Positions 1 to 64,000 of a stretch of DNA of 64,000 bases are shown piece after piece. The notes beneath the pieces are model-generated. The model was not told where the DNA came from. It did no database searches and saw only the letters and a list, made by a program, of their open reading frames with translations. Numbering within the stretch: the first letter of the stretch is position 1; the number at the start of each line of letters is the position of its first letter. The translations under genes were made by a program, and so were the position numbers. The stretch covers positions 1 through 64,000 of the forward strand of contig JANQIE010000063.1 in the NCBI GenBank assembly GCA_028282295.1. Reading direction: 5' to 3'. Source of the DNA: Desulfobacterales bacterium (GTDB taxonomy: Bacteria > Desulfobacterota > Desulfobacteria > Desulfobacterales > JANQIE01).

Positions 1-104
1 GAGCATTTTTAAAACCGCAGGCATAGCGTGCTATGTCGAGGATTTTAAAAATGCGAGAACGCCGCCGGGGGCCAAAAGATGCCATTTCCGGATGGACACG
101 AGTT
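1..104. repeat. Family R1 palindromic repeat, right part (cut by window start)
   Basis: This stretch is nearly identical to 49060-49157. It holds a nested hairpin (GCATTTTTAAAACC pairs with GGATTTTAAAAATGC, with CATAG/CTATG inside) and ends in the R1 terminal arm, CATTTCCGGATGGACAC. The left arm lies outside the window. The bases from 105 to the fliR stop at 232 show no gene. Confidence 0.8.
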
Positions 105-231
105 AAGAATGGCGGCAATCAGCGGTAATCAATCGTTCGGCGGCAGCGTCATTCTTGTCTGGATACTGTAATACTGTGGATTTATAGCAGCAATTATGCC
201 AGTGGGAGGACGTAAAGGGTGGGCCGTTGAT

Positions 232-1017
232 TCAGCCGCCGCCCAAAGAGGTTAGAATCCCGTTTGCCAGGGCGGGAAAGCGGCTTACGAAATTGCGGCA
301 GAGGATCGAAATGATCTGCAACGAAAACCCGAAAAATGCCAGACCGACGGCAATTTTGACGGGAAAGGCAGCGATCAGGATATTCATCTGGGGGGCGAAT
401 TTGGCGGTCAGGCCGAAGGCGGCGCTGGTGAACAACAACGCCGTAATCGCCGGCGCACCGATTTTAATGGCCAGCGCAAACAATGAGCCGGACATGCTGA
501 TAAAATTGACGAACAAGCCCTTTTGGATGGTCACCTGCCCCACATTGACCAGTTGGAAGCTTTCGATCAACGCGCCGATCAGGGCGTGATGCCCGTCAAT
601 GGCCAGAAAAATCAACAGGGCGGTGAGATTGCCGATTTGCCCCATGATCGACACCTGGGTGCCGGACTGCGGATCGATGACGTTCATGATGGCAAAGCCC
701 ATCTGAAATCCGATCAACTGACCGGCCAGTTCCACCGCCGCCAGAAAAATCCGTACCGTCAAGCCGAGCAGCATGCCGACGATGAATTCAGCCACGATAA
801 AAATAACAAAACCGGGCGCATGTCCGGGAAACAGGCCGATATCGAGCCGGATAACCGGATAGAGCGCCATGCTGATCACCAGGGCCAGACCGACCTTGAC
901 CAGGCTGGGAAACATGCGCGCCCCGAAGATCGGAAAGAGAAACAGCACCACACTGACCCGAATAAAAATCAGGAGAAAAAGTTTGAACTCGTTGGGGCTG
1001 AGGGCGAAGAGAGACAT
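232..1017 (-). CDS. fliR: Flagellar biosynthetic protein FliR
   Basis: FliR is an integral membrane subunit of the flagellar type III export gate, where it assembles with FliP and FliQ. The 261-residue product has the usual family length and is almost wholly hydrophobic, with about six membrane segments (for example around residues 10-28, 36-56, 65-95 and 125-145). It starts with ATG and MSLFALSPNEF. It is the last gene of the fliOPQR block in this window. A 117-bp inverted repeat separates it from fliQ, where most genomes have only a few bases. flhB and flhA would be expected next, beyond the left edge of the window. Confidence 0.95.
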   Translation of the reverse strand: MSLFALSPNEFKLFLLIFIRVSVVLFLFPIFGARMFPSLVKVGLALVISMALYPVIRLDIGLFPGHAPGFVIFIVAEFIVGMLLGLTVRIFLAAVELAGQLIGFQMGFAIMNVIDPQSGTQVSIMGQIGNLTALLIFLAIDGHHALIGALIESFQLVNVGQVTIQKGLFVNFISMSGSLFALAIKIGAPAITALLFTSAAFGLTAKFAPQMNILIAAFPVKIAVGLAFFGFSLQIISILCRNFVSRFPALANGILTSLGGG

Positions 1018-1027
1018 AGGTTATAGT

Positions 1028-1144
1028 GCAATTAAGAATTGGGAATTATGAATTAAGAATTGTGGGCGCGGCGTTCCGCCGCGATCCGTTTTTAAATAGA
1101 TAACAACCACAATTCCTAATTCTTAATTCCCAATTCTTAATTGC
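1028..1144. repeat. Family R3 inverted repeat between fliQ and fliR
   Basis: A 117-bp imperfect palindrome whose arms are built from the AT-rich unit AATTAAGAATTGGGAATTA. The left arm starts GCAATTAAG at 1028 and the right arm ends CTTAATTGC at 1144. Related units occur near 3215, 21540, 39510 and 46048. Transcribed in the fli operon it would fold into a long stem without a classical U-tract. Confidence 0.8.
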
Positions 1145-1146
1145 GG

Positions 1147-1416
1147 TTATCTTATGTATGTTGGTATGTTCGTCAACACACGCTCGGTAAAGCTGGACAG
1201 CTTTTCCAGCATCCAGGGGGCGAAGTACAGCAAGCCGAGCAGTACGGCGATAATTTTGGGCACAAACGACAAGGTCATCTCCTGAATGGAGGTGGTCGCC
1301 TGAAAAATGCTGATCGCCAACCCGACGATCATGCCCAGGCCCAGCATCGGCATGGCGACCAGGATTGTCAGGGTAATGGCTTCTTTGGCGAAACTGACGA
1401 CAAATTCCGGTGTCAT
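1147..1416 (-). CDS. fliQ: Flagellar biosynthetic protein FliQ
   Basis: FliQ is a small two-span membrane subunit of the FliPQR export gate. The product is 89 residues long, exactly typical of the family. It begins MTPEFVVSFAKEAI and has two hydrophobic segments, at about residues 15-40 and 50-72, with the conserved LGMIVGLAIS and IQEMTLSFVPKI stretches. It follows fliP with a 2-bp gap, so the two are almost certainly cotranscribed and translationally linked. Confidence 0.96.
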   Translation of the reverse strand: MTPEFVVSFAKEAITLTILVAMPMLGLGMIVGLAISIFQATTSIQEMTLSFVPKIIAVLLGLLYFAPWMLEKLSSFTERVLTNIPTYIR

Positions 1417-1418
1417 GA

Positions 1419-2180
1419 TTAGTACACTCCGAAGCTTTTAATGATCGAGCCCACCACCAAACCCCATCCGTCCACCAGGACAAACAGCATCAGTTTGAAG
1501 GGCAGCGATATCATGATAGGCGGCAGCATCATCATCCCCATGGACAGCAGTACACTGGCGACCACCATGTCGATAACCAAAAAAGGAATATAAAGTACGA
1601 ACCCGATGATAAAGGCGGTTTTCAATTCACTGAGTACAAAGGCGGGAATCAGAACCAACATGGAAAGGTCGTCTTTGTTCTGCGGCCGCTCGGCTTGCGA
1701 GGCTTTGACGAAAAGGGCGATATCCTTTTCGCGGGTGTTGCTCAGCATGAAGGCGCGCATGGGTGTTTTGGCGTTTTCGAACGCCTGCTGATAGGTCATT
1801 TGCTCATCGAGATACGGCCGCAGGGCTTTGGTGTAAACGTCCTGCCACACGGGCGTCATGACAAAAAAGGTCATGAACAGGGCCAGGCCGATCACCACCT
1901 GGTTGGGCGGCGCTTGTTGGGTGCCCATGGCCTGACGCAAAAAGTGGAACACGACCACGATGCGGGTAAAGGAGGTGGTCAGGATCAAAATGGCCGGGGC
2001 GAGCGACAAGATTGTCAACAGGGCGACAATCTGAAGCACCACGGCCACGTCACCGGGGCCGTCGGCCTCTTCGACGCCGATTTTTATGGATGGCAGGGAC
2101 AGGGGGTCGGCCGCAACCGGCATCGCCGTCAGGGGGATCAGGATCAGCGCCGCCAGGATAAAACAGGTTGCTTTGTGCAT
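1419..2180 (-). CDS. fliP: Flagellar biosynthetic protein FliP
   Basis: FliP is the core pore subunit of the flagellar export gate. With the ATG at 2180 the product is 253 residues and begins MHKATCFILAALILIP, a signal peptide as usual for FliP. The open frame extends upstream to a TTG at 2228, but that would add an unlikely N-terminal tail. The mature part carries the family hallmarks TSFTRIVVVFHFLRQAMG and MGMMMLPPIMISLPFKL, and ends in a hydrophobic helix. fliQ follows after 2 bp and fliO lies 106 bp upstream. Confidence 0.96.
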   Translation of the reverse strand: MHKATCFILAALILIPLTAMPVAADPLSLPSIKIGVEEADGPGDVAVVLQIVALLTILSLAPAILILTTSFTRIVVVFHFLRQAMGTQQAPPNQVVIGLALFMTFFVMTPVWQDVYTKALRPYLDEQMTYQQAFENAKTPMRAFMLSNTREKDIALFVKASQAERPQNKDDLSMLVLIPAFVLSELKTAFIIGFVLYIPFLVIDMVVASVLLSMGMMMLPPIMISLPFKLMLFVLVDGWGLVVGSIIKSFGVY

Positions 2181-2286
2181 AAAGGGTGTCCTCAGTAACC
2201 GGCGATGTTTGTTTCGTAAAAAATTCAAAAATGAATCTTCCGTTCGCCGCTATTTCGCAACCCCCCGGGCACAAGCCGGCCATCGA

Positions 2287-2691
2287 CTATTTGGCGTTGT
2301 CGGGCTCGTCATTGGGCGGTGGGTCGCTTTTACGTTTCAATAAGGAGAGAAAATAGCTTTCAGGCCGCCGGGGAGCGGGCGGTTGCGGCTCGATCTCACT
2401 CTCGATGCGCGCAATGTGCGTTATCGATTGAGGTGATATGCCGATCAGGTATTTCTCGCCAAGTACTTCCACCAGGGCAATCCGTTGCTTGGGGGCCACC
2501 GGCATGGTCGCCAACGTTTTCATCATGCCTTTTTCAGTCAGACCGCCGCGTTGGTTGGCTAAGCGCTTCATGAGCAGCAAAACGCCGACCAGCACCGCCA
2601 AAACGATAAACAGCATGGCAGCGCTACTGAGCAATGAGGCCCACAGTTCGGGAGCCGACTCGCCGACAGCTTCAACAGGTGCAGTGTTCAT
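2287..2691 (-). CDS. fliO: FliO-like flagellar biosynthesis protein
   Basis: FliO is a small bitopic membrane protein that helps assemble FliP in the export gate. The open frame runs back to 2967, but its first 92 codons translate dispersed repeat sequence (FQFPVSNFKL and similar), so the ATG at 2691 (MNTAPVEAVGE) is chosen, giving 134 residues. One membrane segment lies at about residues 15-37, followed by a basic linker and the FliO-type soluble part (PKQRIALVEVLGEKYLIGI). Sequence conservation in FliO is weak; its place between fliN and fliP strengthens the call. Confidence 0.85.
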   Translation of the reverse strand: MNTAPVEAVGESAPELWASLLSSAAMLFIVLAVLVGVLLLMKRLANQRGGLTEKGMMKTLATMPVAPKQRIALVEVLGEKYLIGISPQSITHIARIESEIEPQPPAPRRPESYFLSLLKRKSDPPPNDEPDNAK

Positions 2692-2858
2692 TTCTGGTTC
2701 GCTCCATTGTGAGAGGTTGTTGGATGGCGTTTTTGTAATGCAACCACTGTCGGACGTCAATTTGAAATTTGAAACTGGAAACTGGAAACTGGAAACTTGG
2801 ATCTTGCATGCTACGCATCGAGCATTATCCACAATACAATCATCCCAAAAATGCAAGT

Positions 2859-2890
2859 TAGTGCCCATCCGGAAATAGCATCTTTTAGCC
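2859..2890. repeat. Family R1 repeat, left arm only
   Basis: TAGTGCCCATCCGGAAATAG followed by CATCTTTT matches the left terminal arm of the complete R1 copies at 7486 and 49014. No right arm is found nearby, so this is a decayed or solo end. Confidence 0.7.
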
Positions 2891-2989
2891 CAGGCCGGCA
2901 TTCTCACGAATTTGAAAAATGAATAACAACGTGAGCAAAACTGCATGTCAAAGCCTGACAGTAACACTTAAGCATACTTGCGATATCTC

Positions 2990-3073
2990 CTGGATTCCCG
3001 CCTGCGCGGGAATGACGCCTACACACGACGGAGCAAAACCTACTTCGTCATTCCCGCGCAGGCGGGAATCCAG
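2990..3073. repeat. REP-type inverted repeat pair
   Basis: CTGGATTCCCGCCTGCGCGG at 2990, continuing to 3017, is repeated as an exact reverse complement at 3046-3073, with a 28-bp spacer. Each half also holds its own small GC-rich palindrome. This is the widespread intergenic REP-like pattern found in many proteobacteria. Confidence 0.85.
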
Positions 3074-3248
3074 AAAATGTCACGAAATGCGCAAATTGCT
3101 TGTTCCGGCAGCTCGCCGCAACGTAAGAGCATTTTATAAATTTTCTTAGCCGGCAGGCTAAGGGCAGTGAAATACCGCACTGCCTTGCGTTTTATGGACA
3201 ACCGTAATCCGCATTTCTTAATTCCTGATTCTTAATTCCCACTTGCTG

Positions 3249-3599
3249 TCACCCCAGGCTCTTAACCCGCTCCATGGGGCTGACGATATCGGTGAGCCGC
3301 ACGCCGAATTTCTCGTTGACGACCACGACCTCGCCGCGGGCGACCAGTTTCTGGTTGATGTAAATTTCGAGCGGCTCACCGGCCAGTTTGTCCAATTCGA
3401 CAATCGATCCCTGGCCGAGCTGCAATAAATCGTTCACGATCATTTTGGTCTTGCCGAGTTCAACCGACAGCTCCAGGGGAATGTCGAGAATAAAATCGAT
3501 TTCACGATCGCCTTCATCAACTGCTTCCGCCGCCTCGGGCGCATCAGGGGCCTGTTCCTGTTCTTCCTGGGCTTCGGTGGTTTCGTTGGTATCTGCCAT
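3249..3599 (-). CDS. fliN: Flagellar motor switch protein FliN
   Basis: FliN forms the lower C-ring of the rotor with FliM and FliG and helps dock the export ATPase complex. The product has 116 residues: an acidic, Glu/Ala-rich N-terminal tail of about 35 residues, then a SpoA/SurA-type domain (about 40-115) with the typical LSVELGKTKM, GSIVELDKLAGEPLEIYIN and GVRLTDIVSPMERV segments. It starts with ATG at 3599, 6 bp after the fliM stop. Confidence 0.96.
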   Translation of the reverse strand: MADTNETTEAQEEQEQAPDAPEAAEAVDEGDREIDFILDIPLELSVELGKTKMIVNDLLQLGQGSIVELDKLAGEPLEIYINQKLVARGEVVVVNEKFGVRLTDIVSPMERVKSLG

Positions 3600-3605
3600 T
3601 TACGG

Positions 3606-4583
3606 TCACTCCATTTTTAATTTCGAATCAATTTTAAACGCCTGGAATCGGCGTTGGATACCGGCATAACCGAGATATTTCTGCACCCCTTCGATGAATC
3701 CGATCAGGGAGGTATCGGCATCCTGGTCAAGCTGAATGACGTCGCCCGGTTTTAATTGGATCAGGCGCTCACCGGTTATTTCAGCGCTGCCCAATTGCAC
3801 CGAAAATTCGACTTCCGATTTCATAATGAGCTTTTGAATCCGTTGCTGCCAGGACGCGTCGACTTCGAGGCGGTCGCTCTGAAAACCGGCCGTGAGTTTG
3901 TGACGCACCGGTTCGATCATGGCATAGGGCAGGCACACCGTGATGGAGCCCACGCTTTGTTCGAGTTCAACTTCAAATTTGGCCACGATCACCAGGTCCG
4001 CCGGCAACACAATCGTGGCAAATTGCGGGTTGACTTCCGAACGTATAAATGTGGTTTCAACTGTTTCCACCGGTTTCCAGGCGCGCTCTAAGTCTTTCAG
4101 GCAGGCGGCCACCACCTTTTCGATCATAACGCCCTCGATGCTCGTGAATTCCCGGCCTTCGATTTTGGCCTTGCCGGTGCCCTTGCCGCCGAAAAAGGTG
4201 TCGATGAGGTTATACACCAGTTGGCTCTCCAGCACGATCAGGGCATGGCCGCGCAACGGCGTCATCTTGAATACGTGCAGACTGGTGGGCACCGGCAGCG
4301 ACCGTCCGAATTCGGAAAACTTAAGGGTTTCGATGGATTCGGTGCTGATGTCGACACTGGTCATCAGCAGGTTCGACAGGCTGCTGCTCATTTCACCGGC
4401 CAACCGGTCGTTGATGACCTGGAAGGTCGGCATGCGTCCGCGAATGACGCGTTCCTGGCTGGCGAAATCGTAGGCTTGAATCCCGTCGGTTTCCGCCGGC
4501 AGATCGGTTTCGGTTTCGACCTTGCCGGCACTTAGCCCGGATAAGAGACTGTCAACTTCGCTTTGTGTTAGGATTTCGCTCAT
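3606..4583 (-). CDS. fliM: Flagellar motor switch protein FliM
   Basis: FliM is the C-ring switch protein that binds phosphorylated CheY and sets the direction of rotation. The product has 325 residues, the usual length. The N-terminal peptide ILTQSEVDSLLSG is the CheY-binding motif. A middle domain follows (about 45-230, including LIDTFFGGKG) and then a C-terminal SpoA domain (about 245-320, including VQLGSAEITGERLIQLKPGD). fliL lies 28 bp upstream and fliN 6 bp downstream, in one operon. Confidence 0.97.
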   Translation of the reverse strand: MSEILTQSEVDSLLSGLSAGKVETETDLPAETDGIQAYDFASQERVIRGRMPTFQVINDRLAGEMSSSLSNLLMTSVDISTESIETLKFSEFGRSLPVPTSLHVFKMTPLRGHALIVLESQLVYNLIDTFFGGKGTGKAKIEGREFTSIEGVMIEKVVAACLKDLERAWKPVETVETTFIRSEVNPQFATIVLPADLVIVAKFEVELEQSVGSITVCLPYAMIEPVRHKLTAGFQSDRLEVDASWQQRIQKLIMKSEVEFSVQLGSAEITGERLIQLKPGDVIQLDQDADTSLIGFIEGVQKYLGYAGIQRRFQAFKIDSKLKME

Positions 4584-4611
4584 GTTTGCCTAGCTGCCGA
4601 AGGTGCGCTGA

Positions 4612-5133
4612 CTACTGGATAACAAATTCGGTAAAATACAGGTTGCGGATGCGACCTTGCTTTATAAGCTGATTCAAGCGCATGATCAGCTCGCCCCGGA
4701 TGGCGATCTTGCCGTCCAGGGCCTGGACTTCTTCCATGTTTTTGCTGCTCAGCACCAGCAAAATGGTGTCGCGAAGCTGGGGTAAACGGCCGCTCAATTC
4801 CGCCTGGATATGCTCGTTGGCAATATATTCCAGCGCAATCTTGGTCTTCAGGTAGCGCTTGCCCCCGCCGTCGCTCAGATTCACCACAAATGTCTCCATT
4901 TCAAAAATCTGGCCGAAAACGTTCGGGTCCTGGGCGCCGGCGCCGGCTGTCTGCGCAGCGTCGGTCGTGGCCAGCTCGGGGGGTTTTTCCTCCTTGTCCT
5001 TGAGGAACATGGTCCAGCCGGCAAATCCGCCGCCGCCCAATATCCCCAGGGCCACCACGGCAATGATGATCAACTTGAGCTTTGAACCGCCCGATTCGTT
5101 TTCGCTGGTTTCTTTTTCGTTTTCTTCTGCCAC
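4612..5133 (-). CDS. fliL: Flagellar basal body-associated protein FliL
   Basis: FliL is a single-pass inner-membrane protein that surrounds the stator and supports torque. The 173-residue product has a charged cytoplasmic start, one membrane helix at about residues 21-43 (LKLIIIAVVALGILGGGG) and a periplasmic FliL domain with METFVVNLSDGGGKRYLKTK and a C-terminal YFTEFVIQ. The start is a GTG at 5133 with AGAGGT a few bases upstream. It lies 12 bp after motB, which fits its role at the stator. Confidence 0.93.
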   Translation of the reverse strand: MAEENEKETSENESGGSKLKLIIIAVVALGILGGGGFAGWTMFLKDKEEKPPELATTDAAQTAGAGAQDPNVFGQIFEMETFVVNLSDGGGKRYLKTKIALEYIANEHIQAELSGRLPQLRDTILLVLSSKNMEEVQALDGKIAIRGELIMRLNQLIKQGRIRNLYFTEFVIQ

Positions 5134-5145
5134 AATAGTACCTCT

Positions 5146-5889
5146 TTAACCTGTGGATTTACGTAAGATAAATTCAACGCGTCGATTTTTGGCCCGGTTG
5201 GCCTTGCTGTCGTTGGCAAAGCGCGGCGCCAGTTCACCGTAGCCGCCGACCGCCACCCGCCGCGGCTTGATCCCCGCACTATCCGTTATAAAATAAAGTG
5301 CACTGAGCGCCCGGTAGTAGGAAAGTTCCTTATTCGATCGAAAGACGGCGCTGCGCAACGGCACATTGTCCGTGTGTCCCATAATCAGGATGTCGTTGGT
5401 GGTGTATCGTAAAAACCGGGCGATGCGCTCCAGGATCGCCAGGCGTTCATGTCTTAACTGCGCGCTGCCGGAGTTGAACAGGTGGTCCGAGTCAAGGCTG
5501 ATATAAACACCACGCTCATCTTCCTTGATATCCAGGATATCCTTGACATTGATCATTTGACCGCGATCGACGCCGGCGGAATCGAAATCCTGCAACAACG
5601 CCATGGCCTCTTCCAGAAGATCGCTGTTTTCAATCTTGTCCGGTTTGCGGAATTTGACGGTACCGACATTAAACGGTCCCACCTCGGCATCGGCGGATGA
5701 GTACTGCAGCGGCCCTGTGGATAGAAAAGAATCGAACATTTTTTTGACCGTGCCGCCGTCCATCGACTTCATGGTAAGCAGCAGGACGAAAAAGGTCAGG
5801 AGCAACATCAACAAATCGGCAAACGTAATCATCCAGCCGTTGGGATCGACTTTGAATTCTTCGCCTTTGTCTTTTTTACCGGCTGCCAT
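5146..5889 (-). CDS. motB: Motility protein B (canonical, ion-binding Asp present)
   Basis: MotB is the peptidoglycan-anchored stator subunit that carries the ion-binding aspartate. The 247-residue product has the motif GWMITFADLLMLLLTFFVLL at about residues 18-37, with the essential Asp in FADLL. The C-terminal OmpA-like domain (about 115-245) has the NDILIMGHTDNVPLRS and RRVEFIL signatures that bind peptidoglycan. It begins 3 bp after the stop of the MotB-like gene and precedes fliL, so motA, two MotB-type genes and fliL form one stator block. Confidence 0.94.
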   Translation of the reverse strand: MAAGKKDKGEEFKVDPNGWMITFADLLMLLLTFFVLLLTMKSMDGGTVKKMFDSFLSTGPLQYSSADAEVGPFNVGTVKFRKPDKIENSDLLEEAMALLQDFDSAGVDRGQMINVKDILDIKEDERGVYISLDSDHLFNSGSAQLRHERLAILERIARFLRYTTNDILIMGHTDNVPLRSAVFRSNKELSYYRALSALYFITDSAGIKPRRVAVGGYGELAPRFANDSKANRAKNRRVEFILRKSTG

Positions 5890-5892
5890 GGT

Positions 5893-6642
5893 CTAGTCGA
5901 ACACCTTGAAAAAAAAGCGTTTGAAGATAAACACACCGGATGGCTTATCCGGCTGCTTGTCGTGTATAAACACAACTTCCATGCGGCGGTTCATGGCCCG
6001 GGTTTCAGGCGTTGTGTTCGAGGTCAGCGGCCGGTGCGCCCCCCAGCCAAAAGCGGATATTCGTTCCGGACGGACCTTGCCGTTGGCAACGAAATACTCG
6101 AACAGACGCAAACTGCGCGCTACTGATACTTCGCGCGTACTCGGGGCCTGTGCGGCCACGGCCTGCCCATTGTCCATATGGCCGACGATATCCACCGGAT
6201 AGTCATTGGTGCGCATCACCTGCGCCAACGGTTCCAGCCAGCGTCCGGCGGTGGGGTGCAGGTTCGAACCACCCGGTTCAAAGATCAAATCCGCCGGCAA
6301 CCGAACCACACTGCCCCGCTTGTTTTCGGTCACGCGGATATTCAGCGAAAAATCGCTCTCATCCTGAAACAAGGGCGAAAAGTCGACTTGACTTGTTTCC
6401 GTCTGGAAGGTCGGCGACCCGAGATCCAACGACAGTTTCGCCACCAATGAATCGCCACCGGCCATAATACTGAAACTGCGCAGCAGAGACCCCAAAGCCA
6501 TCAACTTTTTCTTCTCATCCACGATGGCGATGGCGTTCAGAAGAATAAAAAAGGCCAATAAAATGATAAACAGGGACACCGTCATCATCTGGATCAAACC
6601 GGAGCCATCCGGTGCATCGTCGGTCTTTTTCTTCCGTGCCAT
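5893..6642 (-). CDS. MotB-like OmpA-domain protein lacking the membrane aspartate
   Basis: The 249-residue product has the MotB layout: a basic N-terminus, one membrane helix at about residues 16-42 and a C-terminal OmpA domain (about 110-230) with VDIVGHMDN and MNRRMEVVF. The helix reads GLIQMMTVSLFIILLAFFIL and has no Asp or Glu where MotB has the FADL aspartate. It sits between motA (12 bp upstream) and the normal motB (3 bp downstream). It may be a structural stator partner, a regulator, or part of a heteromeric stator; these roles are inference. It is unlikely to conduct ions by itself. Confidence 0.8.
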   Translation of the reverse strand: MARKKKTDDAPDGSGLIQMMTVSLFIILLAFFILLNAIAIVDEKKKLMALGSLLRSFSIMAGGDSLVAKLSLDLGSPTFQTETSQVDFSPLFQDESDFSLNIRVTENKRGSVVRLPADLIFEPGGSNLHPTAGRWLEPLAQVMRTNDYPVDIVGHMDNGQAVAAQAPSTREVSVARSLRLFEYFVANGKVRPERISAFGWGAHRPLTSNTTPETRAMNRRMEVVFIHDKQPDKPSGVFIFKRFFFKVFD

Positions 6643-6654
6643 GGCGGTCCGTGG

Positions 6655-7431
6655 TTATCCTTCGCCCTGCTCAAAGGCGGCCTTGCGAATTTTAGGAGAG
6701 ATGAAAGCCAGCATTTTCTGCTCTAAAATACGCGGGTTTTCACCCTTGGTCAGCGAAATTACACCTTCGGTAATCATTTCCTTGGCCAGGGTCTCTTCTT
6801 TACTTCGGGTGCGCAACTTACCGGCCAGGGGCATGAAAATCAGGTTGGCCAGCACGGAGCCGTAAAAGGTCGTAAGCAGGGCCACCGCCATGGACGGGCC
6901 GATAGAGCTGGGATCGTCCATCGATTGGAGCATTTGCACCAGGCCGATCAGGGTTCCGATCATCCCCAGGGCCGGGGCAAAGGTGCCCATGGTCGAGACA
7001 ATTTCAGCACCCAGTTGATGCCGTTCCCGCAGAAAATCGACCTCGGTGGCCATGATGTTTTCAATGGCCTGGGGTTCGAGGCCGTCAACGGAAAGCTGCA
7101 GCCCTTTTTTCAGAAATTCATCACTTACGTTTTTGACATCGGCTTCCAAGGCCAGGATGCCTTCACGCCGCGCCTTGGAGCCGAATTCCACAAACTGCTT
7201 GATGATCTCTTCCACCCCTTGCGCTTTGCTGAAAAACGCATTCTTGATGACGCCGATTGTACCCAGGACTTCTTTTAAAGGATAATTAATCATGGTGGTG
7301 CCCAGCGTGCCGCCCACCACGATCATCAACGAGGGGATATTGATGAACATGCCGATTCCGCCGCCCATGAGAATGGCGACCAAAACCAGGCCAAATGCGG
7401 AAATCGTTCCGACTAATGTTGCGATATCCAT
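6655..7431 (-). CDS. motA: Motility protein A, stator subunit (flagellar cluster copy)
   Basis: MotA forms the ion channel and torque-generating ring around MotB. The 258-residue product has four membrane helices (about 3-22, 28-50, 150-172 and 182-204) and the cytoplasmic loop in between. Conserved stretches include GTFAPALGMIGTLIGLVQML and AVALLTTFYGSVLANLIFMP, which line the channel. It starts with ATG at 7431 and heads the motA-motB-fliL-fliM-fliN block. A sigma-54 promoter candidate lies 147 bp upstream, with an R1 hairpin between promoter and gene. Confidence 0.95.
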   Translation of the reverse strand: MDIATLVGTISAFGLVLVAILMGGGIGMFINIPSLMIVVGGTLGTTMINYPLKEVLGTIGVIKNAFFSKAQGVEEIIKQFVEFGSKARREGILALEADVKNVSDEFLKKGLQLSVDGLEPQAIENIMATEVDFLRERHQLGAEIVSTMGTFAPALGMIGTLIGLVQMLQSMDDPSSIGPSMAVALLTTFYGSVLANLIFMPLAGKLRTRSKEETLAKEMITEGVISLTKGENPRILEQKMLAFISPKIRKAAFEQGEG

Positions 7432-7485
7432 GAATGCTCTCTGTGTTTTTTATTCATGCTTACGAGTAGAAGATACCGTTCTCTG

Positions 7486-7550
7486 GTGCCCATCCGGAAA
7501 TAGCAGCTTTTACAGGCCCGGGCCAAAAGATGCTATTTCCGGATGGGCAC
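7486..7550. repeat. Family R1 mini-copy (65-bp hairpin) in the motA leader
   Basis: GTGCCCATCCGGAAATAGCA followed by GCTTTT pairs with AAAAGATGCTATTTCCGG followed by ATGGGCAC; only a 13-base GC-rich loop separates the arms. It is a shortened R1 element between the sigma-54 promoter at 7578 and motA, so it would be transcribed into the leader. Confidence 0.85.
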
Positions 7551-7577
7551 GCCCTACGCTTCGCACCCGTTTACAGA

Positions 7578-7592
7578 GCAACCTTTGTGCCA
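7578..7592 (-). promoter_or_regulatory. Sigma-54 promoter candidate for motA-motB-fliLMN...
   Basis: On the minus strand the bases read TGGCACAAAGGTTGC, a complete match to the -24/-12 consensus TGGCAC-N5-TTGC with the required GG-N10-GC spacing. The -12 GC lies about 147 bp before the motA ATG. Confidence 0.75.
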
Positions 7593-7792
7593 ATAATCCA
7601 ACGCCCCCCTTGACCCGACTTATCAATCTGTTTTTATTTGGTTTTATTCTATTTTGACACCGGTAAAAACATCAACGGCACCAGCGTTTTCAACCGTCAG
7701 GCCGGTAGGGCAAACGTCAAGATAATGACAAAAAAAACGGTTCAATTTTGTTGTTCGCCGGGAGGGGTCCGTCCTGCGCCCCTCCCAAAACC

Positions 7793-7827
7793 AAGACGGG
7801 CGCCCGATCCCGCCGGGCGCCCGTCTT
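7793..7827 (-). terminator. Strong hairpin downstream of flgE
   Basis: AAGACGGGCGCCCG (7793-7806) pairs perfectly with CGGGCGCCCGTCTT (7814-7827) around a 7-base loop. It starts 23 bp past the flgE stop; on the minus strand it is followed by TTGGTTTTGGG, a modest T-rich tail. It likely ends the fliK-flgD-flgE transcript. The rest of the 7432-7849 gap holds only this hairpin, the promoter and the R1 hairpin. Confidence 0.75.
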
Positions 7828-7849
7828 TATCACGATGAGGGTAGAAAAG

Positions 7850-9574
7850 CTAGCGTTTCATATTAATTGTCTCACTCAGCATGGAATCAACCGTGGTAAT
7901 GATTTTGGAATTGGCTTGAAAACCACGCTGACTGGTGATCATCTTCACGAATTCGTTGGCGATATCCACGTTGGACTGTTCCAGGGAGTTCGGCGACACA
8001 TCGCCAAGGCCGTTTTCACCCGGGTGCCCGGTAATCGCGTCACCGCTTTCGCGGGTCTCCCGGTACAAGTTGCCCCCCTCCTTGTGCAGTTCCTGTACGT
8101 TGGTGAACTTGGCCAGAGCCACACGATTCAGGGGCACGAGTTGGCCATTGGAGTAGATGCCGGTGATCACGCCGTCCACGTCCACGTCGACACCCTGCAA
8201 GTCCCCCGCGCCGTAACCGTCCGACGCTTGAAAGGTCGTGGTGGAGGACCGCGAGAACTGCGTGGTGGTCATCGAATCGGCAACAAAGGTGCCGGTGCCG
8301 TCATCCTGCACCCCCAGATCGAACTCTACGGCCATGGCCGTGCCGGTGCCGCCGATAAAATCGGGCGTGAATTCAAAATAGCCGTTGGTGTTGGTGCTGG
8401 CGGCTGTCCAGTTGGTTATGCCGCCGGTGGTAAAAGTATACGTGGCGCCGGCGCCGGCCGGCGCATTGGTAAAGGTGAAGGCGATATCGGTTGCCGGTGT
8501 ATTGCCGGAAGCATCCAGACTGACATTCAACGCCGTACCGGTGCTTCCGGTGACGACATTAAGATCGGTGTAGCCGCCATTGCTCGTAACATTCCATTGC
8601 GTACCGTTCCATGTGAGCGTTATCGCCGTCGAGTTGAGCGTAAAGGCGTTGGTGTTGATGGCGCTGGTGGAAGTGGTGCCCGGCCCGGTCCCACCCCAAC
8701 CGGCCGATGATTGTCCACTGACCGACAGACTATGCCCCTGTCCGTCCAGGGTGTACATGGAAAGACCATTGGGCAGGATGGTACCCGAGCTTTGCGAAAA
8801 GTTGATATTGCCGCGGGCGAGCAGGCCCGCACTCGACGTGCCGTTGAAATTGGCACGCTGATCTTCGGCCGGGTTACAGGTAACAATATACTCCCAGTCG
8901 CTGCCGGAGATTTTATCGAAGTACGTCGTTATATCATGGGTACTGCCCAGAGAATCGTAAATCTTGACCGTACTCTGGTATTCGTAGTTGGTGCTGGCGA
9001 TGGGGGTCGAATTGGTGGCATCCCAGGCATTGACCAACGATGCGGTTTGACTGGTGGCGTCGGAATCCAGGTTGATAATCTGGGTGACATGCTCGGTTTC
9101 CGACGGCGCCGAAGTAAATGACGCCAATTGAATGTCGCCGATGGAACCGACATCTTCACCAGTATCCGAGTCCAGGGCCCAGCCTTGCACGACGTATCCT
9201 TCCGGGTTTACAAGGTAGCCGTCCTTGTTGTAGCGAAAATTACCGGCACGAGTATAAAAGAGTCGCTCGCTGGCGCCTTCACGCAACTGGAAAAAACCGT
9301 CCCCGCCGATGGCCAGATCGGTGGTGTTGCCGGTCGATTCAAACGAACCTTGCTCAAAGGTGGAGTAAATGTCGCCCAGCGCCGTACCGCGGCCGATCTG
9401 GGACGTACCGGACTGGGTGGCCGTGGCCTGGGCCAACAGATCCTGAAACGCGTACGAACTCGACTTGAAACCGACAGTGTTCACATTGGCAATGTTATCA
9501 CCAATGATCTGCATGGAATTTCCCAACGTGGTCAGACCGCTGATGCCCGAAAATAGCGAACTGGTTAATGACAT
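7850..9574 (-). CDS. flgE: Flagellar hook protein FlgE
   Basis: FlgE polymerises into the hook. The 574-residue product begins MSLTSSLFSGISGLTTLGNS and contains the rod/hook signature NIANVNTVGFKSSSYAFQDL. It ends with the matching C-terminal motif (NSLEQSNVDIANEFVKMITS, then QRGFQANSKIITTVD) that forms the D0 coiled coil. The Ser/Thr/Gly-rich centre (about residues 180-440) is longer than in the roughly 400-residue enteric FlgE, as in many deltaproteobacteria. It follows flgD with a 55-bp gap and is the last gene of fliK-flgD-flgE. Confidence 0.95.
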   Translation of the reverse strand: MSLTSSLFSGISGLTTLGNSMQIIGDNIANVNTVGFKSSSYAFQDLLAQATATQSGTSQIGRGTALGDIYSTFEQGSFESTGNTTDLAIGGDGFFQLREGASERLFYTRAGNFRYNKDGYLVNPEGYVVQGWALDSDTGEDVGSIGDIQLASFTSAPSETEHVTQIINLDSDATSQTASLVNAWDATNSTPIASTNYEYQSTVKIYDSLGSTHDITTYFDKISGSDWEYIVTCNPAEDQRANFNGTSSAGLLARGNINFSQSSGTILPNGLSMYTLDGQGHSLSVSGQSSAGWGGTGPGTTSTSAINTNAFTLNSTAITLTWNGTQWNVTSNGGYTDLNVVTGSTGTALNVSLDASGNTPATDIAFTFTNAPAGAGATYTFTTGGITNWTAASTNTNGYFEFTPDFIGGTGTAMAVEFDLGVQDDGTGTFVADSMTTTQFSRSSTTTFQASDGYGAGDLQGVDVDVDGVITGIYSNGQLVPLNRVALAKFTNVQELHKEGGNLYRETRESGDAITGHPGENGLGDVSPNSLEQSNVDIANEFVKMITSQRGFQANSKIITTVDSMLSETINMKR

Positions 9575-9629
9575 AATACGACTCCTTTATTTCTGTTATC
9601 TTGAAACAGTATCAAGTTTTTAGCTTTAA

Positions 9630-10322
9630 TTACGAAGAGGTTTCCGAAGGCACCCAGACTTCCATCACGGATGCCGGGTCGATCAGACGACCGTCCATCT
9701 GCAGATAACGCCGGCCGTTTTGATTGGTCACGCCGGTCACCTGTCCGGTGGTGGCCGCCCTGGCCGGAATGAGCGCCCCTTGCTGGGTAACGGCGACGAT
9801 TTCATACGTGTACGTACCGTTGGCCACCGGATTGCCGGTGCCGTCGGTGCCGTTCCAGGTGATCTCATGGGTTCCGGCCTGTTTAAACCCCGGATACAGA
9901 CGACCGACCTCCTGGCCGCTGCTGTCGGTAATAGCCAGCATTACTTCACCCGCCTCGGGCAAATGATAGGAGCCGCCGTTGACCTGTCCGCCGAGAACCG
10001 TAATGGTGTTGTCTTCGCTCATCACCTGTTTGCCGATATAGTCCAGAAGATTCTCTTCGGAACTGTTCTGGATCGACCCTTGAATGTCTTCCAGCAGATC
10101 ATTGGTGTTGAACTGTTGCTCCAGCGATGAGAACTGCGCCAACTGCGCCGAAAAATCGGCCCCTTCCATGGGGTTCAAGGGGTCCTGGTGTTGCAGTTGC
10201 GCGACCAGCATGGTCAAAAACGCATCCCGGCCGAGCGGGTCTTCCTCCTTGGCCTTGGTGTCGTCGGGGGAAGCGAACAAGTAATCGGTTACCTGGGAAG
10301 CTGTGGTGCTATTTAAAATCAT
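9630..10322 (-). CDS. flgD: Hook-capping protein FlgD
   Basis: FlgD is the scaffold cap for hook assembly. The 230-residue product has the N-terminal FlgD signature (about 28-75: LGRDAFLTMLVAQLQHQDPL, then NPMEGADFSAQLAQFSSLEQ). A FlgD Ig-like/tudor region follows, with EITWNGTDGTGNPVANGTYT at about residues 150-170. It starts with ATG at 10322. It lies between fliK and flgE, which is the functional trio for hook length and hook assembly. Confidence 0.95.
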   Translation of the reverse strand: MILNSTTASQVTDYLFASPDDTKAKEEDPLGRDAFLTMLVAQLQHQDPLNPMEGADFSAQLAQFSSLEQQFNTNDLLEDIQGSIQNSSEENLLDYIGKQVMSEDNTITVLGGQVNGGSYHLPEAGEVMLAITDSSGQEVGRLYPGFKQAGTHEITWNGTDGTGNPVANGTYTYEIVAVTQQGALIPARAATTGQVTGVTNQNGRRYLQMDGRLIDPASVMEVWVPSETSS

Positions 10323-10342
10323 GGCCTAGTTCTCCGGGGTTG

Positions 10343-10384
10343 GGTTTGAAATTGGAAACTTGAAACTCGAAATTTGAAATTTGG
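10343..10384. repeat. Family R4 AT-rich repeat between fliK and flgD
   Basis: The stretch is built of GAAATTGGAAACTTGAAACT-type units. Similar units occur near 2762, 19293, 19480 and 46798. They always lie between genes or run into an adjoining frame as SNFKFQV-like peptides. Confidence 0.65.
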
Positions 10385-10390
10385 TTATTG

Positions 10391-12052
10391 TTACGCCAAC
10401 AGATCCAGACCGCTGACCGATCGGCGGTTGGTCGTGTTAGCCGGTTCAAACTCTTCCGGGTCGCCGGTTGCATTTTCGCCGGTCTGAAAACCGGGGTTGT
10501 TTTTACGTCCTCGCCGGCGATGGTCCTGCCGGGCGTGGGCCATGGCCTGGTCGAAATCCTGGTGGACCTGGACATCGATTTTCTCCAGCCGCAAGCCTTG
10601 GTCGGCCAATGTCGATCGCAGTTCACTGGTTTGCGACAACAACATGTCCCGGGCGGATTGCTGCTCGGCGATAATGTGAATCTTCAAGGCATCGCCACTT
10701 TGGTCGATATTCATTTGCAACCGCCCCAGTTGAGCCGGTTTCAACTGTAGTTGTAATTGCTGTTGATTCGCCTGAACGGCTTTGATGACCTGACGGCTGA
10801 CCTGATACATGACGTGCATCGGCAGCGGCCGGGGCGCGGGCCGGGCTTTATGGCTTGCGGCGACAGGCGCCGTGTCAAGCGTTTCCTTGCCCAAAGAATC
10901 TAGTGCAACGGAGGGGGTGTCCGTAATTGTTCCAGGGGCTTTGTTTTCGGCACGGGCCAACAGGTTGTCGATCCGGGCCGGATCAACAGCAGGCTGGGCG
11001 TCCTTGGCCCCGCCCATCTGGCGGCCGGCCTTTTGGAACAATTGCTGCGCCAGGGATTGCTGCCTGGCTTTATTTTTATCAGCGACCAAAGCGGCTTTGC
11101 CGGGAAGGGTCGCGTCATCATCCGGATTGGTCAGGGTGAGGTCGACATGCGCGGCAATCGGTTTTGCTTCGGTGGTGCTGTCGGCGGATTTGCGCTTCAG
11201 CGCGGATGCCAGTTTCTGCATGTCATGGGCGATGACCGCGGCTGTGGGCATCGCGGCGGCTTGCGCCTTTTGGTGACTTAACGCGGTTTGCAACGTGGCA
11301 ATGAATTTATCCAGGGTTACCGGCTCGTCGGGATCGACACTGCCGCCGGCCGCTTCTTGCAGCCCCATTTTCTCCAACAGGTTGCGCAACTGCGCCTGGG
11401 CCTGTTCTTCAAGTACAGGCGGCTGTCCCGGCGGTTGGTTTTGCCTGTAAGTGTTCAGATTTTCGAGCAGGCGCGGCAGTGAAAGCCCGCGTCCTTTCAA
11501 TTTGGCATCCGACATCAGCTCGGACACGACTTCAGGTTCAAGCCCCAGGCGCGTCAAAATCGATTCCACGTATGGCACGGTAAACATGGGCAGAACAAAC
11601 TCACTATCCGTGTTCCGGTGCGGTTCGTCCAATTGGGACAATTCGGTTAACAGCGCATTTAAACGAACCCCTTTTTCCTTGCCGTCACCAGTCAGCCGCG
11701 CCATTACTTCCGAAACTTGCGCGGCGCTGTACCCGGCGTTTCGAAGCATTTGTTGGAAAATAGTTAAAGCGTTATTGTCGGCAACGGTTTCTTGGGGGGT
11801 ATGGCCTTTGGAAAGTAAAATCTGCTGGAGTCGCATCACCAAATTACGACTGCTCAATTGCCCGGCTTTCTCCGTCTGCCGGCCTTGGGCGGCCGAACCG
11901 AGATCGCCCTGTCCGTCCGGCTTGCCGATCAGACGGTCAAACAACGACGAAAAGCCCTGATCCCCTTTCGCCTGTTGGTTTCCGGCACCCATGGTGCCGG
12001 CGCCTTTCAGGTTGCCGATAAATTCCAGAATATTGATAGCGGGTGCATTCAT
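10391..12052 (-). CDS. fliK: Flagellar hook-length control protein FliK
   Basis: FliK is a secreted ruler that switches the export apparatus from hook to filament substrates. The 553-residue product has a long, variable, Gln/Ala-rich N-terminal part. The conserved FLIK domain is at about residues 400-510, with LQLQLKPAQLGRLQMNIDQ, then GDALKIHIIAEQ and LRLEKIDVQVHQ. It ends in a basic, low-complexity tail. It is the first gene of fliK-flgD-flgE, and a near-perfect sigma-54 site lies 86 bp upstream. Confidence 0.9.
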   Translation of the reverse strand: MNAPAINILEFIGNLKGAGTMGAGNQQAKGDQGFSSLFDRLIGKPDGQGDLGSAAQGRQTEKAGQLSSRNLVMRLQQILLSKGHTPQETVADNNALTIFQQMLRNAGYSAAQVSEVMARLTGDGKEKGVRLNALLTELSQLDEPHRNTDSEFVLPMFTVPYVESILTRLGLEPEVVSELMSDAKLKGRGLSLPRLLENLNTYRQNQPPGQPPVLEEQAQAQLRNLLEKMGLQEAAGGSVDPDEPVTLDKFIATLQTALSHQKAQAAAMPTAAVIAHDMQKLASALKRKSADSTTEAKPIAAHVDLTLTNPDDDATLPGKAALVADKNKARQQSLAQQLFQKAGRQMGGAKDAQPAVDPARIDNLLARAENKAPGTITDTPSVALDSLGKETLDTAPVAASHKARPAPRPLPMHVMYQVSRQVIKAVQANQQQLQLQLKPAQLGRLQMNIDQSGDALKIHIIAEQQSARDMLLSQTSELRSTLADQGLRLEKIDVQVHQDFDQAMAHARQDHRRRGRKNNPGFQTGENATGDPEEFEPANTTNRRSVSGLDLLA

Positions 12053-12135
12053 ATGATTTACCTGTTCATATTACTGCCGAAGCACGAATCTTCCGTGCGC
12101 TTGTTTCTCACATCGCTTAGTGTCCATCCGATTTC

Positions 12136-12150
12136 GCAACAGCCGTGCCA
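12136..12150 (-). promoter_or_regulatory. Sigma-54 promoter candidate for fliK-flgD-flgE
   Basis: The minus strand reads TGGCACGGCTGTTGC, a full match to TGGCACG-N4-TTGC with GG-N10-GC spacing. The -12 element is about 84 bases before the fliK ATG. A decayed R1 arm (AGTGTCCATCC) lies just downstream, at about 12119-12129. Confidence 0.85.
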
Positions 12151-12333
12151 GTCTTTGTTGACATTAGCTTTTTCAAGTTTTATCTAAACGTTAGCAGGTT
12201 TGACAGGGCCGTTGGCGATGCATTCACACCTGCTTGAAAATGCACTTTTTGCCGAACGGCAAGAATCATTACGGCAAAAATTGCCGTGGTCGGATGGGCG
12301 ATAAAAATCGGTCAATCAGAAAGGAAAATCTCA

Positions 12334-12843
12334 ATGCAAGATATGCAAGCATTTCGTCAACAAGCGATCGAAGATTTACGGCAATACGGGATAACGGATT
12401 CCCAGGTGTACTTGATCGATTTGATCCCGCTGATCGAAATCATCTGGGCGGATGGCAAGGTGCAGCCGGGTGAGCTGGCGATTCTCGACAAATACCTGCA
12501 AGACCATGTCCGGCGCATCAATCGTTTGGCGGGTTACGAAATCCTGACACCGGGCCAGGCCCGGACGTTTATCGATCGTTTTTTGAATCAAAGGCCCGAC
12601 CCGGCGCTTTTGAAAAACCTGCGTTCGCTGGTCAACGCCGTCCGCCTGAACACATCGGACAGCGAGGCCAATGCGGCTGTGCGCGATTGTCTGCTCGCAG
12701 CTTGCATCGACATCGCCGCCAGCTCCGTGCGCCAATATCCCTACGGGTTGGGAGATCGCTTCAACCCGGCCGAAAAGTTTTGTTTTTTTGAGATTTTGGA
12801 ATCGCTCACCCCAAAGGCGAGCGAGAAAGAGGGCGATGGTTAG
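12334..12843 (+). CDS. TerB-like helical protein on the opposite strand of the flagellar cluster
   Basis: The 169-residue protein begins MQDMQAFRQQAIEDLRQYG. The ATG at 12334 is preferred over the upstream GTG at 12286 because AAGGAA lies 7 bp before it. An all-helical pattern with LIDLIPLIEIIWADGKVQPG resembles the TerB/DUF533-type fold, in which the WADGKV-x-x-x-E motif is characteristic. The function is unknown. It is the only plus-strand gene within 20 kb of flagellar genes and is convergent with the motE-like gene across a shared hairpin. Its place may reflect insertion, or a link to motility; neither is shown. Confidence 0.75.
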   Translation: MQDMQAFRQQAIEDLRQYGITDSQVYLIDLIPLIEIIWADGKVQPGELAILDKYLQDHVRRINRLAGYEILTPGQARTFIDRFLNQRPDPALLKNLRSLVNAVRLNTSDSEANAAVRDCLLAACIDIAASSVRQYPYGLGDRFNPAEKFCFFEILESLTPKASEKEGDG

Positions 12844-12885
12844 GGCTCGCGCAAAAATAATTTCACATTTTAGGCGCGAGCCCTA
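12841..12885. terminator. R2-type hairpin, likely bidirectional terminator
   Basis: TAGGGCTCGCG (12841-12851) pairs with CGCGAGCCCTA (12875-12885) around an A/T-rich loop. It lies exactly between two convergent genes and is a short form of the R2 palindrome found at 15391, 52048 and 61968. Confidence 0.65.
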
Positions 12886-12901
12886 ACAACATTGGGGTCA
12901 T

Positions 12902-13555
12902 TTACGATGACGGTTTGCGGGCGGCCAGCATTTCGCTGATTTTCGCGGCCCGGTCGCGGTTGACATAGGTTAAAATCTGGCCGATCTGTTCCCCCTTCAT
13001 GCGCGAGAACAGACTCATCACGACTTTCATGTCAAGTTTGTCGATCAGCGCCGCCGCGGTTTTGGGTTTCATGCTGGTGTAGACTTTTACCAGATGTTTG
13101 TACTTGGCCTCAATCGCGGCCAGGCGTTGCTGTTCGCGCTGATTTTCCTGCTGGGCCTTCTGGTTTAACGTTTCGTCGAGCTTTTTTTGAATTTGGGCCA
13201 GCTCTTCGATTTTGGTTTCAATTTCTTTTTTCAGCGCTTCCAGACGTTCTTTTTCTTTTTTCAGTTCATCTTCCTCAACTTTTAGTTCCTGACGCTTTTT
13301 TTCCAAACTATTGAGGATATGTTTAACATCGGCTTGCTGGACTTCGGCCGCGATGCCCCCCGGCGCCGGCAAGGGGGCGGCCCCTTGGGCGGGCGGCGTG
13401 TTGGCGTTAACCTCCTGGGCAATGGCTTGCGCTTCGGGCAAAACAATGTTGGCCGGTCCCCAGGAACCGGCCAAATATAGAATGGTGGCCGTGATCTTCA
13501 CGCCCAGAAACAAAAACAAAATCGTTTTAAGAAATGATCGTTTGTGCTTTTTCAT
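12902..13555 (-). CDS. MotE-like protein (MgtE_N-type domain, coiled coil)
   Basis: The 217-residue product has an N-terminal membrane anchor/signal (about residues 8-28), a Pro/Ala linker and a long charged coiled coil (about 78-150). Its C-terminal domain, YTSMKPKTAAALIDKLDMKV followed by RMKGEQIGQILTYVNRDRAA, resembles the FliG/MgtE N-terminal repeat. MotE proteins of this type assist periplasmic motor parts in rhizobia; here the role is inferred from fold and place. Its ATG overlaps the fliJ stop by 4 bp (ATGA), so it belongs to the fli operon and is its last gene. Confidence 0.8.
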   Translation of the reverse strand: MKKHKRSFLKTILFLFLGVKITATILYLAGSWGPANIVLPEAQAIAQEVNANTPPAQGAAPLPAPGGIAAEVQQADVKHILNSLEKKRQELKVEEDELKKEKERLEALKKEIETKIEELAQIQKKLDETLNQKAQQENQREQQRLAAIEAKYKHLVKVYTSMKPKTAAALIDKLDMKVVMSLFSRMKGEQIGQILTYVNRDRAAKISEMLAARKPSS

Positions 13556-14001
13556 CCTTTTCTCAGCCCTTTGCGACGCAATAGCGTATGATCGTCATTT
13601 TCTTTTTGCTCTTTGGTCAGCATTTCCTGATAATACCGCTGCTTTTGTTTATCTTTGAAATTCTCCAGAACCTTCTTTTGGACCGATCGTTGGGTTAACT
13701 GCTTTTGTTTTTCACGCAAGTGGCCCTGGAGCTTGTGGCGCTTGTTTTTTTCAACAACCACCTGCGCGCCGATGCCGCGTAAATAGTTACGATACATCAA
13801 GTAGCGGCGCGCATCCAACCCTTGTGACACCTGCCCCGCCAATTCACTGCTGGAGGCATGATATTGCTGCCGGGCGTCTTCAATTCGTTTATCACAGGCG
13901 GCTAAATCGGTTCGTGCTTCAGCGACTTCCAATTGCGCTTTGCGCTCCTCATGCTCACGAAACCGCAACAGGGCTTGTAATCGAAATTGAAATTTCTTCA
14001 T
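13552..14001 (-). CDS. fliJ: Flagellar export protein FliJ
   Basis: FliJ is the small coiled-coil stalk of the flagellar export ATPase and a chaperone escort. The 149-residue product is highly charged and helical throughout, starts MKKFQFRLQALLRFREHEE (typical of FliJ) and has no hydrophobic segment. It overlaps fliI by 4 bp at its start and the motE-like gene by 4 bp at its end. Such ATGA junctions imply coupled translation. Sequence alone is weakly diagnostic; length, start and position make the call firm. Confidence 0.92.
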   Translation of the reverse strand: MKKFQFRLQALLRFREHEERKAQLEVAEARTDLAACDKRIEDARQQYHASSSELAGQVSQGLDARRYLMYRNYLRGIGAQVVVEKNKRHKLQGHLREKQKQLTQRSVQKKVLENFKDKQKQRYYQEMLTKEQKENDDHTLLRRKGLRKG

Positions 14002-15332
14002 CCGTCGTGCTCGAAAATTTTACGCAGCCGATTGAGATTGTCGGTCAGCCCGGCCGCGTCATCGATCGGTTGGCGCAACACGTTGTTGATGCGCGGCATC
14101 AGGCGTTTGGCCAGATCGATGCGTGGATCGGTGCCGTCAACATATGCGCCGATATTGATCATATCCTCGGCATCCTGATAGACCGCCATCAAGTCGATCG
14201 CCTTTTCACGCAGCATTAAATGCTCGGGCTGCGTCACGTCCCGGATAACCCGGCTGACACTCGCAAGAACGTCGATGGCCGGGTAATGACCGCGATTAGC
14301 CAGTTGCCGGGACAAAACAATGTGGCCGTCAACGATACTGCGCACCGTATCGCCCACCGGATCATTCAGGTCATCACCTTCCACCAGCACCGTGTAGATG
14401 CCGGTAATGCTGCCCCGGCCTTGCAGGGTGCCGGCGCGTTCCAGCAGGATCGGAATTTGAGCGAAAAACGACGGCGTATACCCGCGGCTGGTCGGCGGTT
14501 CTCCGGCGGCCAGGCCGACATCGCGCGAAGACATGGCATAGCGCGTAATCGAGTCGATGATAAGCAAGACGTTCTTACCCTGGTCCCGGAAATACTCCGC
14601 CAGAGTTGTTGCCAGATAGGCGCCGCGCATGCGCACCAGGGGCGGCGAATCGGAAGTCGCCGCCACCACAACCGCCTTGCGCATTCCTTCCGGCCCCAGG
14701 TTGCCGTCCACAAACTCCTTGACTTCCCGGCCGCGTTCACCCACCAGGCCGATAACCGTCACATCGGCATTTGTATGCCGGGTCATCATGCCCATCAAGA
14801 CACTCTTGCCCACACCACTGCCGGCCATGATGGCGACGCGCTGCCCCCGGCCAAGGGGAATCATGACATTGATGGCGGCAATGCCGACGTCCATGTGGGT
14901 GTCGATGGGCGCCCGCTGCATCGGGTTGATCGGGGTGCCGTAGAGCGGATAGTGCACATCGGATGCAATCGGCCCCAAATTGTCGATGGGGTGGCCCATC
15001 CCGTCGACGACGCGTCCTAAGAAAGCGTCCCCCACCTTCACATGGGGGCTTGTTTCCACCATTCGTATCCGGCTGCCCGGCCGTATGCCCCGTGTATCGC
15101 CGTAAGGCATCAACAGCACCCGGTCCTGCTTGAAACCGACCACCTCGGCCAACACCGGCTGCCCCTGATCGTTGGCAATGCGGCATAGACTGCCGACACT
15201 CAATCCAAGCCCCTGCCCTTCGGCAATCAGTCCGACCACCTGCACGATACGCCCTTCCACGCCCAGGCAGCGGCTGGATTCGATGGCTTGCCGGTAAATA
15301 TCAAAATCGAGGTTGAATGCGGGTTGCGTCAT
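13998..15332 (-). CDS. fliI: Flagellum-specific ATPase FliI
   Basis: FliI is the hexameric ATPase that helps unfold and deliver export substrates. The 444-residue product has an N-terminal beta-barrel and a RecA-type core with the Walker A motif GSGVGKSVLMG near residue 170. It also has LLIIDSITRYAMSSRDVGLA (Walker B and switch) and the FliI/YscN signature PPTSRGYTPSFFAQIPILLE. It starts with ATG at 15332. A 216-bp gap with a large palindrome separates it from fliH, although the two proteins act together. Confidence 0.97.
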   Translation of the reverse strand: MTQPAFNLDFDIYRQAIESSRCLGVEGRIVQVVGLIAEGQGLGLSVGSLCRIANDQGQPVLAEVVGFKQDRVLLMPYGDTRGIRPGSRIRMVETSPHVKVGDAFLGRVVDGMGHPIDNLGPIASDVHYPLYGTPINPMQRAPIDTHMDVGIAAINVMIPLGRGQRVAIMAGSGVGKSVLMGMMTRHTNADVTVIGLVGERGREVKEFVDGNLGPEGMRKAVVVAATSDSPPLVRMRGAYLATTLAEYFRDQGKNVLLIIDSITRYAMSSRDVGLAAGEPPTSRGYTPSFFAQIPILLERAGTLQGRGSITGIYTVLVEGDDLNDPVGDTVRSIVDGHIVLSRQLANRGHYPAIDVLASVSRVIRDVTQPEHLMLREKAIDLMAVYQDAEDMINIGAYVDGTDPRIDLAKRLMPRINNVLRQPIDDAAGLTDNLNRLRKIFEHDG

Positions 15333-15390
15333 TTCTATCGGTTGCTTTCGTCTTGTCGTGGGTGTACAGGTCCTGCTTCCGGCCGGGTTT

Positions 15391-15552
15391 TAGGGTTCGC
15401 GCAAAAAAAAATTGCATTTTTAAGGGTCAAGGCGCCTGTCTGGCAAGGCGCGAAAGCGAAGGAATATCAAGATATTTCTTTGCTTTGGCAACACGGCCAG
15501 GCGGGATCATTGGCCCTTAAAAAGGTGAAGTTATTTTTGCGCGCGCCCTTAG
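15391..15552. repeat. Family R2 long palindrome between fliH and fliI
   Basis: TAGGGTTCGCGCAAAAAAAA at 15391 and GTTATTTTTGCGCGCGCCCT ending near 15550 are imperfect reverse complements, as are the inner arms (TTTTTAAGGG/CCCTTAAAAA and GCCTGTCTGGC/GGCCAGGCGGG). The roughly 160-bp element occupies most of a 216-bp gap inside an operon and reaches the last codons of fliH. Confidence 0.8.
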
Positions 15553-16337
15553 CCGATGGCAGCCCGGCGGCCGCCGGCTTCAAGGATACTTTGCCGCACG
15601 GCCTCCAGGCGTGTTTCGATCGTCGCGTCTACTTCGCCGTTTTGCGTGGCTATATGACACCCACCAGGCGAGACGGACGGATCAGCGATAACTGCCATGT
15701 GTTTCAACCCTTTAATCGTTTCAAAAAAGTCATCCTTGACAGCTTCGATATATTCGTAATCCTGATGACTGACGGAAATGGTGATTTCGACCGGCTCAGG
15801 AATCATTTCCAAGGCATTTAAAATTGTGCGGCGGATGACTTCCTGGTCCGAGTCAATCGTGCCGTAAACAATCTTTTCCGCGGCCCGGCAAATCAACTGG
15901 ACAATCTGCTGTTCATAGTTTTTGATCAAATCCGGCCACAGGTTCTGCGTCTGATCGATGATGTTTTGAAGCTGCCCGATTTTAGCAGTGCCCTCCGCCA
16001 GAACGGTTTGGCGCCCTTCAGCCTCTCCGGCGGCATATCCTTGCTTGCGGGCCTGTTCACGCAACGCGGCCAGTTCTTCTTCCAACGCAACTTGCGGATC
16101 GATTTCCTCTTCCGGCTCTTCCTCTTTTTCGCCGTTGGAATACAATTTCACAAAGCCGTCATTGGCGTTATCCTTGGGTTTGTCGGAATAAAGCACGGTA
16201 AACGGACCGTTGGCGTCCTGAAGCGTGGCCGTTTTTTCCCCCTCATCCCCGTTGAACTGCTGGAATCCCTGGGATGTAAGGGGCTGCCATCCTTCATGTT
16301 GGGTAAATTCTCGATCAGTTTGATCAGACAAGCACAT
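15549..16337 (-). CDS. fliH: Flagellar assembly protein FliH
   Basis: FliH is the stator of the export ATPase; it binds FliI and FliN. The ATG at 16337 gives 262 residues, but AAGGAGG directly abuts this ATG. A TTG at 16331 (then SDQTDREF) has the ideal 6-bp spacing and may be the true start. The Glu-rich middle (about 95-140) is a coiled coil. The C-terminal FliH/HrpE domain includes LICRAAEKIVYGTIDSDQEV and SPGGCHIATQNGEVDATIET. Its start overlaps the fliG end by about 8-14 bp. Confidence 0.92.
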   Translation of the reverse strand: MCLSDQTDREFTQHEGWQPLTSQGFQQFNGDEGEKTATLQDANGPFTVLYSDKPKDNANDGFVKLYSNGEKEEEPEEEIDPQVALEEELAALREQARKQGYAAGEAEGRQTVLAEGTAKIGQLQNIIDQTQNLWPDLIKNYEQQIVQLICRAAEKIVYGTIDSDQEVIRRTILNALEMIPEPVEITISVSHQDYEYIEAVKDDFFETIKGLKHMAVIADPSVSPGGCHIATQNGEVDATIETRLEAVRQSILEAGGRRAAIG

Positions 16338-17343
16338 CCTCCTTGCCTTTGCCGCCCAATACAATGGTTCCCTCGGCTTCGAGTTCCTTGGCCGCGCGCA
16401 CAATTGCCTGCTGGGCTTCTTCGACTTCCACCAGGCGCACCGGGCCCATCACTTCCAAGTCTTCCATCAACATTTCGGCGGCGCGGGAAGACAAATTGTT
16501 CAATATTTTCTGTTTCATCTCTTCGCTGGCGGTTTTCATCGCCAGCACAAGTTGCGAACTTTCGACTTTTTTGAGAATTTCACGGATGCCGCGGTCGTCC
16601 ACGCGCCCCAGGTCTTCAAAAATGAACATCATCTCACGAATATTGTTGGCCATATCCGCGTGCTCATCTTCGATGGTCTCCATGATGGCGTCTTCGGTGT
16701 TGCGATCCACGTTGTTCAATATTTGCACCAAGGTATCCAGGCCGCCGACCTCGACGCCGGAGGCACCTTGGCTGCCAAGCTCTTCACGTAAGGTCTGATC
16801 GACTTGACGAACAATTTCATCCGGAACCTGTCCCAAGCCGGCGATTCGAATGGCGATATCCCCTTTTTTCTCCTCGGGTATGCCGCTGATGATTTCCGAG
16901 GCCACTTCCGCCGGAAGGTGCGCCAGGATCATGGCGACGGTTTGCGGGTGCTCGACTTCCAGATAGGTTGTCAGGCGGGCGGTGTCGATATCGCGGCTCC
17001 AGACAAACGGCTTTTCCCGCTTGCGCAATTCAATATCCTCAAGGATGGCCCTGGCTTTTTCGTTGGCCAGGGATTTTGTCATGACGTTCTTTAAAAAGGT
17101 GTCCCCCTGCATGACCAGTTGATCTTCGTTCTCGTAGGTCGTGACAAACTCTTCCATCACCGCGTTGAGCACATCACCGGGAATCTGCTCGATTTCCGCC
17201 ATTTCACCGGCCACCATCTTTATTTCGTGCTCGGTCATTTTCTGAAACACCTGCGCGGTGTATTCTTCACCCATTTTCAGAAGAAACACGGCGGCTTTTT
17301 GCGGCCCGCTCAAATTGCCTATGTCCAATTTACCGCGCGTCAT
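16324..17343 (-). CDS. fliG: Flagellar motor switch protein FliG
   Basis: FliG is the C-ring protein that meets the stator; its C-terminal charged ridge makes torque. The ATG at 17343 overlaps the fliF stop (TGATG) and gives 339 residues, the family norm. The upstream frame start at 17364 lies inside fliF and is rejected. It shows the N-terminal GPQKAAVFLLKMGEE, the middle EVEHPQTVAMILAHLP (EHPQT-type) motif and the C-terminal FEDLGRVDDRGIREILKKV and SSRAAEMLMEDLEVMGPVR, the torque helix region. Confidence 0.97.
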   Translation of the reverse strand: MTRGKLDIGNLSGPQKAAVFLLKMGEEYTAQVFQKMTEHEIKMVAGEMAEIEQIPGDVLNAVMEEFVTTYENEDQLVMQGDTFLKNVMTKSLANEKARAILEDIELRKREKPFVWSRDIDTARLTTYLEVEHPQTVAMILAHLPAEVASEIISGIPEEKKGDIAIRIAGLGQVPDEIVRQVDQTLREELGSQGASGVEVGGLDTLVQILNNVDRNTEDAIMETIEDEHADMANNIREMMFIFEDLGRVDDRGIREILKKVESSQLVLAMKTASEEMKQKILNNLSSRAAEMLMEDLEVMGPVRLVEVEEAQQAIVRAAKELEAEGTIVLGGKGKEDVLV

Positions 17344-18917
17344 CAGCTTGCATCTCCCAGCCAACCACGCACCAGATTAGCGGATTTATCGACATCCTGC
17401 CGCGCCAATTCATCCGCGCGGTTGCGCATGGTCACTTCCTCAGGCTCGGGCAGGGCCTCTTTTTTCTCCGCTTCCAGGGCCGCTTCCGTGGGCGGTTGGG
17501 GCAGAACCGGTTCGATGACGGCGCTCTTAATGTCTTTGACGCCTTTGATCATCGGCCGCACCACGAATAAAAAGACCAGCAATACCAAAAAGAGATTAAA
17601 TAATGAGCGGCCGTATTGCTTGAGCAAACTCAGGTAATCAAAGGGCGGCTGTTTTTGCGTTTCCAGGTCCTGCATGAAGGCAAATGGCAAGGATTCGACC
17701 GCGATTTGATCTCCCCGGTCGGCATCAAAGCCCATGGCATTGCGGATCACGGTTTTGAACTGCTCCAGTTCCTGAGCGCTACGAGCGACAAATTTACGTT
17801 CGCTCTGCCCGTCCTGGTTGGGCGTATCGGCATAGGTACCGTCCAAAACGGCACTGACGGACAGACGCGTCAAGCGGCCCACCGGCTTAATGGTGCGTCG
17901 GACGGTCCGGTTGATTTCATAATTGACGGTTTCATCCTGCCGGGTGGATTTATCCGAGCGTTTTTTGCTGGCGCCAAGGGCACCGGCGGTGTTGGTGCTC
18001 GATACATTGGCGACCGGCTCGGTTTGCTCATCGGAAGATTCCACCACATTTTGACGGCTTCTGACGACCTGCGCGTCCGGATCGTAGATCTCCTCATTGA
18101 GATCGATCCGGTCAAAATCCATGTCGGCGGTCACGCGCACGATCGCCTTGCCGGCGCCGACGATCTGCTCCAGCATGGTTTGAATGCGGCGGCTGACATT
18201 TTGCTCGTAGGTCATTTTGTATTCGAGCTGGGTATTGGCCAGGGTGCCGGCTTTCTCATCTTCAGGCGTGCCTTTGTTCAGCACTTTGCCGGTGGTGTCG
18301 ACCACCGTAACCTGTTCAGGTTTCATGTTTTCGATCGCCCCGGCCACCAGATTTACCACCGCCCGGATCTTTTCCCGCGACAGGTTTGAGCGTAACTTCA
18401 ACAAAACCGAGGCCGACGGGGGTTTGCTTTCCTCGACAAATACGGACTCCTTCGGCATGACGATAAGCACACGGGCGTCGATGACTTCGCGAAACTCCTT
18501 GATTGTCCGGGCCAGCTCACCTTGCAGGGCCCGCTGGTAGTTTAACTTCTGAACAAACTCGGTGGCGCCGAAGTCATTCTCGTCGAAGATTTCAAAACCG
18601 ACCGCTCCGCCGCGGGGCAGCCCTGATCCGGCCATGGCCAGCCGAACATCATAGATTTTCTCAGCCGGCACCAGGATGCCGCTGCCGCCGCCGACCAGTT
18701 TATAAGCAATGTTTTGTTCTTTTAGTTTTTCTACTACCTCGGCCGTGTCTTCCGGCGACATGTTGCTGAAAAGCGGCTGATAATCGATCTGGTTGGCCCA
18801 GAAAAACATCACGACAAAGCCGGCAACAACCAGACTCAATACGGCCAGCATGGTAATTTTTCGACTCAACGGCATTTGCCGGATAATATTGAACGTTTGT
18901 TCGAGGGCTGGGTTCAT
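17343..18917 (-). CDS. fliF: Flagellar MS-ring protein FliF
   Basis: FliF forms the membrane/supramembrane ring on which the basal body grows. The 524-residue product has two membrane helices (about residues 22-44 and 430-450) flanking a large periplasmic part. That part contains YQPLFSNMSPEDTAEVVEKL, the RBM domains and the INYQRALQGELARTI-type segment (here LNYQRALQGELARTI). The short C-terminal tail, ending LVRGWLGD, binds FliG. It follows fliE by 65 bp and touches fliG. Confidence 0.97.
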   Translation of the reverse strand: MNPALEQTFNIIRQMPLSRKITMLAVLSLVVAGFVVMFFWANQIDYQPLFSNMSPEDTAEVVEKLKEQNIAYKLVGGGSGILVPAEKIYDVRLAMAGSGLPRGGAVGFEIFDENDFGATEFVQKLNYQRALQGELARTIKEFREVIDARVLIVMPKESVFVEESKPPSASVLLKLRSNLSREKIRAVVNLVAGAIENMKPEQVTVVDTTGKVLNKGTPEDEKAGTLANTQLEYKMTYEQNVSRRIQTMLEQIVGAGKAIVRVTADMDFDRIDLNEEIYDPDAQVVRSRQNVVESSDEQTEPVANVSSTNTAGALGASKKRSDKSTRQDETVNYEINRTVRRTIKPVGRLTRLSVSAVLDGTYADTPNQDGQSERKFVARSAQELEQFKTVIRNAMGFDADRGDQIAVESLPFAFMQDLETQKQPPFDYLSLLKQYGRSLFNLFLVLLVFLFVVRPMIKGVKDIKSAVIEPVLPQPPTEAALEAEKKEALPEPEEVTMRNRADELARQDVDKSANLVRGWLGDAS

Positions 18918-18982
18918 GACACCTTATTTCAACGGTAAAGGGTTAAACTTGAAGGGATGCGTATCAATCCGTTCGATGACAA

Positions 18983-19273
18983 TTAGAACTGCATGCGCAT
19001 GATTTCACGATAAGCTTCCATGGCTTTGTTGCGCACCTGAAGCATGTACCGCAAGGACAGATCAGCCTTGCCGATGGTCAGCATGCCTTCATGCACGCCC
19101 AGATCACCGTTGACTACTTTTTCAATGACATCATCCGCGGTATGTTGCTGTTGGTTCACATCTTTGACCGCTTTTTTCAACCGATCGGCAAACCCATCGT
19201 TTTTTTCAGACGCGGGAGATGCGGGACCTGGGGAGGGAAGAAGTTGTCGATTTCCAATCTTGATTTCGTTCAT
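18983..19273 (-). CDS. fliE: Flagellar hook-basal body protein FliE
   Basis: FliE links the MS ring to the rod. The 96-residue product has the usual length and ends with the conserved helical motif GMLTIGKADLSLRYMLQVRN, then KAMEAYREIMRMQF. The N-terminal third is Pro/Ser-rich and variable. It starts with ATG at 19273. Between it and flgC lies a 232-bp gap with two R4 repeat stretches (about 19293-19335 and 19480-19502), unusual for a flgBC-fliE string. Confidence 0.94.
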   Translation of the reverse strand: MNEIKIGNRQLLPSPGPASPASEKNDGFADRLKKAVKDVNQQQHTADDVIEKVVNGDLGVHEGMLTIGKADLSLRYMLQVRNKAMEAYREIMRMQF

Positions 19274-19505
19274 GTGTTTGACCTGACTCCTAATGGTTTG
19301 AATTTTGAAATTTGAAACTGGAAATTTGAAACTTGGTAGCGGTATTTTAGCAACTATACTTACTCATACTTTAATTCAGTTCCAGACTCCAAATTACAGT
19401 TACCATCTGCTTTCAAAGGTGAAAGTAACAATTCATCCCTTAACAAGGCAAAAGCATGGTTTACGTTTTGGCCGAGTTTCAAGTTTCCAATTTCAAGTTT
19501 CAATC
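19274..19505. repeat. Gap between flgC and fliE with two R4 repeat stretches
   Basis: GAAATTTGAAACTGGAAATT-type units lie near 19293-19335, and their reverse-complement form, CAAGTTTCCAATTTCAAGTT, near 19480-19502. They can pair across about 150 bases. No gene is seen. Confidence 0.6.
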
Positions 19506-19940
19506 CTATCGGCCGATTTCCAGCGCTTTTACGATCATACTCTTGGTGTTGGCGATGGCCGCAGCGTTGGCATCATAGGCCCTGCGGGCGACAATCATGT
19601 CCGCCATTTCAACCAGATGATTGACATTGGGCATGGCCACGTAGCCGGTAACCGGATCGGCATCCGGGTGGGCCGGGTTGTGAACCAGTCTGAATTTCTC
19701 TCCGGATTTCACAATTTCGCTGACCTGCACGCCGGTGGGTTGTTCGGTGGCCCGCCCGAACACTTTTTTAAAATCTTTTAATCGCTGCTCTTCATAAACC
19801 ACCATTTTGCGGCGATAAGGGCCGCCTTCTTCGGTCTGGGTGGTTTCCAGGTTGGCCAGATTTTCCGCCACAACATTCATTTTGGTCCGATTGGCCGTCA
19901 AACCGGTCGCGCTGATACGCATTGCCCTAAGCAGATCCAT
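19506..19940 (-). CDS. flgC: Flagellar basal-body rod protein FlgC
   Basis: FlgC is a proximal rod subunit. The 144-residue product begins MDLLRAMRISATGLTANRTK, has the rod signature VVAENLANLETTQTEEGGPY and ends with the C-terminal amphipathic helix VNHLVEMADMIVARRAYDAN. The ATG overlaps the flgB stop by one base (TAATG), with GGAGG six bases upstream. flgB-flgC-fliE is the normal order in many bacteria. Confidence 0.96.
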   Translation of the reverse strand: MDLLRAMRISATGLTANRTKMNVVAENLANLETTQTEEGGPYRRKMVVYEEQRLKDFKKVFGRATEQPTGVQVSEIVKSGEKFRLVHNPAHPDADPVTGYVAMPNVNHLVEMADMIVARRAYDANAAAIANTKSMIVKALEIGR

Positions 19941-20344
19941 TAGCGCCCTCCTTCAACGATGGCGTGCCGGATGAGGCCCATTTTACGGATCAGCATTTCG
20001 ACACTGCTTCGATATTTGATGTTGTTTTCCACCAGGCTGTTCATCTCAACATCGATGTTCACCTGTCCCTGGTCATAAGGATTGCCGCTGAACGGACGTT
20101 CCCGGCCGGCCAGGTCGGCACCGGGTTGTCCGGTAACGTGTCCGGGATGGGTCCGTGCCAGGCCTTCTCCATTTTTGGACATTTCCCGGTTCAAGGCTGC
20201 TTTGAAGTCAAGGTCCTTGGGCTGGTAGCCGATGGTATCAACATTGGCGATGTTGCTCGTGATCAACCGATGCCGTTTGACGCTCACGTGCAGGGCCTTG
20301 CCCAACAATTTCAGTGCATGATCGCTTACAAATGAATCCGACAT
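19940..20344 (-). CDS. flgB: Flagellar basal-body rod protein FlgB
   Basis: FlgB is a proximal rod subunit next to FliE. The 134-residue product has the rod motif LITSNIANVDTIGYQPKDLD at about residues 28-47. The C-terminal EMNSLVENNIKYRSSVEMLI matches the FlgB end. It starts with ATG at 20344 and is the first gene of the flgBC-fliEFGHIJ string. A sigma-54-like site lies about 50 bp upstream. Confidence 0.96.
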   Translation of the reverse strand: MSDSFVSDHALKLLGKALHVSVKRHRLITSNIANVDTIGYQPKDLDFKAALNREMSKNGEGLARTHPGHVTGQPGADLAGRERPFSGNPYDQGQVNIDVEMNSLVENNIKYRSSVEMLIRKMGLIRHAIVEGGR

Positions 20345-20392
20345 AACCCCTTCCTTTTAACGAAGTTCAAATTCTGTCTGTCGAGAAATAAA

Positions 20393-20407
20393 GCAAATAA
20401 TATGCCG
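20393..20407 (-). promoter_or_regulatory. Sigma-54 promoter candidate for flgB operon
   Basis: The minus strand reads CGGCATATTATTTGC. It keeps the invariant GG-N10-GC spacing and the TTTGC -12 box, but deviates at two -24 positions (C before GG, T instead of C after CA). The position, about 50 bp before the flgB ATG, is suitable. Confidence 0.5.
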
Positions 20408-20503
20408 AGGCTCGGAGGGCTGCCAGCACGCTTTGTGTCATATGGCCATCTTGAATCGTGGCGGGACAAAACCGTTCACGGGGTAAAAACATCCCCCCCG
20501 AAC

Positions 20504-20648
20504 TAGTGTCCATCCCCAAATAGTCGCTTTTGGTTCAGGACGGCGTTCCCGCCTAATTGCAACCCTCGACGCAGCCTTGCTACGCCTGCGGTCGCAATTG
20601 GACTGCGGCCTTGGCCTGAACCAAAAGCGACTATTTCCTGATGGACAC
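20504..20648. repeat. Family R1 complete element (145 bp) with 4-bp flanking duplication
   Basis: The element runs from TAGTGTCCATCC to GGATGGACAC-type ends (here TGATGGACAC). Long inner arms, AATAGTCGCTTTTGGTTCAG and CTGAACCAAAAGCGACTATT, are perfect complements. GAAC is present directly on both sides (20500-20503 and 20649-20652), which looks like a target-site duplication. Confidence 0.75.
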
Positions 20649-20652
20649 GAAC

Positions 20653-20985
20653 CAAGGGCGCGCGAACTTTTTTAATCATATTGGTGCCAAACACTTTAGG
20701 CGAGCCGCAGCTCCAATTGGAAATACTTCGAAGTCCGGGGCCTTCCTCGGACGCGAATCCGGTGCCTGCCCCTGACGCGAATCCGGGACCTGCCCTGACG
20801 TGAATCCGGGGCCTGCCCTGACTCGAATCCGACGCCTGCCCTGACCCGAATCCGGCGCCTGCCCTGACTCGATCCGGGGTTCGCCGCAATGACGCAGAAA
20901 AACACGCCGTCACCCCGGCGAAAGCCGGGGTCCAGAATCCAAAAGACAAGATACCTTTTTGCTTGTTTTTCGCGAACCCTTAGCC
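20653..20985. repeat. R2-like ends enclosing a tandem array and a REP unit
   Basis: AAGGGCGCGCGAAC near 20654 and the reverse-complement form TCGCGAACCCTTAG near 20973-20986 resemble R2 ends. Between them lie a degenerate tandem array of about six 24-25-bp units (CCTGACNCGAATCCGGNGCC-like, about 20740-20880) and a REP-type hairpin (CACCCCGGCGAAAGCCGGGG, from about 20910). No gene is supported. Confidence 0.65.
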
Positions 20986-21340
20986 TGACGGCTATGCAGT
21001 TGAAGGGGATAGGAGGGTGTCAGACATTGAAAATAGGGAGAACACCCTCCTGGCCCCTAAAGGGGAGGGGTATCCCTGGGAAGAAATTTTTACGGTGACC
21101 AAACCCACTTAGGTTTTGAATTTTATGGGTATCCGATTTATTTTCTCATGCAGAGACGCATAGATCGCAGAAGAGGTATTATTTTTTACCCCTTCTGCGA
21201 TCTCTGCGCCTCTGCGTGAAACTTTTCGGTTCAATGAACAAAACAGTTCGAGATCTGCCAATACCATCGAGGCATCTTTGCGATACGGCCTGGATTCCAG
21301 AGCCCACCCCATCGCCGTCAGGCCAAGACGATCAATAAAC

Positions 21341-21522
21341 AAAAAAAGGTATCTTGTCGTTTAGATTCTGGACCCCGGCTTTCGCCGGGGTGACGGCGTG
21401 TTTTTCTGTGTCATTGCGGCGAACCCCGGATCGAGTCTGGGGCAGGCCCCGGATTCGGGTCAGGGCAGGCCACGGATTCACGTCAGGGCAGACCCCGGAT
21501 TCGCGTCAGGGCAGCCCCCAGC
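21341..21522. repeat. Inverted copy of the REP/tandem-array block
   Basis: Starting with AAAAGGTATCTTGTC, this block is the reverse complement of the block ending near 20962. It includes the REP hairpin and about four array units (CAGGGCAGGCCCCGGATTCG). The two copies face each other across about 380 bp (20963-21340). That spacer holds a dispersed unit, CTCTGCGCCTCTGCGTGAAA, paired with GCAGAGACGCATAGATCGCA, but no convincing gene. An R3 unit follows near 21540-21578. Confidence 0.75.
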
Positions 21523-21602
21523 ATCCGGTTACAAATGATCTCCATCCGCAATTCTTAATTTTTAATTCATAATTCTTCACGGGCTCATGGGGTTCCCCCC
21601 CC

Positions 21603-22955
21603 TCATCCCATTTTTTCTTTGTATTCGTTGAGTTTATTTCGAAGGGTGCGGACGCTGATGCCCAGCATTTTGGCGGCATGGGTCCGGTTGCCGTTGGTGC
21701 GATCGAGAGTGTGAAAAATAAGCTTTTTTTCAACTTCTTTTAGCGGTGCGCTCATCAAATCGGCCGGCAATTCACCGTTCGGTGGCGTGTTGCCAACCGC
21801 TTCTTCAATAAATAAATCGCGGGCATTGATCGCTTCGCCGTCACAGAGCAGGACCGCCCGCTCCATGATATTCTCTAACTCCCTGACATTACCTGGAAAA
21901 GACAAGCCAACCAGTTTTGTCACCGCGTCATTTGTCATTTTTTTGACATCGCGTCCGTCAAGGGCGTTATATTTTTCGATGAAATGATCCGCCAGCAAGG
22001 GAATATCGCCGGCACGTTGACGCAAAGGCGGAATCTTTATCGGCACCACATTGAGACGGTAAAACAGATCAGAGCGAAACTCATTCTTCTCGATGGCCCG
22101 GCCAACGTCACGATTGGTGGTGGCGACTACGCGGACATCCACTTTCAGCGGGTGACTGCCGCCCACCCGGTCAACCTCCCGTTCCTGCAACACGCGCAAT
22201 AATTTGGCCTGCAGGTGAAGCTGCATTTCCGTGATCTCGTCCAGCAGAATCGTCCCCCCGTCGGCAAGTTCGAATTTGCCGGGTTTGCGGGAGACCGCGC
22301 CGGTGAAGGCGCCCTTTTCATGGCCGAACAGTTCGCTTTCCAGCAATGTTTCCGGCAGGGCGCCGCAATTGATGGCAACAAACGGTTTAGCCTTGCGCTG
22401 GCTGACCTGATGGATAAGCCGGGCAAATAATTCCTTGCCGGTGCCGCTTTCGCCTTGTATCAAAACCGAAGCGCGGCTATCGGCAACCTGTTGCGCAAGT
22501 TTGATGAGTTGCTGCATGCTCGGGTCCTGAGTAACGATGGTGGGCGCCGTTGCCTGTGCCGCCGCAGGGGTGCAGGAACGCAGACTTTCTTCCGGTGTGA
22601 CGATATGCTGGACAGTCAACCGCAATTTATCCCGGTCCAATGGTTTTGCCAGCACGTCAGCAGCGCCGGCTTTCATTAATTGCACGGCCTGATCGACCGC
22701 GGCGGTGGGGGTCAGGCAGACGACTTTAACGGCGTCATCGTGTGCCTGCAGGTTTTGCAGCAAATCAAAGACACTCATCTCCGGCAAATTGCCGTCGGCA
22801 ATGATCAACTCGAACCGGTTCTGTGAAACCTGAGTCAGCGCATCCTTGCCGTTGGGGGCTGTCGTGACGCGATAACTCCATGTTTCCAACGCCTGGGTCA
22901 ACGCCATGCGTTCCTTGGGATCGCTTTCGATTAGAAGAATATTCAAATTCGCCAT
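21603..22955 (-). CDS. Sigma-54-dependent response regulator, FlbD/FlrC type
   Basis: The 450-residue activator has a receiver (1-118) with the phospho-acceptor Asp in ELIIADGNLPEM and the Lys in DVLAKPLD. The AAA+ domain (about 140-370) has GESGTGKELFARLIH and the sigma-54-contacting GAFTGA loop. A Fis-type helix-turn-helix (NGNRTHAAKMLGISVRTLRN) ends the protein. All key residues are intact. Placed just upstream of flgB (on the same strand) and behind a TPR gene, it is a strong candidate activator for the three sigma-54 sites found in the flagellar cluster. The partner kinase is not in this window. Confidence 0.92.
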   Translation of the reverse strand: MANLNILLIESDPKERMALTQALETWSYRVTTAPNGKDALTQVSQNRFELIIADGNLPEMSVFDLLQNLQAHDDAVKVVCLTPTAAVDQAVQLMKAGAADVLAKPLDRDKLRLTVQHIVTPEESLRSCTPAAAQATAPTIVTQDPSMQQLIKLAQQVADSRASVLIQGESGTGKELFARLIHQVSQRKAKPFVAINCGALPETLLESELFGHEKGAFTGAVSRKPGKFELADGGTILLDEITEMQLHLQAKLLRVLQEREVDRVGGSHPLKVDVRVVATTNRDVGRAIEKNEFRSDLFYRLNVVPIKIPPLRQRAGDIPLLADHFIEKYNALDGRDVKKMTNDAVTKLVGLSFPGNVRELENIMERAVLLCDGEAINARDLFIEEAVGNTPPNGELPADLMSAPLKEVEKKLIFHTLDRTNGNRTHAAKMLGISVRTLRNKLNEYKEKMG

Positions 22956-22984
22956 CTGTTTTTAAATTATATCTTCAATTGGTT

Positions 22985-25639
22985 TTACTTTTTCAGTTTC
23001 ACTTCCAGTTCGATTTCTCTTATTTTTTCCTGGGCCAGCTTGGACCAGAAAGAGTCGCCGGCAATCATGATATCTTCGAATATCTTTTTGGCGTCCTTGA
23101 ATTTCTTGTCCTTGCGGTAGGCCTCGCCCAAGGCAAAGCGCAGATCGTCGGGCTTTACATTTTTGCCGGCAAATTTAATCGCCATGTTCAAGGCGTCCGT
23201 CGCCTTGGCGTACTTGCGCTGTCGGCTGTAAATATCCCCCAGCAGCCGGTAGGCATCGGAAATGTCTTTAAAGTAGCGATTGGGCGCGGCCGCCAACAGG
23301 TTGATGGCCTTGATCAGTGTTTTGCCGGCCGCATTCAACTGGTTGATCCCCATATGGGCTTTGGCCTGGCTAATCATGATCAAGGCTTTGTTTTTCTCCC
23401 CCTTGACACCTTTCGCCGCGGCACGCAAATGTCGAATGGCCGCTTTAAATTTTTTGTTGTCAATGCTGATTTGTCCCATGCGCAAATGGGCGTCGGCGCT
23501 TTGGGCGGTGGCGGGGAACGCTTCAGTGTACTGCCCGAGTATCTTTAACGCCTCCTGCGATTGACCGGCTTCATGCAACGCCGTCCCCAGAGAGTAGAAA
23601 TAAGCCGGCGTGGACCGGTTCTTTCTGGTTAAATAATAGGATTTTTTAAACATCGTGGCCGCGGGCGCATGCAAATGGCCTTTCATGTAGGCACGGCCCA
23701 CAAGCAAAAAAACTTCGGCGTTGTCAAAGCTTTTGAAGTATTGTTTGTCGTTCTCAAAGCGCTGCAGCACATCGGGGTATGCATTGCGTTTCAATAATTT
23801 CTTGAAAAGCGAGGTGTAGGCGGTCTGCATTACAAAAACGGCATCCTCACGCAAATTGCCGGCACCTGCTTTTAGCAGTTCGCGCACGGTTTCAATACTG
23901 TTTTCAAATTCTCCGAATTTATCCTGCAGTGTGGCCAGGCGCAAACGCGCCAGATTGGCCATGGGATGCTCTTTATAATCGGCAATGACCGTATTATACA
24001 GATTTTCTTTTTCAGCCCGGTTTTTCAGGTATTGGGCCAGGCGCATAGAGCTGATCACGAAACCGTCCGTACCGGGAAATTTTTCAGACACCAGCCGATA
24101 CATGTTGATTGCTTTGGCGGTCTTTTTCTCGTTGTGCAAGATGTCGCCGAGGCGCGTCAGCACCAGATGGTTGTCTTTCATATCAGGGAAATAATTATAG
24201 GCCTGCGACAAGGCTTGCCGAGCCTTGGCATATTGTCCGATCTGGTAATAGATATTGCCGATGTTGACCAGAGCGGCGTCGGTTTCAAACACCTTGCGCG
24301 GATCGGTTTCAATTACTTCCGAGATTACTTTGAGAGACTCCTTGAATTGATTCAACTCGAACAGGGCGTTGCCGAGCGCCAATTTGGCATCGATGATATA
24401 CGCCCAATCCGGGTAGTCGTTCACAATTTTGCGAAAATTGGCCGTGGCCAACCGCAACCGCTTCCGTTTGACGTAAAGACGACCGAGTTCGAGCAGCACT
24501 TCGGGGGTGCCCGAATAATCCGGGTAGCGATTGAGGATGATTTTAAAGTAACCCTGGGCTTCCGGGTTGTTGCCCAACCGGGTGTAGATTATGCCGAGGG
24601 CGGCCATGCCGAACGGCGCGTAGGGGGAGTCCGGATACGTATTGATGGCGTCCTGAAAATATCCGGCGGCTTTTAACAGGCGCCCCGCACCGGCGTCGGC
24701 ATGCCAGTTGAAGTAGCTGAAGGCTTTGAGAAACTGCGCCTCTTGGGGACAGGCGGGGGCCGCCTCGCCCTCCGGACGCGGCTGGCTGAGCATCGTGAAC
24801 AGGTTGCGCCAGCGCTTGTTATGCGCGAAACTCAGGGCGCTATCCAAAAAGTCGCGCTGCTTGCAATCCGACTTTGCCATGGCTGCCGGCAGATCTTCAA
24901 TGGTGCCGAGCGTCTTGGGTGTCAGCCTTTTATCGGTCTGTTTGATCACGCTGACCAGCGGTTTCGCAGGTAATTGCGATGGTGTTTCTACGGGTTGGCC
25001 GGCGTTCGTAGCTGGGCGGTCATCACCGGCAGACGTTGTCTGCGTCACAGGCGTCACCGCCTCCTGCTCGGAGCGGACCTGATCCGCCGCCGGTTTTTTT
25101 GTCTTTACCTCCGGAGCGGCTGTCTGGTCGACTTCGGGCTGGCCGGCGCTTACCAAAGGCCGCGCTTTTTTATGGCCGAAGCGATTGTGCCGGGTTTTAT
25201 GATAGGGCGTGTCACCGGTTATCAGGATGACGCGCAAGATGCGCTGTTGGTCATCCCAGTCGTGGGTCACCCGCTTCACATCACTTTTGGTGTTCAGATA
25301 AAAAGCAACCACCTGTCCCGCCAGGGGTTTTACACGCACTTGCCGTACAACATGACCGGCGGGCACACCAGTGTTCGTTTCAGCGGCCATGCGCGCGTTT
25401 TTGAACGCGATCACACATTCACGTTGATCAACCTGGGTCACTTTGTACGGCACGTTGCCGCTGAGTTTTATGCGAACTTCATGCGATTTGGTGTTAAACT
25501 GAACGCTCTCAATGACGGCCGCTTCAGCCCGGCCATGCGCCCAGTAAGGTGCAGCGAGGCTCAGTAGCAGACTAAAGGCGATGGCCACGCGGATTGCAAA
25601 ACTTCGGTCAATCCAGTTATTTTTTTGCTTGCGGTTCAT
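22985..25639 (-). CDS. AMIN-like and TPR-repeat exported protein
   Basis: The 884-residue product starts with a basic stretch and a hydrophobic segment (about 15-35), so it is exported or membrane-anchored. Residues about 40-145 look like an AMIN domain (VIESVQFNTKSHEVRIKLSG), which in other proteins binds the cell wall. A Pro/Thr/Lys-rich linker follows. From about 260 to the end there are at least a dozen TPR-type repeats, such as LLELGRLYVKRKRLRLATAN. Its stop is 29 bp from the start of the sigma-54 regulator, so the two are likely cotranscribed. The role is unknown; a cell-wall-linked scaffold for motility proteins is one reading. Confidence 0.8.
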   Translation of the reverse strand: MNRKQKNNWIDRSFAIRVAIAFSLLLSLAAPYWAHGRAEAAVIESVQFNTKSHEVRIKLSGNVPYKVTQVDQRECVIAFKNARMAAETNTGVPAGHVVRQVRVKPLAGQVVAFYLNTKSDVKRVTHDWDDQQRILRVILITGDTPYHKTRHNRFGHKKARPLVSAGQPEVDQTAAPEVKTKKPAADQVRSEQEAVTPVTQTTSAGDDRPATNAGQPVETPSQLPAKPLVSVIKQTDKRLTPKTLGTIEDLPAAMAKSDCKQRDFLDSALSFAHNKRWRNLFTMLSQPRPEGEAAPACPQEAQFLKAFSYFNWHADAGAGRLLKAAGYFQDAINTYPDSPYAPFGMAALGIIYTRLGNNPEAQGYFKIILNRYPDYSGTPEVLLELGRLYVKRKRLRLATANFRKIVNDYPDWAYIIDAKLALGNALFELNQFKESLKVISEVIETDPRKVFETDAALVNIGNIYYQIGQYAKARQALSQAYNYFPDMKDNHLVLTRLGDILHNEKKTAKAINMYRLVSEKFPGTDGFVISSMRLAQYLKNRAEKENLYNTVIADYKEHPMANLARLRLATLQDKFGEFENSIETVRELLKAGAGNLREDAVFVMQTAYTSLFKKLLKRNAYPDVLQRFENDKQYFKSFDNAEVFLLVGRAYMKGHLHAPAATMFKKSYYLTRKNRSTPAYFYSLGTALHEAGQSQEALKILGQYTEAFPATAQSADAHLRMGQISIDNKKFKAAIRHLRAAAKGVKGEKNKALIMISQAKAHMGINQLNAAGKTLIKAINLLAAAPNRYFKDISDAYRLLGDIYSRQRKYAKATDALNMAIKFAGKNVKPDDLRFALGEAYRKDKKFKDAKKIFEDIMIAGDSFWSKLAQEKIREIELEVKLKK

Positions 25640-26004
25640 TCAATCCAGGCCTGCGGATGCAAACGGTTCTGAGAAATCGAGATGTTGGTGAAGTGTGCCG
25701 GTCAATATATGCAGATCAGATTTGCAATAACATCCACTGTCATTAATGCAAATAAATTATTATGTTTTATGCCATTTTGACCGGTTTCGGTCAAGCGCCC
25801 CAAGGCGGTTGATACAACAGGCCATAACGGATTGCAGCAAACAGCATGCCACCTGTTGTTCGTCTATTCGTGGGGGGATTGCACTGCGTTGTCTACTTTG
25901 GCGGTCATGATCTACAAAGGGGATATGTGCCGAAGATGGGATGGGATTCCCGGGAATACCGCCGTCATTTTTTTGACATGCGTAAAAAAAAACCGCGTCC
26001 GGGT
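25640..26004. other. 365-bp gap without a recognised gene
   Basis: This is AT-rich sequence upstream of the AMIN/TPR gene and downstream of the next regulator. No -24/-12 match with correct spacing was found by eye. A small palindrome (GGATTCCCGGGAATACC, about 25946-25962) and an A9 run are present. Confidence 0.5.
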
Positions 26005-27390
26005 TCAGTCGGTGGCCTCGAGTTTCATCTTCTTGATTTTTTCCACCAGGGTGGTGCGATTCATTTTTAACAGCTCGGCGGCTTTGGCCTTGATCCAGTT
26101 GGTTTGATTCAAGGCTTGCAGGATCAAAGTGCGCTGGTAATGTTCCACAGCATCGTTGAAACCGATCCCCTCTTCCAGAGTGATGGTGGCGGAGGGCGGT
26201 TCGGAAACCGATTTACCGCAGACTCTTTCGGGCAGATCGGATAATTCAATGGTCGGTTCCTCGACCAATACCGACAAACGCTCAATCATGTTTTCCAGTT
26301 CGCGCACATTGCCGGGCCAATCATAGCGCATCATGGCTTTACGCGCCTCATCGGAAAAGGTCTTGACCCTTTTCTGGTCGGAGCGACGCCGACCGCCCAG
26401 CCGCTTGAGGAAAAAATCGATCAGCAAGGGAATATCCGATTTGCGCTCGCGCAACGGGGGGATGCTTATGGGAATAACATTCAACCGATAGTACAAATCC
26501 TCGCGGAACGTCCGCTCCTCGATGGATGAGATCAGGTCTTTGTTGGTAGCGGCGATTACCCGGATATCGACCTTTTGGGATTTGGTGCTGCCGACACGTT
26601 CAAACGTCTGTTCCTGCAACACCCGCAAGAGCTTGACTTGCAGGTCCGGACTCATGTCGCCGATTTCGTCGAGAAAAATCGTCCCCTCGTTGGCCATTTC
26701 AAACCGGCCGATGCGGGTGCGGTGCGCACCGGTAAAGGCGCCTTTCTCATGACCGAAAAGCTCGCTTTCAAGCAGTTCGCCGGGAATCGCCCCGCAGTTG
26801 ATAATCACCAACGGTTTGTCGCGCCGATCACTGTTGTAGTGAATGGCGCGGGCAATGAGTTCCTTGCCGGTGCCGCTTTCGCCGGTAATCAAAATGGTGC
26901 TGCCCGATTGGGCGACCTTTTCCACCGCTTTGAAAACTTTTTGTATTTTGGGACTCTCGCCGACCAGTTCACCGAATTTAAAACCCCGGGCGCCGTCTTC
27001 ACGACGTCGCTTCAAACCGGTGAGTTTACGCGATTGGGGGGCATTGCGAATGATTTCGGCCAGATCGTCGATGTTTTCGGACACGCCGATAAAATCGAAC
27101 GCGCCCCGCTTTATTGCAATGACCGAATCCTTAATGGAGGCTTCCTTGGCGAAAACGATACATTTGGTTTGCGGACAATTGGCCGTTAAATAATCCAGCA
27201 AGTTATTTCCGGAAGCATCCCGGGTGTCCAAGGCCGCAAGGACGAATTGAAAAAGTTGATCGGTAAAAAAGCCTGAAGTCAGATCGCGTGTGCCGATTAG
27301 CTGCACTTGAAAACCATCGAGATTTTTCAAAGAACCTACAAGAACATCAGAGACGCCGGGATCGTCTTCAACTACGAGAATTGTAGGCAT
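26005..27390 (-). CDS. Sigma-54-dependent activator with degenerate receiver (FlrA/FleQ-like)
   Basis: The 461-residue product starts at the ATG at 27390 (GAAGG five bases upstream); the TTG at 27402 is rejected. The receiver-like domain (2-120) keeps an Asp in VLAALDTRD, but the usual Lys-Pro pair is replaced (DFIGVSENIDD). Phosphorylation control is therefore doubtful. The AAA+ core has GESGTGKELIARAIHYN and GAFTGAHRTR, and the Fis-type end has IKAKAAELLKMNRTTLVEKI. Such activators without a working receiver (FlrA, FleQ) head flagellar hierarchies; the assignment here is inference from context. Confidence 0.85.
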   Translation of the reverse strand: MPTILVVEDDPGVSDVLVGSLKNLDGFQVQLIGTRDLTSGFFTDQLFQFVLAALDTRDASGNNLLDYLTANCPQTKCIVFAKEASIKDSVIAIKRGAFDFIGVSENIDDLAEIIRNAPQSRKLTGLKRRREDGARGFKFGELVGESPKIQKVFKAVEKVAQSGSTILITGESGTGKELIARAIHYNSDRRDKPLVIINCGAIPGELLESELFGHEKGAFTGAHRTRIGRFEMANEGTIFLDEIGDMSPDLQVKLLRVLQEQTFERVGSTKSQKVDIRVIAATNKDLISSIEERTFREDLYYRLNVIPISIPPLRERKSDIPLLIDFFLKRLGGRRRSDQKRVKTFSDEARKAMMRYDWPGNVRELENMIERLSVLVEEPTIELSDLPERVCGKSVSEPPSATITLEEGIGFNDAVEHYQRTLILQALNQTNWIKAKAAELLKMNRTTLVEKIKKMKLEATD

Positions 27391-27505
27391 AGTCACCTTC
27401 AAAATATTTAAGTCTGACTAACGGGGGTCGGCGTAACAACCCGACATTCCCGAAAAAAAAGGCCACTTAAGTAATGAATATACTCCTATAGCGCAAAAGT
27501 CCCGA

Positions 27506-27886
27506 TTATCCAAATATTTTTTCTAATTTTTCAGTGATCGCTTCGGCTGTAAAGGGTTTGACTACGTAGTTGGACACGCCGGCTTGCACGGCATCGATGA
27601 CGTTTTGTTTTTGTGCCTCGGCTGTAACCATCAAAAAGGGGATCTCTTTCAGGTCGTCACTCGCACGGACGGCTTTGAGCAACTCCAGTCCGGTCATTTT
27701 CGGCATGTTCCAATCGGAAACGATCAGATCGACTTTATTTTTCTTGAGTTCTTCCAGGGCCGTTGTGCCGTCATCCGCTTCGACAATGTTGGTAAAACCG
27801 ATCTGTTTCAAGATGTTCTTCATGATTCGGCGCATTGTCGCGAAATCGTCCACAATCAATATCTTCATGGACAGATCCATTGCCAT
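27506..27886 (-). CDS. cheY: Chemotaxis response regulator CheY
   Basis: The 126-residue single receiver domain has all functional residues: an acidic pair in ILIVDDFATMRR, the phospho-acceptor in LIVSDWNMPKMTGLELL, the Thr in FLMVTAEAQ and the Lys in NYVVKPFTAEA. The sequence is close to classical CheY proteins that bind FliM. It starts with ATG at 27886, with AAGGAGG seven bases upstream. It lies next to a CheX-like gene, which could provide its phosphatase. Confidence 0.94.
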   Translation of the reverse strand: MAMDLSMKILIVDDFATMRRIMKNILKQIGFTNIVEADDGTTALEELKKNKVDLIVSDWNMPKMTGLELLKAVRASDDLKEIPFLMVTAEAQKQNVIDAVQAGVSNYVVKPFTAEAITEKLEKIFG

Positions 27887-28009
27887 TGTTAGTCCTCCTT
27901 TTTTAACGAAAACGTGGGTGTACCAAAGTCATATTTTTTTAGATTGTGCCCATCGATAAACCTTAGGCAATTATAACCGATTTTGCAATCGACCATTCAG
28001 GCCGACACC

Positions 28010-28471
28010 TTAATTATCGATACACACTTCGATGGTGAAGTTGCCCCCGTCGGTGGTGAACGGGATTGCGATTTTCGGTCCGCTCGTAATGTGAGCGATC
28101 CGATGGTTTTTACCGGTGATGACCGACGGGATCGCCCCCTCGAAAACCCGACCCTGCTCTTCCAACTGCCGCCGGGCCTGCCCTGAAATCATATTGGTCA
28201 ACTCGCCGACCGCGTCGGCAACTTCGCTGTTGAGCTCGGCCATTTCCTCGCCAAACATATTCGACACGACTTTCAAAATACACGGCTCATCAAACGTCAC
28301 CGAAACGGTTCCATTTGCTTCGCCGGTCATACCGATTACGCCGGTGACATCTCCTTTGGCAATATCATCCTTCTTTAAATAAGGCTTGCCCGCAGTGGAT
28401 TTTATGAAAGCCATTGTTTCTAAAACGCTGATGGTTGCGTTTATGAAAGGGTTAATTAGTTTGGCGTCCAA
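28010..28471 (-). CDS. cheX: CheX-type chemotaxis phosphatase (copy 1)
   Basis: CheX proteins dephosphorylate CheY-P. The 153-residue product has the active-site pattern E-x-x-N in DAVGELTNMISGQ and the family stretch ILKVVSNMFGEEMAELN. The start is a TTG at 28471, supported by AAGGAGG seven bases before it. It lies 123 bp upstream of cheY on the same strand. A second CheX is encoded at 39043. Confidence 0.88.
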   Translation of the reverse strand: MDAKLINPFINATISVLETMAFIKSTAGKPYLKKDDIAKGDVTGVIGMTGEANGTVSVTFDEPCILKVVSNMFGEEMAELNSEVADAVGELTNMISGQARRQLEEQGRVFEGAIPSVITGKNHRIAHITSGPKIAIPFTTDGGNFTIEVCIDN

Positions 28472-28684
28472 TGGGTTTCCTCCTTTATGTCTGCATCGCG
28501 CTTAAGGATCAAGCAGATCGTTGGCTGTTTATTCTCACAAATTATAAATCCAATTAAATGAAGTCCGGAAATTGAACATCCGGAAATGCATTTTTAGAGC
28601 GGAAACCGAAAGCGAATCAAAAAAGGCCGGCAGTGAACTTTAGAATCGATCGACCAGATGCCATACCGGGTTTGGGCCGGATTT

Positions 28685-29038
28685 TCAGGCAATGTCATCC
28701 GGTTCGGATGAATTATAGCGTACAATATTTTTCAAATGTGAATAACTGTCAAGATCCATCGATTCAAATGCGATGGCGATGCCCTTTTCGCTTTGACGCG
28801 CCACCCTGCCGTTGATCTTCAAGGCAATCTCGTCCACCATGCCCGTTAAAAAGATCCGGACACGGCATTTGGTGCCCACCGGGCTGGTTTCGCCCGTCTC
28901 GATAAAAATGCCCTTCAGGCTTAAATCTTTGGAATTGCCATCCATCTGAAATTCATTTTTGTCGGTGGTCACCACAATGCGGGTTTGAAAACCGACCCGC
29001 GCGTTCTCGCGCCTTTCCCTGGTATTGGAATCACTCAT
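28685..29038 (-). CDS. PilZ domain protein
   Basis: The 117-residue single PilZ domain has both c-di-GMP-binding elements: RRENAR (RxxxR) near residue 9 and KDLSLKGIFIE (DxSxxG) near residue 40. It probably binds c-di-GMP and passes the signal to a partner by direct contact. A second PilZ gene lies 57 bp upstream on the same strand, and an HD-GYP gene lies beyond that, making a compact c-di-GMP group beside cheX and cheY. Confidence 0.88.
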   Translation of the reverse strand: MSDSNTRERRENARVGFQTRIVVTTDKNEFQMDGNSKDLSLKGIFIETGETSPVGTKCRVRIFLTGMVDEIALKINGRVARQSEKGIAIAFESMDLDSYSHLKNIVRYNSSEPDDIA

Positions 29039-29095
29039 GGCAAGCCTGTTAAGTTTGACCGTTCATATTGCGACACGGTCTTGTGTGTCCATGGC

Positions 29096-29680
29096 TCAAG
29101 GCTCATCCTGAAGCTCTTTGGCCTGGCGTATTATTTCGCGTTGCTGACTGAACGTGCAACTGATCAACAATTCTCTTTCACGTTCGGTGATGTCTAAAAA
29201 CTTGACCCCCACGAGGCTATGACGGTCACTTTCCGGATGGGGTGAGATACGAACCACCTTTGCACATACTTTGAACAGACCCAATGGAAATCCCGGCAGT
29301 TCGAGCGCAATTTGCAGCAGTTGGCCCTCGGCAACATTGCCGGTGATCTTTAAACTGGCGCCCGATCCGCTGATATCCTCGGTTTCCACAACATCGACAA
29401 AATCTTTCGACACCGCCTTGTCGTCCAGTAACCGCAAGACACGATCCAGTTTTTCATCGATCTGGTTTAAATGGGCGGCAAAGTAATACAAAAAAGCATT
29501 GGCGCGATCCCACCGCTGTTCATTTGCCAGATGAGCCAGGTTGGTGGGCAACGGGGGAATCGTCGCCTTCATGGCACGAATCTTCTCGTATTGCCGGGCT
29601 GTCAGGGGCACGGCTCTGGCGCGCGTGCAGATCGTTGACCGCACGAATTCGCGTTTTTCTTTGTCTTTAGCGTCGGTCAT
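29096..29680 (-). CDS. PilZ-like protein with a helical insertion
   Basis: The ATG at 29680 (AGGA five bases upstream) gives 194 residues. KREFVR near residue 8 is an RxxxR element and EDISGSGASLK near residue 104 is a DxSxxG element. Unlike in a standard PilZ domain, about 90 residues separate them; the insert is helical and rich in Ala/Leu (for example ANAFLYYFAAHLNQIDEKLD). The C-terminal part continues as a PilZ barrel, FPLGLFKVCAKVVRISPHPE. It may be a c-di-GMP receptor with a built-in dimerisation helix; that role is inference. Confidence 0.75.
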   Translation of the reverse strand: MTDAKDKEKREFVRSTICTRARAVPLTARQYEKIRAMKATIPPLPTNLAHLANEQRWDRANAFLYYFAAHLNQIDEKLDRVLRLLDDKAVSKDFVDVVETEDISGSGASLKITGNVAEGQLLQIALELPGFPLGLFKVCAKVVRISPHPESDRHSLVGVKFLDITERERELLISCTFSQQREIIRQAKELQDEP

Positions 29681-29833
29681 CAATTTCCTGCTAAAAGATC
29701 CGGATTAAAAAAACAAGTTGATGTTCGGCAGACAAATTAGAGGCGGCAATTTGACAGGATTCGGTGTCTGAGCCTTTTTTTCTATAACACTAGGTTGGAA
29801 ATGTGTAAACCCCTTAAACAATTCAAATTGCCG

Positions 29834-29863
29834 TCAAAAGGTACCATTTCCGGATGGACATTA
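29834..29863. repeat. Family R1 repeat, right arm only
   Basis: AAAGGTACCATTTCCGGATG followed by GACA matches the right terminal arm of R1. It overlaps the last bases of the HD-GYP gene and has no partner arm nearby. Confidence 0.6.
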
Positions 29864-31429
29864 GCCGGTCGGCGAGGGCAATGCGTCCTGCCGGTGCAGT
29901 TCCAAAAACACTTTGACGACGTCGGGATCGAACTGCGAACCGGAACAGTCTGTCATGATGTTGATAATCTTTTCCTGGGGCATGCGACGCCGGTAGGCGC
30001 GGTCCGAGGCCATGGCGTCATAGGCGTCTGCAACCGATAAAATACGCGCCAACAACGGAATCTGTTCGCCTGCCAGCCCATCCGGGTAACCCTTGCCGTC
30101 AAACCGTTCGTGATGGTTATGGATGATCTGACGTTCTTTATCCCAAAGCCCCAGGTGGGCCACGATTTCGGCGCCCATCGCCGGGTGCGCCTTTATTTTT
30201 TCATACTCGTCATTCGTCAATTTGCCGGGTTTGAGCAAGATATCGTCCCGCACACCGATCTTGCCGATATCATGCAGCGGGCCTGCAAATTTGAGCACTT
30301 CCAGTTCCTCACTGGACAGCCCGACATGCTCTCCGATCGCCACCGCAATAGCGGTGACCCGGTTGGAATGCTGCTGGGTGTAGGGATCACGCGCCTCGAT
30401 GGCCTTGACAAAGGCATACATGGTCGCAAAAAGATTGTCATAGATATTTTCATAAAGCGCCAGGTTTTCAATCGACCGCGATGCATTGGCGGTTATTGAG
30501 CTCATGTAGTAGAGATCTTTTTCACTAAAGCCCTCCGGGCCGTTGCGCTTGATCCCGGTCAAGACACCGAACACCTTCTCACGAATTTTCAACGGAACTG
30601 CCATAAAGGAATGAATTTGGGGGGAAAGGCGGCGCACCGATTTATTATTATTGGCGATCAAAAGCGGAATCTCGTCGGCGGCGATCTCCTTGATCAGCGC
30701 CGCGATCGGCTCGGGTGCCTGCGTGTCTTTTTGACGCAATTGCCCGCCCAATTGTGCGACCGTTTCCGCCTGGCCTTGTTTGGTGCAGCATTCGGCGGCG
30801 GCAATGCGAAACGGGTCCCGAATCGACTCGTTTATCAGATAAAAGCAGGCCTGTTCGGCCGGTGTGATTTCGGTGGCCATCTCGACGATCCGGGTGAACA
30901 CCTGGGCGCTGGTGCTTAACGACGAAAAACCCGACATAATTTTGTTCAGCAGGCGCAGTTCCTCAACCTTGTAAGATAACTCCCGGTTTAGCTTTTCGAT
31001 GCGCGCCTTGCTTTCAACCTCTTTTTTCAGCAGGATATTTTCAGCGAACAACTGACGCTCACGCAGAACCCGCTCGACGCAAAGTTCCATCTGACTGAGG
31101 TTGACCGGCTTGATCAAAAAATCGACGACACCGTTTTTCAAGGTGCGGATGGTGTTTTCCAGAGACGGATAGCCGGTCATGATAATAACCGGCAGGGTGT
31201 TGTCCTTGAGCCGGATACGCTCGGCAAGCTCCAACCCATCCATCTGCGGCATATTGATATCGGTAAAGCAGCAATCGACATTTTCATTATCAATAATTTT
31301 TACCGCTTCAAAACCGTTGCGCGCCGTCAGGACATCATACCCTTTGCGCTGAAAATACTCGCCGGCAATTTCGAGGATACTTTCCTCGTCATCGACAAAC
31401 AGTATCTTTTCTTTTTTTTCCTGGACCAT
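29861..31429 (-). CDS. Response regulator with GAF and HD-GYP domains
   Basis: The ATG at 31429 gives 522 residues (a TTG at 31462 is an alternative). The receiver (about 5-120) has the phospho-acceptor in DCCFTDINMPQMDGLELA and the Lys in DFLIKPVNL. A coiled linker and GAF-like domain follow (about 165-315, AVPLKIREKVFGVLTGIKRN). The HD-GYP domain (about 335-510) has GPLHDIGKIGVRDDILLKPG, HHERFDGKGYPDGL and ARILSVADAYDAM, so it should hydrolyse c-di-GMP. It likely feeds the neighbouring PilZ proteins. Confidence 0.93.
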   Translation of the reverse strand: MVQEKKEKILFVDDEESILEIAGEYFQRKGYDVLTARNGFEAVKIIDNENVDCCFTDINMPQMDGLELAERIRLKDNTLPVIIMTGYPSLENTIRTLKNGVVDFLIKPVNLSQMELCVERVLRERQLFAENILLKKEVESKARIEKLNRELSYKVEELRLLNKIMSGFSSLSTSAQVFTRIVEMATEITPAEQACFYLINESIRDPFRIAAAECCTKQGQAETVAQLGGQLRQKDTQAPEPIAALIKEIAADEIPLLIANNNKSVRRLSPQIHSFMAVPLKIREKVFGVLTGIKRNGPEGFSEKDLYYMSSITANASRSIENLALYENIYDNLFATMYAFVKAIEARDPYTQQHSNRVTAIAVAIGEHVGLSSEELEVLKFAGPLHDIGKIGVRDDILLKPGKLTNDEYEKIKAHPAMGAEIVAHLGLWDKERQIIHNHHERFDGKGYPDGLAGEQIPLLARILSVADAYDAMASDRAYRRRMPQEKIINIMTDCSGSQFDPDVVKVFLELHRQDALPSPTG

Positions 31430-31650
31430 TAACTCGCTCAAACCCAATCCCTTGTTATTCAACTGCGTCCGGTCACAGGCGGTAAATACACGCCCGGATA
31501 CAAATTAACTTTAAAGTAGGTATTGATATTATCGACCAAATTGTGAAAAGATTTATCAGTTTTATAGTTTTTTTCACGGCGTTAGGAAAATCGCTATACT
31601 GTGTCAACACCAGCGATAACTTTAAAAATAAAAACCCACATCAAAATCAA

Positions 31651-32262
31651 ATGACCCCATCAGACACCCCCAAATTACTGGCATTTTACGGCAGCCCGCG
31701 TCGCAACGGCAATACAACCACCCTGCTCAATGAAGCGGTGGCCGGCGCCCGTCAGGCCGGCGCCCGGGTACGCGAATATACCCTGCGGGATCTAAAACTA
31801 TCCCCCTGCCTGGAAATTTACGGTTGCAAGCAAAACGGACGCTGCATCATCAATGATGATTTTCAGCAAATCTATGATGACATCCAAACCTGCGACGGCA
31901 TCATGCTGGCATCGCCCATTTTTTTCTACACCGTCAGTGCCCACACCAAAATTTTGATGGATCGCTGTCAATCATTCTGGGTGAAAAAAAACTGGGTGAC
32001 ATCCACACCGCCCAACACGCTGCGGCCGCCACGCCCCGGTTTGTTCATATCCGTGGGGGCAACCCGGGGCAACAAACTGTTTGAAGGCGCGCTGTTGACG
32101 GTACGCTATTTCTTTGAGGCCATCGACACGCGCCTCTGGCAATCACTGCTTTATAAAGGATTGGATTCTGAAAAGGATATCCGGCAGCATCCGGCGTATC
32201 GCAAGGAGGCGCACACCACGGGCGGTGCGATGGTTGAGCATTTGAGGTCCGGCGGGGTTTGA
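31651..32262 (+). CDS. NADPH-dependent FMN reductase / flavodoxin-fold oxidoreductase
   Basis: With the ATG at 31651 the product is 203 residues and begins just before the flavodoxin-like FMN loop LLAFYGSPRRNGNTTTLLNE. A GTG at 31543 would add a hydrophobic leader with no support. A Cys pair in SPCLEIYGCKQNGRC matches the iron-sulfur-flavoprotein subgroup of NAD(P)H oxidoreductases common in anaerobes. MLASPIFFYTVSAHTKILMD is the usual flavin-contact segment. It probably reduces flavins or quinones; the substrate is unknown. It is convergent with tpx. Confidence 0.85.
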   Translation: MTPSDTPKLLAFYGSPRRNGNTTTLLNEAVAGARQAGARVREYTLRDLKLSPCLEIYGCKQNGRCIINDDFQQIYDDIQTCDGIMLASPIFFYTVSAHTKILMDRCQSFWVKKNWVTSTPPNTLRPPRPGLFISVGATRGNKLFEGALLTVRYFFEAIDTRLWQSLLYKGLDSEKDIRQHPAYRKEAHTTGGAMVEHLRSGGV

Positions 32263-32328
32263 TCTGTTGGAGGTACCGGAGTCAGCCCTACGCCACTGAA
32301 TCGGCCACCGACTCCGGGTCTGCGAAAT

Positions 32329-32844
32329 TTAAACGATCTCTTCCAAGGCCGACATGACCGCGTCATATTCCGGTTCATCGGCAACTTCCGGCACCAATTG
32401 TTTGTAACGAACGATCCCTTTCTCATCGACGATGAGAACCGCGCGTGCCAACAGCCGCAACTCCTTGATCAGCAAACCGTATTTTTCGCCGAAATCGGCA
32501 TTTTGATGATCCGAAAGCGTCACCACCTTATCGACGCCGGCAGCCCCGCACCATCTTTTCTGCGCAAACGGCAGATCCATGCTGATGGTCAAAATGACCG
32601 TCTTGTCGGCCACCTTGCCGGCGGCCTCGTTAAACTTGCGTGTTTGCACGTCGCAAACCGGCGTATCCAGGGAAGGGACCGCGGATATTACAATCACCTT
32701 GCCCTCAAACGAAGATAACCGCACCGGCTGTAGATCATTATCCAACACCACAAAATCCGGCGCCTGTTCCCCCACATTGACCTCGGTTCCAACCAGGGTC
32801 AACGGATTGCCTTTCATCGTGATAAGGCCTCTTTTTTCCGTCAT
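32329..32844 (-). CDS. tpx: Thiol peroxidase Tpx
   Basis: Tpx is an atypical 2-Cys peroxiredoxin that reduces hydroperoxides with thioredoxin. The 171-residue product has the peroxidatic Cys in PSLDTPVCDVQTRKFN and the resolving Cys in FAQKRWCGAAG, both at the expected places. It starts with ATG at 32844, with AAGGAGG six bases upstream. A weak GC-rich hairpin (CCGGAGTC/GACTCCGG, 32276-32317) lies between its end and the flavin reductase end. It probably protects an anaerobe from oxidative stress. Confidence 0.94.
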   Translation of the reverse strand: MTEKRGLITMKGNPLTLVGTEVNVGEQAPDFVVLDNDLQPVRLSSFEGKVIVISAVPSLDTPVCDVQTRKFNEAAGKVADKTVILTISMDLPFAQKRWCGAAGVDKVVTLSDHQNADFGEKYGLLIKELRLLARAVLIVDEKGIVRYKQLVPEVADEPEYDAVMSALEEIV

Positions 32845-33002
32845 ATTCCGCCTCCTTTTGATTTACATTTGAATTGTCATGAATTTACGAATTGCAACTA
32901 TATTAAGACCGAATCCGCATGATGCAAGAAGATTCAAATTTGACATTTGGCCGTCATTTGATATGGGGAACTTTTTAATTTCATTTTTTCAAAGAGGTCC
33001 CC

Positions 33003-34106
33003 TTGCGTTTCTTATTTCTGGAACCCTTTTACGGCGGCTCGCACCGTGAATTTGCCGACGGTTTGATTGCCCATTCCAGCCACCGGATCGATCTGGTCAC
33101 CTTACCCGCCAGATTCTGGAAATGGCGCATGCGCGGCGCGGCGCTCCACTTTATCGAAAACATCCCCGCGTTGGACCGCTACGACGGCCTGATCTTGAGC
33201 GATCTGATGAGCCTGTCCGATTTCAAGGCGCTTGCCGGTGATGCCTGTCCACCCGCGTTCGTCTATTTCCATGAAAACCAGCTCACCTATCCGTTGGCGC
33301 CGGGCGAAAGCCAGGATTACCAGTTCGGCTTCACCGACATCACCACCGCTCTGAATGCCCAGCGAATCGCGTTCAATTCCCACACCCACGCCAACGCGTT
33401 CCTGGAAGCCGTCCCCGCATTCATGAAAATGATGCCGGAATACCGCCCTGACTGGGTCACGGCCAACATCCGCGCCAAAACCCGGGTGTTGTATCCCGGT
33501 TGCAGCTTTGCTTCTCAAACCGAAAGGCTGCCGCCGCCCGATCTTGATCCGCCCCTGATCATCTGGAACCATCGCTGGGAATTCGACAAAAACCCACACG
33601 ATTTTTTTGATGCGCTGGATGCGGCCCTGGCCCGGGGGCTCGAATTCAGACTGGCGTTGTTGGGCGAAAATTTCCAAATGGTGCCCAAACCCTTTATTTC
33701 CGCCCGCAAGCGCTATGGAGAGCGTATTGTCCAATACGGCTACGTCGCTTCCCGCCGCGCTTACTTTCGCTGGCTTGAACAGGGTGCCATCGTCATCAGC
33801 ACCGCGGACCAGGAAAACTTCGGCCTGTCGGTCGTCGAAGCGATCCGGCACGGCTGTTATCCGCTTTTACCCAATCGGCTGTCCTATCCGGAACTGATCC
33901 CGGACAAATTCCATTCGCAAGTACTGTACACCGACCAGACAGACCTTGTCACCAAACTGACCGGCCTGCTCAACGACTACCCATCGTGTGACCTTGCGCG
34001 ACAGATTCTGGCCAACGAAATGACGCGGTTTGCATGGCAGAATCAGATCCAACACTACGACCGGCTCCTGACCGGATTGGCCGCCGCAAAAACATCGCCG
34101 CCATGA
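33003..34106 (+). CDS. QTMAN-like glycosyltransferase (tRNA-queuosine mannosyltransferase family)
   Basis: The 367-residue product begins MRFLFLEPFYGGSHREFADG, the signature of the DUF3524/GTDC1 family. Also typical are LPARFWKWRMRGAA, YFHENQLTYPL and, near the end, the GT-B donor site region STADQENFGLSVVEAIRHGC. In vertebrates, GTDC1 is the QTMAN enzyme that adds mannose to queuosine in tRNA-Asp. The bacterial function is inferred. The start is a TTG at 33003 with AGAGG six bases before it. It is divergent from tpx; no other queuosine gene is visible in the window. Confidence 0.85.
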   Translation: MRFLFLEPFYGGSHREFADGLIAHSSHRIDLVTLPARFWKWRMRGAALHFIENIPALDRYDGLILSDLMSLSDFKALAGDACPPAFVYFHENQLTYPLAPGESQDYQFGFTDITTALNAQRIAFNSHTHANAFLEAVPAFMKMMPEYRPDWVTANIRAKTRVLYPGCSFASQTERLPPPDLDPPLIIWNHRWEFDKNPHDFFDALDAALARGLEFRLALLGENFQMVPKPFISARKRYGERIVQYGYVASRRAYFRWLEQGAIVISTADQENFGLSVVEAIRHGCYPLLPNRLSYPELIPDKFHSQVLYTDQTDLVTKLTGLLNDYPSCDLARQILANEMTRFAWQNQIQHYDRLLTGLAAAKTSPP

Positions 34107-34131
34107 AAGCGCCGGCCGGCGCCTCTCCCGC

Positions 34132-34230
34132 CTTAGGGCTCGCGCAAAAATAATTTTACATTTTAGGCGCCCGGATTTAGATCAGATCGGACCAAGATGA
34201 ACTGAAGCCGGGATGCATAAAGCCCTTACA
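34132..34230. repeat. Family R2 repeat, partial copy
   Basis: TTAGGGCTCGCGCAAAAATA at 34133, then TTTTAGGCGCCCGGATT, matches the left half of the palindrome at 61968; a degraded right half (AACTGAAGCCGGGATGCATA) follows. It lies in the 246-bp gap before motA copy 2. Confidence 0.7.
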
Positions 34231-34284
34231 CCACAATGTGGGCGTCCACAGGCATTTTTTAACAATAAAGATTAACCGATTAAC

Positions 34285-34312
34285 TACAGTTTTATATAGA
34301 TCGCGCCGATAA
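34285..34312 (+). promoter_or_regulatory. Sigma-28 (FliA) promoter candidate for second motAB
   Basis: TACAGTTT (34285-34292) and GCCGATAA (34305-34312) match TAAAGTTT and GCCGATAA at 15 of 16 positions, with a 12-base spacer (consensus 11). The -10 box is about 40 bp before the motA ATG. Confidence 0.65.
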
Positions 34313-34352
34313 AGAAGACAGCATTTCATCTTAATCCCAAACGGCAAAACAA

Positions 34353-35129
34353 ATGGACAAAGCCTCATTTACCGGTATCGTCTCCGGCATCATCCTGATT
34401 ATCAGCGCAATCGTCATCGGCGGCGACGTTCACAATTTCGTCAATTTGCCCGGTCTGATGATCGTCGTCGGCGGCACCATGGCGACCACCCTCTTCACAT
34501 TTCAGTTCAAGGATGTTGTGGCGTCCTTTAAAGCCGCCTACTATGTTTTCTCCGAAGACAAGGACGATCCCAACCGCATGGTGTCGACCATGATCAAGCT
34601 GTGTCACGTCAGCCGACGGCAGGGACCGCTTGAACTGGGCAATATCAAAACCAAATCACGTTTTCTAAAAAAAGCGTGCAGTCTGATCGCCGACGGCTCC
34701 AGCGAGGAGGTGATCCGCCAGGCCCTGCGCACCGAGATTGAATCGATGAAAATGCGCCATTTTATCGTCCAGGATGTCTTTCGCAAAATGGGGACCTATT
34801 CCCCGGCTTTCGGCATGCTGGGCACCCTGATCGGCCTGATCCAGATGCTCAGCCGCATGGAAGACCCGTCCACCATCGGGCCGGCCATGGCCGTGGCCCT
34901 TTTGACGACATTTTACGGCTCGCTGTTCTCCACCATGTTCTTTTTGCCGATCGCCGGCAAGCTCAAAGCGCGCACCATCCTGCAAGTAATCAACCTGGAA
35001 ATCATGTTCGAAGGCGCCATCTCCATCATGGAAAACAACAACCCGGTAATCGTTTACGAAAAACTCTCCTCCTTCATACCGGCCAAAATCCGTAAACCGC
35101 TAAGTTCCATAAGACCCGTGGGTGCATGA
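34353..35129 (+). CDS. motA: Motility protein A, second stator set
   Basis: The 258-residue product has four membrane helices and the channel motifs GTYSPAFGMLGTLIGLIQML and AVALLTTFYGSLFSTMFFLP. It is clearly related to the copy at 6655 but well diverged from it, so it is an old paralogue. It starts with ATG at 34353 and overlaps motB by 4 bp (ATGA). It stands apart from the flagellar cluster, with its own sigma-28-like promoter, as expected for a late, exchangeable stator. Confidence 0.95.
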   Translation: MDKASFTGIVSGIILIISAIVIGGDVHNFVNLPGLMIVVGGTMATTLFTFQFKDVVASFKAAYYVFSEDKDDPNRMVSTMIKLCHVSRRQGPLELGNIKTKSRFLKKACSLIADGSSEEVIRQALRTEIESMKMRHFIVQDVFRKMGTYSPAFGMLGTLIGLIQMLSRMEDPSTIGPAMAVALLTTFYGSLFSTMFFLPIAGKLKARTILQVINLEIMFEGAISIMENNNPVIVYEKLSSFIPAKIRKPLSSIRPVGA

Positions 35130-35869
35130 GCAAAAACGATTCGCCGATACATTCCCTTTTTTTGGAAGAAGATGAACAGGCCGGCGGCTGGCTCGTCACC
35201 TACGCTGATCTGGTCACCCTGCTGCTGGTCTTTTTCTTGTTACTCTACTCCATGTCCACGTTGAACCTGGAACGCTTCAAGAACGCCCTGGCATCGATCC
35301 AGGTCAGCCTCAACGAAGACCGGCCGGCGGCCCAGCTTATCCGGATTGCCGAAATCTCCCAACAAACAAATCAACCGTTTGTACTGGAACGGGCCAGCGG
35401 CCTGCGCACGGAAAAAAAAGACATCCTGCAAGACCTGACGGAATACATCGAAGAAGAAAATCTGGGCGACCATATCATCTACTACCAGTCCCAGGGGAGA
35501 ATTATCATCCAAATCCGGGGGGCGGTTCTGTTCGGGTCGGGTCAGGCCGATATCAACCGCACGGCGTTTCCGATACTCGGCGACATTTCCACCCTGCTCG
35601 AAGAATACGCCGATTACAGCATCAACATCAAAGGCCACACCGACAACCAGCCGATCGCAACAGCGCAATTTCCCTCCAACTGGGAGCTGTCGGCGGTGCG
35701 CGCCACCAGCGTCCTGAAGTTCTTCATCAGTGAAGGGATCGACGCCAGACGCCTGACCGCCACCGGTTACGGCGATCTCATGCCGTTGGTGCCGAACACC
35801 ACCCCTGCAAACCGGGCCCAAAACAGAAGAGTTGAATTCGTTCTGGAAAAACAGGAACCCTGGCAATAG
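35126..35869 (+). CDS. motB: Motility protein B, second stator set
   Basis: The 247-residue product has the ion-binding helix GGWLVTYADLVTLLLVFFLL near residue 20, with the essential Asp present. The OmpA-like peptidoglycan-binding domain (about 110-245) has YSINIKGHTDNQPI and NRRVEFVLEK. It overlaps motA copy 2. Its helix has Tyr where the flagellar-cluster MotB has Phe, and the downstream plug region differs. This could mean different ion choice or load response, which sequence alone cannot tell. Confidence 0.94.
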   Translation: MSKNDSPIHSLFLEEDEQAGGWLVTYADLVTLLLVFFLLLYSMSTLNLERFKNALASIQVSLNEDRPAAQLIRIAEISQQTNQPFVLERASGLRTEKKDILQDLTEYIEEENLGDHIIYYQSQGRIIIQIRGAVLFGSGQADINRTAFPILGDISTLLEEYADYSINIKGHTDNQPIATAQFPSNWELSAVRATSVLKFFISEGIDARRLTATGYGDLMPLVPNTTPANRAQNRRVEFVLEKQEPWQ

Positions 35870-35942
35870 CAGGATCGGGTGGGCCATGCCCACCAGATGG
35901 CCCGTTATCGGCAAAAACGCCGCGAGCCCTTGGGTCACTACT

Positions 35943-36839
35943 TTACAAACATTTGTGCATGCGCCCCGGAAGATCTTTAGCCAGAAACCGGGCCAGATGC
36001 CGGGCACACGCGACCACCGCTTCCAATGCGACACCGGTGTCGATGCCCAGCTTGTGCAGCAGATTCAGCGTATCTTCGGTGGCGATATTTCCGGTGGCCC
36101 TGGGGATAAAGGGACAGCCGCCCATTCCGCCGAGCGAGGTATCAAAGTGCCTGACACCAAGATTGAGTGCTGTCAACAGATTTACCAATCCCAAACCGCG
36201 CGTGTCGTGCAGGTGCAACGCGAGCGGTGTCGAACCGGCCACGGGCCGTATCCGCTCCAAGGCATCGGCCACGGCACGCGGATGGGCCATGCCGGTGGTG
36301 TCGGCCAGCGCAAGCATGGTCAACCCCTGCGGGGCCAACCCCTGCGCAATACGCTCAACGCGCGCCATCGATATCCGCCCTTCATATGCGCATCCAAACG
36401 CACATTGAATGGAAACCCGCACGGCCAGCCCGGCCGCATGGGCTTGCGTCACCATGGCCTGCGCCTGGGTCAACGCCTGCTCATAGCCGATGCCGGCGTT
36501 TTTGCGCCCATGGGTGTCACTGGCTGACAGAGAAACCTCGACCAGGCGCAAGCCGGCCGCGATCGCCCGTTCAAGACCCCGCGGGTTGAGCACCAGGGCA
36601 TGCACACGATCAAAAACGGCCCGCGGCAGGGCGGCCAACAGCGCCTCGGCGTCGGCCATTTGGGGCACCTTTTGGGGATTGACAAACGCGGTGACCTGGA
36701 GTTGCGGCATTCCCGCATCAAACAGTTTCCGGATCAGCTCTACCTTAAACGCCGTGGGGATCGGTTGTGCTTCAAACTGAAAGCCGTCGCGCGGCCCGAC
36801 TTCGGTAAGCGTTACCTGAGAGGACAAAGTATTGAACAT
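35943..36839 (-). CDS. Hydroxymethylglutaryl-CoA lyase-like enzyme
   Basis: The 298-residue protein has a DRE-TIM metallolyase barrel. It shows the start motif LTEVGPRDGFQFE (catalytic Arg-Asp), the metal-binding LHLHDTRGLGLVN (two His) and the Cys-containing lid motif GGMGGCPFIPRATGNIATED. HMG-CoA lyase makes acetoacetate and acetyl-CoA in leucine degradation. Related enzymes act on similar hydroxy-acyl-CoAs, so the exact substrate is open. It is a lone gene, divergent from the next glycosyltransferase and convergent with motB. Confidence 0.88.
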   Translation of the reverse strand: MFNTLSSQVTLTEVGPRDGFQFEAQPIPTAFKVELIRKLFDAGMPQLQVTAFVNPQKVPQMADAEALLAALPRAVFDRVHALVLNPRGLERAIAAGLRLVEVSLSASDTHGRKNAGIGYEQALTQAQAMVTQAHAAGLAVRVSIQCAFGCAYEGRISMARVERIAQGLAPQGLTMLALADTTGMAHPRAVADALERIRPVAGSTPLALHLHDTRGLGLVNLLTALNLGVRHFDTSLGGMGGCPFIPRATGNIATEDTLNLLHKLGIDTGVALEAVVACARHLARFLAKDLPGRMHKCL

Positions 36840-36995
36840 GTTGACTCCGTAGGGTTAATAGGGGCCATCGTACCGGTCGGCCGGTGTTTTGGCAATGGTT
36901 AAGAGCCGTGGAAAAATAAAATAAAAACCTTGACGAAGCACGGATTGGAACGGTACTTGAAGCCCACTTTTTCATTTTGCCAAGGGTTTGATTCA

Positions 36996-38315
36996 ATGAC
37001 AGCACACTCCCGGATGTCAACGGATGTCAAAGGCGGCGGCGGCAGTCTTCCTCTTGAACAACCTGAAACCGAGCACCGCAACGACCGCCCCTTGAAAATC
37101 TGCCTCTTGAGCTACCGGAGCAATCCGCACTGCGGCGGCCAGGGGGTCTATATCAAGTACCTGAGCCGGTCGCTGACCGCGTTGGGGCACCGGGTGGATG
37201 TGCTGTCGGGACCACCCTACCCCGATCTCGATTCGCCGGTGCGCCTGCTGCGCCTGCCAAGCCTCGATCTTTACAATCCCGAAGCCCTTTTCCGGGTTCC
37301 CACCATCGCGGAGCTCAACGATCCGGTCAACCTGATGGAGTGGCTCGGCGTGTCCACCATGGGCTTTCCCGAACCGTTCACCTTCAGCCTGCGCGCCTAT
37401 CGCTACCTGCGCCCGCGCCTGGGGGCCTACGACATCATTCACGACAACCAGTGCCTGGCCTACGGCTTGTGGGCCCTGAGCCGGCTGGCACCCCTGGTGG
37501 CGACCATCCATCACCCGATCACCGTGGACCGTCAAATCGCCGTGCGTTCGGTCCGGTCACTTTATAAAAAACTCAAGCATTGGCGCTGGTATTCGTTTGT
37601 CGGCATGCAGAAACGAGTTGCCCGCCGCCTGTTGCGTATTCTCACCGTGTCGGTTTGCGCGGCCGACGATATTCGCCGGGAGTTCAACATCGACAGGGAC
37701 CGTTTCCGAATCGCACCCAACGGTATCGACACCGACCTTTTTGTGCCCCAACCGGAAATTGAACGATGCCCCCACCGCCTGATCGTGACGAACAGCGCCG
37801 ACACCCCCCTAAAAGGCTTGTACTACCTGCTGCACACCGTTGCCCGGGTCGCCGCGGTCCGGCCGGTGGAGTTGGTGGTGGTCGGGCAACCCAAAAAAAA
37901 CGGCGGCATCGAACGCTTGATTCGAACCCTGGGTATCGGCGACCGGATCACTTTTACCGGCCGCATCGATGCGGCGCGCTTTGTCCGTCACTACGCCCGC
38001 GCCACGGCCGCCGTGATACCGAGCGTCTACGAAGGTTTTGGCCTGCCGGCCGGCGAAGCCATGGCCTGCGCGGTGCCGGTTATCAGCACCACCGGCGGGG
38101 CCCTGCCCGAAGTGATCGGCGACGGTGGCATGTTGGTGCCGCCACGCGATATCGGCGCGCTGGAAGCCGCCATCCACCATGTCTTCAATCATCCCAAATG
38201 GGCACAAGCCCTGGCTCTGAAAGGCTACAACCGCGTCCAAAGCCGCTTCACCTGGCGCAATACGGCCGAACAGACGGTGCGCGTCTACCGTGAGGCCATC
38301 GATGCTTACCGTTGA
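36996..38315 (+). CDS. Glycosyltransferase family 4 (GT-B fold)
   Basis: With the ATG at 36996 the product has 439 residues. It has the N-terminal acceptor half (SNPHCGGQGVYIKYLSRSL, a glycine-rich loop) and the C-terminal donor site YEGFGLPAGEAMACAVPVIS (E-x7-E motif). No membrane segment is seen, so it acts in the cytoplasm or at the membrane face on a sugar-nucleotide donor. The methyltransferase gene starts inside its last codons. The pair may modify a surface glycan; the substrate is unknown. Confidence 0.88.
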   Translation: MTAHSRMSTDVKGGGGSLPLEQPETEHRNDRPLKICLLSYRSNPHCGGQGVYIKYLSRSLTALGHRVDVLSGPPYPDLDSPVRLLRLPSLDLYNPEALFRVPTIAELNDPVNLMEWLGVSTMGFPEPFTFSLRAYRYLRPRLGAYDIIHDNQCLAYGLWALSRLAPLVATIHHPITVDRQIAVRSVRSLYKKLKHWRWYSFVGMQKRVARRLLRILTVSVCAADDIRREFNIDRDRFRIAPNGIDTDLFVPQPEIERCPHRLIVTNSADTPLKGLYYLLHTVARVAAVRPVELVVVGQPKKNGGIERLIRTLGIGDRITFTGRIDAARFVRHYARATAAVIPSVYEGFGLPAGEAMACAVPVISTTGGALPEVIGDGGMLVPPRDIGALEAAIHHVFNHPKWAQALALKGYNRVQSRFTWRNTAEQTVRVYREAIDAYR

Positions 38316-39048
38316 CTTTAGCCGCCTTGATATCCCCGCCGACGCCCCGGCAGGCAGTTTTCGCATTCTTGATATCGGCTGCGGTTCGGGCCGCCACAGC
38401 GGCGCCGCCATCCAGTATCCCGCCACCCTGACCATCGGCGCCGATATCAAATGGACCGATGTCGTCCAGGCGCGCCAACGTATCCACGAACACCGTTACA
38501 TGGGCGTCTGTAAGGGACGCTGGGGATTGACAACCACCGACGTCACGGCGTTGCCGTTTGAAAACGCCTGTTTTGATCTGGTTATCTGTGCCGAGGTGCT
38601 GGAACACATCCTTGACCACCACCAAGCGATTCGGGAACTGGTCCGCGTTCTAAAACCGGCCGGCGATCTGGTTGTCAGCGTCCCGCGCTTTTGGCCCGAA
38701 GCCTTGTGCTGGCTGCTTTCCAGACAATACCGCACCAGCGAAGGCGGTCATATCCGCATTTTTCGCCGCCACGCGTTGGTGCGCAGGGTTACAAGCAACG
38801 GCATGCATTTGCGCGGCACCCATCACGCCCATGGCCTGCATGCCCCCTTTTGGTGGCTTAAATGTCTGGTGGGACCGGAACGAATCGACAGCCGCCTGGT
38901 CAATTCATACCATCGGCTACTGGTCTGGGATATGATGCAGCGCCCCCGCACGACCGTACTGCTTGAACGCCTGTTGAACCCGGTGATGGGCAAAAGTCTG
39001 GTGATGTACTTTAAAAAAAACGGCTCCGGTAACGCACGGCCGTCATGA
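38302..39048 (+). CDS. SAM-dependent methyltransferase (class I)
   Basis: The 248-residue product has the SAM-binding motif FRILDIGCGSGRHSGAA near residue 20, the acidic loop with CAEVLEHILDHHQAIRELVR near residue 100, and LKPAGDLVVSVPRFWPEA. This is the Methyltransf_11 pattern. The ATG at 38302 lies 14 bp before the end of the glycosyltransferase gene, so the two are coupled. The likely role is methylation of a glycan or lipid-linked sugar made by its neighbour. The target is not known. Confidence 0.85.
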   Translation: MLTVDFSRLDIPADAPAGSFRILDIGCGSGRHSGAAIQYPATLTIGADIKWTDVVQARQRIHEHRYMGVCKGRWGLTTTDVTALPFENACFDLVICAEVLEHILDHHQAIRELVRVLKPAGDLVVSVPRFWPEALCWLLSRQYRTSEGGHIRIFRRHALVRRVTSNGMHLRGTHHAHGLHAPFWWLKCLVGPERIDSRLVNSYHRLLVWDMMQRPRTTVLLERLLNPVMGKSLVMYFKKNGSGNARPS

Positions 39049-39504
39049 CCCAAAGGCAAATTCCATGGCAAGCGACCCGACGTTGGTTTGAATCGGGACG
39101 ATGACAACCGGCCGGGCGTCGCCATGATCGATGGGGTGGCCGGAGCCGCTCAACGCCGTGGCCAGAGACGATTTGCAATTGCGCCCCAAGCCTTCCAGGG
39201 CAATGTTGAGTTGCCCGCAGATCATGTTGGTGATTTCCCCCACGGCATCCTTGACATCATCATTCAATTCCGTCATCGGTTCGCCGAACATCTGCGACAC
39301 CACATGCAGGATGCATTGCGCCGAATAACTGACCGCCACCGACCCCTCAACGTCTCCGGCAAACTGAATCATCCCGGTAACATCGCCCTGGGCCTGGGGG
39401 CCGCTTTTGGCAGTCGGCGTTTGCACATTTGCCTGAATCGCGGCCAGGGTTTTCAGCGTTTTCAGGGTCGCATCAATGATTGGGTTGACTAGTGCGGCAT
39501 CCAT
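39043..39504 (-). CDS. cheX: CheX-type chemotaxis phosphatase (copy 2)
   Basis: The 153-residue product begins MDAALVNPIIDATLKTLKTL and has the active-site E-x-x-N in DAVGEITNMICGQ. It resembles the copy at 28010 over its full length (MDA..NP.I.AT start, MFGEPMTELNDDV), so they are paralogues. It starts with ATG at 39504. It is the last gene of the MCP-SpoIIE-STAS-ADP-ribosylglycohydrolase series. An R3 unit (about 39509-39535) lies upstream. Confidence 0.87.
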   Translation of the reverse strand: MDAALVNPIIDATLKTLKTLAAIQANVQTPTAKSGPQAQGDVTGMIQFAGDVEGSVAVSYSAQCILHVVSQMFGEPMTELNDDVKDAVGEITNMICGQLNIALEGLGRNCKSSLATALSGSGHPIDHGDARPVVIVPIQTNVGSLAMEFAFGS

Positions 39505-39550
39505 AGGGCGCAATTAAGAATTTAAAATTAAAAGTTGTGATTTTTTTCGT

Positions 39551-40453
39551 TTAAAATGCATCCAACAGACCGGTCAGGGTCGTGTAGTTTTTCAGCTCTT
39601 CCAACCAGGACGACGGCAGGTCGGCGGCGTGTTCGGCGGCACCCAAAATCATGCCCACGGCCATGCCGCGGGCGGCGGAATCGCCACCGGCCATCACGTT
39701 TTCAATCAAGGCTTCCGGCAAATTGTCTTCGTAACGGGCCGTCAAATGTATCACCGCCGGCAAGGCCCCTTCAACGGCACACATCTGGCCGAACTGTTTG
39801 ATGACCTCACGGGTCGGCCGGCCGGCACTCGCAATACCGGCCTCAATCCACTGGGCAAAAGGCTCCCGGTCAAAATGATCGGCCTTGGCGCGCTGCACGG
39901 CTTGCAGCGGTTTAGCGCCCTTTAGTACCGCCAGGACCACGCGCGCCAAAAACTCGGCGCTGTCGAGCACCAGCGGATGGTTATGGGTCAAGGCGGTTTG
40001 GGCCCGAACCGCTTCTACCATCGCGTCCGGATCGTTGTGATGGGCCGGGATCACCGGCGCGATCCGCGCGGCACCGCTAAAATCGGTTGAGGTTGAACCG
40101 GCCGACTTCGGCGGCCGGCCTTGCGCCAGATTTTGCAACGTAATCTTGGTGGCATGATCGACATACCCGTCGTACGCATCAAACAGGGCCTGCCACTGCC
40201 GGGCAAAATGATCGCGTTCAAACCGTTTATTCGCGGCGATCGATGCCAGCAGCACCAGAGTCTGGTCGCCGTAGTGGGTTTGATCCCCGCCTGTTTTGGT
40301 CGGATGATACCCATCCTTGGGCGGCGGCAACAAACGATCGACCCGGCCGATGGTCTCATCGATCAGTTGGGTATCATAGATCCAGTGTGCCCCCAGTGCC
40401 AGCGAATCAGCTACAAACGAGGCAATCACGGCGTTTTTTGCACACTTGCTCAT
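39551..40453 (-). CDS. ADP-ribosylglycohydrolase family protein
   Basis: The ATG at 40453 has GGGGAGGA four bases before it and gives 300 residues. IASFVADSLALGAHWIYD near the start and AGGDSAARGMAVGMILGAAE near residue 250 fit PF03747. The usual GGDTDT metal-site motif is changed to GGDSAAR, as in J1-crystallin-like members, so true hydrolase activity on ADP-ribose is uncertain. It lies between STAS and CheX genes on the same strand. Its role in signalling is inferred only from this neighbourhood. Confidence 0.85.
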   Translation of the reverse strand: MSKCAKNAVIASFVADSLALGAHWIYDTQLIDETIGRVDRLLPPPKDGYHPTKTGGDQTHYGDQTLVLLASIAANKRFERDHFARQWQALFDAYDGYVDHATKITLQNLAQGRPPKSAGSTSTDFSGAARIAPVIPAHHNDPDAMVEAVRAQTALTHNHPLVLDSAEFLARVVLAVLKGAKPLQAVQRAKADHFDREPFAQWIEAGIASAGRPTREVIKQFGQMCAVEGALPAVIHLTARYEDNLPEALIENVMAGGDSAARGMAVGMILGAAEHAADLPSSWLEELKNYTTLTGLLDAF

Positions 40454-40490
40454 CGGCTCCTCCCCTTTAAAAACAACATCAAAAAAAGAA

Positions 40491-40799
40491 TCAGGCACTT
40501 GTAATCGTAAAAATCGTATCGAGTTTAACCACTTTCAGTAAATCATAAACAGCCTTGTTGGCATTTTCAATGGCCAGCCGCCCACCTTTGGAAGCGATCG
40601 CTTTGTAGAAAATCAGCATTTTGCCGATACCGGCGCTGCCGATGTAATTGACGCCGCCAAAATCAAACACAATCTGCTTGCAGTTGGACAGATCCAATTC
40701 ATTGAATCCGGTCTTCAACTTATTGGCCCCCAGTTCGTCGATATCGCCGCGAAGTTCAATGCGAATGGAATCGCCTTGTTGATCGACAGTCATCTCCAT
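40491..40799 (-). CDS. STAS-domain anti-sigma-factor antagonist
   Basis: The 102-residue single STAS domain contains KQIVFDFGGVNYIGSAGIGK, where the Ser in the YIGSAG loop is the usual phosphorylation site. Such proteins bind and release a HATPase-type kinase. That fits the upstream gene, whose product carries both a SpoIIE-type phosphatase and a HATPase domain. It starts with ATG at 40799, with AAGGAG nine bases upstream, 63 bp after the kinase gene. Confidence 0.9.
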   Translation of the reverse strand: MEMTVDQQGDSIRIELRGDIDELGANKLKTGFNELDLSNCKQIVFDFGGVNYIGSAGIGKMLIFYKAIASKGGRLAIENANKAVYDLLKVVKLDTIFTITSA

Positions 40800-40862
40800 T
40801 TTAAAAAACTCCTTTTTTTAAAAGTCGGTTGTATTCACTCGGCTCTGCGGACCAGGCAGGGA

Positions 40863-43800
40863 TCAACCGTCATCGCTTGCGCCCGCCGGTGCAATGTCGG
40901 CTGCCGCCGGTTTCAAAGGCCGATGAAAAACAAGATGAATATGACGTCCGTGATCTTCCCACCAAAGTTGATCGGTCAGGTGGCGCATCAGGTAAATCCC
41001 CCGGCCGGACGACCGGGTCATGCCCTGCGGGTCGGTGGGATTGCCCAGCCGGTTGAAATCAAACCCCGGCCCACTGTCGATAACCTGCAAATGCAAATCA
41101 TTGCCGAAGCGCCATCTGACCGTGATCGGTTTATCGAGTGCTTCGCCGTGACCATGCTTCCAGGCATTTAAAATCGACTCTTCCAGCACCAGGCGAAAAT
41201 TCTGCCAGGCGTCGTCGATGCCTGATCGCGCGCCTTCGGTGGAAATACGCGCCGCCAGTGTTTTGATCTGCCCGGCCAGCGATTCCACCGAGTGCGGCCG
41301 AATCACCTGTTGCTCACAACGATTGTATGCTTCCACTTCAAGCCCGATGAGGGTCACGTCGTCAGCAGACGTATTTTTCCCGTCGGGGATCACGGTTTCG
41401 TCGCACAGGGCCGCGATCTTTTGCAACAGGTCCTGGCAGATGATGGCAACCGGCTTGGGAACCGGTTGCGTATCCAGCACATTGTGCGTCATTCGGCCCA
41501 GCCGCTCGCCATTGATTACAAAACTCCGGTTGCGCTGGGGCATTTCCGTGAGCCCGTCGGTATAAAGCACCAACCGGTCCCCTACCTGAAGTTGGATGCG
41601 GCCGGCAGTAAACGCAACGCCGCCGATCATCCCGATGGCCAAATTGCCGCCGGCTTGATCCGTGTCGGGAATCAGACGCACCTCGCGGCCCCGGATCAGG
41701 AGAAACGGCGGGTGGCCGCATGCCGCGTAGTGCATGGTCAACGACGCATGATCAATCTCAAGGGTGATGGCGGTAAGAAAATCAGCGGTGGCAAACGAAT
41801 CCAGCTCACAAATCCGGTCGTTCAGGCAGGACATGGTTTGCGCCATTGTCAGCGTCCGGTCGTCGAGCAACTCATGATGAATCAAATCGGTGATGATACT
41901 GCGCAAGACGCAACCGACTTCATGACCGGACTGGTCTTTCAAACTGACAATCGTGCGGCCGGTGCGTCCCTCGTCGTCCGCGGCAATGGTTCGCAAAAAA
42001 TAATGATCACCGCCCTCGGCGTAACAGCGCGCCGCCTGGGCCTGAGCGAACAATGCCAGTTTCGGGTTCAAGGGAGTATAGCGGGCGATCCGGCCGTTTA
42101 CAAGCCCCAAAAGACTTTTCGACAGATCGATGCTTATGCTCTGCTTGCGCATCAGTTGCTTGATATCGGTGATATCGATCAGGCTTTGGACCACGACCTC
42201 CCGGTCGCCAACCGGAAAACGCGTGTGGGTGCGGCGAACATGAATCGTATGGTCCGAATCCGGATGCAGCACCACATCGCTGCCACCCCGGTCCCCGCAT
42301 GGGATCTCGCGGGGGCACAGCCCAATTCGATCAACGCAGACAAAATCATGGTAATCCTTGCCGATCAGGGATGCAGGACGGTAGCCGAACAATTTGGCCC
42401 CAAAAGGATTGATATCGATGATGTTGCCCGCTTTGGCATCGATAACAACCACACCGGCCGGAATCGTGGCCATGATCATCCGCAGGTAGGCTTCGCTGTT
42501 TCTCAACTTCGCCTCGGCATGCTTGGCCTTGGTGATATCCTGCCCGAACCCGATAATCTCGATGATCCGGCCGGTGTCATCACGATTGACAATCGAGTTC
42601 CACGCAATCGTGATTTTTTGCCCTGCGCGGCTGGTCAGAGTCATCTCATACGCTTTGACGTCTTCGCTTTCCAAAGCAGCGAGAAGTGTTTCAACCTGAT
42701 GGTGCTCCTGGTCCGGATAAAGCGTCTGCCACCAACTGCGCCCGACCAATTCTTCTGCGGTATAACCGGTAATCCGTTCGCCGGTTTGATTGATAAACGT
42801 CGTCGTGCCGTCCGGGGTAATACCGCAAATGACCGAAGGGGAAGATTTAAAAATCCGCCGGGTCTGATCGCGTTCGGCCCGCAGAGCGTCTTCCATCTGC
42901 TTGCGGGCCGTGATATCGATGATAAAACCGCGAATGCCGGCCGGTTGCCCCTGATCGGTAATCAGGCTGGAATGAAACAAGGCCGGAAACCGGCTGCCGT
43001 CCTTGCGCAGCGCCGTATATTCATTCAGCCCGGTTTTCTCACCCTTGTAAATCCGGAGGCTGTTTTGTAGCGCCCGCTCACGATCGGCCGCATCGATCAA
43101 ATCAAAACCGTTCAGTCCGTTTTGAAGATCTTCTTTTGTGTAGCCGAACTGCTTATACGCCTGTTGATTGACAAAGATCACGGTGCCGTTCCGGTCGAGT
43201 TCGAAAATTGTTTCGGGCAGCATTTCAGCCAGCTCACGAAAACGCCCCTCGCTCTTGGCAAGCTCATCGCGGACAAGTTTTTCATCGGCCACCGCCCGAT
43301 GGGCAAAACGCACGATCAGAACCGCCGCCACCAGGATACCGAGACACAGGCCCGCAATCACAAGTGATCTGGTGCCGTTGAAAACCATGCCGCACGCCCG
43401 GTAACATTGGTACTCATCAACCAGCCCCACCACCGTGAAACCCGGCCACGCGGTCACGTCCTGCCGGTGAAACCAATAGCGATTGCCGGCGGCATCGATG
43501 AGCTGATCCGGGGCAACGGCGTTCAAGTCCGGCGCGACCGGCAGCGCTTCCGGACCAACGGTCCGGATTTCAGAGCCAAGCCGCCCCCCGCGCCATGTAG
43601 GCGCGCCGGCCACGACCCGGCTTTTGGCATCGACCAAAAGCCAATGGCCGGTGATCGATGCAGTCAGGCGTCTTTCCAGGCGGTCAAAAGAACCGGCCAC
43701 CAGAATCGCCCCCAAGTAGTTGTCCTGATGGTCGTTGACGGTTGCAACTGCTGCCACACGACGGCCGGCCGGATCGGCCGCATCGATGAAACGCACCCCT

Positions 43801-44219
43801 GACGCGTCATCCGGGATCGCGGCCACATCGCCGCGCCAGTTAAAACCGGAAGCGCCGGCCGATGCGCCGGCATGGACCAGACTCGCGCTGGCCTGAGGTT
43901 GGTAAAGCAGGACGGTTTGCAATTCACCTTGCCGGATGACGCCGGACAGCATGTGTTGGACGACCTGACGCGTTACCCGGTTTGGACGCTGCAATACCCG
44001 TCCCACCGCATGCTGGTGGCTCAACAGAAGCGCCGTGGTTTGATATTTTTCCAGATGGGATTCGATCTGCGCCTGAACCGACCGGGCCACCAAAGCCGCC
44101 TGCAACCGGCCGTTCACGGCGATATTGCGGTTAATATCGTGGTGGTACAATAGCCCGCCCACCAGCGCGGACGTGATCGCCAGGAATGCCAACCCATAAA
44201 TAACAAGGCGAATACGCAT
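40863..44219 (-). CDS. Membrane receptor with three PAS domains, SpoIIE phosphatase and HATPase kinase
   Basis: The 1118-residue protein has a membrane helix (about 4-24), a periplasmic sensor region (about 25-283) and a second helix (about 284-304). Three PAS domains follow (about 325-440, 450-570 and 580-700; for example GRFRELAEMLPETIFELDRN). A SpoIIE/PP2C phosphatase (about 700-930) keeps acidic residues in EGGDHYF and LVLYTDGLTEMPQ. A HATPase domain (about 985-1100) has LEESILNAWKHGHGE and QVIDSGPGFDF. It can in principle both phosphorylate and dephosphorylate the adjacent STAS protein. The upstream neighbour is an MCP. Confidence 0.88.
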   Translation of the reverse strand: MRIRLVIYGLAFLAITSALVGGLLYHHDINRNIAVNGRLQAALVARSVQAQIESHLEKYQTTALLLSHQHAVGRVLQRPNRVTRQVVQHMLSGVIRQGELQTVLLYQPQASASLVHAGASAGASGFNWRGDVAAIPDDASGVRFIDAADPAGRRVAAVATVNDHQDNYLGAILVAGSFDRLERRLTASITGHWLLVDAKSRVVAGAPTWRGGRLGSEIRTVGPEALPVAPDLNAVAPDQLIDAAGNRYWFHRQDVTAWPGFTVVGLVDEYQCYRACGMVFNGTRSLVIAGLCLGILVAAVLIVRFAHRAVADEKLVRDELAKSEGRFRELAEMLPETIFELDRNGTVIFVNQQAYKQFGYTKEDLQNGLNGFDLIDAADRERALQNSLRIYKGEKTGLNEYTALRKDGSRFPALFHSSLITDQGQPAGIRGFIIDITARKQMEDALRAERDQTRRIFKSSPSVICGITPDGTTTFINQTGERITGYTAEELVGRSWWQTLYPDQEHHQVETLLAALESEDVKAYEMTLTSRAGQKITIAWNSIVNRDDTGRIIEIIGFGQDITKAKHAEAKLRNSEAYLRMIMATIPAGVVVIDAKAGNIIDINPFGAKLFGYRPASLIGKDYHDFVCVDRIGLCPREIPCGDRGGSDVVLHPDSDHTIHVRRTHTRFPVGDREVVVQSLIDITDIKQLMRKQSISIDLSKSLLGLVNGRIARYTPLNPKLALFAQAQAARCYAEGGDHYFLRTIAADDEGRTGRTIVSLKDQSGHEVGCVLRSIITDLIHHELLDDRTLTMAQTMSCLNDRICELDSFATADFLTAITLEIDHASLTMHYAACGHPPFLLIRGREVRLIPDTDQAGGNLAIGMIGGVAFTAGRIQLQVGDRLVLYTDGLTEMPQRNRSFVINGERLGRMTHNVLDTQPVPKPVAIICQDLLQKIAALCDETVIPDGKNTSADDVTLIGLEVEAYNRCEQQVIRPHSVESLAGQIKTLAARISTEGARSGIDDAWQNFRLVLEESILNAWKHGHGEALDKPITVRWRFGNDLHLQVIDSGPGFDFNRLGNPTDPQGMTRSSGRGIYLMRHLTDQLWWEDHGRHIHLVFHRPLKPAAADIAPAGASDDG

Positions 44220-44314
44220 CGAAAGCTATTCCGTGCTGTTCTGAAAAAAAGCGGGCGGCGCACATGCCGCCCTTGACGTTAAATCGATTCCATTTACCGA
44301 ATTGATACGACGAT

Positions 44315-45919
44315 CTAAAAATCCTTGAAATCGGAAGACTCGATAGCAGGGGCTTTTGTCACCGGATTGGTTAGCTGTTCGACCTGCGGCGCAGCCGGCC
44401 CGGCAGCCGGTTCGGTTTTCGTTTCCGGCCCGGACGCCTCCAAAGCAGGCTGCCGCTGCCCGGCGGTCCGGCCGAAAACCACGCCCTGTAACGTAGCGAC
44501 AAAGCCGCGCATCTCCTGCGACTGTGCGGAAAGTTCTTCCGCCGCCGCGGCCGTTTCCTCAGCCGTGGAGGCGACCTTCTGAGTGACAGACTCCATCTCA
44601 CAGGTTCCTTTGCTGATCTGATCGATGGCCGTTGCCTGCTCTTTGCTCGCCAGGGTGATGGAGCGGGTCTTTTCCCCCATGGTGGTCGCCGATTCGATGA
44701 TCCCTTCAAAATCCTGATTGACTTCCTTGATGGCGTGGGTGGCCATGGAAACGCGCCGGACAGTGGAATCGAGAAGCTTTTGTGTATCCTGGGCAGCATC
44801 GGTTGCCCGAATCGCCAGATTGCGCACCTCATCGGCCACGACGGCAAAACCGGCCCCGGCCTCGCCGGCGCGCGCGGCTTCAACCGCCGCGTTCAATGCC
44901 AGCAAGTTGGTTTGAAACGCAATTTCATCGATGTTTTTAATGATATGGCTGATCCGGTCACTGTCGTTTTCAATTTGCGTCATCTGCTGAGTCAATTGCA
45001 CCATGGCTTTGAGCGACTGGCCCGACTTTTCGATGTTTTCGTTCATCAACGCCTGCGCCCCCTTTGTCAAACCGGCGGTCTGCGTGCTTTGAGCGGCCAG
45101 TTCGGCAATGGTGGCCGATGTTTCCTCAATGGAGGCGGCCTGTTCGCTGCTGCCCGCCGCCAGGGACTGCCCGACGGCCGAAACCTGGTTTGACGCAGCG
45201 GTAACCTGGTCGGCGCTGTTATTCAATCCGCAAACAATCCGATCGATCGGCCGGGCAATGGAGCGCGCCATCAAATAGGAAAGCACAAGCCCCAGACAAG
45301 CCACAACCGCGCCGAAAATCCCCAGAGTGTATATCAACCGGCTGATCTCGGCATCGACATCGTCGACATAAATCCCCGAGCCGACAATCCAGCCCCACTG
45401 GGGCAATAATTTGACATACGAAATTTTGGGCACCGGCCGGTCCGCGCCGGGTTTGGGCCAGTAGTAATCGACAAAACCGGCGCCGCTTTGCCGGCAGACC
45501 TTGATCATTTCTTTAAACAGAAATTTTCCGTTCGGATCCTTGAGCCCCGAAATATCCTGACCGTCAAGTTTCGGCTTCATGGGGTGCATGATCATTTTGG
45601 GGTGCATATCGTTAATCCAGAAATAATCCTGTTTCCCGGGATCGGTATTTTGCACCTGTTCGTAGCGCAACCCTTTGATTGCGGCCAAAGCCTGAAATTG
45701 GGCGGCTTGCACCGGAATCACCCCATTTTGGGCCTGGCCGGCATAATGGTTCAGCACACTCCAGGCAGTTTCCACCAGATGCCGGGTTTTAAGATACTTG
45801 GCATCGTACATACTCTTTTTTGTCTTAGGAACGATCCAGAACCCGGCGACTGCAAAACACATCACGATCAGCACACCCAATCCCAGAATTCGCGTGGAAA
45901 GCTTAAATCGGTCCAGCAT
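44315..45919 (-). CDS. Methyl-accepting chemotaxis protein with Cache-type sensor
   Basis: The ATG at 45919 has AGGAGG four bases before it and gives 534 residues; the frame extends upstream without support. There is one membrane helix near residue 10-30 and a second at about 205-225. A single-Cache sensor lies between them (YFWINDMHPKMIMHPMKPKL is typical). The signalling hairpin tip is intact: EIAFQTNLLALNAAVEAARA, then GEAGAGFAVVADEVRNLA. The C-terminus is Pro/Ala-rich with no CheR pentapeptide. A sigma-28-like site lies 65 bp upstream. Confidence 0.93.
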   Translation of the reverse strand: MLDRFKLSTRILGLGVLIVMCFAVAGFWIVPKTKKSMYDAKYLKTRHLVETAWSVLNHYAGQAQNGVIPVQAAQFQALAAIKGLRYEQVQNTDPGKQDYFWINDMHPKMIMHPMKPKLDGQDISGLKDPNGKFLFKEMIKVCRQSGAGFVDYYWPKPGADRPVPKISYVKLLPQWGWIVGSGIYVDDVDAEISRLIYTLGIFGAVVACLGLVLSYLMARSIARPIDRIVCGLNNSADQVTAASNQVSAVGQSLAAGSSEQAASIEETSATIAELAAQSTQTAGLTKGAQALMNENIEKSGQSLKAMVQLTQQMTQIENDSDRISHIIKNIDEIAFQTNLLALNAAVEAARAGEAGAGFAVVADEVRNLAIRATDAAQDTQKLLDSTVRRVSMATHAIKEVNQDFEGIIESATTMGEKTRSITLASKEQATAIDQISKGTCEMESVTQKVASTAEETAAAAEELSAQSQEMRGFVATLQGVVFGRTAGQRQPALEASGPETKTEPAAGPAAPQVEQLTNPVTKAPAIESSDFKDF

Positions 45920-45983
45920 GTTTCCTCCTGAATAATCTCTCCGACCGTCATTCAAAACAATTGGTAATAAAACATTAATCAGC

Positions 45984-46010
45984 ATATCGGAAAACGAGAC
46001 AATATCTTGA
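45984..46010 (-). promoter_or_regulatory. Sigma-28-like promoter candidate for the MCP operon
   Basis: The minus strand reads TCAAGATA, 11 bases, then TCCGATAT. That is 5 of 8 and 6 of 8 matches to the FliA -35 and -10 boxes, with the exact consensus spacing. It lies about 65 bp before the MCP ATG. This is weaker than the site at 34285. Confidence 0.4.
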
Positions 46011-46046
46011 GGAGAAAGGGCGTGATGCCTGGCTGACAGGGCCAAG

Positions 46047-46085
46047 GGCAATTAAGAATTGGGAATTAAAAATTAAGAATTGAGG
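46047..46085. repeat. Family R3 unit
   Basis: GGCAATTAAGAATTGGGAAT followed by TAAAAATTAAGAATTGAGG closely matches the left arm of the palindrome at 1028. A degraded REP remnant (CCGGACCCCGGCTTGCGCCG) follows near 46101. Confidence 0.7.
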
Positions 46086-46150
46086 ATTGAGATCTTTTGA
46101 CTCCGGACCCCGGCTTGCGCCGGGGGGGGGTGTGAGTTGCGAATGAGGAA

Positions 46151-46774
46151 TCAAACGCGTTTTAAGACACCAAGCGTTTTCAACATCGGCAGAGGCGCGA
46201 AGCGTTCACTTGCGATCGCCTTCTGGTAAATCAGGTAGGGCGCCTGGCCGCCCTGGGCCGGGTCCGGGAAAATGTCATGAATGACCAGAAAGCCGCCGGC
46301 CATGATATGCGGCGACCAACACGCCAGATCCGTTTCGGCCGCCTGTTGTGAATGACCGCCGTCGATAAAAACAAGGCTCAGTGGTGTCGCCCAGGCGCGC
46401 GCCGCCAATTGGGATGAGCACACCAACGGCACCACCGTGTCCAGCAGTTGCGCCCGTTCAATGGTTTGCCGAAACGTCGGAAACGTGTCCACCCGGCCGG
46501 CAGCGGCATCGTAAACCGCGGCATCGAAGTACTGCTCGTCGAGCTGATGTTCTTCCGAACCGCGGTGATGATCGATGGCGAACAATACGGTCCCCGTTGC
46601 CTTGCACGCCGCCCCTAGATAGAGCGTCGATTTGCCGCAATAACTGCCGACTTCCAGACAAGGCCCCAGCCGACCGGCATCCAGGGCGATTTCGTAAAGC
46701 CGCCGCCCTTCCTCCGGGTCCATGAACCCCTTGACCGAGTCGATGAGGGATTGGTTTAGATTAACTGTTTTCAC
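46151..46774 (-). CDS. Class I SAM-dependent methyltransferase (Methyltransf_24 type)
   Basis: With the GTG at 46774 the product has 207 residues; a TTG at 46804 would add 10 residues read from repeat sequence. CLEVGSYCGKSTLYLGAACK is the SAM-binding loop, LFAIDHHRGSEEHQ the acidic loop and LVFIDGGHSQQAAETDLACW the typical catalytic-face motif. Such enzymes methylate small molecules or sugars. It lies about 40 bp downstream of ftsK; an R4 unit fills the junction. The target is unknown. Confidence 0.8.
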   Translation of the reverse strand: MKTVNLNQSLIDSVKGFMDPEEGRRLYEIALDAGRLGPCLEVGSYCGKSTLYLGAACKATGTVLFAIDHHRGSEEHQLDEQYFDAAVYDAAAGRVDTFPTFRQTIERAQLLDTVVPLVCSSQLAARAWATPLSLVFIDGGHSQQAAETDLACWSPHIMAGGFLVIHDIFPDPAQGGQAPYLIYQKAIASERFAPLPMLKTLGVLKRV

Positions 46775-46814
46775 AACCGTCAGAAATACTTCCCCAAATT
46801 TCAAATTTCAAGTT

Positions 46815-48959
46815 TCAGGTTTCATCAAACGCATTCACCAGCACCTCACGCGGCTTGGCGCCGTCGGACGGTCCCACGACGCCTTCTTTTTCCATAACTT
46901 CGATAATGCGGGCAGCGCGGTTATAGCCAATGCGCAGGTGCCGCTGGATCATTGAAATCGAAGCCTGACGGGTCTTGGTTACCAGCGCCACCGCCTCGTC
47001 GTACTTCTCGTCGTACTCGGTGTCTTCTTCTTCCTTGGTCGGCGCCTTGTGCATCCTGGTAACTTCGTCATCATATTCGGGCGGCTTCTGGCTTCGCAGA
47101 AATCCGGTGATGCGCGCGATTTCCGCCTCGGATATGTAGGCGCCGTGAATCCGCTGCAGTTTGGCGGTGCCCGGCGGCAGGAACAACATGTCACCCATGC
47201 CGAGCAGGCTTTCGGCGCCGTTGGTGTCGATAATGGTGCGCGAATCGGTTTTCGAGGAAACCTGAAACGTCAGGCGGGTCGGGAAGTTGGCCTTGATGAT
47301 GCCGGTGAGCACATCCACCGATGGCCGCTGCGTCGCCAGAATCAAGTGAATGCCTGCGGCGCGGGCCATCTGGGCCAGACGCGTCAGGGCGACCTCCACA
47401 TCCCGTGAAGCCACCATCATCAAATCGGCCAATTCATCGATGATAATCACGATGTAGGGCAGCGGTTTGGGGGCCTCGCCGGTTTCAGGCTTCGGCTCCT
47501 TGAGGATTTTCTTGTTGTATTGGTCGATATTGCGGGTTTTCTTCTCGCTTAACAATTCATAGCGGTATTCCATCTCGCGCACGGCCCAGAAAAGGGCGTT
47601 GGTGGCTTTTTTCACATCGGTGACCACCGGCGTGATCAGGTGGGGGATGCCGTCATACATGGACAGCTCGATGCGTTTGGGGTCGACCATGATCATTTTC
47701 ACCGCATCCGGGGTGGCCTTGTAAAGGAAACTGCAGATCATGGTATTCAAGGCCACACTTTTACCGGACCCGGTGGCGCCGGCAATCAACAGGTGGGGCA
47801 TTTTGTTCAGTTCGGAGGCGACCGGATCACCCACGATATCCTTGCCGAGGCACAGGGTCAGGACCGACTTGGCTTTTTCGAAAACGTCGGCCATGACCAT
47901 CTCCCGAAACCGCACGGTTTCGCGCTCGGCATTGGGGATCTCGATGCCGATGACCGCCTTGCCCGGTATCGGCGCCACAATCCGGATGCTGGTGGCGCGC
48001 AGGGCGAGCGACAGGTCATCGGACAGACTTACGACCTTGTTGATCTTGACCCCCGCGGCCGGCGCATATTCAAAGGTGGTGATCACCGGCCCCGGCGTGA
48101 CGGCCACGACCTTGCCCTTCACACCGAAATCGTCCAGCTTTTTTTCCAGCAACCGGGACTGCATTTTCAGATTGTCATCGTCCACCGAGGTGTCTCGCGG
48201 TTCAGGTGCATCCAGAAAATTGATTGACGGAAGCTGGTATTTGTCGCCGTTTTGCATGAAATCGAACACCGCCTGCTTGGGCTTGACTTTCTTTTTCACC
48301 GGCGTTGCCTTGGCGGTTTTGATCTCGATTTTTTCGGTCTTGCGAGCCTTTTGGACCGCTGCGGCCTGTTTGCGTTTGACTGCTTTTTTACGGCGTTCCT
48401 GACGTTTGATGAAGTACGTTGCGATTCGCTCGGTGGAGGACGAGGCAACGTGTTTGGTTCGTTTAAAAAAGCGCAGGATGGAAAAGCCGGTGGCCAGGAT
48501 AAAACCGATCAGCCACAGCAGCGTCAAAATAATAACACTGCCCGCGAAATTGGCGTATTTGACCAGAAAGGCCTTGATGGGAATCCCGATCATGCCGCCG
48601 GTGGAAAACGCATGGCCGAACAGATCGATCCGATTGTGCTGCAATGCGAACAGGCTGCCGGTGGTGATCACCAGCAACAGGCCGCCGGCCAAAATGGCAA
48701 GGGCAGTCCGCCCGGATTGTCCCATGAAAAAATGGATGCTGGCCAGCAGCAGCAATACCGGAATCCAGAACGCCCCCAGGCCGAACAGGCCGATCAGGCC
48801 GCCGGCCAGGTGCGCCCCCAACAGACCGAACAGGTTTTCAATCTGACCGGCGGCGCGGGCATTGTGCAGTGACGGGTCATCGGGGCTGAAGGAGAGTAAA
48901 CTGATAAGGGTGAAGATAACCAGAAAAAATAACAGGATACCGTAAATTTCTTTTCGCAT
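46815..48959 (-). CDS. ftsK: DNA translocase FtsK
   Basis: FtsK pumps chromosome ends through the division septum and activates XerCD. The 714-residue product has four membrane helices (residues about 8-170), a basic Lys-rich linker, the alpha/beta domain and an AAA motor with LIAGATGSGKSVALNTMICS (Walker A) and VIIIDELADLMMVASRD (Walker B). The C-terminal gamma winged helix contains SISMIQRHLRIGYNRAARII and would read KOPS sites. The linker is short compared with E. coli FtsK. Confidence 0.97.
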   Translation of the reverse strand: MRKEIYGILLFFLVIFTLISLLSFSPDDPSLHNARAAGQIENLFGLLGAHLAGGLIGLFGLGAFWIPVLLLLASIHFFMGQSGRTALAILAGGLLLVITTGSLFALQHNRIDLFGHAFSTGGMIGIPIKAFLVKYANFAGSVIILTLLWLIGFILATGFSILRFFKRTKHVASSSTERIATYFIKRQERRKKAVKRKQAAAVQKARKTEKIEIKTAKATPVKKKVKPKQAVFDFMQNGDKYQLPSINFLDAPEPRDTSVDDDNLKMQSRLLEKKLDDFGVKGKVVAVTPGPVITTFEYAPAAGVKINKVVSLSDDLSLALRATSIRIVAPIPGKAVIGIEIPNAERETVRFREMVMADVFEKAKSVLTLCLGKDIVGDPVASELNKMPHLLIAGATGSGKSVALNTMICSFLYKATPDAVKMIMVDPKRIELSMYDGIPHLITPVVTDVKKATNALFWAVREMEYRYELLSEKKTRNIDQYNKKILKEPKPETGEAPKPLPYIVIIIDELADLMMVASRDVEVALTRLAQMARAAGIHLILATQRPSVDVLTGIIKANFPTRLTFQVSSKTDSRTIIDTNGAESLLGMGDMLFLPPGTAKLQRIHGAYISEAEIARITGFLRSQKPPEYDDEVTRMHKAPTKEEEDTEYDEKYDEAVALVTKTRQASISMIQRHLRIGYNRAARIIEVMEKEGVVGPSDGAKPREVLVNAFDET

Positions 48960-49013
48960 AGGCGTCTCGGGTGGCGGGCCTGTCGGCCCCTTTATGTCCT
49001 TTTAGACACTAGT

Positions 49014-49157
49014 TAGTGCCCATCCGGAAATAGTAGCTTTTGGTTCCCGGCAAGGCCCGAGCATTTTTAAAACCGCAGGCATAGCGGACTATGTCGAGGA
49101 TTTTAAAAGTGCGAGAACGCCGCCGGGGGCCAAAAGATGCTATTTCCGGATGGGCAC
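49014..49157. repeat. Family R1 complete element (144 bp), MITE-like, with TAGT duplication
   Basis: The ends are TAGTGCCCATCCGGAAATAG and its partner CTATTTCCGGATGGGCAC. The inside has the same nested hairpin as 1-104. TAGT stands directly on each side (49010-49013 and 49158-49161). There is no open frame inside, so it is a non-autonomous element. It lies in the 290-bp gap between ftsK and rnj; the rest of this gap shows nothing. Confidence 0.8.
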
Positions 49158-49249
49158 TAGTTAACAGTACGACCCCTAAACCTCTGCGCTCACTTCCGAT
49201 TAAAATAAAATCTTACTCCGGTAACGCGATCTTTTTTCGAAATGGAGCG

Positions 49250-50899
49250 CTACACCTCCAAAATAAACGGCAATATCACCGGGCGGCGTCGAATGGCGAA
49301 GTAAAAGTACTGCTTCAACGCGGTCTTGATGCGCGCCCGGATTTTTTCGACCCGGTTGGGGTCGTCCGGCGATTCATCTTCAACGATTTCCAGAATGACG
49401 CACTTGGCGTCCTCCAACAGGTGACCGGTTTCGGTTTCAAAGACAAACCCGCGCGAAACAAGATCCGGGCCGTAAATCACCACGCCGGTCTCTTCATCAA
49501 AGGCCATGTTGACCACCACCATGCCGTCTTCGGACAGGGAGCGGCGCTCTTTCAACACACTGCGCCCCACATCGCCGACGCCCTTGCCGTCGATGAGCAC
49601 CCGCCCGGTGAGCACCCGTTCGCGAATGCGCCCGCCGTCTTCGTCAAACTCGATCACATGCCCGTTCTCGGCCACCAGGACCCGGTGTTTGGAAATCCCC
49701 ACGGCCTTGGCCAACCGCGCATGTAGCGTTAAATGACGGTATTCGCCATGAATCGGGATAAAATACTTCGGCTTGGTCAGGTTGATCATCAGTTTGAGTT
49801 CTTCCCTGAAGGCATGACCGGAGACGTGGATCGCCGATATTTTTTCGTAAATAACATCGGCGCCTTGTTTGTACAAATTATTAATGATGTTGGCGATGGC
49901 TTTCTCGTTGCCGGGAATGAATTTGGAAGACAGGATGACCGTGTCTTTTTGTTTGACTTTGATCTGCTTGTGGGTGCCCGCGGCCATGCGCGCCAGGGCC
50001 GACATGGGTTCGCCCTGGCTGCCGGTGGTGATGATCATGATTTCATCGTCGGCGTAGTCCCCGATCTGGTCCAGGGTGATCTCCATACCGTCCGGAATTT
50101 TAATGTACCCCAGCTCCTTGGCAATGTTGAGGCTGACTTCGATGCTGCGGCCGTTGAAAACAACTTTCTTCTGCCGCATTTCAGCGATCTTGACAATCTG
50201 CTGGATGCGGCCGACGTTGGAGGCGAACAGCGCCACAATGATGCGCCCCTGACGTCCCACTGTCAGGTTGGCCAGAGTGTCGCCGATCTCCTGGGCCGAG
50301 ATGGTGTAACCTTCCTTTTCGACATTGGTCGAGTCGCTCAACAGCGCCAGCACGCCCTTTTGACCCAGTTGCGCAAATTTGTTGACATCGGTCATCATGC
50401 TCTCGATGGCCGCATGGCTGATTTTAAAATCACCGGTATGGATAACCGTGCCGATGGGGGTGTGGATCGCCAGCCCCAACCCGTCGACCACACTATGGCT
50501 GACCCGGATAAACTCCAGTTCGAACGGACCGATCTTCAGTTGCTCGTCCGGCGTGATCGTGTGCAAAGCAACGGTGTTGAGCAGATCGAATTCCTCCAGT
50601 TTGTTGCGCACAACGCCCAGGGTGAACGGACTGCCAAAGACCGGGATATTGATATCCCGGAGCAGAAACGGCAGGGCCCCGATATGGTCTTCATGGGCAT
50701 GGGTCAACACGATGCCGGAAACCTTGTTGCGGTTCTGGCGCAGGTATTCGTAATCGGGGATCACATAATCGACCCCCAACATGTAATCTTCCGGAAACAT
50801 CAGGCCGGCATCGACCACAAAGATAGTCTCTTCATATTCAAACGCCATCATGTTCAGACCGATTTCGCCCAAACCGCCCAGGGGGATAATTTTCAGCAT
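49250..50899 (-). CDS. rnj: Ribonuclease J
   Basis: RNase J is a metallo-beta-lactamase-fold endo/5'-exoribonuclease for mRNA decay and rRNA maturation. The 549-residue product has the metal motif HAHEDHIGALPFLL near residue 65, the beta-CASP region and the C-terminal HGEYRHLTLHARLAKAVGI motif; the length is typical. RNase J is known in Gram-positives, archaea and some deltaproteobacteria. It overlaps plsC by 7 bp. Confidence 0.94.
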   Translation of the reverse strand: MLKIIPLGGLGEIGLNMMAFEYEETIFVVDAGLMFPEDYMLGVDYVIPDYEYLRQNRNKVSGIVLTHAHEDHIGALPFLLRDINIPVFGSPFTLGVVRNKLEEFDLLNTVALHTITPDEQLKIGPFELEFIRVSHSVVDGLGLAIHTPIGTVIHTGDFKISHAAIESMMTDVNKFAQLGQKGVLALLSDSTNVEKEGYTISAQEIGDTLANLTVGRQGRIIVALFASNVGRIQQIVKIAEMRQKKVVFNGRSIEVSLNIAKELGYIKIPDGMEITLDQIGDYADDEIMIITTGSQGEPMSALARMAAGTHKQIKVKQKDTVILSSKFIPGNEKAIANIINNLYKQGADVIYEKISAIHVSGHAFREELKLMINLTKPKYFIPIHGEYRHLTLHARLAKAVGISKHRVLVAENGHVIEFDEDGGRIRERVLTGRVLIDGKGVGDVGRSVLKERRSLSEDGMVVVNMAFDEETGVVIYGPDLVSRGFVFETETGHLLEDAKCVILEIVEDESPDDPNRVEKIRARIKTALKQYFYFAIRRRPVILPFILEV

Positions 50900-51615
50900 G
50901 ACGCGACCTCTTTGCAGCTCGCAAACGTTTCGACGATCACTTCTCTTATATCATTCAAAAGGACATCCTTGGTTGCGCGTGTATAGGCCGCGGCGGGCAC
51001 GGCCGGTTTGATGTCGATCACCACCCGTCCGGGGCGAATCGACAGTTTTTGTCTGGGCATGATGGCGCGGGTGCCGTGCACTACCACGGGAACCACCGGC
51101 ACGCCGGCTTCAACCGCCATGACAAAGCCGCCTTTCTTGAACGGCCCGATCCGTCCGTCCCGGCTGCGGGTACCCTCGGGAAAAATCAGGACCGACGCCC
51201 CGTCCCGTATGGTTTGGGCCGCTTTGGCCAGGCTGTCGAAGGCGGATTTGCGGTTGGCGCGATCGATGCTGATATAACCGACCCGCCGCATGGCCAGCCC
51301 GAACAGGGGAATCCTGAAAAGCTCGGCCTTGGCCAGCCATCTAAATTGCACCGGCAGGTATGCCAGCAACACCGGAATGTCAAAATTGCTTTGGTGATTC
51401 GCCATGTAGATGTACGGTTTGGCCGGATCGATGTTTTCCAGGCCCCTGACCGTCACCTTGATGCGGCTGGCGAACAGGATCGACCCTCCCCACGCCCGTG
51501 CAACGCGATGGGGCCAATTGCCGCTGGGATCGAACAACGACACCAGGATGACGCCGACTCCGAATAAAATCGTGACAAAAACAATCCAGACAAAAATAAA
51601 AAGGGTATAAATCAT
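50893..51615 (-). CDS. plsC: 1-acyl-sn-glycerol-3-phosphate acyltransferase PlsC
   Basis: PlsC makes phosphatidic acid, the second acylation of phospholipid synthesis. The 240-residue product has an N-terminal membrane helix (about 5-28). It also has the acyltransferase motif NHQSNFD (H-x4-D) near residue 73, FPEGTRSRDG near residue 143 and VPVVPVVVHGT near residue 175. The 7-bp overlap with rnj and 4-bp gap to the upstream small gene point to one transcript. Confidence 0.94.
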   Translation of the reverse strand: MIYTLFIFVWIVFVTILFGVGVILVSLFDPSGNWPHRVARAWGGSILFASRIKVTVRGLENIDPAKPYIYMANHQSNFDIPVLLAYLPVQFRWLAKAELFRIPLFGLAMRRVGYISIDRANRKSAFDSLAKAAQTIRDGASVLIFPEGTRSRDGRIGPFKKGGFVMAVEAGVPVVPVVVHGTRAIMPRQKLSIRPGRVVIDIKPAVPAAAYTRATKDVLLNDIREVIVETFASCKEVASC

Positions 51616-51619
51616 TCAC

Positions 51620-51955
51620 TCAAATTTTCAGCGCCAGCGTCGTTAGCATATCTTCAAGCACCTGATACAGCCAGTTGCGTTGCTTTTCGTTTGCATAGGC
51701 GATGCAGTTACAGCGGATGGTTTGCTGTGCGCGAACCAGCAGTTCCGCTGATAGTTTCGATTCTTCAAGTTCAATGACAAAATAATACGGCCGGCATTGC
51801 GTGTGCTCGGCCTGGATGGGTGTGAGCAAGGCAGGATCTTGAATCGGGACCCAGTACAGTCCGCCCAGTTTCGCCGGCCCATAAGTTTCGTCCAGATAGT
51901 TACGGATTTGCTCAAAATCCTCAAGGCGCAGTTCGTCAAGTACGTATTGTTTCAT
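51620..51955 (-). CDS. Conserved hypothetical protein (111 aa)
   Basis: This 111-residue protein is not recognised. It is soluble, slightly acidic and contains a Tyr/Gly-rich start (LDETYGPAKLGGLYWVPI). It has two isolated Cys, in HTQCRPYYFVIELEES and QTIRCNCIAYANEKQ. The predicted mix of strands and two helices suggests a compact domain. It sits directly upstream of plsC and rnj with a 4-bp gap and starts with ATG at 51955, so it is likely expressed with them. Confidence 0.65.
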   Translation of the reverse strand: MKQYVLDELRLEDFEQIRNYLDETYGPAKLGGLYWVPIQDPALLTPIQAEHTQCRPYYFVIELEESKLSAELLVRAQQTIRCNCIAYANEKQRNWLYQVLEDMLTTLALKI

Positions 51956-52047
51956 AATTATGCCGAATATCAGAAAAAGGGACGCCGCGCAAGATGTAAG
52001 AATACAATTTTTGCCCTCATTACAGTGTGTTGCGTATCATAGCCGGA

Positions 52048-52095
52048 TTAAGGGCTCGCGCTGAAATGTGAAATTGTTTTTACGCCAGCCCTAAT
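52048..52095. repeat. Family R2 short hairpin
   Basis: TTAAGGGCTCGCGCTGAAAT pairs with the imperfect reverse-complement end ACGCCAGCCCTAA. It lies in the 278-bp gap between the ferredoxin gene and the small gene at 51620. It is a shortened R2 copy like the one at 12841. Confidence 0.7.
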
Positions 52096-52178
52096 GCCGA
52101 CAAAGGTGACGCATCGCCGGTGCTTCCGGTCGCGAATCGGGCATGGGCATTGCGCCGGAGTCAATCGCCCGGAAACAA

Positions 52179-52217
52179 AAATCCCCTGGTGCGTGGGCAA
52201 CAACAACCAGGGGATTT
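52179..52217 (-). terminator. Rho-independent terminator after the ferredoxin gene
   Basis: AAATCCCCTGGT (52179-52190) pairs perfectly with ACCAGGGGATTT (52206-52217) around a 15-base loop. On the minus strand it is followed by TTTG, 17 bp past the ferredoxin stop. Confidence 0.8.
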
Positions 52218-52233
52218 AATTTTAAAGGGCGAA

Positions 52234-52422
52234 TTAGGTTTCTTCGATGGTGATCGCGTTGGGTTCGCAAACCTCGATGCAGCTTTCACAACCCAGGCAT
52301 TCTTCAGCATTCACCGGCACTGATTTGCCATCTTTCATTTCAAAAACTTCGACGGGACAGACATCGACACATTCTTCGCAGCCTTCGCATTTTTCTTGAT
52401 CCACAATCGGATTAAAAGCCAT
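52234..52422 (-). CDS. Small ferredoxin with two [4Fe-4S] clusters
   Basis: The ATG at 52422 has AAGGAGG eight bases upstream and gives 62 residues; the frame before it is rejected. Two cluster motifs are clear: CEGCEECVDVCPVEVFE (C-x2-C-x2-C-x3-CP) and CLGCESCIEVCEPNAI. The second has Glu-Pro where Pro normally follows the fourth Cys. Such ferredoxins carry low-potential electrons in anaerobes. It is a single-gene unit with its own terminator. Confidence 0.93.
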   Translation of the reverse strand: MAFNPIVDQEKCEGCEECVDVCPVEVFEMKDGKSVPVNAEECLGCESCIEVCEPNAITIEET

Positions 52423-52571
52423 GGAAAGAGCCTCCTTTCTTGAATTATATATGTTTTCCATGAGTCAAAGGACCCATATCTACAGTTTCGGGTAAAAGTC
52501 ATTATACCATCTGATTGGCCGAGTCAAGGCCGTTGCATGCTTATTTGTCATTTCGGTAGTATTTTTCATTT

Positions 52572-53567
52572 TTACCGCAAACAGCCGATCAGGGTATGAT
52601 AAGTCGCCTTTGCCGGGGCCGGTCCGGCGTTTTGGGCGTCCCCTGCCCCGGCGGCGGCCATGAAGGCCGCGGGCGTCATGTCCGGCAGCAACGCCAACGT
52701 CAGGCCCCACCGGTCTGTTGCGGTCGTCGCCGGTTGCAGGGCCGTTGCAAGTGATGTTGCCGCCTCGGCATTCAACGCCAGTTGCTCAAGTTCCTGCGAC
52801 ACCGTTCGGCGCCATCGGGACGGGTCTCCGCCCGGCTCACCGGCCGGTATCTCGCCCAGAATACGCATGTCCGGATTTTCATCGCCCAGCGTGTCGAAAA
52901 CGGCCCGGCTCGGGGTAACGAAAACCGGAACAGCCTCGGATTCAAAGCCGCAGGTCGCCCAAAGACGCAGGCATGCCTTGAGACGATCACGGGTGTTGTA
53001 CTGCCCCCAGTCTTCCCGGGCCATCCGCTGCGCAAACGCCCGGTCATCGGCCGGCACCGCCGGATCGCCGTGCAGTGCCCTGGCCAGATCGGCCTGCATG
53101 GAAGCGACCGTCTGCAAATCCTGACTCAGACTGTCCTTGGCCTGATCAAACTGTTGAGCCAATGTCAGCAACACACCGTCCATCAACCGGGTGCGGTCCG
53201 AATCGTCCGTCGGCCCGCCGGTAGTTGCGGGGGGCGCGATTTGCTTGATGGCCGCCTTGATATTCAGCGGTGAGTTCTCATCGCAATACGGCACCTGCCC
53301 GAGTTGATCTTTAAAGGTCGCCAGTTGCGCATCGTGCAACGCGGCCCATTGTTCAAATTCCCGCACCATGGCCGCCAAACGTTCTTCTTCGCCGGCCAAT
53401 GCAAAATCGATTTTCAAACCGGGATCTTCATCCGCCCAGGTGCGCATCGAAGCCGGCACCCGGTCGGGGGTCAGTTGCAGCACTCGAATCGTTTCAAAAC
53501 AGTTTTTTAAAACCGGGTAGTAATTCGGTGAAAGATAGGTAAACGGAAAATAGACGGCTTCAATCAT
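52572..53567 (-). CDS. Unknown 331-residue protein downstream of the CysK-CysRS fusion
   Basis: No family is recognised. The protein begins MIEAVYFPFTYLSPNYYPVL, has no signal peptide or membrane helix, and is Ala/Asp-rich and mostly helical. Features to note are a region with charged helices (about 60-90 and 125-175) and an Ala/Thr-rich C-terminus ending GCLR. Its start is 7 bp from the stop of cysK-cysRS, so the two are almost surely translated from one message. That link is the best clue to function. Confidence 0.7.
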   Translation of the reverse strand: MIEAVYFPFTYLSPNYYPVLKNCFETIRVLQLTPDRVPASMRTWADEDPGLKIDFALAGEEERLAAMVREFEQWAALHDAQLATFKDQLGQVPYCDENSPLNIKAAIKQIAPPATTGGPTDDSDRTRLMDGVLLTLAQQFDQAKDSLSQDLQTVASMQADLARALHGDPAVPADDRAFAQRMAREDWGQYNTRDRLKACLRLWATCGFESEAVPVFVTPSRAVFDTLGDENPDMRILGEIPAGEPGGDPSRWRRTVSQELEQLALNAEAATSLATALQPATTATDRWGLTLALLPDMTPAAFMAAAGAGDAQNAGPAPAKATYHTLIGCLR

Positions 53568-53574
53568 CTTGAAC

Positions 53575-55896
53575 TCACTTGTGTTTTACTTTACTATATT
53601 GGGTTTTATTAATCTCGTTTTGTGCCCCATCACAGCACGTGACCCCCAGCGCAACAAGGCGGTCACGCAACCGGTCCGCCAGTTCCCAGTTCCTGGCTTG
53701 CCGGGCCTGTTCCCTTTCCTGAAGCAATTGCTGAACTTCGGCATTGTTCGCCGGTTGCTCGAAATCGAAAATATTTAAAACTGTATTCAGATCCTGGAAC
53801 GCGTCGATGATTTTTTGGGCATCCGCCGCCCCCAACCGGTTTTCAGCGATCAAACGATTAACAGTCCGAACCGCTTTGAACACCCCGGCCATGGCGGCGG
53901 AAATGTTCAGATCGTCATCCATGCCGTGCACAAAGGCATTTTTAATGTCGTATATCAATTGCGGCAGTTCACCGTAAGCGGCGGCATCCTGTTTTATCTT
54001 GACCAGCGCCCGGGTGCAAAAGTCCAGCCGCTGCAAGGCTTTGCGGGCGTACTCCAACCGGCAGAGCGAAAATGTGACCGATTTGCGATAGTGCACGGTC
54101 AGCAGCCAATAACGGATTTCCCGGCCGGTGTAACCGAGCTCGGTGATGGCGTCCAGGGTCAGGGGCTTGGCGCCCCGGGCGGTCAAATCCACTTCGAATT
54201 GAAGCTGATCGCAATGCAACCAGTAATTGGCCAGACGTTTGCCGGTCAAGCCCGACGCAATGGCAATCTCGTTTTCGTGATGCGGAAAGATCAAATGACG
54301 GCCGGCGGTGTGGATGTCGAAGGTCTCCCCGAGGTGCTTCATGGCCATGGCCGGGCACTGGACGTGCCACGAGGGGCGCACGTTGCCCCACCGGGTTTTG
54401 GCGTAGATGCCCCGCTTGAGTTCCGATAACTTGGATCGTTTGAGCAGTGTGAAGTCGCGGGGATTGTCTTTTTCGTATTCCTCCAGATCCACGGTGGCGC
54501 CGAGTTTGATTTTGTCGATATCGATGCCGGACAGACGGCCGTATTCGGGAAACCGCGAGATGTCGAAATAAAGACTGCGCAGCTTTTCGTAGGCCAGCCC
54601 CTTGAGCACCAGCTTGTCGACCATCTGGACCATGTCGTCCACATGCTCGCTGGCTTTGGGGTAAACATCGGCGGGCCGGATGCCCAACAGCGCCAGATCC
54701 TTTTGGAACGCATCGATGTAGGTCTGCGTGTATTCGGCCAGGCTTTGGCCGGCCTTTTCGGCGCCGGTGATGGTTTTGTCGTCAAGATCGGTAATATTGA
54801 TCGCATGCTTGACGTCATACCCGCGATACGTCAGATAGCGGCTCAGCAGATCCGCAAAGATGTAGCGGCGGGTTTCAGCCAACGGCATGCGCGCGTGCGC
54901 GGTGGGACCGCAGGTGTACATCGAAACCGCACCGGGGACCTGGGCGGTGAACACCTCTTTGCTACGGCTCAGGGTGTTGAACAGTTTCAGGCCGACCTGT
55001 TCCTGCACGGCAAACACCGGTGTGCTTAAATAGCGCTCACCGCCGTCGGGCAGCACCACCACCAGCACCCCCGCGTCCATCCTGGCCGCGGTTTTGACCG
55101 CCACCGCCATGGCCGCGCCGCTGCTCATGCCGACGAAGATCCCTTCTTCGCGCGCAAGCCGGCGGGTCATTTCAAAGGCGTCTTCATCTTCGATGTTCAT
55201 TTTGCAGTCCAGGCGTTCTTTTTCGAAAATCTCGGGGCAGTAGGCTTCTTTCATGTTTTTGAGCCCCTGAATCTTGTGCCCCAGGTAGGGTTCGACCCCG
55301 ATGATGTTGACGTCCGGGTTGAACTCTTTCAAACGCCGGGCACACCCCATCAAGGTGCCGGAGGTGCCCAGGGTGGCCACCAGATGCGTGATGCGGCCGG
55401 CGCTTTGCTCCCAGATCTCGACGGCCGTACCATTGTAGTGTGCCTTCCAGTTGGCCTCGTTGTTGAACTGATCCGACATGAAATACCTGCCGGGATTCTC
55501 CCGGGCCAGGTTGTAAACTTCCTCGATGGCGCCGTCGGTGCCCAGATGCCCCGGCGTCAACAGGATCCCCGCGCCGCGCGCCTTGAGAATTTTCTGGCGT
55601 TCCACACTGACGGCCTCGGACATGGCCAGCAACAGCTTGTAGCCCTTGACCGAGCAGACCAGCGCCAGGCCGATGCCGGTGTTGCCGCTGGTGGCCTCGA
55701 TGACGGTTTTGTCGGGGGTCAATTCACCGCTGCGCTCACCCGCCTCGATAATCGACAGCGCCGCGCGGTCTTTGATCGAGCCGCCGGGATTGAACCCTTC
55801 CAGCTTGGCCAGCAGTTTGACGTTGGGATTCGGATTCAGGTGTTGAATTTCAACCATGGGGGTCGCGCCGATGGTGTCGAGTATCGTATGTGTCAT
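53575..55896 (-). CDS. Cysteine synthase fused to a degenerate cysteinyl-tRNA synthetase domain
   Basis: Residues 1-295 are an intact O-acetylserine sulfhydrylase: PLP Lys42 in GGSIKDRAA, EATSGNTGIGLA at 67-78, GTSGTLMG near 177 and LPDGGERYLST near 282. Residues about 305-773 resemble CysRS: zinc Cys329 in MYTCGPT, Cys514 in SWHVQCPAMAMKHLGETFDI, and HHENE at 539-543. The ATP-binding signatures are lost: HIGH is replaced by RMPLAE (near 336-341) and KMSKS by LTARG (571-575). No frameshift is seen. The first half should make cysteine from O-acetylserine; the second probably cannot charge tRNA. The start is an ATG at 55896. It is operonic with surE, tmk and an unknown gene. Confidence 0.88.
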   Translation of the reverse strand: MTHTILDTIGATPMVEIQHLNPNPNVKLLAKLEGFNPGGSIKDRAALSIIEAGERSGELTPDKTVIEATSGNTGIGLALVCSVKGYKLLLAMSEAVSVERQKILKARGAGILLTPGHLGTDGAIEEVYNLARENPGRYFMSDQFNNEANWKAHYNGTAVEIWEQSAGRITHLVATLGTSGTLMGCARRLKEFNPDVNIIGVEPYLGHKIQGLKNMKEAYCPEIFEKERLDCKMNIEDEDAFEMTRRLAREEGIFVGMSSGAAMAVAVKTAARMDAGVLVVVLPDGGERYLSTPVFAVQEQVGLKLFNTLSRSKEVFTAQVPGAVSMYTCGPTAHARMPLAETRRYIFADLLSRYLTYRGYDVKHAINITDLDDKTITGAEKAGQSLAEYTQTYIDAFQKDLALLGIRPADVYPKASEHVDDMVQMVDKLVLKGLAYEKLRSLYFDISRFPEYGRLSGIDIDKIKLGATVDLEEYEKDNPRDFTLLKRSKLSELKRGIYAKTRWGNVRPSWHVQCPAMAMKHLGETFDIHTAGRHLIFPHHENEIAIASGLTGKRLANYWLHCDQLQFEVDLTARGAKPLTLDAITELGYTGREIRYWLLTVHYRKSVTFSLCRLEYARKALQRLDFCTRALVKIKQDAAAYGELPQLIYDIKNAFVHGMDDDLNISAAMAGVFKAVRTVNRLIAENRLGAADAQKIIDAFQDLNTVLNIFDFEQPANNAEVQQLLQEREQARQARNWELADRLRDRLVALGVTCCDGAQNEINKTQYSKVKHK

Positions 55897-55973
55897 AAAA
55901 TCGGATTTCCTCTATTGAACCGCGCTACGGCGCCGGTCGGTGCGGGTCGCACCGACCGGCTGAAAACGGGGTT

Positions 55974-56627
55974 TCAGTCCAAATGATGTTTAAGGATGGT
56001 GTACATCTGCCGGCCGACATCGGCCGCGGGTTGCGTTGCATCGATGATATGAAACCGTTCGGGGTCCCTGCGGGCGATGTCGAGATAGCCGGCGCGAACC
56101 TTTTCGTGAAATTGCAGTTTCTCCGCTTCAAACCGTGATTCGGCCTCGGTGCGCCCGCCGTTGTTGATTTGCGACCAGGCCCGGGCCAGCCCCTGCGCGG
56201 GCGCAAGGTCAAGCAACAAAGTGATGTCCGGCAACAACCCGTCAAACACAAGCCGGTGCAAATCGAGGATCATCCGGCGATCCAGGCCCCTGGCATACCC
56301 CTGGTAAACCAGCGTGGCATCGAAGAAACGGTCGCAGATAACTATTTGACCCGCCTGCAGGGCCGGGGCGACGACCTCCTGCAGATGTTGCGCCCGATCC
56401 GCGAAGTAAAGCAGCAGTTCACAGTTCGAAGCCATGTTTTTGTGGGCCGGGTCGAGCAGGATTCGTCTTATCTTCGCGCCGATCTTTGTGCCGCCGGGTT
56501 CGCGCGTCACGAGACACGAATGGCCGTACTCATTGAAAAAAGCCCGCAAGCCGGGAATTTGAGTTGTCTTGCCCGAGCCTTCAATGCCCTCCAAGGTGAT
56601 AAAGAGTCCCTTTTTTTTAGGGGTCAC
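55974..56627 (-). CDS. tmk: Thymidylate kinase
   Basis: Tmk phosphorylates dTMP to dTDP. The 217-residue product has the P-loop FITLEGIEGSGKTTQIPGLR, the DR[YF] motif in ICDRFFDATLVYQGYARGLD, and the TREPGGTKIG substrate motif. The start is a GTG at 56627 overlapping the surE stop by 4 bp. It lies 77 bp upstream of the cysK-cysRS fusion. The length and motifs are normal. Confidence 0.95.
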   Translation of the reverse strand: MTPKKKGLFITLEGIEGSGKTTQIPGLRAFFNEYGHSCLVTREPGGTKIGAKIRRILLDPAHKNMASNCELLLYFADRAQHLQEVVAPALQAGQIVICDRFFDATLVYQGYARGLDRRMILDLHRLVFDGLLPDITLLLDLAPAQGLARAWSQINNGGRTEAESRFEAEKLQFHEKVRAGYLDIARRDPERFHIIDATQPAADVGRQMYTILKHHLD

Positions 56628-57412
56628 GATTCCGCATTCCTTTCAGGTTCGGCAACAGGGTTGATCTTCCAGGTTTTCATGGTCTGCATGAGCCGGTAGT
56701 CGGTCATATCACATTTTATCGGGGTGATCGTCACATAATTTTGCTTTAACGCGGCCACATCGATTTCCGGATTTTCAAATTGCGGTTGCGGGTCGGCGCC
56801 CTGCCAGTAGTAGGTGAGGTTGCGCGGGTCAGTCCTTTTTTCAAAGCGGTCGGCAAACGGCTCGACACCCTGCCGGCTGATCTTGACGCCGGCGATGGCG
56901 CCGGTCGGCACGGCGGGCCAGTTGATGTTGAGCAGCGTGCCGAAGGGCAGGCCCTGATTCATGATATTGGCGGCCACATCGACCGTGAAACGCGCCGCCG
57001 CGTCGTAGTACCCGTCGCCGCTGCCGGCTACGGACACGGCAATGGCCGGTATCCCGTACAACACCGCTTCCCGGGCAGCCGACACCGTGCCGGAATAGTT
57101 GATGTTGACACCCACGTTGGCGCCCGGATTGATGCCCGAGACAACCAGATCCGGCTTGCAGTCAATAAGTTCACGCAAGCCCAGCTTGACACAATCGGCC
57201 GGCGTGCCGTTGACCGCAAACCCTTCGTACCCGCCGTTGACACAGACCCGGCCGGCACGCAACGGCTGGTGCAGGGTGATGCCGTGACTCACGGCGCTGC
57301 GCTCACGGTCCGGCGCCACCACCACCGCATGGTGGGTGGTTTTGAAGTGTTTGTACAAGGCCCATAGTCCCGGAGCGTGGATACCGTCGTCGTTGGTTAT
57401 TAATAGTTTCAT
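56624..57412 (-). CDS. surE: 5'-nucleotidase SurE
   Basis: SurE is a metal-dependent nucleoside monophosphatase of stationary-phase survival. The 262-residue product begins MKLLITNDDGIHAPGLWALY, which includes the metal-binding Asp pair. It has ERSAVSHGITLH and VVSGINPGANVGVNINYSGT, the phosphate and metal loop. It is the first gene of surE-tmk-cysK-cysRS and is divergent from lptD across 117 bp that must hold both promoters; none was recognised. Confidence 0.95.
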   Translation of the reverse strand: MKLLITNDDGIHAPGLWALYKHFKTTHHAVVVAPDRERSAVSHGITLHQPLRAGRVCVNGGYEGFAVNGTPADCVKLGLRELIDCKPDLVVSGINPGANVGVNINYSGTVSAAREAVLYGIPAIAVSVAGSGDGYYDAAARFTVDVAANIMNQGLPFGTLLNINWPAVPTGAIAGVKISRQGVEPFADRFEKRTDPRNLTYYWQGADPQPQFENPEIDVAALKQNYVTITPIKCDMTDYRLMQTMKTWKINPVAEPERNAES

Positions 57413-57529
57413 GGCGTTGTCTATATCTGGCTCGTATGTATTGGCCGGTTCGGAACTTCATCTTGACATTTCAAAGGGAAATAGCTTTTATACTTCAAAT
57501 TTTGATCCGGTTCAACCAAGGATATCTTT

Positions 57530-59926
57530 GTGAAAAGACCCCCACATCGGCACCCTTCAACAATCAACGGTCACCTGCAACGACCGGCCGGCATATTGGC
57601 CCTTTTGGCCCTTTTGATCTGGGCCGTCTTCTGCGCCGCGGGCGTTGGGTGGACCGCCGGGCTTAATGCCGGTGATCCCAAGGAACCCTGGAAAATTCAG
57701 GCCGATGAAATCAGCGTGGATGAGCAAAACAAGGTGTATACGGCCAAGGGCAATGCCTTGATTTACAAAACCGGCCGCCGCTTGACCGCCGATTTCGTGA
57801 CCCTGGATCAGAAAAACAACACCGCCGCAGCCGCCGGCAATGTGTTGATGGTGGTCGGCGAGGACACGCTCTCCGGTAGCCGGATGGATCTGAACCTGAA
57901 AGACGAAACCGGCACGGTGACCGACGGCACGCTTTTTCTGAAAAAAAATCATTTTTACATCAAAGGACATAAAATTCATAAGATCGGCCCGAACACCTAC
58001 ATGACCGAAAAAGCCACACTCACGGCATGCGACGGCGATGTGCCCGCCTGGAAGCTGACCGGCAAAACACTCAAGGTCACCGAGGAAGAATACGGCTACA
58101 TCACCCATGCCGCCCTGTGGGCCAAAGAACTGCCGGTGGCCTATGCCCCGGTATTGTTTTTTCCGGCCAAACGCAAGCGCCAAACCGGATTCTTGACCCC
58201 GCAATTTGCTTATTCCGACCGCAACGGCACCGAATACAACCAACCTTTTTTCTGGGCCATCGACGACCATTCGGACGCCACCTTCTACGCCCACTGGATC
58301 CAGCACCGGGGCACCAAAACAGGGGCCGAGTACCGCTACATGCGCGATGAGGTATCCCAAGGAGCGGTCATGTTCGATTATCTCGAAGACCGCAAGGTGG
58401 ACGACGGTGATCCGAAAAACGCCGACTTCGGCTATGACGACGACGGCAACCTGAGGCCCAATTCGGATCGCTACTGGTTTCGGATGAAAGTCGATCAAAA
58501 GTTGCCCGGCGATTTTTTTGCGCGGCTCGATCTGGATGTGGTCAGTGATCAGGACTATCTGACCGAATTTCGTGAAGGTTATTCCGGCTTTGAGGATACG
58601 GAGCTCTACTTCACCGAAACCTTTGGCCGCGAGCTGGACGACTACAACGATGCGGTGCGTGAAAACCGCTTGAACCTGAACCGGAGCTGGTCGCGATTCA
58701 GCTTGAACATCGAGGCACAATGGAACGACGATGTGGTCAGCCGCCGGTGGCAGGACGACGACACCACCTTGCAACACTTGCCCCTGGTCGAATTCGACGG
58801 TTCCAAACAACCGATCCTTGAAAGCGATTTTTACTATTCCCTTGACAGCGAGTTGCAACATTTTTACCGTATCGACGGCATGCGGGGCCAACGCATCGAT
58901 ATTTATCCGCGCTGGTTCTACCCTTATAAATTCCGTAACTTTTTCAGTTTCGAGCCTTCGGTCGGCCTGCGCGGCACAAGCTGGTATATCTACGACAACG
59001 ACCGGAATCCGGCCATTGATGAAGAAGCCTACTTTCGCTACTTTTATGACTTGAAACTCGATCTTTCGAGCGAGGTTTACAGGGTTTACGCCGTCGACCT
59101 TTTCAACGTGGACAAAATCAAATGGTCGATCCGCCCCCAGGTGGTCTACGACTGGCAGCCGGTTGTGAACCAGGACGATTTACCCTCCTTTGACGGTTTG
59201 GACCGCATCGGCGAGCAGAGCCGGGCCACCTACTCCATCACCCACACGTTTGTTGCCCGAACCGCCAATCTTCCCACCGAACCCGAGACTGAGCCTACGA
59301 CTGAACCCGAGACTGAACCCGAAACTGAGCCCAAGTTTGAAGCCGAGGCTGAACCGGATGAGCAGACGCCTGCCGGGGAGATCGACCCGTCGGTTTTTGC
59401 CGAATACAGCTACCGTGAGTTCGGACGCTTTAAACTGGAGCAAAGCTACGACTTTCTCGAAGCCAAAAAAGCCGACGATCCCAGGCCGTTTTCGAACATC
59501 ACCGCCGACCTGGAATTCAGCCCGATAAAATATTTCACCCTGGACGCTGACGCGAGCTGGTCCGTTTACGAAAACCTGTTCACCGCGCACAATGCCGCCG
59601 CTACCCTCAGCGATAAACGCGGCGACCATCTCACGGTGGAGTATCGTTTTACCAAGGATTCAAGTGAAACGTTGTATACCGATATCTTACTTAAAATCAC
59701 CGACCGCCTCTGGTCCTACAGCGAGTATGAACGCAACATCCTCGAAGGTGAGGACATAAAATTCGGCGCCGGTCTGGTGTATATGTCCCAATGCTGGGCC
59801 ATCGACGTAGGGCACATGGAAGAGGAGAACGACATCCGGCGCACCGTCATGGTTCATCTTTACGGTCTGGGCACTTTGGGCGACAAATTCGTTTATCGCC
59901 GTTTTAAAAATCCCTATGTAAACTAG
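57530..59926 (+). CDS. lptD: LPS-assembly outer-membrane protein LptD
   Basis: LptD is the outer-membrane barrel that inserts lipopolysaccharide. The 798-residue product has a signal segment (about 20-42), the OstA-like domain (about 50-160: WKIQADEISVDEQNKVYTAK) and the barrel domain (from about 195: AYAPVLFFPAKRKRQTGFL). The start is a GTG at 57530 with AAGGAT six bases upstream. An acidic Pro-Glu-Thr repeat (EPETEPTTEPETEPETEP, about residues 583-605) sits in the barrel part, probably in a loop. The genes lptE and surA are not nearby. Confidence 0.93.
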   Translation: MKRPPHRHPSTINGHLQRPAGILALLALLIWAVFCAAGVGWTAGLNAGDPKEPWKIQADEISVDEQNKVYTAKGNALIYKTGRRLTADFVTLDQKNNTAAAAGNVLMVVGEDTLSGSRMDLNLKDETGTVTDGTLFLKKNHFYIKGHKIHKIGPNTYMTEKATLTACDGDVPAWKLTGKTLKVTEEEYGYITHAALWAKELPVAYAPVLFFPAKRKRQTGFLTPQFAYSDRNGTEYNQPFFWAIDDHSDATFYAHWIQHRGTKTGAEYRYMRDEVSQGAVMFDYLEDRKVDDGDPKNADFGYDDDGNLRPNSDRYWFRMKVDQKLPGDFFARLDLDVVSDQDYLTEFREGYSGFEDTELYFTETFGRELDDYNDAVRENRLNLNRSWSRFSLNIEAQWNDDVVSRRWQDDDTTLQHLPLVEFDGSKQPILESDFYYSLDSELQHFYRIDGMRGQRIDIYPRWFYPYKFRNFFSFEPSVGLRGTSWYIYDNDRNPAIDEEAYFRYFYDLKLDLSSEVYRVYAVDLFNVDKIKWSIRPQVVYDWQPVVNQDDLPSFDGLDRIGEQSRATYSITHTFVARTANLPTEPETEPTTEPETEPETEPKFEAEAEPDEQTPAGEIDPSVFAEYSYREFGRFKLEQSYDFLEAKKADDPRPFSNITADLEFSPIKYFTLDADASWSVYENLFTAHNAAATLSDKRGDHLTVEYRFTKDSSETLYTDILLKITDRLWSYSEYERNILEGEDIKFGAGLVYMSQCWAIDVGHMEEENDIRRTVMVHLYGLGTLGDKFVYRRFKNPYVN

Positions 59927-59941
59927 AGGAAAGAAGCGACA

Positions 59942-60469
59942 ATGCCTTTTGATACACTAAAATCGGCGTGGTATGTACTGCACACCAAGAGTCGTTTTGA
60001 AAACGTCGTCTTCACCGGTCTGTGCAAAAAGCAGCTCGACGTTTTTCTACCCAAGGTCACGGTGCGCAGCAAACGCAAGGACCGCAAAAAAATGATCCGG
60101 GTGCCGTTGTTTCCCGGCTACATTTTTGTGAATACCGATCTGGAACCGAATCGACACCTGCAGATTCTAAAAACCGTCGGCGCCGTCAAATTGATCGGCA
60201 ACAAAGGCGGCCCCATACCGGTGCCGGACGAAACCATGGCCTCCCTGAAAATCATGGTGGCCACCGAACAGCCGATTACCACCGGCACGCAATTCAGCAA
60301 AGGCGACCGCGTTCTGGTCGTCCACGGGCCGTTTGCCGGTGTCACCGGTGTGTTCTCACGCTACAAGGGCGAGGGCCGGATCGTTGTCTACATCGAGGCT
60401 CTGGGTCAGTTCGCGGCCGTGGAAGTGGATGAGGATGACGTGGAAAAACTGCCGCCGATTCTGGCGTAG
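59942..60469 (+). CDS. NusG-family antiterminator paralogue (UpxY/RfaH-like)
   Basis: The 175-residue product has the NusG N-terminal domain (about 8-105: AWYVLHTKSRFENVVFTGLC and VPLFPGYIFVNTDL) and a KOW domain near 120-150 (GDRVLVVHGPFAGVTGVFSR). Core NusG is usually beside rplK; here the gene stands between lptD and a HU/IHF-type gene. It is therefore more likely a specialised paralogue that helps RNA polymerase through long operons such as polysaccharide genes. It starts with ATG at 59942, 15 bp after lptD. Confidence 0.85.
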   Translation: MPFDTLKSAWYVLHTKSRFENVVFTGLCKKQLDVFLPKVTVRSKRKDRKKMIRVPLFPGYIFVNTDLEPNRHLQILKTVGAVKLIGNKGGPIPVPDETMASLKIMVATEQPITTGTQFSKGDRVLVVHGPFAGVTGVFSRYKGEGRIVVYIEALGQFAAVEVDEDDVEKLPPILA

Positions 60470-60590
60470 CACTTGACTAACTCCTGATCGATCTATATCA
60501 TTTTTTATTACAGGTAGTTACATGCAACAAAAGGATTGTTTCCCGCCGGTCTTCAATCAGGCGGGATCGTCCGGATCAGGGGGTGGTCGC

Positions 60591-60866
60591 ATGAATAAAC
60601 TGGAGGTCATCGCCGCCTTGCAGCGCAAAGCCCAAATTCCGAAAGCGGACGCTGCCCGAGTCGTGCAACTGTTTTTTAACAACATGAGCAACGCCCTGGC
60701 ACGCGGCGAACGGGTCGAGATCAGGGGGCTATGCAGTTTCAGAATAAAAGAATATAAAGGCTATGTGGGGCGCAATCCCAAAACCGGTCAACGGGTGGAG
60801 ATAAAACCGAAAAAACTACCCTTTTTTAAAGCCGGCAAGGAGTTGCGCCGAAAAGTGGACCAGTGA
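60591..60866 (+). CDS. HU/IHF-family DNA-binding protein
   Basis: The ATG at 60591 has AGGGGGTGG four bases upstream and gives 91 residues; the frame upstream (from 60522) is unlikely. The HU/IHF motif GRNPKTGQRVEIKPKKLPFF near residues 60-79 binds DNA, and a dimer helix (LEVIAALQRKAQIPKADAAR) starts the protein. It bends or compacts DNA. A small hairpin (TCCCGCC/GGCGGGA, 60541-60566) sits in the leader just before the ribosome site and could affect translation. Confidence 0.9.
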   Translation: MNKLEVIAALQRKAQIPKADAARVVQLFFNNMSNALARGERVEIRGLCSFRIKEYKGYVGRNPKTGQRVEIKPKKLPFFKAGKELRRKVDQ

Positions 60867-60907
60867 GGGCATTCGGCAAAAGCACCCAACAACGCCCTTG
60901 ACATACA

Positions 60908-61951
60908 GTGGCAACAGCGCCGCGCAGATTGAAACCGAACGTGTTTGCAGACATCATCGACCAGGAACCTGTCATTCGAATTCTAAGGGCCTACCTTGCA
61001 AACGGCACACTGCCGCATGCCTTGCTGTTTGCCGGCATACCCGGCATCGGCAAGAAAACCACCGCCCAGGCCCTGGCCATGGCCGTCAATTGCCTGCACA
61101 ATACCCCGCAGGCGGCCACGGACACCGATGGGCGCCCCCAAACACCTGCCGCCGACGCCTGCGGTCATTGTATTGCCTGTCGTAAAATCGCCAACCGCAC
61201 CCATCCGGATGTGATTCGGATCGAGCCGGAAAACAGGGTGTTGAGAATTGGCCGGATTCGCGACCTGTGTACGCAGGTCGCCATGAAACCTTATGAAGCC
61301 CGGCACCGTGTAATTCTCATCAGCGACGCGCACACCATGAATGCGGAAGCGGCCAATGCGTTGTTAAAACTGCTGGAGGAACCACCGGATTGCACCCTCT
61401 TAATTCTAACCGCGGCGGAGCGTTCCGATCTTTTGCCCACCATCGTGTCACGGTGTCAGTGCCTGCGTTTCACGCCGCTCGACCGCCGCAAACTTGCAGA
61501 GTTGATCGCCGCGCGGCAGCACCTTGACCCTCCGGCCGCCGAACTGGCGGCAACGCTGGCCGGCGGCAGTGTAACCAAAGCCGAAGCGCTGACCGATGCC
61601 GACGTTGTCAATTTTCGCCGCTGGCTGCTGACAACCATCGATCAACTGCCGGCCCAACCGCCGGCCGTGGCCCTGGCCGTGGCGGAAGAAATCAGCAAAG
61701 ATAAAACCGCTGCCACGGATGCGCTGGAACTGATTCAAACCTATGTACGCGATTTGGTGGTTTGGCGCTACGCCCCAAAGAAGATAATCAACCTGGATCT
61801 GCAAGCCGCCATTGCGCATAGCGCCTCCAAGGTTCCGGTGGCCGACCTGCTGGCGCGCTACGAGGCGATTCAAAAAACCCAAAAGGAGATGGGCGCCAAT
61901 GTGAATTTAAGATTGTCCCTGGAACGGCTTTTTTTGAAACTGGCCGCGTGA
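60908..61951 (+). CDS. holB: DNA polymerase III delta' subunit
   Basis: HolB is part of the clamp loader. The 347-residue product has the Walker A region FAGIPGIGKKTTAQALAMAV, the zinc module ACGHCIACRKI (C-x2-C-x2-C) near residues 88-98, the SRC arginine finger motif in VSRCQCLRFTPL and helices for the collar. The start is a GTG at 60908 with no clear ribosome site, so a downstream start remains possible. It is followed by ricT and metG on the same strand. Confidence 0.92.
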   Translation: MATAPRRLKPNVFADIIDQEPVIRILRAYLANGTLPHALLFAGIPGIGKKTTAQALAMAVNCLHNTPQAATDTDGRPQTPAADACGHCIACRKIANRTHPDVIRIEPENRVLRIGRIRDLCTQVAMKPYEARHRVILISDAHTMNAEAANALLKLLEEPPDCTLLILTAAERSDLLPTIVSRCQCLRFTPLDRRKLAELIAARQHLDPPAAELAATLAGGSVTKAEALTDADVVNFRRWLLTTIDQLPAQPPAVALAVAEEISKDKTAATDALELIQTYVRDLVVWRYAPKKIINLDLQAAIAHSASKVPVADLLARYEAIQKTQKEMGANVNLRLSLERLFLKLAA

Positions 61952-61967
61952 ACGCAAGATGACAAAC

Positions 61968-62110
61968 CTGAGGGCTCACGCAAGAACAATTTCCCCTTTC
62001 AGGCGCCCGGCTTCGCACCCGGCTTCAGATCAGGTTGGCCCGGCCTGACCTGAAGCCGGGTGCGAAGCCGGGCGCCTGAAATGTGAAATTATTTTTGCGC
62101 GAGCCCTCAG
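61968..62110. repeat. Family R2 complete palindrome (143 bp) between holB and ricT
   Basis: CTGAGGGCTCACGCAAGAAC at 61968 and TTATTTTTGCGCGAGCCCTC ending at 62109 are reverse complements with few mismatches. The inner arms (AGGCGCCCGGCTTCGCACCC pairs with GGGTGCGAAGCCGGGCGCCT) are perfect. It lies inside a gene pair that is otherwise tightly ordered. Confidence 0.9.
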
Positions 62111-62132
62111 CAACAAAGGATCGATCAGTATT

Positions 62133-62945
62133 ATGAATAAGGTAGTCGGAGTCCGATTTAAATCGGCGGGCAAAGTATACGATTTTGACAGCGGTGCATT
62201 TGTGCTGCACCAAGGCGATCATGTGATTGTCGAAACCGAAAACGGACTCGGCTTCGGCACCGTGGCGATTGCGCCGATACCGGCCGACAAACGCAAGTCC
62301 GACCGTAAGCTCAAAAAAGTATACCGGCTGGCGAGCGACAAGGACCGGCGGCAGTTGAAAAAAAACAAGGCCCTGGAGAAAAGAGCCCATACCCAGGCAT
62401 TGAAGTTTATCAATAAGCTGGGCCTGGAAATGAACCTATTCACGGTGGAATGCACCTTTGATGCGAATAAATTGACCTTTTTCTTCACGGCTGAAGGACG
62501 GGTCGATTTCCGGCAGCTCGTCAAAATGCTGGTGAAAGCCATGGGCACCCGGATTGAAATGCGCCAGGTCGGCATTCGCAATCAAGCCAAAATGTGCGGG
62601 GGGCTGGGCCGCTGCGGACGGCATATTTGCTGTTCATCATTCATCGAAAAATTTGAGCCGGTATCGATTCGCATGGCCAAAGAACAAAACCTGTCCCTCA
62701 ATCCAACCAAAATCTCCGGTCAATGTGGACGTTTGATGTGCTGCCTGACCTTTGAATTTCAGACGTACAAAGAACTTCGGGCATCACTTCCCAAAGTGGG
62801 TAAATTTGTCAAAGCACGCCAAGGGCGGGGCAAGATCATCCGACACAACCCCTTGGGAAAACGTCTGACAATTAAGCTGGAAGACGGCAAGGAGCTAGAG
62901 ATTTGCAGCAAGGACATATTGAAAGTAGAGGTAAAGAAAAAATGA
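62133..62945 (+). CDS. ricT: RicT/YaaT (PSP1) family protein
   Basis: RicT is part of the RicAFT complex that tunes RNase Y action and phosphorelay in Bacillus; PSP1 proteins are also common next to holB in diverse bacteria. The 270-residue product has the PSP1 domain (about 70-180) and the conserved Cys clusters CGGLGRCGRHICCSSFIEKF and ISGQCGRLMCCLTFEFQTYK, likely Fe-S ligands. It starts with ATG at 62133 and overlaps metG by 4 bp (ATGA). Confidence 0.92.
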   Translation: MNKVVGVRFKSAGKVYDFDSGAFVLHQGDHVIVETENGLGFGTVAIAPIPADKRKSDRKLKKVYRLASDKDRRQLKKNKALEKRAHTQALKFINKLGLEMNLFTVECTFDANKLTFFFTAEGRVDFRQLVKMLVKAMGTRIEMRQVGIRNQAKMCGGLGRCGRHICCSSFIEKFEPVSIRMAKEQNLSLNPTKISGQCGRLMCCLTFEFQTYKELRASLPKVGKFVKARQGRGKIIRHNPLGKRLTIKLEDGKELEICSKDILKVEVKKK

Positions 62946-64000
62946 GAGATGCTTTTTATATCACTACCCCCATCTATTACGTCAACGCCCGCCCACATTT
63001 AGGGCACGCGTATACAACCATCGTGGCGGACGTGGCGCGCCGGTTCAACGCCATGCAACAAAAGCAGACTTATTTTTTGACCGGCACCGATGAGCATGGT
63101 GATAAAATCGTGCGGGCGGCCAAGAAAGAAAACTTGAGCCCGCGGGCCTATGTCGACCAGATCAGCCGGCTGTACCAGGAGTTGTGGCCGGAGCTGAAAA
63201 TCTCCAACGATCAATTCATCCGGACCACCGACGCGGCCCATATGGCGGTGGTCGAGCAAATTCTACAAAAAATTTACGACAACGGCGATATCTATTTCAG
63301 CGAATATGAAGGACTGTATTGTTTCGGTTGCGAGCGCTTTTACACCGAACGCGAACTCGTGGACGGTAAATGCCCGGACCATCAAACCGAGCCGGAAAAG
63401 ATCAAGGAATCGAATTACTTTTTCAAAATGAGCCGCTACCAGCAATGGCTCATCGATCACATAAACACCAATCCGGATTTTATCCGCCCCGAAAGATATC
63501 GCAACGAAGTCCTGGCATTTCTGCGCGAGCCGTTGGAAGATTTATGCATCTCGCGGCCCAAATCCCGGCTCAAGTGGGGTATCAGCCTCCCCTTTGACAA
63601 CAATTACGTCACCTACGTCTGGTTCGACGCCCTGATCAACTACCTTTCCGCCCTAGGCTGGCCCGATGATGAAAAGTACCAGAAATTCTGGCCCGCCGTG
63701 CAGCACGTGGTGGCCAAGGATATTTTGAAACCGCACGGCATCTATTGGCCCATCATGCTCAAAGCCGCCGGCATACCGATTTACAATCACCTGAACGTGC
63801 ACGGCTACTGGAACGTGGACGACAGCAAAATGTCGAAAAGCATCGGCAACGTCGTCGACCCGCTGAATATGAAAAACGTCTTCGGCCTCGACGCCTTTCG
63901 CTTCTTTTTGATGCGCGACATGGTTTTTGGACTCGATTCGAGCTTCAACCAGCAGGCGCTGGTCCAACGCACCAACGCCGATCTGGCCAACGATCTGGGC
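62942..64000 (+). CDS. metG: Methionyl-tRNA synthetase (3' part beyond the window)
   Basis: The first 353 codons are present and the gene is cut by the window end. MRDAFYITTPIYYVNARPHL leads to the HIGH-type motif PHLGHAYTT. The zinc knuckle CFGCERFYTE and the KMSKS motif, here KMSKSIGNVVDPL near residue 299, are present, so the core enzyme is intact. It charges tRNA-Met. It follows ricT with an ATGA overlap. Confidence 0.97.
   Translation, partial: MRDAFYITTPIYYVNARPHLGHAYTTIVADVARRFNAMQQKQTYFLTGTDEHGDKIVRAAKKENLSPRAYVDQISRLYQELWPELKISNDQFIRTTDAAHMAVVEQILQKIYDNGDIYFSEYEGLYCFGCERFYTERELVDGKCPDHQTEPEKIKESNYFFKMSRYQQWLIDHINTNPDFIRPERYRNEVLAFLREPLEDLCISRPKSRLKWGISLPFDNNYVTYVWFDALINYLSALGWPDDEKYQKFWPAVQHVVAKDILKPHGIYWPIMLKAAGIPIYNHLNVHGYWNVDDSKMSKSIGNVVDPLNMKNVFGLDAFRFFLMRDMVFGLDSSFNQQALVQRTNADLANDLG

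Follow-up and report, generated by a model that had tools for sequence, protein, structure and literature searches.

Between motA and an ordinary motB, the flagellar operon of a Desulfobacterales bacterium encodes a MotB paralogue that lacks the ion-binding aspartate of the membrane helix. We found that this arrangement is a conserved cassette in which the paralogue has lost all charge from its helix, that the two MotB-type copies separated in one old split, that the paralogue is under purifying selection, and that several genomes hold this cassette and no other stator that we found. Our preferred reading, to which we give a probability of roughly 0.55, is that the paralogue (MotB', or B'; the adjoining MotB is called B) forms the non-ion-binding half of the MotB axle, which would make the stator an asymmetric MotA5-MotB-MotB' complex with a single ion site. 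The pairing of unlike subunits, the 5:1:1 stoichiometry and the single-site mechanism are what we infer from these observations.

A MotB paralogue without the ion-binding aspartate lies between motA and motB

The window, i.e., the whole 64,000-nucleotide stretch of DNA that was analysed, contains the following features:

5893..6642, minus strand: motB', MotB paralogue without the ion-binding Asp, 249 aa with an ATG start (ORF, Pfam OmpA and weak MotB_plug, conserved cassette)
6535..6600, minus strand: membrane helix of MotB', residues 15-36 (alignment)
6574-6576, minus strand: Ser23 of MotB', at the MotB Asp position (alignment)
5986..6282, minus strand: OmpA-like peptidoglycan-binding domain of MotB', residues 121-219 (Pfam, Foldseek)
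5896..5943, minus strand: aromatic C-terminal tail of MotB', residues 234-249, PSGVFIFKRFFFKVFD (conserved tail pattern)
5146..5889, minus strand: motB, normal B subunit with Asp25, codon 5815-5817 (ORF, Pfam)
6655..7431, minus strand: motA, stator ring subunit (Pfam MotA_ExbB, 111 bits)
4612..5133, minus strand: fliL, stator-associated protein (Pfam FliL, 90.5 bits)
3606..4583, minus strand: presumably fliM (C-ring), downstream (ORF)
3249..3599, minus strand: presumably fliN (C-ring), downstream (ORF)

The last two names are based on the translations of the ORFs. All of these genes lie on the minus strand in the order motA-motB'-motB-fliL-fliM-fliN, with 3 nt between the end of motB' and the start of motB by the window's ORFs, in line with a preliminary description that had placed the gene between motA and the true motB. 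The neighboring MotB carries WMITFADLLMLLLTFF. When the two helices are aligned, QMMTVSLFIILLAFFILL in B' stands against MITFADLLMLLLTFFVLL in MotB, with Ser23 at the Asp position and no acidic residue anywhere in the B' helix, and thus the claim that an acidic residue is missing from this site also held. So did the claim of a retained OmpA domain, which Pfam recognized in B' at 51.1 bits (cut-off 27.2); MotB_plug scored 21.8 bits, slightly under its cut-off of 24, and the neighboring MotB scored 53.5 and 50.5 bits for OmpA and MotB_plug, respectively. Overall, B' has the layout of a MotB, namely one N-terminal membrane helix with the FF motif and an OmpA-like C-terminal domain with the binding-site Asp and Arg; the ion-binding Asp in the membrane helix, which defines MotB, is Ser23 here.

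The window also holds a second, ordinary motA-motB pair (34353-35129 and 35126-35869, plus strand, with TYADLV and a 4-base overlap) outside the flagellar operon, and a third pair with the normal Asp lies on another contig of the same genome (C196).

The tandem pair is conserved among Desulfobacterota

Using the protein or full-length profiles, we searched relatives, the order (389 genomes) and, twice, the phylum (395 genomes), and annotated the loci by script. Since loci were retrieved with B'-type profiles, mainly as the best of the matches listed, the counts below describe loci examined and not the phylum. These loci yielded 112 distinct tandem pairs, 110 of them from Desulfobacterota: 95 from distinct genomes (37 family codes) and 15 from named records, which include the cultured Desulfatibacillum alkenivorans DSM 16219. 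In the 95 genomes, the first copy carries Ser (46), Gly (33), Ala (8), Asn (1) or Asp (4) at the Asp position, three being unreadable, and the second copy carries Asp in every case (95/95). The preliminary description had proposed an alignment of homologues as the check on the missing Asp; once run, it gave Ser, Gly, Ala or Asn in 88 of the 92 scored first copies. This tally excludes the 15 named pairs, all of which are Ser/Asp, because the pattern scan that found them itself required Ser. Homologues with an Asp, named in advance as evidence against the idea, do exist (4/92), one being an independent duplication and three lying within the B' clade; they do not overturn the rule.

The gene order motA-B'-B-fliL(-fliM) was found in 95 of the 110 stretches, and most of the others were cut by contig ends or had overlapping frames that were sorted differently. 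Median gaps were 6 nt for motA-motB' and 3 nt for motB'-motB, as measured with guessed start codons (the first Met in range). Not every locus has the cassette: a single Asp-bearing MotB in a motA-motB-fliL-fliM arrangement was found at three loci of the window's order (L137, L140, L141) and at one outside it (L237). Because 88 of 92 scored first copies share both the gene order and the absence of the Asp with the window, its loss there is not a matter of chance, and the occurrence of an Asp-less B' beside an Asp-bearing B is confirmed and wider than the window. At one further locus (L112, G206:C2:88000), the match fell within a reported frame of 24231 aa, which probably represents masked sequence taken as open, and its incomplete B' was left unscored.

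The membrane helix of MotB' is uncharged and retains the FF motif

No charged residue was found at helix positions -2 to +13 (numbered from the Asp position) in any of the 103 readable Asp-less B' of Desulfobacterota, named loci included, as against 106 of 106 partner B with a charge in this stretch. The FF motif is kept in Asp-less B' as it is in MotB (F+9 in 103/103, F+8 in 101/103), and position +3, which is Thr or Met in partner B, is mostly Leu or Ile in B'. AlphaFold modeled a helix over residues 14-41 of the window's B', with a pLDDT of about 89 for residues 21-30.

An ion path can include Ser or Asn, and some stators run on other coupling ions. One might thus suppose that B' still conducts, through another residue or another ion, and that both halves of the axle are active. 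We regard this as highly improbable, as the position is also occupied by Gly (33/103) or Ala (8/103), and none of the 103 helices carries a charge elsewhere.

As for the packing of the axle, the helix-helix contacts of E. coli MotB are described at -1, +2, +6, +9 and +13, i.e., A31, M34, M38, F41 and W45 (PMC10659934). At contact +13 the mean residue volume is 112 in B', 176 in B and 185 in single MotB; in all 35 family representatives the residue is small in B' (N, C, S, T, rarely A or V) and large in B (L, F, I, Y), which offers a fair hint that unlike helices would pair. At -1, the volume in B' falls as that in B rises (r -0.66, with one pair taken from each of 35 families). This signal ranks 8 of 272 position pairs, seven being more extreme, and by group it gives r -0.05 within clade A (the window's clade) and -0.48 in the rest. 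It thus lies largely between clades, may reflect one event, and is a weak hint for mixed pairing.

The periplasmic domain of MotB' is unevenly preserved

The AlphaFold model of B' has a confident OmpA fold, whose best PDB matches by Foldseek are the periplasmic domains of MotS and MotB, and a second helix at residues 44-56, predicted at low pLDDT; these models are of single chains and add little on assembly. MotB_plug was matched at E<=0.01 by 19 of 20 homologues. We take the Asp of GHTD and the Arg of LSxxRA in the OmpA domain to be its peptidoglycan-binding residues. The window's B' has both by alignment, and so do nearly all B' outside clade A (Asp 55/56, Arg 55/56); clade-A B' keep the Asp in 41 of 47 and the Arg in 21 of 47, and this last count, which weighs against our reading, argues that a role in anchoring, shared with MotB, is not general. 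Almost all clade-A B' (45/47) end in an aromatic tail, found in 4 of 56 other B' and in 0 of 106 partner MotB, which could dock to another periplasmic protein.

Such features suit the main rival to our reading, in which B' would sit outside the MotA ring as a membrane-tethered periplasmic accessory that recruits, plugs, anchors or assembles MotA5MotB2, in the manner of MotX/MotY, FliL or MotK/MotE. The OmpA domain retained in Desulfobacterota, the nearness of the gene to fliL and the resemblance of the clade-A tail to a docking motif all speak for it. An accessory role would explain the domain and the tail, but it does not explain the conserved helix, and three members of the B' clade carry a normal ion-binding helix. 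Kinship with MotY was rejected, as the NCBIfam match reached 22.8 bits against a cut-off of 400. We thus rate an accessory role as rather doubtful, and return to it below.

MotB' and MotB separated once, and MotB' is under purifying selection

A 108-protein tree needed two label changes for its 42 first copies, and all except one of these lay on one side. The exception is a motA-motB-motB tandem in genome G043 (L015/L146), an independent duplication with Asp in both copies. When the helix and everything before it were removed, the 41 other first copies formed one side of a branch with a support of 96; both trees are of a quick kind, with SH-aLRT support only. Since B' separates from B with and without the helix, a single split accounts for B' and B in this set, and the two have since been passed on as a pair. 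On the helix-less tree at least three changes are required to explain where B' has an Asp and where it does not, and three B'-clade proteins (G492, G724 and G761; L220, L236 and L154) bear a canonical Asp-bearing MotB helix. These are either relics or regains, possibly copied in part from the neighboring motB, and they hint that the B' helix acts where that of MotB does.

The missing Asp and the missed MotB_plug cut-off could also be signs of a decaying duplicate, which the preliminary description had named as a finding that would undo its claim. However, in 12 of 13 close pairs (the other was saturated) dN/dS ranges over 0.05-0.49 in B' and 0.05-0.73 in B, so that B' is under purifying selection of a strength close to that on its partner, and it is conserved in 37 family codes. 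Decay is ruled out on these grounds, and the probability that we leave to a pseudogene is negligible.

In several genomes the cassette is the only stator found

We searched 80 of the 95 genomes for MotA (at E 1e-12, a threshold that a diverged MotA could have escaped) and found exactly one in 40. A check for MotB-type helices in 27 of these 40 gave exactly two, both in the cassette, in 20 genomes, and one or two further helices in the remaining 7. Two of the 20 are Asp/Asp (G492 and G724). This leaves 18 of the 27 genomes checked, with the single-contig genomes G171, G425 and G707 among the 18, in which no MotA and no MotB-type helix was found outside a cassette with an Asp-less B'. In these genomes the cassette should therefore be the stator that turns the flagellum. 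Against a mixed stator we count that many cassette genomes, including the window's, also have a normal motA-motB elsewhere.

With one motA found in half of the genomes searched, B' might also share that MotA in complexes of its own: B' homodimers would form separate, non-conducting MotA5MotB'2 units that serve as spares, brakes or scaffolds around the rotor. The FF motif kept in B' fits such units. Mildly against them are the tight coupling of motB' to motB and contact +13, where a B'-B' pair would be small-small, unlike single MotB, which is large there. We consider these homodimers unlikely.

A similar pair occurs in Alphaproteobacteria

Three matches of the pattern scan that required Ser came from Alphaproteobacteria. 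One of them belongs to an order in which its B' has matches in 70 of 114 genomes, and all 30 loci examined there have a B' (Ser 23, Ala 6, Gly 1) beside a B with Asp. Across the class, the alphaproteobacterial B' is matched in 61 of 289 genomes. Among the best 30 class-level loci, one of which (G769) repeats an order-level locus, B' carries Ser (13), Gly (13) or Ala (4), and a B lies beside it in 29, each with Asp (27 by pattern, two by reading). The three alphaproteobacterial B' that we tested have no OmpA match and keep the helix and the start of the plug (part of the profile); of the three B tested, two have plug and OmpA and the third has the plug and no OmpA match.

In all 11 genomes checked (L280-L290), a MotA lies away from the B'-B pair and has no MotB in its retrieved flanks; next to it lie frames that we take to be fliH-like in the three read, one of these also having a fliN-like frame. 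Taken with the B'-B pair elsewhere, this solitary MotA looks like a split three-part stator. A classical motA-motB was found in three other alphaproteobacterial genomes (L179, L181 and L182). At L280-L290 and L299-L328, MotA stands alone and the pair lies elsewhere among flagellar genes, beside cheZ-like, motE-like and large motK-like genes. The last two names are our own assignments, made from the translations together with PMC10954123.

In profile HMM comparisons, alphaproteobacterial B' scored 120.7 against Desulfobacterota B' (probability 98.9) and 31.7 against B (24.6); across phyla, B with B scored 224.1 and B with B' 161.3. As B' pairs with B' and B with B, the pair is probably homologous across the two phyla, by descent or by transfer. 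Convergence is unlikely, given 120.7 for B'-B' versus 31.7 for B'-B.

The motE- and motK-like neighbors of these pairs add to the case for an accessory. Yet the part of B' that is conserved in both phyla is the membrane helix with its FF motif, not the periplasmic domain.

A proposed asymmetric stator and its precedents

Because the helix is kept where the peptidoglycan domain erodes or vanishes, because its FF motif is retained, and because some B'-clade proteins carry Asp helices, we infer that MotB' pairs with MotB inside MotA. In the asymmetric stator, one Asp-bearing MotB and one MotB' with a small neutral residue would thus pair within the MotA pentamer; MotB' would contribute the second helix and a share of the periplasmic dimer, leaving ion handling and most of the anchoring to peptidoglycan to MotB. 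A residue such as Ser, Ala, Gly or Asn is always neutral, like a permanently protonated Asp, so that the mixed axle would have one working site. Such an axle would need another cycle, perhaps, as a speculation, of one ion per 72 degrees. That flagellar motors of at least two phyla run on one-ion-site MotA5-MotB-MotB' stators in this way, with one ion per 72 degrees (5 per turn) versus one per 36 degrees (10 per turn), is a tentative proposal, which we deem possible rather than probable. The four Asp-bearing first copies count against a single site, as do published rotation models, in which the motor advances in 36-degree steps with two Asp working in turn (PMC10659934, PMC9389320). Of the two options raised in the preliminary description, the MotA-MotB-MotB' stator is now the better supported, by the conserved cassette, by the genomes in which it is the only stator found and by a helix that outlasts the peptidoglycan domain; the accessory stays as its chief competitor, at the lower probability given above.

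Descriptions of the known 5:2 ion-driven motors give them two identical B subunits, and in models of rotation the ions pass alternately over two Asp. An Asp-less B subunit that is conserved and long-lived would demonstrate that one-site axles are used in nature, and would provide a ready-made system in which to study the need for both ion sites, the ion cost per turn and the pairing of unlike axle halves. If our reading is true, many flagellar operons encode a third stator subunit that has been overlooked as a spare protein of the OmpA family, and the one-site motor would be a lower-cost gear unforeseen by two-site turnstile models.

In the open PMC literature (subscription papers lie outside this scope), we recognized no description of stator operons with a MotB paralogue that lacks the Asp. 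According to a 2025 survey of MotAB, which drew its homologues from 205 genomes or taxa, the B gene follows A directly in most genomes; it uses neither 'tandem' nor 'two MotB' as a term (PMC12505986). With the classical stators (MotA5MotB2, PomAB, MotPS), B' shares the layout and the descent of MotB, and the MotA and MotB of the cassette are ordinary family members; B' differs in lacking the ion-binding Asp that defines a B subunit. It resembles MotX/MotY, MotC, MotE and MotK in being an extra protein tied to stator function. However, MotE and MotK are described as exported periplasmic proteins without a MotB-type helix, and identity with Cereibacter MotK or MotE was rejected (PMC10954123).

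The closest precedents are found in Aquifex and Myxococcus. Aquifex aeolicus has one motA followed by two motB in one operon, motA-motB1-motB2, where the helix regions of MotB1 and MotB2 share a reported identity of 97% and chimeras of both are functional in E. coli (PMC4525482). In the pair described here, the ion-binding helices are not near-identical: they differ at the Asp and around it, and one of them has neither the Asp nor any charge. The Myxococcus AglR-AglQ-AglS motor likewise combines one ring subunit with two different B subunits, of which hetero-pairing has been considered and not shown, the sources leaving hetero- or homodimers undecided (PMC9120999, PMC9389320). It differs in driving gliding rather than a flagellum, and in that the conserved Asp is predicted for AglQ as well as for AglS (PMC9389320).

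Follow-up and report, generated by a model that had tools for sequence, protein, structure and literature searches.

The chemoreceptor (MCP), SpoIIE/HATPase receptor and STAS genes encoded together in the 64,000-nucleotide stretch of Desulfobacterales DNA analysed here (the window) appear, from profile searches and alignments, to represent a conserved module that travels as a trio in approximately 20 sulfate-reducing bacteria, the majority of which lack flagella, and recurs far beyond chance. Based on the domain anatomy of these proteins, their intact catalytic residues, the conservation of the trio and a dedicated MCP clade, we propose, with a probability of about 50%, that the core of the module is a chemoreceptor-linked partner switch in which phosphorylation of the STAS protein acts on the dedicated MCP or its CheA/CheW array.

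Gene organization in the window

All five genes lie on the minus strand in the same orientation, with the transcription order MCP, receptor, STAS, PF03747 and cheX. All five proteins passed the Pfam cut-offs, in agreement with the identities (MCP, SpoIIE/HATPase receptor, STAS, PF03747 fold and CheX) assigned by an earlier sequence-only reading of this DNA. The features are as follows:

44315..45919, minus strand: MCP, 534 aa from ATG 45919 (Pfam, start and ribosome-binding site, TM prediction, clade tree)
44253..44272, minus strand: hairpin resembling a terminator, with a T-tract after it, in the MCP-receptor intergenic region (sequence reading)
40863..44219, minus strand: receptor, 1118 aa (Pfam, TM prediction, profile match, structure model)
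40905..42170, minus strand: SpoIIE and HATPase region defining the family, alignment A1 (homologue alignment)
40491..40799, minus strand: STAS-only protein, 102 aa, with predicted phospho-acceptor Ser55 in NYIGSAGIG (Pfam, alignment)
39551..40453, minus strand: PF03747-fold protein with degenerate metal motifs, outside the conserved module (Pfam, motif alignment, neighbourhoods)
39043..39513, minus strand: CheX-type CheY-P phosphatase, outside the conserved module (Pfam, E-x-x-N motif)

Better starts were read from the sequence for the MCP (ORF 46051-44315; ATG 45919, preceded by AGGAGG), the PF03747 protein (ORF 40498-39551; ATG 40453, preceded by GGGGAGGAG) and CheX (ORF 39513-39043; ATG 39504). 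In the window genome, the only member of its family in the compared set, the gap between the MCP and receptor genes is 95 nt, and it contains the hairpin (GGGCGGC-N6-GCCGCCC-GCTTTTTTT, 44272-44253), which has a 7-bp G+C stem. The gaps after the receptor are 63 nt to STAS, 37 nt to PF03747 and approximately 46 nt to cheX. Because of the hairpin, the MCP is probably transcribed separately from the other four genes. The description of five genes running in one direction with short gaps thus held for their presence and co-orientation, but not for the MCP-receptor gap, and the idea that they form one five-gene unit is not supported, in view both of the hairpin and of the related module loci, where PF03747 and cheX were not found.

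Domain architecture and catalytic residues

The receptor consists of TM1, a periplasmic double Cache domain (DctB-like), TM2, three PAS domains, SpoIIE and HATPase_c_2; the MCP has the layout TM - sCache_2 - TM - MCPsignal and ends in a C-terminal DFKDF tail. The kinase-like and phosphatase domains previously claimed for the receptor were borne out, with HATPase_c_2 and SpoIIE scoring above their cut-offs and their catalytic residues being invariant: the SpoIIE metal-binding motifs (GGDH, KDQSGH, TDG, DD-T) showed no variation across 23 homologues, and the HATPase N- and G-box motifs (E-x3-NAWxHG, D-x-G-x-GF, G-x-G) were invariant as well. Profiles matched the structures of SpoIIE and RsbW/SpoIIAB for the receptor and of SpoIIAA/TM1442 for the STAS protein. 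Ser55 of the latter, located in a GS motif, is invariant, aligns with SpoIIAA/TM1442 and is the predicted phospho-acceptor. The locus therefore has the SpoIIE aspartates, serine-kinase HATPase and STAS serine of partner switches of the SpoIIE/RsbU - RsbW - RsbV type.

Pfam detected no receiver domain in the window receptor, which has TM-dCache-TM-PAS3 in its place, whereas most relatives carry an N-terminal REC domain with the phospho-acceptor Asp, indicating that sensor heads (REC, PAS, Cache) are swapped among members of the SpoIIE-HATPase family. The REC-less members are the window protein and those of loci L104 and L105, and all three keep both MCP and STAS. The sensor part of the window receptor has distant homologues in other large Desulfobacterales proteins, whose profile matches DctB. 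Its alignment-based structure model (mean pLDDT 71) matched double-Cache domains, with DctB at the top, as well as the periplasmic domain of Chlamydia RsbU.

Distribution and gene order of the module

Of 390 Desulfobacterales genomes, 20 encode SpoIIE-HATPase (Sp) proteins of the window family. When the DNA retrieved around these genes was searched with profiles, an MCP gene adjoined the Sp gene in 27 of 29 assessable loci, a count that excludes L090, L099, L107 and L109, which are cut by contig ends; L088 and L101 had no adjacent MCP. STAS was located beside Sp in nearly all loci, the same type of search returning none at L093. This bears out the STAS and SpoIIE-HATPase part of the co-occurrence proposed in the sequence-only reading. 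At 14 loci of other SpoIIE-domain proteins (L064-L077), no MCP match was found within 1.5 kb; MCP-domain genes numbered 27-85 per genome in the four genomes checked, an estimated 1% of genes.

At least four gene orders occurred: MCP-Sp-STAS in most loci; Sp-STAS-MCP in L095, L097, L103, L240 and L241; Sp-MCP-STAS in L105; and, in L102 and L104, an MCP-STAS pair that converges on Sp. Overlaps of 4 bp occur at many of the trio junctions. At L096, L098 and L100, STAS forms a domain of the Sp protein itself, giving genuine REC-SpoIIE-HATPase-STAS polypeptides. A candidate single-polypeptide MCP-SpoIIE-STAS fusion at L239 was rejected, as the SpoIIE and STAS hits (from 3217 and 4576) do not share the reading frame of the MCP hit (from 2102). 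In the wider phylum sample, nothing was recovered beyond the locus of the window and a single SpoIIE-HATPase protein that lacked module neighbours, and a STAS scan of genome contigs hit four loci in Desulfobacterales and, weakly, two elsewhere.

Phylogeny of the module chemoreceptors

A signalling-domain tree built with FastTree, in which 70 other MCPs from four genomes only served as controls, placed all 27 module MCPs, including that of the window, in one clade of 30 (support 0.93) that took in only three controls. An earlier tree with 21 module MCPs gave this clade a support of 0.985. Changes between module and control labels on the tree numbered 4, compared with 23.9 expected from shuffles, and none of the 20 other MCPs of the window genome fell within the clade. 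The three non-module MCPs in the clade were those of L171, L185 and L187, whose loci contained no SpoIIE or STAS matches. Mantel correlations, to which shared species history contributes, were 0.80 for MCP-STAS, 0.71 for SpoIIE-STAS and 0.63 for MCP-SpoIIE. Together, the conserved trio, the dedicated clade and the correlated divergence lend good support, as far as chemoreceptors are concerned, to the earlier suggestion of a partner-switching module tied to chemotaxis.

PF03747 and CheX neighbours

The PF03747 fold of the window protein scored 178 bits (Pfam), and orthologues with 47-53% identity were present in 16 other genomes. None of these orthologues lay near STAS, a window-type SpoIIE-HATPase, an MCP or CheX, and their neighbours were inconsistent, none recurring in more than a few loci. 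PF03747 was rejected as a conserved module partner on the basis of these 16 neighbourhoods, so its part of the proposed co-occurrence failed. Neither a PF03747 nor a CheX match was found at other module loci. Comparison with DraG/ARH ADP-ribosylhydrolases showed that the fold is present but the metal ligands are not, the orthologue clade keeping GDQ and GGDSAARG where hydrolases have TDD and DxDT. As most metal ligands are missing, and the neighbours of this clade wander, the ADP-ribose-like signal previously suggested is unsupported. The window CheX retains its fold and the catalytic E-x-x-N motif. Both genes look like local neighbours, perhaps co-transcribed, rather than mechanistic parts.

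Flagellar, sigma-factor and chemosensory genes

Flagellin and FlgM were absent from 10 of the 12 module genomes tested, both being present only in the window genome and G024. RpoS did not exceed the curated cut-off in any of the 12, in which weaker sigma-70-family matches exist, and the module loci contained no recognisable sigma or anti-sigma gene. These results make a flagellar or RpoS output of the HsbR/CrsR kind unlikely as a general target of the module; sigma factors other than RpoS may be targets. CheW-domain genes were present in all tested module genomes. The window genome has 12, those listed being on contigs other than the module's, and the genes inspected near the module in the window include no che cluster. 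The module-bearing genera include Desulfonema, a filamentous glider (PMC6390638).

Comparison with known systems

The sequence-only reading did not recognise this combination as described, but close precedents exist in the Shewanella oneidensis che1 locus, F7 clusters and a proposal for Campylobacterota. The che1 locus encodes McpA, CrsA (STAS) and CrsR (REC-PP2C-HATPase), so that, as in the module, a chemoreceptor, a STAS protein and a dual kinase/phosphatase are encoded together, CrsR/CrsA forming a partner switch (PMC9855816). However, that locus is part of a full F7 che operon aimed at RpoS, whereas the genes inspected near the window trio include no che cluster, RpoS stayed below the curated cut-off in the module genomes tested, and Cache and PAS domains take the place of the REC of CrsR in the window receptor. 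F7 stage 1 and 2 clusters contain an mcpA-like receptor, an anti-sigma factor antagonist and a serine phosphatase, with a function described as unclear (PMC7184735); the same trio thus travels together in gamma-proteobacteria, although within cheA/cheW clusters and in a different phylum, whereas the window trio is not in such a cluster. For Campylobacterota with REC-PP2C-STYK, STAS and a chemoreceptor, an untested, one-sentence proposal states that STAS may affect chemoreceptor conformation (PMC9239204); in Desulfobacterales, such a link is supported by the varied order of the genes and by a clade of MCPs specific to the module. In Pseudomonas aeruginosa, the REC-PP2C-HATPase protein HsbR controls Ser56 of the STAS protein HsbA in a motility-linked system (PMC5085249, PMC6482189); its input comes through HptB, and its output, through FlgM, HsbD and RpoS, differs from that proposed for the Desulfobacterales module. 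The CrsR/HsbR architecture is not that of the window receptor, but most relatives do have REC. Sinorhizobium CheS is a STAS protein that binds CheA and is in this respect similar, acting on the chemosensory core, although the available portion of that report describes no SpoIIE/HATPase partner for it (PMC12654446). The Desulfobacterales module is set apart from these precedents by its dedicated MCP clade, its exchangeable sensor heads and the lack of a che cluster among the genes inspected near it in the window.

Proposed mechanism and alternative explanations

In the proposed mechanism, the double Cache domain of the receptor would sense a periplasmic small molecule, and its three PAS domains would sense cytoplasmic cues. 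Judging from the families to which these domains belong, the HATPase would phosphorylate Ser55 of the STAS protein and SpoIIE would remove the phosphate, with the receptor setting the balance and the phosphorylation state of STAS constituting the output. The likeliest target of STAS would be the MCP encoded alongside it or the CheA/CheW array holding that MCP, such that a slow serine-phosphorylation signal tunes the chemosensory array. More tentatively, and with somewhat less confidence than an even chance, this specialised MCP clade may be controlled directly by serine-phosphorylated STAS rather than through a sigma factor, mainly in gliding or non-flagellated sulfate reducers and with interchangeable REC, PAS or Cache heads. 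Several observations are points against the core model: the hairpin between the MCP and receptor genes in the window, the lack of an MCP at L088 and L101 and of STAS at L093, and the module-free clade members L171, L185 and L187.

A CrsR/HsbR-like expression switch, acting through capture of a sigma or anti-sigma factor by STAS or the HATPase domain and leaving the MCP as an accessory or mere input, is rather unlikely but deserves consideration, since the domains are the same as those of CrsR/HsbR and CrsA/HsbA, controllers of RpoS and FlgM, and the window genome has FlgM, flagellin, sigma-70-type factors and two further short proteins that match HATPase_c_2 strongly. However, curated RpoS (0/12) and FlgM (2/12) are rare or absent in module genomes, none of the loci had a recognisable sigma or anti-sigma gene, and the dedicated MCP clade is left unexplained. 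Alternatively, the MCP could be the input, its CheA phosphorylating the REC domain of the SpoIIE-HATPase protein, as in Wsp with its REC-GGDEF, and STAS being a separate output. There is precedent for chemosensory systems whose output is not the motor, and the phospho-acceptor Asp is present in most relatives, but this is improbable, as the window, L104 and L105 lack REC and still retain MCP and STAS; the linkage therefore cannot owe its existence in general to REC phosphorylation by MCP-CheA, and action of STAS on the MCP is favoured over action of the MCP on REC. The simplest reading would be that STAS is the shared element, acting on the MCP or its array.

That all five genes form one operon, with the PF03747 enzyme processing an ADP-ribose-like signal and CheX resetting the output of chemotaxis, is very improbable; the co-orientation, the 37-46 nt gaps downstream of STAS and the E-x-x-N motif of CheX are consistent with it, but the absence of PF03747 orthologues from module neighbourhoods, their lack of consistent neighbours, the missing metal ligands and an AT-rich intergenic repeat between PF03747 and cheX argue against it. 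The hairpin is the one feature in favour of a purely chance arrangement of functionally unrelated genes, which is contradicted for the trio by its recurrence in varied orders and by the MCP clade and is hardly credible overall, although for PF03747 and cheX a chance neighbourhood is likely.

If STAS acts on the receptor as in the proposed partner switch, arrays would gain a serine-phosphorylation input in addition to methylation and CheY-type control. The idea of STAS switches touching chemotaxis gains concrete, testable loci, including the dedicated receptor clade, kinase-phosphatase-STAS fusions, and STAS and MCP pairs with the kinase gene elsewhere; the same question also bears on the function of the F7 stage 1 and 2 equivalents.

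Other features of the locus

PADLOC returned no match for the window receptor, STAS or PF03747 proteins. The surroundings of the module in the window include FtsK, methyltransferases and a glycosyltransferase, and downstream a plus-strand gene (38290-39048) is convergent on cheX.

PF03747 orthologue clade

The Desulfobacterales PF03747 clade, comprising the window gene (39551-40453, minus strand) and orthologues from 16 related genomes (L032-L047), conserves HWIYD-like, THYGDQ and GGDSAARG motifs, which replace the hydrolase metal motifs. On these residues, the clade is probably a pseudo-enzyme subfamily or one with a different chemistry.

Surroundings of the module

An AT-rich intergenic repeat, AATTCTTAATT(N), occurred in eight copies in the window versus 0.4 expected. 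One copy separated the PF03747 gene from cheX, and two were on the upstream side of the chemoreceptor (MCP) gene.

At several related loci carrying the MCP, SpoIIE-HATPase receptor and STAS module, a gene 5' of the MCP encoded an unusual fusion of REC, two copies of DUF4388 and DegV. Immediately 3' of STAS, a set of these loci encoded a REC-HisKA protein of 230 aa that lacked an ATPase domain. A conserved pair also lay 3' of the module, consisting of an AAA_5 ATPase similar to PADLOC PDC-M26A and a protein of ~650 aa with a nuclease-like FDAKY motif.

Repeat sites and flanking genes (L, fetched module loci)
Window 1029-1143, 21550-21574, 39511-39522, 46049-46081: AT-rich repeat
L087:1469-3769: REC-DUF4388 (x2)-DegV fusion; similar genes at several module loci
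L086:5629-6321: REC-HisKA protein; homologues at L087, L090, L094, L096, L101, L106, L109
L086:2929-5316, L094:1661-3583, L101, L106, L109: AAA_5 ATPase and ~650-aa protein

Elsewhere in the window genome, contig C72 (locus L110) carried genes for one SpoIIE, one short HATPase_c_2 and one STAS protein, probably the genome's second partner-switch set.
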